32,761 nucleotides of DNA from a virus: the IMG/VR virus record IMGVR_UViG_3300025770_000061, positions 1 to 32,761 of that record; one strand, given 5' to 3'. The notes under the pieces are model-generated. The model was not told the origin of the DNA. It searched no databases and saw nothing but the letters and a program-made list of their open reading frames with translations. Below, in pieces: positions 1 through 32,761 of this stretch. The stretch's first letter is position 1; each line of letters opens with the position of its first letter. The translations under genes were made by a program, and so were the position numbers.

Positions 1-965
1 TTTACCCTAGCCGTGGATTGGTCAACAGTCTCAGCCCACTTCTTGCGTTGCTCGGGGGTTGATTCATAGTCAGGATGGCGACTGGCAAGGACCTCAGGAT
101 CTACACCAGCTTCGGCTCGTACTCTTGCGATTTTATGTGCTTGGGCAACTGTGACTTTCTTAGCTTTCTTCTTAGCTTCGTTGACTTCCTTAATCGCGGG
201 TTTCTTCTTTCTCTCCGCGTTTGCGTCATACTCGCGTTGGCCCGCAGCTTCTGCTTCGTCTTCCTTAGTCCACCGGGAGCCAGTGCTATAATCCCCCGAT
301 CTCTTTTTACCGTAAGTTTGTTTTAAGTTCCTTTTTTCTACCTCAGGTGTGCCTTCTTTATGCAATGCTTCTCTAATCTTACTCTCAAGCATTGTAAGAA
401 GAACTCGATCCTTCTTATGCTTTGAAATAATCTTTTGAGCACGCTTGCTGTTCTCACGCATCGATTCTGAAATCTGAGGGAAAGCTCCTCGGGTGGATGG
501 GTCAGAAACAAGATCAAACGTAATCAACTTAAAGTCCTCGTTAACTAACTTACCCTTAATACCCTCGGTGACGCTGCCGATACCTCTGCTTGAGATACCT
601 AACTTAACCCCGTCGTTAAGAAGAGCTTCCACAATCTTACCATTAGGAGTGGACAGGATTTCGCACTCACCCATGACATCACCATTCTTCTCAACCCAAA
701 GCTTGGTAATTAAGTGGGAAGCTTGGGACAAATGAATAGCATCGTTGGTAGGATGGTCTAAAGCACCTACTAAAGAACGATCACCAATCTTTTCTTGAAT
801 GGCTTTTACTTGAGACTCTAGAATTGACTTCGGGTAAATACGCCCGTTATTGTTTTGTTCGTCGCACTTCTGAAATTTACCTTGAAGGCGAACCTTAGTC
901 CTACCCTTAGTCCCTTCGTTAATAATTTTAACTTTCTCTAAAACGTTGTATTCTACGAGTAACAT
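1..965 (-). CDS. 21: Prohead core protease, T4 gp21-like (partial, runs off left edge)
   Basis: Serine protease that cleaves scaffold and capsid proteins inside the phage prohead during head maturation. Reading leftward from the ATG at 965..963 gives 321 codons with no stop before the window edge, so the C-terminus is missing. Family hallmarks in order are NNNGRIYP (residues 38-45), ALDHP with the probable catalytic His71, SHLI (83-86), the conserved IL-S-TPNGK stretch (103-110), GISSRG with the probable nucleophile Ser125 or Ser126, and DLVSDPST (151-158). T4 gp21 is about 212 residues; this protein already exceeds 320 because of a Lys/Glu/Ala-rich extension after about residue 190, which could be a fused scaffold-like segment. 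AGGA upstream of the ATG overlaps the TAG stop of the preceding gene, 8 bases away. The family assignment is firm; the role of the extension is unknown. Confidence 0.9.
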   Translation of the reverse strand, partial: MLLVEYNVLEKVKIINEGTKGRTKVRLQGKFQKCDEQNNNGRIYPKSILESQVKAIQEKIGDRSLVGALDHPTNDAIHLSQASHLITKLWVEKNGDVMGECEILSTPNGKIVEALLNDGVKLGISSRGIGSVTEGIKGKLVNEDFKLITFDLVSDPSTRGAFPQISESMRENSKRAQKIISKHKKDRVLLTMLESKIREALHKEGTPEVEKRNLKQTYGKKRSGDYSTGSRWTKEDEAEAAGQREYDANAERKKKPAIKEVNEAKKKAKKVTVAQAHKIARVRAEAGVDPEVLASRHPDYESTPEQRKKWAETVDQSTARV

Positions 966-973
966 GATGATTC

Positions 974-1375
974 CTATTTTTGCTTTCTAGACCAGTATTT
1001 ATCACTCTTGAATTTACTGGACCCTTGTTTACCATGCCGAACGAGTGTTCTTACGGCATACTTCTTAACGTCTTTAAATTTGGAAGGAATTGAACCAGGG
1101 GAGAAACCTTTAGCAGTTCGACCTCCAACCTCTTGCTCATCGTCAGTGCCCCACTTTTGTTTAGTGATTACGTATAAACGATTTGAATTTTTAGTAGAGA
1201 AAATCTGACCCACATAACCCTTTTTCAAGGCAGTCGTGATTGAAGCGTAAACCTTAACTCGGGATTTAGATGCCTTAGTCTTGTCGCCACCCTTGCTCAT
1301 TTTAGATCTGCCTTCGGCTGATCCTCTAGCTCTAACTCCTTTTTTTGATTCCCTTATTAATTCTATTAGATCCAT
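974..1375 (-). CDS. Small basic protein of the head-assembly group, unknown function
   Basis: About 133 residues, strongly basic (many Lys, Arg, Ser), with a possible compact core around VKVYASITTALKKGYVGQIF and a Lys/Arg/Ser-rich tail ending in WSRKQK. I do not recognise the family. It lies between the protease gene and a gene whose end it overlaps, the position where T4-like phages keep small prohead core genes (67 and 68), so an internal scaffold or head role is a guess from context. The start is uncertain. The frame is open up to an ATG at 1414 with GAGG four bases before it, but that overlaps the upstream gene by 83 bases. The ATG at 1375 gives a 44-base overlap and the ATG at 1300 gives none. 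It may instead be the second half of one longer gene joined through the A7 run at 1340-1346 (see findings). Confidence 0.6.
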   Translation of the reverse strand: MDLIELIRESKKGVRARGSAEGRSKMSKGGDKTKASKSRVKVYASITTALKKGYVGQIFSTKNSNRLYVITKQKWGTDDEQEVGGRTAKGFSPGSIPSKFKDVKKYAVRTLVRHGKQGSSKFKSDKYWSRKQK

Positions 1376-1793
1376 TCTTTTTCTTCTTAGGTTTAGGAGG
1401 GTAAGTATCATCACGCCTCACGACAGGAGCTTTCTTACCCGACAGGTTAACTCCAATCATTCCACAGGATGTCATCTCTTGCATGACATCCTTAGTTTCA
1501 CGTAATAATTTCTTTAAAGTTTCAACTAGGGTTTCAAGTCTTTCTCTAAGGATTGTTTCCTCAGTGATAGAATCGAACTCTGGCATCAACGATTGCTTCT
1601 TCTCAGGATCAGAAGTTTCTTGTAAAGCATGATTGAACCCAACAATTTGATTTACAAATGAATTAGGAACGATGACCTCTTTGAGGCCATCGTCTATGAT
1701 AGGATCAACTTTTGCAGCCGTGCCCTTTACAGGATTACGATTAGATAAGATACCCTCACTCAAGGCTAAAAGGTCTTTAGTGCTCGAACCCAT
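1332..1793 (-). CDS. Head-region protein, possible prohead core component, unknown function
   Basis: 153 residues. The middle (about 75-110) is a predicted amphipathic helix or coiled coil rich in Leu and Glu (RERLETLVETLKKLLRET). The C-terminus is very basic (PPKPKKKK, then GIKKRS). Several L-x-E triplets occur, which resemble the (Leu/Ile)-x-Glu cleavage sites of T4 prohead protease, although such triplets are common by chance in helical proteins. AAGG precedes the ATG, and the gene starts 8 bases after the acidic gene upstream. Context and composition suggest a scaffold or core protein processed by the downstream protease; this is inference. Oddly, the stop codon comes just after a run of seven A residues while the next reading frame is already open, so the true product may be longer. 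Confidence 0.6.
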   Translation of the reverse strand: MGSSTKDLLALSEGILSNRNPVKGTAAKVDPIIDDGLKEVIVPNSFVNQIVGFNHALQETSDPEKKQSLMPEFDSITEETILRERLETLVETLKKLLRETKDVMQEMTSCGMIGVNLSGKKAPVVRRDDTYPPKPKKKKNGSNRINKGIKKRS

Positions 1794-1801
1794 CTTTTAC
1801 C

Positions 1802-2110
1802 TTACGCTTCGTCTTCGTCTTCTTCGTAGTCTTCGTCGTATTCGTATTCGTCCGTATCCTCAGCTTCTTCTAGGGACTCCCCGTCTTGCTCTAGAGCTTC
1901 GTTAAGGGTGCCAAGAATGAAATCAATACATTCCTTCATTGATTCCTCTGAAATAGCCTCGTCTAGCTCCGACTCACAGAGAGGGCAGACATGCTCTTCG
2001 AATTGAGCTTCTTCGACAACCTCGGACTTCGAAACACCCGTGTCTTCGACGAGCCGGTTCGCGGTAAGAATTTGACTAACAAATTCGTCATTCACATTAA
2101 TGTATCTCAT
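1802..2110 (-). CDS. Acidic CxxC protein, candidate prohead core protein
   Basis: 102 residues. The N-terminal half carries VCPLCESEL at about residues 41-49, a single CxxC that could be half of a zinc ribbon. The C-terminal 30 residues are almost all Glu, Asp and Tyr (for example EYDEDYEEDEDEA), giving a very low isoelectric point. Highly acidic small proteins next to the prohead protease are typical of T4-type prohead core components such as gp67, so a scaffold role is plausible but not proved. ACAGGA stands 9 bases before the ATG. A 54-base gap separates this gene from the giant fibre gene upstream, the largest gap in the leftward block, and it contains a weak late-promoter-like sequence. 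It is followed after 8 bases by the next head-region gene. Confidence 0.7.
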   Translation of the reverse strand: MRYINVNDEFVSQILTANRLVEDTGVSKSEVVEEAQFEEHVCPLCESELDEAISEESMKECIDFILGTLNEALEQDGESLEEAEDTDEYEYDEDYEEDEDEA

Positions 2111-2133
2111 AAAAATAATCCTGTACGTATATG

Positions 2134-2141
2134 TATTTAGT
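2134..2141 (-). promoter_or_regulatory. Weak T4-late-promoter-like box before the head genes
   Basis: On the minus strand this reads ACTAAATA, matching six of eight bases of the T4 late consensus TATAAATA. It is in the 2111-2164 gap, 23 bases before the ATG at 2110, with an ACAGGA ribosome binding site in between. Position and orientation suit a promoter for the head-assembly genes. The match is imperfect and the region is A+T-rich, so chance is a real alternative. Confidence 0.25.
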
Positions 2142-2164
2142 CCGTCTAGATAAAATCAATAAAA

Positions 2165-5017
2165 TTATATCGTAACCCTAGTAATGTTGTATCGGTCCTC
2201 AAAACTCACAATAGTTTTTGAATCTTCGGGAATGATTCTCGATATAGTATTGTGGCCTCCTTCAATATGATTGAAGGTAATGTTATTACGTAATCCCTTA
2301 GCAATATCTAGGATTAGTTCCTTATTGCTATCGTAGAACATCCGGCCTATTTGATTCACAGGCATTCGGCTGAACACATCAAACCACGTTAATGTTGTCG
2401 AATTATAAGTATTCGAAAGGTAATCAATAACATCCTTCAGAAGGTAAGAGGTTCCATAGGAGGAGGCAGGGGCGGAACTTGCTCTATACTCTTCAGCACT
2501 AGCCGAGTAGAAAGTATTAGTAAAGTTACTTTCTACGTATCGATATCCAATGTTTTGAGTGCTCTCATTTTCTGAGACCCCTACACGATCCACACCATCT
2601 ACTAGATTTAAATTATACGCCTCAAACATGGGTAAAGAAGATTCGTCTATCGTAGCATCAATAGCAGGTAAGACTGATAATGACCTTGTGTGAGTGTCTC
2701 CATAACTTACGAGTTTTGAGCTACCGTTAAAAGGATTATACATACCTCCTGCTACAGGGGTTACGACAATTCCGAAAGGAATATTCTTAACAAACCTGGA
2801 GCCGATAGATGATAATCCTTGATCAGGGAACGCAGCCAAATTAAAATCATTTAAGGATACCGTAACCGTAGAAGTATCTAAAATGTATCGATAGATCGGA
2901 TCCCTATAATCAATCGACAGCATTGGAGTATTAAGAGCATTATTATTCATGTAAACTTGAATATCTTCGCTATCCGTAAGAAGGGAATAGGTCCCACTGT
3001 AGTTTTCTATTAAAGGGTTCTCCGTGTAACTGCCTTTAACGGAGCCGAGATTAAGAGCGAAAAATAAAGGTTTAGTAGCAGACGGACCCAAATCACCAGA
3101 AGCGAACTCATGCTTGTTAGTTAAAGAGGTTGCGCTAAATGTTAAAGCAGGACTGACGTTTAACATATCTAAAACCTTCATTCTAACAGCAGGAGGAGCG
3201 TAGTAAGATTGGTTTATAATGTTAGTGCTTGGAACGGCGACCCCTTGAGATTGTAGGTCTTCGCCATTGATATAGTATCCTCCTCCATTACCTATATTAA
3301 GGCTACTAGGACTCCCAACACTAGGAACTGTTATTTGACCTATTTTAGTAATCTTATCTATTTCAATACCTTGATTAGGAACACGAAGACTTTTCACCTC
3401 ACCTCCCAGAGTTGTAACTGCTACCTCTATATTGAGGTCCTCGTTTAAAGGTCTAGCTCTATTTATTTGAAAGTTTCTCCAATCAGAAGGTTTGTTGTTT
3501 TCAAAAGTATGTAAGTTATTAGTTAGATATTCTATTGCGAAACGTTCGGTATATTCAGGATTTTCTGAACCTTCAATAACCTCAAATGAGGATTCAAATT
3601 GCCCTAACGAAACATCTCTAAAGTAGTTATAATCAAATTCATCAATCGTCCCTTCCAATAAGTGCTTTCGAATAACATTAAGTAATGTAGTCATCCCTAC
3701 TGGCTTGCCTCCAGGATATCTTAAGTATTGAAAGGAGTTAACAATCTTTGAATCTAAGCTAGCCAATAGTTTATCATCAGACAAATTCTGAAGTGAAACC
3801 TCATCCCAAGGTATATTAGAGTTTTGAATACTTAACAACTTTGAAACCTCAGGAGACATCTCACGATTAAATACTAAAGTATTAGTAGCGTAGTTTCTTT
3901 CCGTTTGAGTGTTAGTGTTAGGCTCCACCTTAAAGAAGTTTAAATTAGGATCATATAGTTGAGGTTGGGTTGTCCCTCGCTGTTGTTGCCGATAATCCTC
4001 AGGACTGATTACTTCGTTCGCAGAGATAACGGTTGCCGTCATAGCCTCCTGATTACTTGCTATCTGTGCAGCTTGAACTTCTTTTTGAATACTTAAAGGT
4101 GTAAATTCATTAGTAAGAGTAACAACTCCTTGACCTGGATTACTAAAGCCAGTAGGCTCTAAAACACCTCCTGAACCAGAATTAGGTTCTAGTGGCTCTT
4201 GAGGTTCCGCAGATTGAGAGATTGATGGTTCTAGAGAAGGGCATGTTATTCCGGTAAACACTTCTTCTGTACAAGCCCCTTGACAAGCCGCCAGCCCTGC
4301 GTAAATACACTCAGGGTCTGGAACAACTTCTCCATTACCTAGTACAATGTTAGGTTGGCATGTAACACATTGAAATTCAAAAGAGGTTACTAATTGTTGA
4401 TTAACAGGCTCATTTAAGTAGCCGGGGCAAACATTAGTAACCATGTGCTTACACCTATAATATTGGGTTCCGCCGGTTGTAGGACCTCCACCAGCAGATG
4501 TGACGGTTCCGCCGGTTGTAGAACCCCCACCAACAGATGTGACGGAAGGACCACCCCTGCCAACCTCACCTGGAATAGGAACGGTCTTGTTTACGCAAGC
4601 AGCATCACAAAGTGCTTTCGAAGCGTGTGTACATCCTGCACTCCCTGGGGTGGGATTGGCTCCGAAGCCTCCCGGCGCGGCTGCGCCGTCACAAGGGACA
4701 CATTTCTTATAATTGTTGGGTTCGGCCCATTCCGTCCCTGCCGGTGGGGGTCCGGGGTGGGAAGTATTTGTATCTACACATTTCCATTTAATCTTTGGAT
4801 TGGGGTTGCCTGGGACAGGCCCCACAGGACCACCCCTAGGCTTTCGTGTGGGACCATAAGGAGGCTCAAAAGGGGGATCCGAGGGACCAGGAGGAACTGG
4901 GGATAATATGATCGGAGTTATAGGAGGCTCATAACCTCCTAATCCTGGCCCCCGAGTACCCGGAAGTGCGCCGCGACCACAAGGGAATACGGTTGGAAAA
5001 GGAAATCTATTAGGCAT
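2165..5017 (-). CDS. Large Cys-rich tail fibre or adhesin-like structural protein
   Basis: 950 residues. Residues 1-75 are rich in Pro and Gly (for example SPVPPGPSDPPFEPPYGP). Residues 80-260 hold two copies of a cysteine module. Copy one uses Cys106, 109, 129, 137 and 141; copy two uses Cys217, 220, 237, 245 and 249, both as C-x2-C-x(16-19)-C-x7-C-x3-C. A Gly/Thr-rich linker with a 13-residue tandem repeat lies between them. The remaining 690 residues are Asn/Ser/Thr-rich and probably mainly beta structure, with no enzyme motif I can identify. Its place after two other giant fibre-like genes suggests a distal tail or host-recognition protein; this is inference. It begins 9 bases after the upstream gene, without a clear Shine-Dalgarno sequence. 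A perfect 8-bp hairpin (2259-2277) lies near the 3' end of the gene. Confidence 0.7.
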   Translation of the reverse strand: MPNRFPFPTVFPCGRGALPGTRGPGLGGYEPPITPIILSPVPPGPSDPPFEPPYGPTRKPRGGPVGPVPGNPNPKIKWKCVDTNTSHPGPPPAGTEWAEPNNYKKCVPCDGAAAPGGFGANPTPGSAGCTHASKALCDAACVNKTVPIPGEVGRGGPSVTSVGGGSTTGGTVTSAGGGPTTGGTQYYRCKHMVTNVCPGYLNEPVNQQLVTSFEFQCVTCQPNIVLGNGEVVPDPECIYAGLAACQGACTEEVFTGITCPSLEPSISQSAEPQEPLEPNSGSGGVLEPTGFSNPGQGVVTLTNEFTPLSIQKEVQAAQIASNQEAMTATVISANEVISPEDYRQQQRGTTQPQLYDPNLNFFKVEPNTNTQTERNYATNTLVFNREMSPEVSKLLSIQNSNIPWDEVSLQNLSDDKLLASLDSKIVNSFQYLRYPGGKPVGMTTLLNVIRKHLLEGTIDEFDYNYFRDVSLGQFESSFEVIEGSENPEYTERFAIEYLTNNLHTFENNKPSDWRNFQINRARPLNEDLNIEVAVTTLGGEVKSLRVPNQGIEIDKITKIGQITVPSVGSPSSLNIGNGGGYYINGEDLQSQGVAVPSTNIINQSYYAPPAVRMKVLDMLNVSPALTFSATSLTNKHEFASGDLGPSATKPLFFALNLGSVKGSYTENPLIENYSGTYSLLTDSEDIQVYMNNNALNTPMLSIDYRDPIYRYILDTSTVTVSLNDFNLAAFPDQGLSSIGSRFVKNIPFGIVVTPVAGGMYNPFNGSSKLVSYGDTHTRSLSVLPAIDATIDESSLPMFEAYNLNLVDGVDRVGVSENESTQNIGYRYVESNFTNTFYSASAEEYRASSAPASSYGTSYLLKDVIDYLSNTYNSTTLTWFDVFSRMPVNQIGRMFYDSNKELILDIAKGLRNNITFNHIEGGHNTISRIIPEDSKTIVSFEDRYNITRVTI
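4466..4543 (-). repeat. Two-copy 39-bp tandem repeat inside the Cys-rich adhesin gene
   Basis: Units 4466-4504 and 4505-4543 are nearly identical at a 39-base period, differing at a few positions. On the minus strand each encodes a 13-residue unit of the form VTS-x-GGG-x-TTGGT, lying between the two cysteine modules. It probably forms a flexible linker and could change copy number by slippage. Confidence 0.85.
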
Positions 5018-5026
5018 TTGAGATTA

Positions 5027-7681
5027 TCACACGCAAGTAATAGTAGGATCTTTTTGGCGCATTAACGCTCCATTAACCCCATTTCCTTTCTGAACAACGG
5101 CAGAGGGGATTCCAATAACCTGAAAAGTGATAGAGGGGTATACCAGAGGATGTAAGCTGTTGAACCAGTCAACATTTGCGAAGTTTCGGTCCTCCGCGCC
5201 AACACCTGGATTTACTACCCCGTTGAAGTATGCCTGTCGCTCAGCGTGATTACTATTGTTGTTTGGGAAGGTTATTACCCTTGAGCCAACTTCTCTGAAT
5301 GGTGATGAACCCTTAACGCTCATCGTAGGTAAGGTAAATCCAGTAAACCTAAGGGGGGTGTCACGATTCATCCAAGGACCGGCGGGATACCCGCCTGCAT
5401 TCGGCCAGTCATCGGCAACCCAAGCCACGTTAACTACAAAGTAGTCCTTATACTTATTGACCCAAACATTAGAGGATTGTGCTTTGCTCGATCTTGTAGA
5501 TATAGGAATACAATTTAAAAGGTCAACGTTAACATGGTAGTCATCGACCCATGAAGTGCTGTCAAAGTTTAACATGATCCTCTTACTTACAAAATACATT
5601 TGACTATACATGCGGAGATTGTTTATGCTTGCCTCATCATTCGAGTTGAGTGCGGGCAGGAGAGGAGCGTCGGGTGTAAAGTGCCCTGCACCCCAACCTT
5701 GAAGAGCGTTTGTAGTTGGATCCGTAGCATAAATCTCGGCAACCGTGTTATTACCCCCCAAGCTGCCCGGTAACTGCCCATTAAAAGGAGGAAGAGACTT
5801 TCCCTTCCACCATTTATCGCCTGTATACCATCCCGTACACCACCCAAGACCTACATTAATGCAGTCATTGATATAGTTACCGATATAGTTTCCTTTGATA
5901 TGCCATCTAGCTTTATCCCAACTAGGGTATGCTGCAATAGACCCAGCAGGATAACTAAACTCTGTCTCAACATCATCGGTCAGGGAGTTCAAATTGTAAT
6001 TATCAAGCCCCCCTCCAATGTTATCTGCGGCGTGCCTCATTAAAGCACCTTCAGGACCCCACCAACCTCCCGTAACAGTACCTGCTGCGATAACTCTAGA
6101 GACCTCTGGACCAATCTCTGGTACTGGTGTTACTGGCGTAGTAGTAGTAGTGGCATTACCAATCTCAGCTAACAAGGAAGTATATACTTCCTTGCGAACT
6201 GTTTCTAAATGAGCTTCGGTCACTACTGGGTTAGCAATTGAAACCTGAGGAGTAGCAGCCGCAATGCCTGCACGCTCATTATATGCTAATTCAGTAGTTC
6301 TAAAGAACGGTCGAATATCTATAATATCTTCTTCGGTGATTAGATCGGCAATAGCCCCCGCAGCAGTTTGAACCCTAATGTAAGCGATTGGAAGAATAGA
6401 TTGACCAATAAGCTGGAATGCGGTAGTTTCTAAGTTTTCAGATAATACTGGAGCCAAGTTCATTAGGTCATCAGGAGATGGGAAAGAACCTTTAATGGTT
6501 CCAACACCAGTTCCTGAAACTACAGAGAATCCTGTATTGGAACCCTTCTCATCGCCAGGATGTGCCAACATGATAGGCATACCGTCTAATGTAGTAAGGC
6601 TAACTCTATCATCGGCATTATCATCATTAGTAGCCGTTTGCCTCGATATACCAATACCTGCCCCCTTCAAAATACCTAAGGTGGCTCGGGTAAGTGTCGT
6701 GGGATTCCCATTGGGATCAAACTTTGGAATAGTAGTAGACCCTTCATCCACCGCTTTACTGTAAATAAACAGCAAGTCTATTCTGTGGTTAGCCGCTAAA
6801 GGTTGATTATTACCATTAGCATCCGTGTAGAAATAATCGTCTCCGTCAAACTCGGGAACCGATATAACTAACTCCTCAGGAACATCAACTATTGAAGTTC
6901 TAATAGCACCACGCCATCTCTTAATAAACTCAGATTCAAGCCTTCCTTGCTGGCCTGCTTGAAGTTCGTCGGTGTAAACACCTTTGATCAGTTGTAAATC
7001 TCTAGTTAACTCTGGTGTTGAGTGTTTAAGTATAGCCCCAATATAGTTAGGATATAAAGGTCTACTATCTGGGTCTAGGTCCCCATCGAATTGTCCATAC
7101 CCAGGGGAGGTTGTTCCTTCTGTTCTAGGAAATAATGTCGCGTCTCGGCCTAAGAACAAGCCATCATCATCCCATAAAGGATGAGTAAAAGATCTCTCGG
7201 CAAGACCGTTCATGTTTAAAGCATCACCCTGCAAACCGTCTTGAAATTGTTGAAGGACAGTAGTAACGTATGTGCCGATGTTAGTTTCAACTTCGTAAGT
7301 GTTTAAATCAGAAACCGTACCATCAGGGTTACTAGTATTACTAAACCCAGTGATCTGTCTGACAACCTGCAAAGGAGTTAAATCATACGCGTTGTTAATT
7401 CTTGCCGTGAACTTACCCGGCTTAACTCTAACCTTACGATCATTTCCCGTAGCGTAAGGCTTTAACTCAGAGAAACCAGACCGATCAATCTCAATTTCCT
7501 TTTTATTGTTTTGACGGGTAATGATACCATCTACTTGATCCTTAAGAAACTTTTGAGATTCTTCCAATTGCTTGATTGGAATGTTATCAACCTCGTAGTA
7601 ATAAGGGTCGTTAGATTTAAAATGCCTTACAGGGCTTATAAAAGTGTAAGGGGTATCGTAATATCGAGTTTCGTTAGCCAT
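5027..7681 (-). CDS. Large virion structural protein, probable tail fibre or adhesin
   Basis: 884 residues. Near the N-terminus (about 26-50) it has YYYEVDNIPIKQLEE, which matches a segment of the neighbouring beta-helix protein (YNWEQDNLPLHDLDE); this looks like a shared virion-attachment element. Residues up to about 490 look like a conserved structural domain. A Thr/Pro linker (TTTTTPVTPVPEIGP, about 509-523) follows, then a Trp/Tyr/Asn/Gly-rich C-terminal domain typical of receptor-binding regions (for example GWCTGWYTGDKWWKG). I cannot assign an enzyme activity. The start overlaps the upstream stop as TAATG and has AAGAAGGA just before it. A TATAAATA box lies 26 bases upstream of the ATG. 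The DNA encoding residues about 496-503 is a perfect 22-bp palindrome. Confidence 0.7.
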   Translation of the reverse strand: MANETRYYDTPYTFISPVRHFKSNDPYYYEVDNIPIKQLEESQKFLKDQVDGIITRQNNKKEIEIDRSGFSELKPYATGNDRKVRVKPGKFTARINNAYDLTPLQVVRQITGFSNTSNPDGTVSDLNTYEVETNIGTYVTTVLQQFQDGLQGDALNMNGLAERSFTHPLWDDDGLFLGRDATLFPRTEGTTSPGYGQFDGDLDPDSRPLYPNYIGAILKHSTPELTRDLQLIKGVYTDELQAGQQGRLESEFIKRWRGAIRTSIVDVPEELVISVPEFDGDDYFYTDANGNNQPLAANHRIDLLFIYSKAVDEGSTTIPKFDPNGNPTTLTRATLGILKGAGIGISRQTATNDDNADDRVSLTTLDGMPIMLAHPGDEKGSNTGFSVVSGTGVGTIKGSFPSPDDLMNLAPVLSENLETTAFQLIGQSILPIAYIRVQTAAGAIADLITEEDIIDIRPFFRTTELAYNERAGIAAATPQVSIANPVVTEAHLETVRKEVYTSLLAEIGNATTTTTPVTPVPEIGPEVSRVIAAGTVTGGWWGPEGALMRHAADNIGGGLDNYNLNSLTDDVETEFSYPAGSIAAYPSWDKARWHIKGNYIGNYINDCINVGLGWCTGWYTGDKWWKGKSLPPFNGQLPGSLGGNNTVAEIYATDPTTNALQGWGAGHFTPDAPLLPALNSNDEASINNLRMYSQMYFVSKRIMLNFDSTSWVDDYHVNVDLLNCIPISTRSSKAQSSNVWVNKYKDYFVVNVAWVADDWPNAGGYPAGPWMNRDTPLRFTGFTLPTMSVKGSSPFREVGSRVITFPNNNSNHAERQAYFNGVVNPGVGAEDRNFANVDWFNSLHPLVYPSITFQVIGIPSAVVQKGNGVNGALMRQKDPTITCV
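6173..6194. repeat. Perfect 22-bp palindrome at a fibre domain boundary
   Basis: The two 11-base halves (beginning CAAGGAAGTA) are exact reverse complements with no spacer. It lies inside the 884-residue fibre gene, just before the Thr/Pro linker codons. A perfect 22-bp palindrome is not expected by chance in 33 kb (about 0.01 expected for random sequence). It could form a hairpin in mRNA or single-stranded DNA, bind a dimeric protein, or mark a recombination point. Confidence 0.85.
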
Positions 7682-10600
7682 TAATTATCCTTCTTAAGAT
7701 CAAAGTTATTTATAGATGCAAGACCTAAACCGTAACCATATTTATTATAAGAGTCTCCACCAAACGCACTAGTAGCATAATAGCCTTGTACGACCTTGCC
7801 TAATCCCGACTTACCAACAGTATTATGCTTCGCATTTGCAAAGGTATTTAATGCTGAGTCGTCGAGAACTGCCTTTACTGTATTAGGAGTAGCTAACATT
7901 GCTGATGCATAGTAGAATCCTGAGGCTGCAATACTATCGTCAGCTTGCTTCTGTAATACTCCAATATGATTATCAGTGGATGAAGCGTCAGCATTTCCAG
8001 ATGCAATTAAGTTGCCAGAGAAATTATAGCCTTGAGCGAATACTTGTCGTGCCCACCCATCGAGATCGTTAGTTCCACTGGCTACCATGAAGTTTGTAGC
8101 CGGATCTACTGAGAAGTATAATCTGAACGCTCCGAAGTTTTCAGCACTTACGGACTTACCATAAGGATTGGCTGTAGAATGCCCATAGTAATCCAGAACA
8201 GGCACAGTTCCCGTATCTGGAGTGCCTGAAGGTACGTCTCCGGTGCTCCAAACTCCTGAAGGGCCAACATAACCACTATCCCTAGGGTGGAAACCTGAGA
8301 TAGAGATATATGAAGCCTTCAGTAAGGAGCCATCAGCGATATTCCAAATGAACGTTCTAGAACACCTAGGTCCGTCTAAGGGAGCGGTGCCGTCAAGGTC
8401 ATAAATAACCGAGGACGCAATGTCCCAGGTAGCGGGGAAATGTACGTTGTTAGCTTGAACTAAACTGTTCTCAACAGCCCTTACGCACATGCCTCCAGTA
8501 GTAATGGCTGAAGCGTCGGTCACTGTGTTGCGAGCAAAACTGAAAGGAATGGGGGCACTATCTGGTGCAAATTGATACCTGAGACCATCTACAGGAATGT
8601 TGATTTTCTCGTTCGCCACGGCAGCAGCAGCATCAACATTAGCATTAGGATAGAATTGAATAAACCCTCCACTAGCATAAGTGCCTAACGCCGTTTCTGA
8701 GTAATCTTGGGGAAGAGTGATGGAACTACCGTAAGCACCTGCCGCCCAATGTCCAACGTAATTTCCTACATTCTCCATAAGAATGTTTGAATTTCTATTT
8801 GCAACTAAACAAGCCCTAGTTGAGTGTAATTCAACCATCGTATGATTATCACCTCTACTCAAGTCAAAGGAAGAAACCAAAAGCGCACCGTTACTTGATT
8901 GATGTGGAGTAATTTCAATATTAGAATTATCCTCTGCTAGCACATCAACCCCTAGATTCACAAGAGATGTTGGTCCCTGTAATTTGATGGTAGAACCGTT
9001 GCTAGCATAAAGCCCAGCTACGTTAATGTTAGTCGCTCTAGTATTAGGACCAATAACAATATTAGCATAGTTTTCAGTCCCTCGCATTGTAAGCGTAGAG
9101 TTGTCCTCAACCCTAGCTAGTAACCCATATTGAGCGGTGGAAGTAACCCCCGTTGTAAGCCTCTCTAAGTGAGTGCTAATAAGGTCTGCGTCAGTATTAC
9201 CCTTCAAGTGAATAGAAGGAAGAAGCTTATCACTGTTTTCATCCTTGCCAAAACAACCAGAAGCATATATCATCTTGTATATGCTAGGCATGGAACTTGT
9301 ATACAGTGGACGAATGATAGAGTTATCACTAGCTATGTCTTGCCCATTCGTAATACAGGCAACTTGAGATTCCTTGTAGGTTTCAACGGAATCAAGATAT
9401 GCGTGCAGGTAACCCCCATACAAATCCTTATTGTAAATGAATTCAGAATTGGTTAGATTAATACCCGTGGACTGGTTATATCTCGCAGCTAAAGTATCTA
9501 CACTGACCTTTGAGTTAGCAGAATCCAATCCAAAATAGTTTCCATCAAGTAGAAGTCTGCCGCTATAATCAAGGACACTATTCTCAAGCTTAATACCTGC
9601 TTCAGTATTTAACTCAGAGAAGAGTTGCATTCCATCATTCCAAATCCTTGTGGAAATACCTCCAAGTTCAGTTCTTCCCCCTGTAATCTTAGAGTTAACA
9701 GCATGAATACCAATATCATTTCTTGAAAGACAAGTTAAAGCTTCTAAGGAAGGAGCAGGCACAATGCCAGCAGTTTGCCCGGCGGTAAGAGTGCAGCCGT
9801 AGTATCCAATATAATGAAGAGACCCGGAAGCTTGAATAGACTTTTCAATATCTCTATCGTAAGTAGACTTAAAGTTAATAGTAGAGTTGTTTGCGTAAAT
9901 ACCTGCCCCATAGGAGTCTTGAGTTTTATACGCTAATCTCTTCTCAGCAAAAGGTGTGCCCGTCCTAGTAGAACCGATTAACTCATAGTTCCTAAAAGCA
10001 ACAATACCTCTAAGGATATTAACCTCTGAATTCTCAGCGTGCAAGCCAGCCTTATTACACCTAGAAACTGAACATCTCTCCAAGTTAACCTTAGAGTTAT
10101 TTATTTCAATTCCCCTATCAACCGAATGCTGACCGTCAACATTAAAATTCCTGATATAAACAGGGCCGTTGCATTCATTCACCTTAATATACTCTAAACT
10201 ATTAAAGTAAGAAAAAGACATAGCTCCGTAATCGGGATCATTCGGTGGCCCTGCTGCCGTGTTGCCCCAAGCTTCCTCAGAGTCAGATATAAAGTTATAC
10301 GTGCTTACGTCGTAGGTATCTTTTTCAGTAGTTCTATCCTTGTCAAAAGGCTCAAAATTAAATGTTAAAGAAGAGACATAGTCACCCGCCAGAGTCCAGG
10401 GATCCCCTGTACTACTTAAAGACGCAGTAAGCCTGTTGAATTTACGACCATCAATCCTACGAGCAAACACATAAGGGTTCTTAAACCTAGTATCCTCCCG
10501 ATATTTTTGACTGACTAACGTACCGGATGCGACGTTAAAGGGATTTCCGAAGGAATCTTTGGTAAGTGTCGTTGCATACACATGATCTGCTGCTGGGTAT

Positions 10601-11157
10601 GGCCCAATCGCGGCGTTGTTTTCATCCTTACAGACGAGAATATATCCAGCAGCATTCACAGACGAAGCTAAACCATAAGCACCATAATCAGTATCATAAC
10701 TTATATCATTATATTCATTTTTTGTACTACTAACACTTCTAGGATAAGCGAATGCACTATTCCTATTAATAATTTCAAGTGCGCCATTAGGACCAAACGC
10801 CTTATTAGAAAGGTTAAGACCTCCAAGGTTTCCAAAGCTAACAACTTCAATAAGAATTGGGCAGTTGATAACTTCAGGTAAAGCATTAATGCATGAGCTT
10901 AGAGTAGTAAAGAACAGCGGATTGCAAGAGTCCGTAGCATCACCGGAAACAATGAAAGACATCCCAGTCAATGCTGAGGTAGGGTGTCCTAACTTCTCCC
11001 ATAGCAAATGAGTTCTCTCATCTAAGTCATGAAGAGGTAGGTTGTCTTGCTCCCAATTATAAAAAGAGCTAGCATCATACTTAGTAACCTTGTCAGTCCA
11101 ACAGACTAAAAGATTATTCGATCCACCTGATACGTATACGTCACTTGGGTTTAACAT
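7681..11157 (-). CDS. Parallel beta-helix tail spike or fibre protein
   Basis: 1158 residues. From about residue 350 to 800 the sequence repeats units built on N-S-x-hydrophobic-x-hydrophobic (INNSKVNLERC, AENSEVNILRG, YANNSTINFKS, AVNSKITGG, LENSVLDYSG, LTNSEFIYN, EDNSTLTMRG, EDNSNIEI). This is the ladder pattern of right-handed parallel beta-helix proteins of the pectate lyase or tailspike type. Such proteins bind or cut host surface polysaccharide; catalytic residues cannot be picked from sequence alone. The N-terminus carries YNWEQDNLPLHDLDE (about 33-47), shared with the next gene and likely the baseplate or fibre anchor. The C-terminus after about 1000 is Ala/Ser/Asn-rich. It starts one base after the preceding stop and its own stop overlaps the next start as TAATG. 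A tail spike depolymerase or adhesin is the best call. Confidence 0.75.
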   Translation of the reverse strand: MLNPSDVYVSGGSNNLLVCWTDKVTKYDASSFYNWEQDNLPLHDLDERTHLLWEKLGHPTSALTGMSFIVSGDATDSCNPLFFTTLSSCINALPEVINCPILIEVVSFGNLGGLNLSNKAFGPNGALEIINRNSAFAYPRSVSSTKNEYNDISYDTDYGAYGLASSVNAAGYILVCKDENNAAIGPYPAADHVYATTLTKDSFGNPFNVASGTLVSQKYREDTRFKNPYVFARRIDGRKFNRLTASLSSTGDPWTLAGDYVSSLTFNFEPFDKDRTTEKDTYDVSTYNFISDSEEAWGNTAAGPPNDPDYGAMSFSYFNSLEYIKVNECNGPVYIRNFNVDGQHSVDRGIEINNSKVNLERCSVSRCNKAGLHAENSEVNILRGIVAFRNYELIGSTRTGTPFAEKRLAYKTQDSYGAGIYANNSTINFKSTYDRDIEKSIQASGSLHYIGYYGCTLTAGQTAGIVPAPSLEALTCLSRNDIGIHAVNSKITGGRTELGGISTRIWNDGMQLFSELNTEAGIKLENSVLDYSGRLLLDGNYFGLDSANSKVSVDTLAARYNQSTGINLTNSEFIYNKDLYGGYLHAYLDSVETYKESQVACITNGQDIASDNSIIRPLYTSSMPSIYKMIYASGCFGKDENSDKLLPSIHLKGNTDADLISTHLERLTTGVTSTAQYGLLARVEDNSTLTMRGTENYANIVIGPNTRATNINVAGLYASNGSTIKLQGPTSLVNLGVDVLAEDNSNIEITPHQSSNGALLVSSFDLSRGDNHTMVELHSTRACLVANRNSNILMENVGNYVGHWAAGAYGSSITLPQDYSETALGTYASGGFIQFYPNANVDAAAAVANEKINIPVDGLRYQFAPDSAPIPFSFARNTVTDASAITTGGMCVRAVENSLVQANNVHFPATWDIASSVIYDLDGTAPLDGPRCSRTFIWNIADGSLLKASYISISGFHPRDSGYVGPSGVWSTGDVPSGTPDTGTVPVLDYYGHSTANPYGKSVSAENFGAFRLYFSVDPATNFMVASGTNDLDGWARQVFAQGYNFSGNLIASGNADASSTDNHIGVLQKQADDSIAASGFYYASAMLATPNTVKAVLDDSALNTFANAKHNTVGKSGLGKVVQGYYATSAFGGDSYNKYGYGLGLASINNFDLKKDN
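7707..7714 (-). promoter_or_regulatory. T4-late-promoter-like TATAAATA box before the 884-residue fibre gene
   Basis: An exact TATAAATA on the minus strand, inside the last codons of the upstream gene. It is followed by AAGAAGGA and then the ATG at 7681. Spacing and orientation fit a T4-type late promoter that would give the fibre genes a second transcription start. The motif occurs several other times in this A+T-rich window at unlikely places, so only position favours this copy. Confidence 0.3.
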
Positions 11158-11158
11158 G

Positions 11159-11764
11159 TTATCCGAATGATATTGTCCATCTGAATACTAATGCAAAATC
11201 TGATGTCTTTCTAATATTGCTAAAGTATCTATATGCCGCGAGTACAGAGGTCTCAGTAGCATTTGCTTTTGGATTCTTAATAAACAATCCAATTTCATTT
11301 AAGTTAGCGTCAGTCCTTAAATTATTACAGGAATCCTCGTCAATGAAAATAGTATACCTCACGGTCCTATCATCAACCTTCGTAACCTTACTAAAAGGAA
11401 TCTTGGCATACCACTCACCAGTGGTAGTGGCTACATCGTTTGCCCATCTAAACCCTGATACTACAGCGAGATTACTGTCTCCTGCTCCAACGTACTCTGC
11501 TTGAGAGGATAAAGGCCCCGACAAATCAACAGTTGTCGAAACCTGAAGCGCAGATGCACCGCTAACTCCTAGCTTGACCCTATCGATTTGGTAGTCAGTA
11601 ATAGTATCTGAGCCTACCTTCCCGTAGAGGTGAGCTAAAGCCCATCCGAACCCAGATACGATAACGTTATCCTCATCGTATACAAGCTCCTCCTGACCAT
11701 CAACGACCTTGTGAACCGTTAAGTGTCCTTTTATACCTAATTGACTTGTCAGTGATTTAATCAT
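11159..11764 (-). CDS. Conserved-looking phage tail structural protein, unknown function
   Basis: 201 residues. The ending has the pattern LNEIGLFIKNP followed about 15 residues later by an aromatic-rich strand and then KTSDFALVFRWTISF. I associate this ending with small baseplate or fibre-associated proteins of myoviruses, but cannot name a family. The N-terminus (GHLTVHKVVDGQEELVYDED) looks like beta strands, and no enzyme motif is visible. The ATG overlaps the stop of the 341-residue gene as ATGA, implying translational coupling. Its place between the baseplate wedge genes and the fibre genes suggests a baseplate-to-fibre connector; that is inference from order alone. Confidence 0.65.
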   Translation of the reverse strand: MIKSLTSQLGIKGHLTVHKVVDGQEELVYDEDNVIVSGFGWALAHLYGKVGSDTITDYQIDRVKLGVSGASALQVSTTVDLSGPLSSQAEYVGAGDSNLAVVSGFRWANDVATTTGEWYAKIPFSKVTKVDDRTVRYTIFIDEDSCNNLRTDANLNEIGLFIKNPKANATETSVLAAYRYFSNIRKTSDFALVFRWTISFG

Positions 11765-12786
11765 TTGAAATCGAAATCTAAAGAGATTGTTACGTTGCTA
11801 TCGGTTAACCACTTACCAATTCCGGCCTCTCCGTTACCGTCTCGGTTGTAAAACGCATCGTCCAATATAGTAACTTTAGCCACTAATTTATACTTTCTGA
11901 TATTATTTAGAGCATCCCAACCATAAGGAGGAATTAATGATGAATTCAACATTTCCTTAAGATCTAAGCAATAAACCCCAACGTGCTTAACACCTCCAAA
12001 CGCCGCCATAGAAACAGCATCCCCCTTGTAAAAACTACTCTTAAGAATCATCCTCCCTTCGGAAGGAGTCCTTGAATCAGTAAGGGATGCTACTATAATA
12101 GAACCGTTAGTGAAATCGGTGGTGATGGGCGGTGGAAGCGCAGCTACGGATAAAGGACTAATAGTTAGATACCCATCTTTGTCCATCAACTGATTTCCAT
12201 TGAAAAAGCTACTAACATTTCCGAAATTTATAAGACTTACATCTTTATCGTATAACTGATACCAGTAGGTGGTCGCTGCTCCTGAAGGTGCGAAACCTCC
12301 CACCTTATTCCAAATAGAACTTAACTGAGAGTCTAGAGCAGGGTTTGCATAATGACCTAAATCAGGTAACGCACTCGCATACTGATACCCGGATAGGTTA
12401 GCATTTAATGTTGACCCCCTCTCTAATCTAGTATCGCCTACAGATGGATAGTTTGGAACTGAATCATATGTGGATAAAAACTTAAGATAGGTGCCAGAGG
12501 GGATGTAAGACGAAGCACCACTAGGAGCATCTGAAGCGTAGTTTACTATATTTAGTAAGCCCAAATCATAAGAACTAGCCCCTGAAGCTGAATTTCCATT
12601 AACATATTGAATTGAGTAAATAACGTGAGAATGCTGGACAAATCCTCCTGCATCTTTACCAAAAGCAACAGCTTGGAAAGTAAAATTAGAAGTATCTAGT
12701 ATTGAACTAGCAGCAGGTAAATCAGCCAATGCTGGATTTACAGTTAAAGCGTCAGTTAAAACTTCTCCAAATCCTTGAACAAACAT
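11761..12786 (-). CDS. Baseplate-associated structural protein, unknown family
   Basis: 341 residues, rich in Ser, Ala, Gly and Asn with short beta-like segments. Recognisable stretches are FQAVAFGKDAGGF near the start and GGVKHVGVYCLDLKEML near residue 265. It directly follows the gp7/I-like gene (TAATG overlap) and overlaps the 201-residue gene (ATGA). In T4 the gene after 7 is 8, whose product is 334 residues, so position and length both allow a gp8-type wedge protein. I see no sequence motif that proves this, and many mosaic phages place other connectors here. No signal peptide, membrane segment or catalytic motif is visible. Confidence 0.6.
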   Translation of the reverse strand: MFVQGFGEVLTDALTVNPALADLPAASSILDTSNFTFQAVAFGKDAGGFVQHSHVIYSIQYVNGNSASGASSYDLGLLNIVNYASDAPSGASSYIPSGTYLKFLSTYDSVPNYPSVGDTRLERGSTLNANLSGYQYASALPDLGHYANPALDSQLSSIWNKVGGFAPSGAATTYWYQLYDKDVSLINFGNVSSFFNGNQLMDKDGYLTISPLSVAALPPPITTDFTNGSIIVASLTDSRTPSEGRMILKSSFYKGDAVSMAAFGGVKHVGVYCLDLKEMLNSSLIPPYGWDALNNIRKYKLVAKVTILDDAFYNRDGNGEAGIGKWLTDSNVTISLDFDFK

Positions 12787-15700
12787 TATACGGGAATCCT
12801 AATCTCCGACTTTTTGGCATTGAAGTTGCCGTATGAGACCGTTAACAACTCATCAGGGAATCTATAGTCAATCCTAGACCCACCGTCCGATTCCATTATA
12901 GTCCCGGTCTTAGCCTTGTCTCGACTAGCGTAAGCTACAGCAGCATTCTTACCTGCTATATTATTGAAGTGTTTAAATATATCAAATAGGTCTTGCTTTG
13001 TAAGCTCAACTCGATACTCTTCACATCCTCTCTTAAGATCATCAAGGACACATAAAGGATCGCTCTTAGTTCCTGCTGCGAATATTTCCGACAGCTTCTT
13101 CATGGTCATATCTTGAACGCTCAGGCTCTTGACCAACATAAACTCATCCGGTTGAGCACCAGGAGACATGAAGACCTCAATGACATAATTTTGATTTAAT
13201 CTGTGAAGCTGGTTATTAGCTTTCTGATAATCCCTCGGCAGTAATAATTCTCTGTTACGAGTGTTGAAGGTAACTTTTAGGTTGCTGAAATCATCAAGCC
13301 CTAACCCGATAACAGGGGAGGTTCTATTTTGAGAAACTTGATCTAGGCACGCAAAATTAGAAGTTGAGCTAGTTGATTGAGGATCGTTTGGCCTAGATGC
13401 CACTTGCTGAGTATGGGCATACTTGGTCAACATATCAGATCTAGATATTAATTGGTCATGCTGGATCCAATCGTCGTCAGGAGTAAAGCTCCACATCTTA
13501 CCGTCTTCTGGCTTAGTATGAATCCAGACCCCAACCGACTTACCCCCAATCGTAGTTCCTGAGTCCCTACTAATAACACTACTAAGATTAACTTCAAACT
13601 CATGTTCAGGAGATAAGAAGTTATTGGCGACTGGGTGACCCGATTCAGCAGCATATTTAGAAATATCAAACCTTACTCTACTAGCCGCTCCCACCCCTGA
13701 TCTCAGCAACAGTAAAGTATCATCAAACAAGAAGGGATCTTCGTAGGAAGCTCTTTCAGAGCCTGGAACCTTAATGACGGAGAATGAACTGTCTTCCTCT
13801 GTTCCTGACGTTAGAACCAACTCTACGGCCTCTATAACGCCTGAGGTCACCCTTTCGAAGGTGTCAAGATACATGCTATCATTTGACGAGGCTACGAAAG
13901 ATCCTGCACCCGTAAACAAAGTCCCTGTAACATTAATCTTAATAGGATTAGCAAACGAAGTAGAAACTAGCCCGGTCACACTTCCTAACTTTTCAAAGCC
14001 GTGATTATATAAGAGGGGTCCAAAAGTATGTGAGTATACGTTAGCACCGTCCTGCTCTTGAACTTCAGGGCTTAGACGATGCCATTGGAAGTTATCTTGA
14101 TATAAGTTATAAAGCCTGTGTAAATCTCTACCGAACTCAAAGTTGTAATAGTCATTTACAGAGGCAGGGAACGTATACCTTGGATTATTAGCGTTTGTCG
14201 CGCTAGTTACATAGGAAGTAAACTCACCAGATAGTAACGCTTCAAACTTATAGATAAGGACCCTGAGCGTGGTAATGTTTTGAGCAGTAAGCTCCGTAGG
14301 ATTTAAGGCTTGCAACTCATAATACAAAGCCAACTTAAAGTCCGCTAACTGTTGTATCATCCCAGAAGTGGACAATGTAGTATCAATTAAAGCATTTAAG
14401 TGTTTTTTCTCTTCGCCAATTCTATGCATCGCAGCATAGATTCCTGGAAGCTGCCCTCTATCGGTAGTCCTATCGGTGTTGGCTTGGAAGTTAGCAGCCT
14501 GACCTCTAACGTCCTGGGTATTACTTACGTCATACTCATAGTAGGTGTTGTTTGAATTTAAACCTTCACACTGCGCCCAAATAGGAGGAAGATTAATATG
14601 ATTACTAACTGGGGTATACGAAAGAGAGCTAGGAACAAGACCTAAAGGTATGCCACTTAACCCAGAAGCCATATCAAAGGCAACAGGCATATTAAAACCA
14701 GTCCGATCATAATACCCATTGAAGTCCATTACCTTCTCATAGGATCTTCTTCTAGAAGTATTTCTAGGAACTGAGCCTATACTAGATACATCTATTAACT
14801 CAGGAGAAACAAGGGATTGAGTAGCTGACTTACCTATAACATTACCATTAGGATTGATTCCTCTCTTGTAGGTGTTAAGGTATATGCCTGAGGCAAAAGT
14901 GTTGTTCCCTGCTCCAACGTCTATCTCCTCCCGATCTAAGTAAATGTGAGGTAGACAGCTAGCCTCAAAGCCCATAATATCAGTCTCACCCGAAACCTCT
15001 AAAGAAATTAATGGGATCGCGTGAGCAGGGGAAGCCTTATTAACGGCTTGAGCTATAAAGTTTATTGCGTCCCCGGAGTTAGTTTCATCAAGATTTTTCT
15101 TAGTGAAATCAAACTCAGAAGCTTCAAGAACTAATTTAAAGTGAGAAGACTTACCGGACCAAAGTGAAGCGTAATCAAATCTGTTATCGTTAAGGTTCCG
15201 AATAAGCGTGTCAAGATTTGAAGGAGGATTATAACCTGATGTAAAGATTAACCATGACCCGGCCTTAGGCTCATCGTCAACATTAAGAGCGTTAGAAGTA
15301 ATGTAAGAGCTTACGTCTAACGCAAACTGCTTTCTTACTCCAAAGCAAGCAAGCCTATCCGATATGAACTCAACCATTGGCTGGTCTAGCTCGATGTTCA
15401 CATAGTAAGGATACTCTTCAAATGGGGGAATAGTATAGTCACGGTCCCTGTAAGTAAATACTGAGTCAAACTCATCTTCCCAAGTTTTTAGTGGGAACTT
15501 ATCAGGGAATTGAATGACCGTCTCTTCAAGAATCCTATCTACAGCTAGACGAATATTAGTATCCATGCTGGCAGTAGAGTATGTATCTACATCCATGCTA
15601 CCAGCTAGACTTGCAGTCCAGGTCTGAAAACTCTTGAAATACTTAGACTCAGTAGCTAAAGCATAATAAATAAGATAAGGGACATAAGACTCCCAAAGCT

Positions 15701-16820
15701 CAGTGACCCTACTTTCAATAGGGAAGACATCCTTAGGAAACACAGTACCAACCGTGCTTTGAATTGATTTCTTAGTTCCAATTGCCTTATAAATACTGAC
15801 GGCATTTCTTAGTTGCAATCTCCATCTTTCGGGCTTATTACCAAACAAATCCCAACCTATAAGTTGTGCTATTAGTGGGAGATACTCATCTGGGCAATCA
15901 TCAATATCGTAGAGTGTAGAGATCTCTTCAGTCTCGTTACTCATATCATAAGCAAAGAAAGATAGTGCTCTAATTAACCTAGCGAAGGGACCATCCTCAA
16001 CTTTAGTAGTAGACTTTAAATCACTCTCTAAGTAAACTTCAAATTTATCTCTAACCCTAAAGTCGGAATTATCTGAGAATAGAGGAGAGTAAATAACGTC
16101 ATTCCATGTCTTAAATTTATCTAACTGTTGGGTCCCGCTTAAATCATACCTGGACCCACTGGCGAAAAGAGCAGAAGGATAATAAGCCCCAGATGCATTA
16201 CGCCACAAGTGTTCCGACAACCCATTAATACCGTCACTCGTTCTTACAGGGTACCCTTGATACAAACTGCTAACTAAAAGACCCTTCACATAGGAGGAAG
16301 GAGAATAGCTATCACCAGAAGTATTAAGGAAATACATCCAAGACAAGTTATTAATCAAGTAGTTGTGAATAGCAGAGGAATCCCCTATGTCAGAAAAAAC
16401 GGTAGTATCAGGAGAGTTAAGGGTTAGAGCCGGAAGTAAGGTGCTCTCAGCGTAAGTCGAGAATTCCTCTTGAGATTGGAAGTCCTTGAAGTTAGTATTA
16501 AAGTAAGTTAGAACCCTGTCTTCAAAGTTTTGAGTAGTAATGTTAGTGAGATTGTTCTGCTTTACAAAGAAAGGAACAATACCACTTAAAGAATTAATAC
16601 CACTATACACAGAGTCTGCAACGGCACTTACATTTAATATAGAAGAAAAATTAGCGGCAACATCCAAATGAGAGTTGATGATTAAATCAATAGGATCCTC
16701 AGCTTTAGCAGTAGTCTCCCTATCATCTTCATACAAATACCCTGGAAGGATGTATTTGATAGCCTCAAAGTAATCCCGCTTGAAGAAGTTTTGATTCCTT
16801 AAATAAGTCTTGCCTGACAT
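12786..16820 (-). CDS. Giant baseplate wedge protein with P2 gpI / T4 gp7-like region
   Basis: 1344 residues. Residues about 300-360 match the phage tail protein I pattern: acidic YDIDDCPDEYLPLIAQLIGW, then RWRLQLRNAVSIYKAIGTKKS. This is the segment that joins the J/gp6 protein in contractile baseplates. The gene directly follows the gp6/J-like gene with a TAATG overlap, the same order as T4 6-7 and P2 J-I. T4 gp7 is 1032 residues and P2 gpI about 180, so this is an enlarged version. The long part after about residue 500 is Asn/Ser/Gly-rich and I cannot assign it; it may form outer wedge or fibre-docking domains. The first 120 residues contain FFKRDYFEAIKYILPGY, a plausible conserved N-terminus. 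The wedge role is well supported by motif plus order. Confidence 0.75.
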   Translation of the reverse strand: MSGKTYLRNQNFFKRDYFEAIKYILPGYLYEDDRETTAKAEDPIDLIINSHLDVAANFSSILNVSAVADSVYSGINSLSGIVPFFVKQNNLTNITTQNFEDRVLTYFNTNFKDFQSQEEFSTYAESTLLPALTLNSPDTTVFSDIGDSSAIHNYLINNLSWMYFLNTSGDSYSPSSYVKGLLVSSLYQGYPVRTSDGINGLSEHLWRNASGAYYPSALFASGSRYDLSGTQQLDKFKTWNDVIYSPLFSDNSDFRVRDKFEVYLESDLKSTTKVEDGPFARLIRALSFFAYDMSNETEEISTLYDIDDCPDEYLPLIAQLIGWDLFGNKPERWRLQLRNAVSIYKAIGTKKSIQSTVGTVFPKDVFPIESRVTELWESYVPYLIYYALATESKYFKSFQTWTASLAGSMDVDTYSTASMDTNIRLAVDRILEETVIQFPDKFPLKTWEDEFDSVFTYRDRDYTIPPFEEYPYYVNIELDQPMVEFISDRLACFGVRKQFALDVSSYITSNALNVDDEPKAGSWLIFTSGYNPPSNLDTLIRNLNDNRFDYASLWSGKSSHFKLVLEASEFDFTKKNLDETNSGDAINFIAQAVNKASPAHAIPLISLEVSGETDIMGFEASCLPHIYLDREEIDVGAGNNTFASGIYLNTYKRGINPNGNVIGKSATQSLVSPELIDVSSIGSVPRNTSRRRSYEKVMDFNGYYDRTGFNMPVAFDMASGLSGIPLGLVPSSLSYTPVSNHINLPPIWAQCEGLNSNNTYYEYDVSNTQDVRGQAANFQANTDRTTDRGQLPGIYAAMHRIGEEKKHLNALIDTTLSTSGMIQQLADFKLALYYELQALNPTELTAQNITTLRVLIYKFEALLSGEFTSYVTSATNANNPRYTFPASVNDYYNFEFGRDLHRLYNLYQDNFQWHRLSPEVQEQDGANVYSHTFGPLLYNHGFEKLGSVTGLVSTSFANPIKINVTGTLFTGAGSFVASSNDSMYLDTFERVTSGVIEAVELVLTSGTEEDSSFSVIKVPGSERASYEDPFLFDDTLLLLRSGVGAASRVRFDISKYAAESGHPVANNFLSPEHEFEVNLSSVISRDSGTTIGGKSVGVWIHTKPEDGKMWSFTPDDDWIQHDQLISRSDMLTKYAHTQQVASRPNDPQSTSSTSNFACLDQVSQNRTSPVIGLGLDDFSNLKVTFNTRNRELLLPRDYQKANNQLHRLNQNYVIEVFMSPGAQPDEFMLVKSLSVQDMTMKKLSEIFAAGTKSDPLCVLDDLKRGCEEYRVELTKQDLFDIFKHFNNIAGKNAAVAYASRDKAKTGTIMESDGGSRIDYRFPDELLTVSYGNFNAKKSEIRIPV

Positions 16821-18427
16821 TAAACGTAATCTACCCGTATGGCTAAGTTATTTAGCTGGATGATTTCATTAAACCCAACCTTAATAGGCTTTTCAACGTT
16901 AGTAACCTCTGCATACCTAATGTTGGTCTCATCCATTAATAAAATTCTAATTAAATCTTGAGGAACAAACGGCTCTGAGAAGTCAGTGTTATCAATATTC
17001 ATATAGTTTAATATTGATCTCCGAGCAGATTGAATTAATTGGGCTTCGCTTCTTCTAAACTTCTCGTCTAAAGTAATAGTAACGACTACGTCCAATGTCC
17101 TAACAAGCCCATCAACCACCACAACCTCGTCCGTAAGCATCTTCTTAGACTCTGTTGCTGCCAATAACTGACGCTTATACTCCTGAGTTGCACGCCTAAG
17201 TTGACTGTTCGAAGCTCTCTCTAGAACAAATAAGTCAATAATGTTAGCGGAAGAAAAAGCTCTTCTAACAGTTGCGGTCGCTTTACCTGTGGAACCATAG
17301 TTAGATGCAAAAGAATTAGCAAATGCTTTAAAGTCTTGAAGAGTTACTAGACGATCTTGAGTTCTAAAGTAAAGAGGGGCATATCTCTTAGCCTGATCCA
17401 CAGATTCAGCGTCTCGTCCTCCGGTAGCTAGACTGGTATTCTCAACCCTCGCGGTTGGGATAACGTCGGTGAGAGTGCCATCTGTGGAACTTACAATGGT
17501 CTGAGCATTAATAAGACTCTCGGCAATATTCCCACGGGTTCCACCTCCAACACGATAAGTTACTATGTAAGTATCACCCATAGCAGGGGATTTACCTAGC
17601 GAGTCATCTCCAAACAACACAGAGGCTTTAAAATTCTCATCAGTAGTAATTTGAAATACCTTATCTGCCTGACCAGAAGCAAAGTATACGTTCTCTTCTT
17701 CCTTGTAAATTCCTTCAGTCGTAGGATCTCCAGTCAAATACACTTGAGCACTTTTTTCAACATAAGGGAACCGGGATAAGTTAATAGACTTAACAGCCTC
17801 AGGACTCGTGAAAACTCCCAACTCAGAAACTAACGCCCCTTCAAGTAATACCACATCCGTAATTTGAACAGTCCCTCCCGTTGCAGATACATTGAATTGT
17901 AAATCTTCGCTGGCTACAGTAAGATCTACAGTGCCATTTGAGTTAACCTTGTATAAGGTATATGTTAGAGTGCCGCCATCCTCAGGGGAAGTTATCGTAA
18001 TTACTCTACTAGCCGCAGGGATAGTTACGGATGTAGGAGAGGTAACATTGTCTGTGGAGTAAGTAATGGAAGCGTTAGCAGCCGCAGAGATTGGACCTTT
18101 CATCCTTATGCCAATAACTTCAAGAAGCCTCTTTACACTGTCGCGGCTTCTAGCGGTGCCTATGAAGTTTTCGTTGGCAAGGTAATCAGACTTATTCGAT
18201 TGAATATGACCTACCGCTGCCATCATCTCTATTAGCAAAACTCCAAAGTCTGAACTCTCAAAGTTATTATAATCTAAAGGAAAGGTAGCCTTTACATATT
18301 TTAAAAGAGTTGCTTTAATAGTTTCAAAGTCGGAGGCAGAGTAATCAATTAACTTTTGCTTATTATCAAGTTTAGACGGTATTAATTTTAAAAAATCTGA
18401 TTCAACTGTTCCTGAAAAGGCTACCAT
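16820..18427 (-). CDS. 6: Baseplate wedge protein, T4 gp6 / P2 gpJ (baseplate J) family
   Basis: 535 residues (T4 gp6 is 660). The N-terminus shows the gp6 layout: YNNFESSDFGVLLIEMMAAVGH (about 53-74) followed by YLANENFIGTARSRDSVKRL. Near residue 342 it has the J-family signature AKRYAPLYFRTQDRLVTLQD. In contractile tails this protein dimerises to form the inner ring of the baseplate around the hub and links the wedges. It sits between gp25-like and gp7-like genes with TAATG overlaps on both sides, as in T4 and P2. No truncation or missing segment is evident apart from the shorter length. Confidence 0.88.
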   Translation of the reverse strand: MVAFSGTVESDFLKLIPSKLDNKQKLIDYSASDFETIKATLLKYVKATFPLDYNNFESSDFGVLLIEMMAAVGHIQSNKSDYLANENFIGTARSRDSVKRLLEVIGIRMKGPISAAANASITYSTDNVTSPTSVTIPAASRVITITSPEDGGTLTYTLYKVNSNGTVDLTVASEDLQFNVSATGGTVQITDVVLLEGALVSELGVFTSPEAVKSINLSRFPYVEKSAQVYLTGDPTTEGIYKEEENVYFASGQADKVFQITTDENFKASVLFGDDSLGKSPAMGDTYIVTYRVGGGTRGNIAESLINAQTIVSSTDGTLTDVIPTARVENTSLATGGRDAESVDQAKRYAPLYFRTQDRLVTLQDFKAFANSFASNYGSTGKATATVRRAFSSANIIDLFVLERASNSQLRRATQEYKRQLLAATESKKMLTDEVVVVDGLVRTLDVVVTITLDEKFRRSEAQLIQSARRSILNYMNIDNTDFSEPFVPQDLIRILLMDETNIRYAEVTNVEKPIKVGFNEIIQLNNLAIRVDYV

Positions 18428-18870
18428 TATATTCTAACTCCAATGTTAAACGCCGTCGCAATAGCATCTCTAATAGAGCAGAAAAGATTAACCTTCAACT
18501 GCCCGCTTCGAGTTTCAAATACTTGAATCTTTCCTACCGAAACTGTGCTAAGGTATCTACGTATGGAGGTTAAAACTTCCCCTTTTATCAATGAAAAAGT
18601 AGCTTCATCTAAAGGTTCCATAAGGAATCTACGAAGATTGCAACCATATTCAGGTAGCATAAACCTCTCACCTCTTTCAGTTCTAATTAGACAACTAAGA
18701 TTGGACTTTATTAACTCAAGATTAGTGGATTTACTAAAATACCCATTAATAGGGTTTACAGGTACTGGGTAATTTAATCCAATTAACTTTGGGTCTTTTA
18801 AAACAGTAGACCTTTGAATGACAGAAGGAGCCACCGTCCCATACATCTTTACATTGTTTGAAATTGCCAT
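18427..18870 (-). CDS. 25: Baseplate wedge protein, T4 gp25 / P2 gpW family
   Basis: 147 residues (T4 gp25 is 132). The core RTERGERFMLPEYGCNLR followed by FLMEPLDE (63-88) is the characteristic gp25/gpW signature, in which the Glu-Pro-Leu part helps start sheath assembly at the baseplate. The C-terminal half has the expected alternating strands. AAGGGG precedes the ATG at 18870, which is 15 bases after the glycoside hydrolase gene. The stop overlaps the gp6-like start as TAATG, so the two are very likely co-translated. Confidence 0.92.
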   Translation of the reverse strand: MAISNNVKMYGTVAPSVIQRSTVLKDPKLIGLNYPVPVNPINGYFSKSTNLELIKSNLSCLIRTERGERFMLPEYGCNLRRFLMEPLDEATFSLIKGEVLTSIRRYLSTVSVGKIQVFETRSGQLKVNLFCSIRDAIATAFNIGVRI

Positions 18871-18885
18871 GTTTAACTAATCCCC

Positions 18886-21033
18886 TTAAAATATTGAGAA
18901 GTCTGGGTTCACATCCGTTGCGTACTTTTGTAGTTTATACATACAAACAGCAAGTGTGTCTATTACATCCGCATAATATGTATCATACTCTTCCCAATCA
19001 ATATCATCCATTTGTGGGTTAGCTGGGGGAGGGTCCGTTGTGTAATAACAACTATTATTATTATCATGACATAGGAAGGCAGATGCGTCATATGTTGTTA
19101 ATCCCGTAATAACCCTGCCATCAACATAAGGGTGATTCCTAAGTTGTCCGTTCACTGCGGCACTAAAAGCCAGTCTATCCTCAACCGATACGACCTCATG
19201 AACCCCTGATAAGTCATCATAAACTGTGCCATAAAGTGATTCCTGTAAGACATCGGGGCGGGGGAAGATGCCAGATGCCGCAAATAAAGTTCTCGTAAGC
19301 AATATAAGAACCTTACCCATATACCTGACTTGAGCATTCCTAGCATCGTATTTATCCGAAGTTGGATCGACGCTATAAGATGCAAGAGAGGGCAACGAGG
19401 ATAAGGTGAAGAAAGCATCGTAGCAATCCTTCATGGTGAAGTTATCCGCAGCTAAATTCCACACGGGTTGGGGAGGAAATTTACCCTGATTTTTAGTCAG
19501 GCTGGGAGAGTAAATACTACCCATTATATCATAATACCTATAAGCATTTAGATTCAAAAGTCCTGGGTTTATAAACTGCGAAAAGGCCTGGGTCAGGCCT
19601 CCACCAAAGGAGTTGTAAAACATGTCCCTAACGAGAGTCCAATTACTCTCAGTATAACCAGAGTAAGAAGGTTGATAACTCACATGCTCAGGCAACACAC
19701 CTATTCCACTTGCCCCTTCTATGACATTTTTAAAAACACCCGAAGTATATCCGTTGAAATCTAAGTCTTCCGTGGATGGACTCTTTTGAATAATCTTACG
19801 GAGTTGCCTCCTGGAGTAGTCCCACTGTTCGGAGGCAAGGTCCTGGTATGCTGATAGATCAAGACTTCTTCTACATTCGCCATCGCCATAGAGTATGCCT
19901 TGAGAAGCGATGAAAGGGTTACGAGAGCCGTTACGATCACTAAAACCTTGGTAGATCAGACCTCCAAAGTTTTTATCTCTATGTAACGCTCTGATTACTT
20001 CCCTAGGGTAATTTATCGAAGGGTAATTAGAAGCCTCGTTATACATTGCGGGTAACCTCGTGTCGTAAGACCCAGAAACCCCGTCACGAACATACTTTTT
20101 CAGGTAGTAAATAGCATTACCATAAGTATGTAGTGAAGCAAAGTCTACCGTAGAGGAAAACTGATAAAAAGGACTAACCCCACCTAGGGCAGGATCCGTT
20201 TGATGTAGATGAAATTGCCCCGGATCAAACCCCGCGCCATTCCCAAAAGTTGTCTTTATAAAGGGATACTTATCCATAACATATAGAGATGTTCCTGAGG
20301 TTAAGATCCTAAAGTAAGGCATAAGGGCATCATCAGTTTCGTTCTGGACATCAAAACTCCACATTGATTGGTAGGATGAGACGGAGCTAGCTAACGCATC
20401 GATATAAGGTTTCGCTTTAGTTTCAAAAAAATTAGTTGCCGCTGCCGGTGAGGAAGTTTCAAATAATAAAGGAGAATTTATCCAGTAAGACCCTACACCC
20501 GCAGCCCCAGACGGGCCTGCTAATCCATAAGGAATCACTCCTGAGAGTTCGGATTCCGTTGTTGGCTCCCCAGTACCAGCGTCTCCGCCGTAGCCCATTA
20601 CGTTCAGTTGATCCCACAAAACAAACTGAACCCTTACTTTATACTTATCGCATATTGATAGGAAGTTTTTAATATCTGATAAATGATCATCTTTATAAAC
20701 CCAAACATAGTAATCCAAGAAAACTCTAACAGCGTTAAGTCCATTTAACGCGATAATACTAATTCCGTTCTCAGCATCCTCAGGGTTATAATGCCACCAT
20801 TGAGCCGTTTTATTGGTGCCTACAAAACAATCCGAGGGGGCATACTGCGTTAAGGGGACATACTGCGCTAAGCCCAAGGTTGATAGTAATGTCCAAGTTT
20901 CCGGTCTTATTTTTGGAAGGTAACCGTGTTTTTTCCATTGTGATTCTAAAGGAATATTAAAATTTACTCCTCTACAATTAGTAAAGTATCTTTCGGATCC
21001 GTCAGGAATATCGGGTTGTATTGGCTTAGACAT
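18886..21033 (-). CDS. Clan GH-A (GH5-like) glycoside hydrolase, virion-associated
   Basis: 715 residues. The N-terminal 400 residues fit a TIM-barrel glycoside hydrolase of clan GH-A. ALNGLNAVRVFLDYY (95-109) resembles strand beta-2, with the conserved Arg at 103. WSFDVQNETDD places the acid/base Glu at about 232 after Asn231. SLHTY (300-304) fits strand beta-6, and RLPAMYNEASNY places the nucleophile Glu at about 333. GGLIYQGFSD (357-366) fits strand beta-8. The two glutamates are about 100 residues apart, as in GH5-type enzymes. The substrate is unknown, probably a host surface polysaccharide. The C-terminal 300 residues are unassigned. No signal peptide is seen. The TAATG overlap with the LamG-type gene and location between spike and gp25 genes imply a virion component rather than a metabolic enzyme. 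Confidence 0.75.
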   Translation of the reverse strand: MSKPIQPDIPDGSERYFTNCRGVNFNIPLESQWKKHGYLPKIRPETWTLLSTLGLAQYVPLTQYAPSDCFVGTNKTAQWWHYNPEDAENGISIIALNGLNAVRVFLDYYVWVYKDDHLSDIKNFLSICDKYKVRVQFVLWDQLNVMGYGGDAGTGEPTTESELSGVIPYGLAGPSGAAGVGSYWINSPLLFETSSPAAATNFFETKAKPYIDALASSVSSYQSMWSFDVQNETDDALMPYFRILTSGTSLYVMDKYPFIKTTFGNGAGFDPGQFHLHQTDPALGGVSPFYQFSSTVDFASLHTYGNAIYYLKKYVRDGVSGSYDTRLPAMYNEASNYPSINYPREVIRALHRDKNFGGLIYQGFSDRNGSRNPFIASQGILYGDGECRRSLDLSAYQDLASEQWDYSRRQLRKIIQKSPSTEDLDFNGYTSGVFKNVIEGASGIGVLPEHVSYQPSYSGYTESNWTLVRDMFYNSFGGGLTQAFSQFINPGLLNLNAYRYYDIMGSIYSPSLTKNQGKFPPQPVWNLAADNFTMKDCYDAFFTLSSLPSLASYSVDPTSDKYDARNAQVRYMGKVLILLTRTLFAASGIFPRPDVLQESLYGTVYDDLSGVHEVVSVEDRLAFSAAVNGQLRNHPYVDGRVITGLTTYDASAFLCHDNNNSCYYTTDPPPANPQMDDIDWEEYDTYYADVIDTLAVCMYKLQKYATDVNPDFSIF

Positions 21034-23630
21034 TAGACTATATTAATAGGTTCCCACATGAGATTAGGAACATCAACGTTTTTGAAGAATCTCTGAGTTG
21101 CTTTATAGTTATTTAATACCGCTCCGTCCTCAAGAGGCTTTGAGTAGAATCTGGTGCAGCCTACATAGCCTCGAAGACCACTTACCTTACCTCCATACTC
21201 GCCTCCCATAAAGTTACCTCCAGAGAAACCATCAGTGTATCCTCCTCCAATAACCCAAGGAGTAAAGTAATTATCCAGATAAGGACCCCCTGAATACTCG
21301 AAAGAGTTGTTTTGTTTTATAGAAGGAGCTTTAAAGGTCTCACCTTTTCGAGAAGTTCCGAAGGTATCTTGGTAGCTTGAGGTGGCTAGCTTAATGCCGT
21401 CTGCGTATACTCTAACTTCGTCCATCTTAGGGTCAACTGCTACAGAGATCTGAACAAAGGACCTACCACAGGCTGATAGTGATTTACCATTAAACTCCTC
21501 AAACACAGGTATGGACATCCCGTGGTAAGAATTTTTCTCACAGTTTGTTCTCTTTGCAATAAACCCAGCACTGGAGGAGTCATAAGATTGTGTCGGAGCT
21601 AGAGTTAAGACAAGGTTATCAGTAGGGTTCTGACCGTTATCATTACTCGGATCCAAGTTAGATGTAAATCTCCTGTCCCTCGTAAATCCAAGAATTACAC
21701 CTCTAACGACCCCTGTGCCATTATCTATGCTCATATTATCAATGCTAGCTTGGGGTTCTTTCGAGTCAGATATTCCTACATTCTCATTAGCGAGTAAAAG
21801 CCTATACAGACCCAAGGTATCATTACCATGCATATTCCAACCCTGCGTGGTTCCATCTAGGTGAGGCACATGTACCCAAGTCTCAAAGGTGCCGCCTTCT
21901 GCATTATAAAGAAAGTCTTGGAACTCCGAAGTCTCAGGCATCTTCGCATACGTCCCCATGAAATCAATATCAGAAGATCCTTGAGCCGGGAAGGCAACAC
22001 CACTTAGGAACGGAATACCTAAACCCTTGTTAAATATAGTTGGAGCATCCCCTACCATCTGAGAGTTAGAACCTACGCCTAGCCTGCTAGAGTTGTGAAC
22101 TCCAAAGTTGGTGCCAGAAGGAACGTCAGTCTCAACCGTTAAATAATTATAAAGTGCAAACAAGCCATCTTCCACAATTCTAGTATTGATTTGTAGACTT
22201 TGAGCAGAAGGTTCAGGTGGGCTAGCTACCGTCTCACCCTTAGCTACATTCGCCAATAGGATGTGATCAAGGAATACTGAATCATTTGTATTGATCTTCT
22301 CAGTAAACTTAACTTCTAATGGAAGAATAACACCTGTGACATCAGCCTGATCGAGAACAATACTTCTTTGGTTTTCAATATCCAAAAGGAAATTAGATCC
22401 TGCTAAGTAGGAGAAGTCATTAATTGGAACGTTGCCAGGAGTAAATTGAGGTCCCCTTCCTAAGCAAGTAGGAACCTTAACAGCTAACTCAATTTGCTTC
22501 TTACGCTTATTGACCCTGTCCTGGAACTGGGCTGTCTCAGAAAGCATAACCTGACGCATGTTATCAGTAATTGCAAGGGAAGCCCCATCATCAATTAGCT
22601 CCTGTAGTTCAGACGAGACATCGAATACTCTCCTATCCTTCTGCCCTTCCAAGCTTAATAACAGATCATCCTGATCATAGAAATTTGTAACACCAGGGGA
22701 ATTATCAATTATATCAGGATCTAGAATGGTGTTGAAATAGTATCTTAGATCGTTTCTTGTTAAAGGTATACCCCTACCACCCAGGCTAGGATCAAACTCA
22801 AGCTTCCAAAGCTCACCATTGGAGAACCCACCTTCCTTAAATCTAAGATCTTCTTCTCTTTCTTCCAACTCAAGGAGAGCAGGAGCTATACCACTTAACT
22901 GCGAGTCATAGTATAATCCATCAACAGAAAGCACAAACTTACCTGATCTAGATTGAGGTGGGCCTGCTTCAAGACGGAAAACGGATTCAACGACTTCGGG
23001 TGTCGCTTGTGGCTCTAACGAAGGATTCAATGTCCTATCCAGAAGAGTAGCGTCAATGTTAGTTAACTGATTACTACACCTGTTCGAGAACGCAGTAGCG
23101 GTTGCTAACTGTTCTGAGTAGACGGAAAGCTCACCATTCAGTAAGTTTGCGTAAGCGGTTGCATCATTGCCTGCTAGAGCTATACGTTGCTGCGCGAGTC
23201 CTCCTCCTTTATTTTTAAAGCTGTCCGCAAACGACTTGACACAATCTATCAGTGATTGAATCTCTTCAATGAATTCTAAAAGTTCTTCAAGAACTTTCAT
23301 AAAAGCAACAAGCGCACCAGCGATTGTGCTAAGAAGGTCTATGCCAAACCTAGAAAAGTCGGAAAAGACAGAATAAAAGCCATCCCGGTCAGGGAACCAT
23401 GATAATCCTAAAATATCTCTAACAGTATTTTGAATTTTCCTAATAGCGGACAGTGACCATTCTTCAGCCTTCTTTATTGCGTCACGGATCGCAATTAAAA
23501 TCGGACTAGGGATAAGTGCTAACGCTGCTGGTAATAAATCCAGCATACAAGGAGGTATGCCAAAAGTAGAAGTTAAAGCTACCCCCTCTAAAGTAGTTAA
23601 CGGGAGTATTGGCTCTTCGTGTTGCGACAT
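21033..23630 (-). CDS. Virion protein with C-terminal LamG / concanavalin A-like domain
   Basis: 865 residues. Residues about 580-850 have the layout of a LamG or concanavalin A-like lectin fold: GGTFETWVHVPHLDG at the start, SFVQISVAVDPKMDEVRVYADG in the middle (the usual strand-turn-strand before the ligand face), and RGYVGCTRFYSKPLEDG near the end. The N-terminal 130 residues hold two hydrophobic helical stretches (about 25-52 and 93-130), and the middle has Glu/Leu-rich helix such as LLELEEREEDLRF. The C-terminal fold commonly binds carbohydrate. It overlaps the spike gene before it and the glycoside hydrolase gene after it (both TAATG), so the lectin-like and hydrolase proteins probably act together at the baseplate tip or side. 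The partner relation is inference. Confidence 0.65.
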   Translation of the reverse strand: MSQHEEPILPLTTLEGVALTSTFGIPPCMLDLLPAALALIPSPILIAIRDAIKKAEEWSLSAIRKIQNTVRDILGLSWFPDRDGFYSVFSDFSRFGIDLLSTIAGALVAFMKVLEELLEFIEEIQSLIDCVKSFADSFKNKGGGLAQQRIALAGNDATAYANLLNGELSVYSEQLATATAFSNRCSNQLTNIDATLLDRTLNPSLEPQATPEVVESVFRLEAGPPQSRSGKFVLSVDGLYYDSQLSGIAPALLELEEREEDLRFKEGGFSNGELWKLEFDPSLGGRGIPLTRNDLRYYFNTILDPDIIDNSPGVTNFYDQDDLLLSLEGQKDRRVFDVSSELQELIDDGASLAITDNMRQVMLSETAQFQDRVNKRKKQIELAVKVPTCLGRGPQFTPGNVPINDFSYLAGSNFLLDIENQRSIVLDQADVTGVILPLEVKFTEKINTNDSVFLDHILLANVAKGETVASPPEPSAQSLQINTRIVEDGLFALYNYLTVETDVPSGTNFGVHNSSRLGVGSNSQMVGDAPTIFNKGLGIPFLSGVAFPAQGSSDIDFMGTYAKMPETSEFQDFLYNAEGGTFETWVHVPHLDGTTQGWNMHGNDTLGLYRLLLANENVGISDSKEPQASIDNMSIDNGTGVVRGVILGFTRDRRFTSNLDPSNDNGQNPTDNLVLTLAPTQSYDSSSAGFIAKRTNCEKNSYHGMSIPVFEEFNGKSLSACGRSFVQISVAVDPKMDEVRVYADGIKLATSSYQDTFGTSRKGETFKAPSIKQNNSFEYSGGPYLDNYFTPWVIGGGYTDGFSGGNFMGGEYGGKVSGLRGYVGCTRFYSKPLEDGAVLNNYKATQRFFKNVDVPNLMWEPINIV

Positions 23631-24721
23631 TAAACTGCTCCTACAGGGTCTAAGTAATCATTAGGCGTAATGATAGGAGGGACGGAAGGAACTCCCGTCA
23701 ACCCAGGTACAGGCGTCTCAACAAGGTCCTCGGCTGCTGATGTGAAGGTCAGAGGCATACCATTATTGCTAATCAATGGTGCCTTATTACTTATTGTTGT
23801 TGCTGAATTTAAGTTCACTCCTAGTAACCCTCCATAAATATTAACTCCTGCACCCGCATTCATATTGATGCTAAGTGGCGTGTTAAAGTCTATATTCCCT
23901 GCTGCCAAAATCTTTACTGCTCCTGTGCCATCCACTTGTATAGTCGCTCCCGGTGTGATTATATTTACCTTCCCTGACGGCCCACCCGCTACTAAATCAA
24001 TATTTCTAAACTTACTCTTCAATCGAATGTTACCAAACCACTTACCCATTGAGAAAAAGCCAGTAGAATTGTTTTCAATATTTATGTCTCCACCGTCTAA
24101 AATCTTCATATTAATATCAGATCGAGCACACTTATATTCTTGAGCACCTTCAGTGCTTATCGAAAGCGACCTAGAACCATAAGCCTCATTAGGCTCATTG
24201 CCATTTAATATAATGGCATCCCCATGGCAATTCTTTATCATAACCCCTACAGGACTAACAGTAACTTCTTCTCCAGTCTCAGACTTAATAGTGACGTTAT
24301 TACTTATCTTAGATTTCGTAAACTCTCTTTGAATGTATAGACCCGCGCCAGCCATATTAGTAAACGTTTGAGTTACTGGTTTGGCCGACTCGCCATATAT
24401 TTGAGCTTTAGTATCATTGCTTCTTAACGCTTGGAAAGTATCCCGTATCTTTCTGTCGTCAGAAACGATGTCCTCCTTAATTACCGTGGAAAGATAGTAT
24501 AATGTTCTTTCCTGGGAAGAGGGGTTGGGATTGTAAAGTGCTATGATCTCGTCGCCAACCTCAGGTATAGCTATAAAGCCCCCTGCATTAACCTTACAGA
24601 AAGGAGACGTATAAGTCACTTCTTGAGGACGATTGTTAAATAATTTTGGAAAAGCTGCTTGTAGCTTTCCCGTGTTATTATCATCTGAGTTTGATGTTAC
24701 TTGTCCGATGTAAAATTCCAT
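23630..24721 (-). CDS. Baseplate central spike protein (gp5 / gpV / VgrG-type OB fold)
   Basis: 363 residues. The first 85 residues fit the OB-fold of tail spike proteins (YIGQVTSN, KLQAAFPKLF, then GGFIAIPEVGDEIIALYNPN). Residues about 195-310 alternate short strands rich in Asn, Gly, Ile and Val (GDINIENNS, GNIRLKS, GKVNIITPG, GAVKILAAGNIDFN), the pattern of the triple-stranded beta-helix needle. T4 gp5 is 575 residues because a lysozyme domain is inserted; no such domain is present here. The protein should form the membrane-piercing trimer at the tail tip. It starts 30 bases after the hub gene, with only a weak GAAGA ribosome site, and a stable hairpin lies in that gap. Confidence 0.8.
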   Translation of the reverse strand: MEFYIGQVTSNSDDNNTGKLQAAFPKLFNNRPQEVTYTSPFCKVNAGGFIAIPEVGDEIIALYNPNPSSQERTLYYLSTVIKEDIVSDDRKIRDTFQALRSNDTKAQIYGESAKPVTQTFTNMAGAGLYIQREFTKSKISNNVTIKSETGEEVTVSPVGVMIKNCHGDAIILNGNEPNEAYGSRSLSISTEGAQEYKCARSDINMKILDGGDINIENNSTGFFSMGKWFGNIRLKSKFRNIDLVAGGPSGKVNIITPGATIQVDGTGAVKILAAGNIDFNTPLSINMNAGAGVNIYGGLLGVNLNSATTISNKAPLISNNGMPLTFTSAAEDLVETPVPGLTGVPSVPPIITPNDYLDPVGAV

Positions 24722-24745
24722 ATTATTGTCTTCGGTGTTGAGATA

Positions 24746-24765
24746 CCACTATTATAAAATAGTGG
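24746..24765 (-). other. Intercistronic RNA hairpin at the hub stop codon
   Basis: Perfect 8-bp stem (CCACTATT with AATAGTGG) and a 4-base loop; the TAA stop of the hub gene lies across the loop and stem. It is followed by TATCTCAACACC rather than a run of T, so it does not look like a rho-independent terminator. RNA processing, message stabilisation or control of spike translation are possible. Confidence 0.6.
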
Positions 24766-27316
24766 GGATTTGTGATGATCCTGTAGAAGATATGGAATCA
24801 AGTATATCATCATAAACCTTGACCCTAGCAGCATCCTCCGCAGCTAAGGGCGTAAAGTCTAGCATTTTTCCTATTTGAACTTTAAGTTGAGAGGCAGGTA
24901 TTATGTTATTCTGGAAGAGTTTAAACTCCGAGTAAGCGTCATCAGGTGTAATAACGTGCTTATACCCATAGATCCCATACCTATTTGAATACATTGAAGG
25001 GGGAGGTAAATCCTCCTCACGAAAAGTAGAACCTATAATTTTATTAGGGACCCCCACTAATAAGCAATCCCTCTTCAGGTAATTAACAATATTAAAAAAA
25101 GGAAGAGTTCGAATGTTTACTTCATGAGTATAACCAATAGCCCTCCTTAAAAGGTCTGCATTAGATTTAGTTGTGTTTCCCTTAGTGGGTATTTTTAAGC
25201 CTCCAACGCCTGAACTTGTCGCCCTCAAAATATCAAAAAAGTAATAAGAATCTAACCCGCTGACACCTTCCTCTTTAATCATCTTTAGAGCAACTGTATC
25301 ATTATTTATAGTGTCTACGATTTCGGAAGGACCGAGTGATGATGCATCCCCACCATACTTATTTTTTAAATACTTAAAAATTTTAAAATCAGGAGCCAAC
25401 TCCGCTTTATTAGCAGCCAGATCAATTAACTTATAGGAAAGTTCAGCATTTAGGTTTAGTAGTTCTGCCCTGTAAGGACTAGCATCCACGGTTAGCTCTA
25501 TAACATTAGAGTTCTTGAGATTGTGCATAAAAACTAAACTATCAGTAGTTATTTTTTTTCTAAACCGATACTCATAAGGTCCGAAGTCTATCTCTTCACC
25601 AAAGGAAGAAGTAATCCCTCTGACAAAAGGATTCAACTCCTTTAATTCCTCTCGATAAGCAGTCCATTTGGCTTTAAGGTCGCGGCGTGAGTCACCATAA
25701 CTGAATACCGGGTCGTCAATATTCTCAGGAAGTCCCCCGGTGAGTGTATAGATTAGATTTTTAATTATGTCTTCATCGCCTATAAATAATACCGGGTCGG
25801 TTGGGTTAGTTATTAACCCATGCTTATGGAGAAGCTTAGTAGTATTTATATTGTTTTCTTCAAATATAGTAGGTTGAATTTTAGTTTCAGATACTTCGTT
25901 TAAAGTTTTAAAAAAGGTATATAACGGTGAGAGAAGCTCTAGCTTTTCACCAACTACCTTATCCGTTGGTACATCCACCGCCATTTCAAGGATGACCGAT
26001 GGGGGGGCTGTGGATGCCTTACCTGCATTGCTTGTACTATCAGGATTGCAGAATAATTTTTGGGCGGCGCGGAGTGCGACATTCTCTTGGACACCTTTCC
26101 TCAAAAAATTTCCAGTGATCAATCCACCAATTTTTATAGATGTAGTTAATTCGCTTTTCCCTTCGGAATATACCCTAATTGCTTCTAAGTCCTTCTCAAG
26201 CAACTTTATCTGGTTTTCAACATTTATTATTTGTTCTTTAGAAAGTTTAGAATAATTTCGGCTACCACCAGTAACTCCTGGAAGCGTGCCTTTAAGTTCA
26301 GCTATCTTATCCTTGATAGGCTTTCTAGCTATGTCCTCCTTAGCCCTATCTCTTTTTTTCTGTTCCTCGCTTCTGCTACCGCCCGCGAAAATACCTATAC
26401 CGAATTCTCTTAACTTAGCTTGATAAGTGCTGATAATATCACTGTAAGGCTTGGCTTTAACAACGATTGGTCCGTCTTCCTCAGCATCTAAATCCTGATC
26501 AAATAATACCAGGATATTACCAATAGAAACCGATTTACGTATGCCGAATAGGTATTCTCGAATTAATCTCCTAATTGCATTATTCCAAGAATCACCGTCC
26601 TTATTTGGCTTTAAAACTTTGCGTAGTGAACCGTCTGTTTCCGGTGCCACAGGCACCAAAATACTTTTATCATACGTCACCTTATCAGCAATTGCCGCGA
26701 GGGTGTCAAAGCTACTCTTCTTCTTTTTTTCAGTGAGATTGGCAAGTAATACTTTATTTGAAAATAATTTTATTGTCTCTTGAGTAGGTGTAAATGTTAA
26801 TTCAAGGGTTCTAATGCCGTCAAAATCCACACTCAAAACGGTATCCATTAAACTTACACAATAAGGACCTGACCACTTACTAATATCATCCCCAACCCCG
26901 TAAGAAATATAATAATCAGGTCTAACCGACATAACCTCATTCAAAAACTGATTATCCGCCTTATCCCCTAGGTTTGCGATTCTCTTTTTAAATTCGTTTA
27001 TAACGACCTCCGAAACCCCGTCCGTAGGTATTACGAATCTTTCAAGCACCCTAGCAGTTTCAACTAATTTTATAGTAGTAAAGGTTGAGGTGCCTCCTCC
27101 ATTCATCTCAGTCTCAAAACTTAAAAAGTCAGAGTTATTGTAGGGAGATATTAAGATGTCATCAGCAAGGTCACCTAAATCTTCAAATGATTGAAGTAAG
27201 TCTCTACGAGTCTGCCCAAGTCCACCATTAGAAGGCACTGCGGTATCAAAGAATAACCTATCAATAGCCTCTTTGGATTGAGTTACTATTAAATTGTATG
27301 TGAATGACTTACTCAT
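24752..27316 (-). CDS. Large baseplate hub protein candidate
   Basis: 854 residues. Its place between the gp53-like and spike genes is where contractile phages keep the hub (T4 gp27, P2 gpD). The N-terminal part includes SGPYCVSLMDTVLSVDFDG followed by LELTFTPT (about 148-180), a strand-rich segment compatible with a hub domain. Around 315-400 there is a Lys/Glu-rich helical region (EEQKKRDRAKEDIARKPIKD) that probably forms a coiled coil. The C-terminal part contains RTLPFFNIVNYLKRDCLLVGV. It is more than twice the length of T4 gp27 (391), so if it is the hub it carries insertions. No protease or lysozyme motif is visible. The start overlaps the gp53-like stop as ATGA. I hold the hub call as likely from order rather than from a decisive motif. 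Confidence 0.6.
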   Translation of the reverse strand: MSKSFTYNLIVTQSKEAIDRLFFDTAVPSNGGLGQTRRDLLQSFEDLGDLADDILISPYNNSDFLSFETEMNGGGTSTFTTIKLVETARVLERFVIPTDGVSEVVINEFKKRIANLGDKADNQFLNEVMSVRPDYYISYGVGDDISKWSGPYCVSLMDTVLSVDFDGIRTLELTFTPTQETIKLFSNKVLLANLTEKKKKSSFDTLAAIADKVTYDKSILVPVAPETDGSLRKVLKPNKDGDSWNNAIRRLIREYLFGIRKSVSIGNILVLFDQDLDAEEDGPIVVKAKPYSDIISTYQAKLREFGIGIFAGGSRSEEQKKRDRAKEDIARKPIKDKIAELKGTLPGVTGGSRNYSKLSKEQIINVENQIKLLEKDLEAIRVYSEGKSELTTSIKIGGLITGNFLRKGVQENVALRAAQKLFCNPDSTSNAGKASTAPPSVILEMAVDVPTDKVVGEKLELLSPLYTFFKTLNEVSETKIQPTIFEENNINTTKLLHKHGLITNPTDPVLFIGDEDIIKNLIYTLTGGLPENIDDPVFSYGDSRRDLKAKWTAYREELKELNPFVRGITSSFGEEIDFGPYEYRFRKKITTDSLVFMHNLKNSNVIELTVDASPYRAELLNLNAELSYKLIDLAANKAELAPDFKIFKYLKNKYGGDASSLGPSEIVDTINNDTVALKMIKEEGVSGLDSYYFFDILRATSSGVGGLKIPTKGNTTKSNADLLRRAIGYTHEVNIRTLPFFNIVNYLKRDCLLVGVPNKIIGSTFREEDLPPPSMYSNRYGIYGYKHVITPDDAYSEFKLFQNNIIPASQLKVQIGKMLDFTPLAAEDAARVKVYDDILDSISSTGSSQIPTIL

Positions 27317-27603
27317 CGGTTCAGTATCTTTATTCTATCCCCTACGTTAAGTTGCTGGAATGGGTCTGACACATTATTCGTCCAACACACTAACCAATCT
27401 AAGCTTGGAGTTCCGTAAAAGAGATCAGATATCTTGTCCGCACGATGCTCATAACCGGGAGGTATAGTTCCAACCTTGTAGTTGCTACCTTCTAAGGATT
27501 TGTTAAAATTCCTAAATTCAGAAGAAGTAAGGTTGCTAGCCACTCTCTTATTCTTGTGTATAACCTCGTTAATCCCTAACTTTAAGTAGTTTCTATACCC
27601 CAT
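27313..27603 (-). CDS. 53: Baseplate wedge protein, T4 gp53-like
   Basis: 96 residues. The C-terminal half shows the gp53 pattern: Y-x-HRADKISDLFYGTPSLDWL, then NNVSDPF and NVGDRIKIL (51-95), which also resembles LysM-like P2 gpX tail proteins. T4 gp53 is 196 residues, so this is a compact version containing essentially only the recognisable domain. In T4, gp53 joins neighbouring wedges into the hexagonal baseplate. GGAG lies 10 bases before the ATG. The gene is directly contiguous with the preceding gene and overlaps the hub candidate as ATGA. Confidence 0.8.
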   Translation of the reverse strand: MGYRNYLKLGINEVIHKNKRVASNLTSSEFRNFNKSLEGSNYKVGTIPPGYEHRADKISDLFYGTPSLDWLVCWTNNVSDPFQQLNVGDRIKILNR

Positions 27604-28536
27604 CTAATCTACACTCCCAATCAATCCGTTGTAAGGATCAATAGAGTTATTATCTATTATAGACTCCCACCCAGTAAGATTATCTCCGTCTGTTATAGTT
27701 CCAGGTACATACTCACCGAAGTTACCAGTTCTTGATTCAACTAGGGACATTGAGACTTGCACACGCTTTGGCGTTAAAGTCTGTACATCATACCCAGCTT
27801 CTTCTTCAATACTGACAGAGTAATCTTCAACCAAACAAGGAACATTGTTATACATAGGCCCATGCGTTAACCTAACAATAGGAGGTCCATACAAAGTGTT
27901 TGTAGAGTTATTTAACACTGATCCTCGAACTAGATTAATCCAGTAGTAAATAAGATCCAAAGTTTTATCAAGATCTCTGGTATCGGAATTTCCTGTCGGT
28001 GTCCCTCCAACATCAATTTGATTTCCAGGATCCGTATTAGTGACTTGACCTATAAGACCTCTATAATAATTCCTGTGAGCAGTTGATTGCGGGAAGCCTT
28101 CCGCTTGCGTCATCGCGGATAGGTGCGGTCGGCTTCCGAGTCCTCCTGTTGCGCCAGGAATTATCTTAAGATTAAAAGCTTTTCTTTGAAGGGCTTTATC
28201 ATTAAAGTATGCCGAAAACTCTCTTTGAAATTTCTCAGTAATACCTTCAGTAGATTGCATATCAAGAACATGCAAAAGGCTAATATTAAACTTTAGATCT
28301 AAAGATCTAGAATCGGCACCCCCATAGGAAAATAATTGCCCTGCTCTTCCTACAAGATCATAGGTATTAAGCTTTGATTTCCCTTTTTCATTTATTTCAG
28401 GGTTCTCTAAAAAAGGAATGTAGGCTTGAATTGTTTGATCTCCTTGTTGAGGAAACTCTAGCTTCAAGTGAGATCTCTCGTGCAAGTATCTCTTTTTGTA
28501 ACCGTCTTTAAACTTTGATGTTGAAAAAGTAACCAT
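27604..28536 (-). CDS. Baseplate or tail-tube-end protein candidate
   Basis: 310 residues. The C-terminal region (about 215-268) contains PPIVRLTHGPMYNNVPCLVE, then a strand and YDVQTLTPKRVQVSMSLVE. This pattern (G-x-x-x, D-x-x-TL-P, short strands ending in L-x-E) recalls proteins that cap the end of the tail tube on the baseplate, such as T4 gp48 and gp54 and their analogues. The middle has a helical segment (FQREFSAYFNDKALQRKAF). The gene lies between tape measure and gp53-like genes, consistent with that role. I cannot prove the family from sequence alone. No clear ribosome binding site precedes the ATG; an A+T-rich 11-base gap follows the tape measure stop. Confidence 0.55.
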   Translation of the reverse strand: MVTFSTSKFKDGYKKRYLHERSHLKLEFPQQGDQTIQAYIPFLENPEINEKGKSKLNTYDLVGRAGQLFSYGGADSRSLDLKFNISLLHVLDMQSTEGITEKFQREFSAYFNDKALQRKAFNLKIIPGATGGLGSRPHLSAMTQAEGFPQSTAHRNYYRGLIGQVTNTDPGNQIDVGGTPTGNSDTRDLDKTLDLIYYWINLVRGSVLNNSTNTLYGPPIVRLTHGPMYNNVPCLVEDYSVSIEEEAGYDVQTLTPKRVQVSMSLVESRTGNFGEYVPGTITDGDNLTGWESIIDNNSIDPYNGLIGSVD

Positions 28537-28547
28537 AATTTATTTGT

Positions 28548-30497
28548 TCACTTGCGGCCGCTCGATAATGCAGTTTCTTTCTTATTACCTTTCTCAGTTG
28601 CTTGAACCTGTTTTGAAAGTAATTTTATCATCTCAGGGCCGTAGGATAAGTCCATCCTCGAACGAAGATAGCCTGCGAATATATTTGCATTCTGCATCTC
28701 TCTAGTTGCCTTTTTTGCCTTGTCTTCGGCCTCCTTCTGTTTCCTTGCCTTCTTTTCTTCTTCTGCCCTTTTAGCATCTTCATCAGACCAACTAACAAGG
28801 TCAGTCAAGAGACCAACAGCCCCTCCAATACCTATTGCGAGGGGCGAAAAAGGACCAAGGAAGGGTGCTACGGTAAGACCAACATTAAGCCCAGTAGAAG
28901 CCCCTGAAAACTTGCTAGTGCCATCCTCCTTATTCATTCCTGGTATTAAACCACCAACGGCATTCAGACCGGCACCCAAAGCTATGCCCGCTGCTCCACC
29001 CCTCATGCTCCTGCCAAATTTGCTAGTCTTATCACCAAACCAGCCTCCATCTCCTCGGTTCGTAAAAAACGATTTTCTTTCGGTTGGTGAAGGGATGAAC
29101 TTACGAGTTGTTCTTCCAAGATAAGTTTCCTGTTTCCTACGGGCTGCGGCGATACGAGTTTTTCGGTCCTCTCGAAGATTTGAATCGAGTTTAAAGGAAG
29201 CACCTGTACCCTGGCTAGTTCCTCGCTGCTGGGCGTTGCCCGGATTACGTGCAAATCCTATTGATCCTTCTTCAGTTTTAGGTTGGACTGATTGTGACGT
29301 TCCGTTCCTCCTGGCGGCCTTTTCTCGTTCTTCTGTTGCGTGCCTCACTTCATCCTCCCGGCTTTGTCTATTAGCTACTATAGGACCCTTTACGCCCCCT
29401 ATAGCAGCCACAATTTGTGCGGTACTTCCAACAATTCCAATTGGAATTGCCCCTAGAAACCCCAACATACCCATTGCTGTTTTGTCATAGAAATTGGTCG
29501 CTCTCGCATTTACGTTCTCAATAGTATTGTAGGTTTCATCCGTTGTCTTTTTCAAACCCTCTTGAATACCGGAATCGTTATGGGCAACCTTAGCTAATTG
29601 AAGCATTCCCGCTACTTGAGCCTTACTCATTTCAAATAGTTGAGCAGTGTAATCTAAACCTAAGGATCCCCCTCCAAAACTGTCCGATACGCGCTTGAAT
29701 TCATCAGCAATCTCAGCCATACGATCTGCGGTTATTCCTCCTCCCCCAGCAATGGATTCTCGGTCCCCTTGGATGCCTAGAACAGAAGCAGCTTTTATCG
29801 TGTCAAGACCCCCTACAAGAAGTTCCGACATCGTGGCTAAAGCCCCGTCAATATTTGTTCCCCCTGCTCGGCCCTTTAATTCCTGGGCTGCGACACCTAA
29901 GGATTCAACGGCTTCGTCTCCGAAAAAGGATGCCTTATCTAAGGAGGACTTCAACGTTTGTAAAGTATTGATTAACTTATCATTACTAACGCCATACTTA
30001 TCACTAACTTCTTTATTTACCTCAGCCAAACGAGTAACCACATCAGCACTGTTATCTGTAGCAAGTGCTAGATCAGAATTTAAATTTCCTAAGGATTGAA
30101 CATTTTGCCCCGTAGCAATCATCTCCGTGGTAAGGTTCATAAGTCCTTCAGTTTGGAATCTCACTCCTTGACCGAAGTTCTGAATTATGGCTTCCTGAAG
30201 TGCTTGATTACTGACTAAGTTATCCGAAAGAACACTACTGTTCTTGGATACCATCTGGGTGAGTTTTTTATTGGTTACCCCAATCTTTAAAGCATCCCGA
30301 TTGGTGGAATCCATCTTATTCAATGAATTCGTCAACATCCCTATCGGGTTTCCAAACTTTTCAAAACCAGCAGTAACCGTTCTTATAGAATTATTAAGTC
30401 TGCCGAGAAGTCTGTTTTGGTGCTTGTCCGTCTGGAGGATTTGCGCTTCGATTATGCCTCTTTCGTATTCTAAGTCTTCTCTGGTTTTGTCGCTCAT
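28548..30497 (-). CDS. Tail tape measure protein candidate
   Basis: 649 residues, highly helical. The N-terminal 330 residues are Leu/Ala/Asp/Asn-rich and probably coiled. A strongly hydrophobic stretch at about 341-367 (MGMLGFLGAIPIGIVGSTAQ) and a Gly/Ala-rich hydrophobic region at about 498-572 (GGAAGIALGAGLNAVGGLIP and GPFSPLAIGIGGAVGLL) are typical of tape measure proteins, which sit inside the tail tube and may enter the host membrane. The C-terminus has a Lys/Glu/Ala-rich helix (EEEKKARKQKEAEDKAKK). At about 1.5 angstrom per residue it predicts a tail near 95-100 nm, like T4 (gp29 has 590 residues). No lysin domain is visible. AAGGA precedes the start, which overlaps the upstream stop as TAATG. 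Confidence 0.7.
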   Translation of the reverse strand: MSDKTREDLEYERGIIEAQILQTDKHQNRLLGRLNNSIRTVTAGFEKFGNPIGMLTNSLNKMDSTNRDALKIGVTNKKLTQMVSKNSSVLSDNLVSNQALQEAIIQNFGQGVRFQTEGLMNLTTEMIATGQNVQSLGNLNSDLALATDNSADVVTRLAEVNKEVSDKYGVSNDKLINTLQTLKSSLDKASFFGDEAVESLGVAAQELKGRAGGTNIDGALATMSELLVGGLDTIKAASVLGIQGDRESIAGGGGITADRMAEIADEFKRVSDSFGGGSLGLDYTAQLFEMSKAQVAGMLQLAKVAHNDSGIQEGLKKTTDETYNTIENVNARATNFYDKTAMGMLGFLGAIPIGIVGSTAQIVAAIGGVKGPIVANRQSREDEVRHATEEREKAARRNGTSQSVQPKTEEGSIGFARNPGNAQQRGTSQGTGASFKLDSNLREDRKTRIAAARRKQETYLGRTTRKFIPSPTERKSFFTNRGDGGWFGDKTSKFGRSMRGGAAGIALGAGLNAVGGLIPGMNKEDGTSKFSGASTGLNVGLTVAPFLGPFSPLAIGIGGAVGLLTDLVSWSDEDAKRAEEEKKARKQKEAEDKAKKATREMQNANIFAGYLRSRMDLSYGPEMIKLLSKQVQATEKGNKKETALSSGRK

Positions 30498-30967
30498 TAT
30501 GTGTCCTTACTCGGGAAAGTAATTTTAAATATTTGGCTCAACCCCGAAATATTTAAAGTTCTAAAGTCTCTAACACTTCTATCATACTTAGGTTGTCTCT
30601 TCCTTTTCTTTTTCCTTTCTGCATTTTCAGGAGGATTTAAAGGGGCAATAGAAACAGCCTCTGCGTAGGTGGATTTAGACTCATCCCCATACATTGTATT
30701 TAGTAAACTAAGAAATATGTCCTCATCTAATGATTCACACGTTAATACGTTGTATAGTGAGTTATCTAATGTAGACAAGAAAATACCATTAAAGTGAGCA
30801 TCAGTCTTTAAAATTATCCCATACCTTCTCCCTTTTACATACCCATAACTAAACTCAATTAAGTCACCTGGACGCAATCCTATGTAGGAAGTTTCTACTA
30901 CCGTATAACGGTCTGGGGTGAACTTCCCCAGGCGATCCCTTAAATCCCCACTTAAGCCCCTGTTCAT
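30497..30967 (-). CDS. First gene of the leftward late block, unknown function
   Basis: 156 residues. The centre contains LRPGDLIEFSYGYVKGRRYG (about 31-50), which suggests a small beta-barrel such as an SH3-like domain. A basic linker (ERKKKRKRQPKY) follows, then a C-terminal RTLNISGLSQIFKI. I do not recognise the family. It precedes the tape measure gene, the usual place for tail assembly chaperones, but composition does not resemble those and no frameshifted partner is visible. It is the promoter-proximal gene of the block, divergent from the right-hand genes. No convincing Shine-Dalgarno sequence precedes the ATG. Confidence 0.6.
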   Translation of the reverse strand: MNRGLSGDLRDRLGKFTPDRYTVVETSYIGLRPGDLIEFSYGYVKGRRYGIILKTDAHFNGIFLSTLDNSLYNVLTCESLDEDIFLSLLNTMYGDESKSTYAEAVSIAPLNPPENAERKKKRKRQPKYDRSVRDFRTLNISGLSQIFKITFPSKDT

Positions 30968-31040
30968 TGTAATATTATTGCAAGACTCATAAATTTACCG
31001 TTTTTTATAAGGTCTTTTCCTCTATAACTATTTAGAAGAT
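30968..31040. promoter_or_regulatory. Divergent intergenic region, probable promoters both ways
   Basis: This 73-base A+T-rich spacer separates the leftward late block from the rightward small genes. On the minus strand it contains TATAAAAA (7 of 8 to the T4 late box), about 40 bases before the ATG at 30967. On the plus strand TATAACTA lies at 31023-31030, only about 10 bases before the ATG at 31041, which leaves little room for a ribosome site if it were the promoter. No classical -35/-10 pair stands out. Confidence 0.4.
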
Positions 31041-31334
31041 ATGAATACATTAGAACAGGATTTAGTCGAAACAATTGATTTACTTAACTTTACCTTCTCC
31101 AGTGACTTTGTAGATAAGTGGAGTTTTAAATACGGAAAGAGATTACCTAGTCTTTATCAGCTTAGACTGCTCAAGTCTCTAGACACAAGGAAGCCTTTAA
31201 AACTACAAACTGTTTATAAGTTCCTAGTAGTCGATTCAGGATTTAATGAAGAAGTTGTAAAAACGTTCCTAGAAGATATTGACTACGAGATTTACTTCCC
31301 TATAATTAAGGGTCAACTAGAAGAACTACAATGA
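31041..31334 (+). CDS. Small helical protein, unknown function
   Basis: 97 residues, acidic overall and probably all-helical. The segment KWSFKYGKRLPSLYQLRLLK (about 26-45) is its most distinctive part. I cannot assign a family, and no metal-binding or catalytic motif is visible. It is the first rightward gene after the divergent region, with only a weak AGAAG ribosome site. Its TGA overlaps the start of the next small gene as ATGA, so the two are probably translated together. Given its place beside replication and nuclease genes, an early or middle expressed phage protein is likely, but nothing in the sequence says what it does. Confidence 0.6.
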   Translation: MNTLEQDLVETIDLLNFTFSSDFVDKWSFKYGKRLPSLYQLRLLKSLDTRKPLKLQTVYKFLVVDSGFNEEVVKTFLEDIDYEIYFPIIKGQLEELQ

Positions 31335-31459
31335 ACAAAGAAGATAACCCAATGGAAGAAATTCACAGAGCCGCTAAAATGGGCGAGCTATTCGCACTAG
31401 GAATAATATGGATCCTCATGATCCTAGTGTTCACTTTTTCTGGGTGTTTTGTTTCTTGA
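31331..31459 (+). CDS. Small single-span membrane protein (42 residues), hypothetical
   Basis: ATG at 31331 overlaps the preceding TGA by four bases, and AGAAGAA lies just upstream, both favouring translation. Residues 1-19 are charged and amphipathic (MNKEDNPMEEIHRAAKMGE). Residues 20-42 are hydrophobic (LFALGIIWILMILVFTFSGC), a clear transmembrane segment, and the protein ends soon after. The final 29 bases overlap the 3' end of the nuclease gene on the other strand. Small membrane proteins of this kind in phages may act in lysis timing or host takeover, but there is no evidence for either here. A hairpin followed by a T-rich stretch lies inside the coding region, an argument against the gene being real. 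Confidence 0.45.
   Translation: MNKEDNPMEEIHRAAKMGELFALGIIWILMILVFTFSGCFVS
31395..31429 (+). terminator. Hairpin followed by T-rich sequence (possible weak terminator)
   Basis: Arms CACTAGGA (31395-31402) and TCCTAGTG (31422-31429) are exact reverse complements, separated by 19 bases that contain a smaller GGATC/GATCC pair. On the plus strand the hairpin is followed by TTCACTTTTTC. It lies at the convergence of rightward and leftward transcripts. The long loop and interrupted T run make it a weak candidate. Confidence 0.3.
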
Positions 31460-32222
31460 GTTCCTTCTGCTCATCGATTCGCTTACAGACTATTTCTTCA
31501 GAATGAAATTTAGGGCACGCTTCCTTATATTCGCACCAGTCGCAGAATATATTTTCCTGTGCCCAGAACTCGTCTTTTTTCTTCTTTCGAATCCTCCAAA
31601 CCTTTTCAATCTGCTTCTTCTTCCATCTCTCTATCTGGAATCGTGAGAACTTTACGGCTACAAAGTTACCAGTAACAGGGTAGTAATGAGCGCAGTAAAC
31701 CTTCTCGTAAGGAACGTCATAAAGCTCGTGTATCGCCCACGCATACCCCTTTAACTGGTCGTCATCCATAAGGGTTCTTTTCTTCTTCTCCCTCTTAGAT
31801 GTCTTGTAGTCGATTACTAAATAGCCCCCGTCGTTACCCTTGATTACACGGTCAATAACCCCAATAAAAGTTATGTCATTCTTCTCATCTAAAGGGACGC
31901 TTACCATCTGTTCAGTAGACATGGTCTCACCCATCTTCTGATTCCAAATTATGAAGTTCTCTAAGCAGGACTTCATCCTTTCGTTCTCACGGAAGGGCAC
32001 CTTGTAGGTTGAGCGTTCTTGTTCAGCTATCCTCAGGAGGGACTTCATGTCATTCTCCTTGTATCCGATCTCAAAGATCTTGTGGATGAAGGATCCGAAG
32101 TTCAACGCATCCTCATTCTTAGCTCCGAAGCCCGGTAATCTTTCTATATATCTCAGTTTGTATTTCCATAGGCACTGGTCTATGATGTCACTGCGAGAAG
32201 CACTAATATTATTTATAAACAT
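31431..32222 (-). CDS. Cas4/RecB-like PD-(D/E)XK nuclease with apparent Fe-S cluster cysteines
   Basis: 263 residues from the ATG at 32222. Motifs in order: ISASRSDIIDQC with Cys17; FGSFIHKIFE with His47; FIGVIDRV with Asp124; VIDYKTSK with Asp138 and Lys140; DDQLKGYAWA with Gln156; and CDWCEYKEACP with Cys227, 230 and 236. This is the full active-site set of the RecB/Cas4 nuclease family plus the four-cysteine arrangement that holds a 4Fe-4S cluster in Cas4 and AddB. The protein probably cuts or processes single-stranded or end DNA in phage replication, recombination or host DNA attack. No Cas1/Cas2 or CRISPR array is near, so it is not a CRISPR adaptation locus here. An ATG at 32240 would add six residues and overlap the primase start further. 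It is alone on the minus strand between rightward genes. Confidence 0.82.
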   Translation of the reverse strand: MFINNISASRSDIIDQCLWKYKLRYIERLPGFGAKNEDALNFGSFIHKIFEIGYKENDMKSLLRIAEQERSTYKVPFRENERMKSCLENFIIWNQKMGETMSTEQMVSVPLDEKNDITFIGVIDRVIKGNDGGYLVIDYKTSKREKKKRTLMDDDQLKGYAWAIHELYDVPYEKVYCAHYYPVTGNFVAVKFSRFQIERWKKKQIEKVWRIRKKKKDEFWAQENIFCDWCEYKEACPKFHSEEIVCKRIDEQKELKKQNTQKK

Positions 32223-32761
32223 GGGATCCAATTCTTTCATTAGAAAATACTGTCTGGACAAGTTCCACTCTAATTATAGGCTCTGTAGCGACGATACGGA
32301 ACTAGTAGTTCCTTCTATCTTCGTAAAAGATGACTATAAGAGGCATATGTCCATCAACACAGAAACGGGCCTATGGCGTTGTTTTAAGACTGGTGAGGTG
32401 GGCAACTTCCTTAGGCTATACTCCAGTCTAGAGAAGTGTAGTTATCGTGAAGCTTATGAGAAGTTTGTCTTTGAAGACTTCATGAACTCATACTCCACTC
32501 CTCGAAAGTTTGAGGAGTTTGATCCTGATAAGATCGAGTCCAACCTTGAGGAGTCGGAACACTTTAAAGTAGTAGAGGATCATCCTCTCATCCGATCCCG
32601 CATGTTAGACCAATATAAGTTCTACATTGCAACGGGAGGCAAGTATCGAGGTAGGTTAATCATTCCGTTTATTAACCGCAACAACAAGTTGTTCTACTTT
32701 CAAGGTCGAGCCTTAGGCGACGAAAAGCCCAAGTATTTGAACTGCAAGAACCTCAGAAGCT
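32221..32761 (+). CDS. DNA primase, phage DnaG/T4 gp61-like (partial, runs off right edge)
   Basis: 180 codons from the ATG at 32221 with no stop, so the C-terminus is beyond the window. The N-terminal part resembles the zinc-binding and substrate region of phage primases: VVPSIFVKDDYKRHMSIN, then LWRCFKTGEVGNFLRLY (52-68), where CF-x-TG-x-x-GNF replaces the usual CF-x-C-GxxGD. A CSYREAYEKF helix follows. GGKYRGRLIIPFINRNNKLFYFQGRALG, continuing to PKYLN, leads into the expected TOPRIM catalytic core outside the window. Primase makes RNA primers for lagging-strand synthesis. The start shares its CATG with the likely nuclease start on the other strand. In-frame ATGs at 32182 and 32185 would put the start inside the nuclease gene. 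No good Shine-Dalgarno sequence precedes any of them. Confidence 0.82.
   Translation, partial: MGSNSFIRKYCLDKFHSNYRLCSDDTELVVPSIFVKDDYKRHMSINTETGLWRCFKTGEVGNFLRLYSSLEKCSYREAYEKFVFEDFMNSYSTPRKFEEFDPDKIESNLEESEHFKVVEDHPLIRSRMLDQYKFYIATGGKYRGRLIIPFINRNNKLFYFQGRALGDEKPKYLNCKNLRS

Follow-up and report, generated by a model that had tools for sequence, protein, structure and literature searches.

Which part do two large genes play when they stand between the spike gene and the gp25 gene of a viral baseplate operon? This question is raised by the window analysed here, a fragment of 32.8 kb from an uncultured virus whose tail genes are encoded on the minus strand. We propose that the product of one of them, a 715-aa protein, is a virion-borne clan GH-A glycoside hydrolase, falling outside the GH5 profile cut-off, at a dedicated, optional position of a T4-like baseplate, a reading to which we assign a probability of roughly 0.6.

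The baseplate operon and the LamG-type protein

The minus-strand order runs from a 649-aa protein, a 310-aa protein, a 96-aa gp53-like protein and an 854-aa protein to the spike, and continues with the 865-aa LamG-type protein, the 715-aa hydrolase, gp25, gp6, gp7, a 341-aa gene and large downstream genes (Table 1). The two large genes between spike and gp25 reported by the first-pass annotation are indeed there, and the TAATG overlaps it had noted were found at both the spike-LamG and the LamG-hydrolase junctions, the latter being retained in several relatives; this arrangement supports translational coupling to the virion genes. Since the larger contigs of the same group encode a T4-type Gp23 capsid protein and a sheath protein, we regard the lineage as T4-like. 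Comparison of gp6 with cultured phages returned remote T4-like wedge proteins only, all below 60% identity. A tblastn search with the window hydrolase, two of its relatives and two LamG-type proteins gave no match in 50,697 phage records, and PHROGs gave no useful match for the 715-aa hydrolase or the 865-aa LamG-type protein. Two clues to the host come from where related loci were found, one of them in a metagenome bin labelled Altibacter (Flavobacteriaceae) and the other, a remote one, in a Prochlorococcus single-cell assembly; either could be a contaminating virus.

Some further observations concern the neighbouring genes. Between the window and contig L002, identity is only 72% in the 854-aa protein encoded ahead of the spike (window 24752-27316) and 99-100% in its neighbours, the 96-aa gene and the spike; the 854-aa gene is a second exchange hotspot. 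The 341-aa gene after gp7 (window 11761-12786) has a sub-threshold NlpC/P60 match (E 0.098), its product being a possible baseplate cell-wall peptidase. L021, L022 and L051 have a shortened or split gp7-type protein of 777 aa, against about 1340 aa elsewhere, and in L051 a 1404-aa gp7-like gene comes after it.

Table 1. Coordinates in the window of the slot protein, its candidate catalytic codons and the adjoining baseplate genes
Feature	Position	Strand	Basis
GH-A-type slot protein, 715 aa	18886..21033	-	ORF; GH5-like barrel, Z 22.3; 20-sequence family alignment
Residues 1-410, (beta/alpha)8 barrel	19804..21033	-	Structure prediction and fold comparison
Glu232 codon, candidate acid/base, NE motif after strand 4	20338..20340	-	Model, alignment
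Glu333 codon, candidate nucleophile, end of strand 7	20035..20037	-	Model, alignment
Residues 411-715, C-terminal region	18889..19803	-	Low pLDDT
LamG-type baseplate protein, 865 aa, lineage-wide	21033..23630	-	29 homologues; relatives on 340 contigs
Residues 482-858, ConA-like jelly roll	21057..22187	-	Structure prediction and fold comparison
Spike, OB-domain protein, 363 aa	23630..24721	-	Weak Phage_base_V match, 0.022, at 4-60
Hydrolase-gp25 gap, 15 nt, with GGGG	18871..18885	-	Sequence
gp25/W wedge protein	18427..18870	-	Pfam GPW_gp25 PF04965, 2.5e-10
gp6-type wedge protein	16820..18427	-	phrog_219, 2.7e-40
gp7/I-type wedge protein	12786..16820	-	Tail_P2_I, 2.7e-5

The LamG-type protein is predicted to form, in its residues 482-858, a ConA-like two-sheet jelly roll (Z 15.8-17.2), matching for instance GH43 AbnA domain 4 (Z 16.1), a likeness of fold that does not imply function. 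Toxin receptor-binding domains headed the list of similar folds and were set aside, as they resemble the protein through the common jelly roll only. The earlier description as LamG/ConA-like holds for the fold, in a domain longer than the residues 580-850 first proposed, but not for the family profile, since Pfam Laminin_G_3 (PF13385) gave no match in the window. With a mean column identity of 64% across its 29 homologues and a relative encoded on 340 contigs, the protein is a slowly changing baseplate component of the lineage, with or without the hydrolase.

Predicted fold and active site of the 715-aa hydrolase

The AlphaFold2 model of the hydrolase, built on an alignment of 20 sequences, has a mean pLDDT of 53.8, with values of 82-92 around strand 4 and lower ones near strand 7. 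It is a beta/alpha barrel with strands at residues 22-24, 101-105, 134-138, 224-230, 260-263, 298-304 and 329-334, in which N231-E232 come directly after strand 4, with E333 at the end of strand 7. A clan GH-A hydrolase with Glu232 and Glu333 as catalytic residues was what the first-pass annotation had proposed, and both the barrel and the glutamates at strands 4 and 7 are present in the predicted structure and the alignment. GH5 mannosidases and mannanases come closest among solved folds, with Z 20 to 22.3 over about 280 residues; the top match has Z 22.3 and an rmsd of 3.1 over 285 residues, and all 1000 second-look chains scored a Z of at least 5. Among the 15 glutamates of the first 410 residues, only E232 and E333 are invariant in the seven family members that carry this pair (clade E/E, see below). 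The pairwise identity of these members is mostly 25-37%, rising to 61-95% among the window, L002 and L001, and R103, N231, E232, H302, Y304 and E333 are invariant throughout. The conserved set of GH5 enzymes comprises Arg, a strand-3 His, Asn-Glu, His-x-Tyr, Glu and Trp; the strand-3 position occupied by His in GH5 is apparently Asp141 in the hydrolase, and the strand-8 Trp is present in some members only.

Profile comparison with GH-A enzymes of Flavobacteriaceae gave an E-value of 7e-14 and aligned N231-E232 to the cellular NEP. The GH5 profile itself (Pfam PF00150) had no match to the window hydrolase up to E 1, nor did any other GH family of Pfam match it, so the designation as a GH5-like enzyme stands for the fold and not for the profile; in the family, 8 of the 20 members match weakly (best E 0.00025), and L061 reaches 19 bits against a cut-off of 23.5. 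Sequence searches of solved structures with the hydrolase and LamG-type alignments produced chance-level matches only, and no obvious signal peptide was seen by eye in the hydrolase. From sequence and prediction, the 715-aa protein is shown to have a predicted clan GH-A fold with an intact catalytic constellation.

Occupants of the LamG-gp25 junction

The junction was read in 155 related loci, taken from the best 80 of 340 matches and from other queries, a sample whose proportions are biased towards relatives of the window. In this sample, 56 distinct loci have an empty junction, the LamG-type and gp25 genes abutting (-4 to 37 nt), and 22 have an occupied one, always with a member of the hydrolase family; a slot holding solely an unrelated gene was found in none of the surveyed junctions. 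Because the LamG-type protein is conserved in empty and occupied loci alike, we consider it a baseplate part of the lineage and the hydrolase an optional one. Extra genes accompany the hydrolase in the slot on the minus strand behind it (4 of the 22) or on the plus strand before it (L146 only). The minus-strand gene is convergent and lies in the hydrolase-gp25 interval (L045:6158-8539, L049:6113-8539, L057:6409-8478, L080:10034-12103), encoding 689-808 aa on the opposite strand of an otherwise one-directional baseplate operon; it has relatives in L048, L054 and L032, and no family was identified for it (alignment A4). The plus-strand gene ahead of the hydrolase-like slot gene (L146:4533-6602, 689 aa) has no relatives in the set.

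Placed on the gp6 tree, the state of the slot requires 14 changes, although the barrel clades are coherent. The sister of the window, L011, is 93% identical in gp6, yet has an occupant of another clade (K/A, see below); DNA similarity between the two breaks off roughly 33 nt inside the hydrolase gene, to return exactly at the gp25 start codon, with one 88-nt match between these breakpoints. L027 and L028 differ by 4 substitutions in gp6 and by none in gp25, and their occupants are very different. L020 and L060 have the same gp25 and gp6 sequences but differ strongly in the spike, the LamG-type gene and the barrel, and similarity climbs again behind the barrel; here a recombination breakpoint lies within the slot protein. 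These comparisons show exchange of the slot between close relatives, and of the two large genes the hydrolase alone is insert-like. The first-pass view of two genes inserted in the core operon must be corrected in this respect, given that the LamG-type gene is present in the 56 loci with an empty junction.

Amino-acid change at the locus was followed with contig IMGVR_UViG_3300038306_000096 (L087), which is near-identical to the window over the spike, the LamG-type gene, gp25 and gp6. These four genes together carry 12 substitutions over 1910 codons (9 synonymous, 3 nonsynonymous), with no amino-acid change in the 865 codons of the LamG-type protein, whereas the hydrolase differs by 55 substitutions in 714 codons, 50 of them nonsynonymous and 5 synonymous, plus in-frame indels (Fisher p 8e-6 for the ratio and 9e-21 for the density, against the flanks). 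For this one contig pair the nonsynonymous share exceeds the neutral expectation (binomial p 0.006), and without codons 50-59 the counts are 34 nonsynonymous and 2 synonymous. Within the barrel, changes fall at 50-59, at 148-205 (between strand 3 and the long helix after it) and at 303 and 310 (end of strand 6), with none in strands 4 or 7; they appear to lie largely at substrate-side loop positions, where the confidence of the model is low. We take this as signs of positive selection on the hydrolase, from one contig pair, the hydrolase genes of the close E/E contigs L139, L140 and L144 being identical and hence uninformative on selection. A diversity-generating retroelement was set aside as the source, since the substitutions are not adenine-specific, as was an imported divergent allele, since there are just 5 synonymous changes and the next relative, L001, is synonymous-saturated.

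The barrel tree has three clades (support 100, 100 and 81/88). Clade E/E (the window, L002, L001, L009, L058, L110 and L139, with L144 equal to L139) keeps N231, E232, H302, Y304 and E333 without exception. Clade K/A consists of ten proteins of 1295-1330 aa with Lys and Ala at the catalytic positions, the H-x-Y lost, and a conserved additional C-terminal module of about 640 residues. In clade D/D, L045, L049, L057 and L080 have D/D and L146 has N/D, usually together with the convergent extra gene. As cellular relatives carry both glutamates, loss is the simpler direction, and we infer that the catalytic pair was lost in two of the three clades, not gained. The barrels of the inactive clades show dN/dS of about 0.06-0.4 where it could be estimated, and this purifying selection suggests that they retain some role. 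Such barrels lend weight to an alternative in which the slot protein is a pseudo-glycosidase, mainly a structural or glycan-binding baseplate part, with catalysis incidental even in the clade of the window: the pair is lost in K/A (ten proteins), D/D (four) and N/D (L146) while the same slot is kept, and Y16, N19, R21 and G22, near the N-terminus, are conserved across all clades. We regard it as unlikely, however, since the active-site residues of the window's clade have remained invariant at mostly 25-37% identity, with most other positions variable.

The C-terminal module of clade K/A has invariant N404, D406, G429, D430 and D431 (NxD...GDD). In hhalign against Flavobacteriaceae GH28, the NxD and GDD motifs were aligned at a probability of 14% and E 0.002 (controls 0.25 and 0.94); one K/A member has a weak GH49N Pfam match (0.004), and a GH49 family search of 198 Bacteroidota genomes gave a single, sub-threshold match. 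The module is a suspected beta-helix hydrolase of GH28/GH49-like type. L027 and L061 are 97% identical in the barrel and 46% in the C-terminus, L028 and L061 64% in the barrel and 100% in the C-terminus, and these mismatched identities indicate that barrel and module recombine. A broader reading, which we offer tentatively and at somewhat less than even odds, is that a glycosidase barrel became a modular part fitted to the baseplate, active in one clade, twice reduced to a dead mount and once, in dead form, fused to a second, beta-helix-like hydrolase, with barrel, module and slot recombining freely. If true, the lineage would offer a natural series of enzyme-to-scaffold transitions within one group of viruses.

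Proposed role and comparison with known systems

In the role that we favor, the hydrolase would be assembled onto the baseplate, adjoining the LamG-type protein, and at attachment would cut host capsular or exopolysaccharide by a two-glutamate retaining mechanism, which may open the way to the outer membrane. Fast amino-acid change in substrate-side loops and slot swapping would both follow differences in glycans between hosts. Where the barrel lacks catalytic residues, as in other members, it is probably a mount or a glycan binder, and the C-terminal module joined to it in clade K/A is a further candidate enzyme. Because it is swapped, fast-changing and has twice lost its catalytic residues, the hydrolase looks like an exchangeable tool against the host sugar coat, and the surface-polysaccharide breaching role raised by the first-pass annotation is plausible on the sequence and model evidence.

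As expected of a virion-associated polysaccharide depolymerase, the gene is coded among tail and baseplate genes, at the LamG-gp25 position in 22 of 22 occupied loci. This fixed place, with an overlap inside the baseplate operon, and the fact that inactive barrels are kept there make it decidedly improbable that the protein is a soluble, non-virion depolymerase, made late and freed at lysis to aid the spread of progeny through biofilm, even if GH-A enzymes can work without assembly and neither virion proteomics for the lineage nor a cultured relative was found. Least probable is a dedicated breaching pair, the enzyme and lectin-like protein acting as one module as first proposed, for although the genes are adjacent and TAATG-coupled and the partner has a ConA-like fold, the LamG-type protein stays conserved at empty junctions and, with 0 amino-acid against 50 nonsynonymous changes, the two are not diversifying together.

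Exchangeable depolymerases are known mainly as tailspikes. The present case is a contractile-tail baseplate with an optional site next to gp25 for one enzyme-fold family; the lineage could reveal which glycan its phages must cut and how an enzyme becomes a virion mount, and the content of the slot might predict host range in metagenomes.

With GH5 beta-mannosidases and mannanases (PDB 4nrr, 4lyp, 1uuq, 3ziz), the hydrolase shares the barrel (Z 20-22, about 280 residues), the two glutamates (one following strand 4, the other at strand 7) and the H-x-Y before the nucleophile; it differs in its identity of 11-14%, the missing Pfam GH5 match, Asp141 in strand 3, an additional C-terminal region of 300 residues and the phage baseplate context. 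Among hydrolases that are separate structural proteins attached to a baseplate, the closest precedent appears to be the GH25 enzyme Gp255 from Bacillus phage BpSp (PMC4870245). Unlike the slot hydrolase, it acts on cell-wall extracts and its gene lies elsewhere in the genome, and the available text of that report describes neither slot exchange nor inactive relatives (PMC4870245). For the evolutionary pattern, the nearest precedent in the available texts is module exchange in tailspike depolymerases, where a conserved N-terminal anchor is followed by a distal catalytic part and polysaccharide-acting modules are likewise exchanged on a conserved tail (PMC12692247, PMC11414711); in contrast to tailspikes as described there, it is the N-terminal part of the slot protein that has a glycosidase-like barrel, active or inactive, directly beside gp25. 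BFVD entries labelled GH5 or glycosyl hydrolase (Pseudomonas phage POR1, Erwinia phage phiEaP8, Lactobacillus phage Bacchae) also have a barrel hydrolase fold, at 10-13% identity to the slot hydrolase and with weak Foldseek E-values, and a search of the available literature found no TIM-barrel phage depolymerase. The present system is set apart by its location next to gp25, by a slot filled from one enzyme-fold family and by having sister clades that are inactive.
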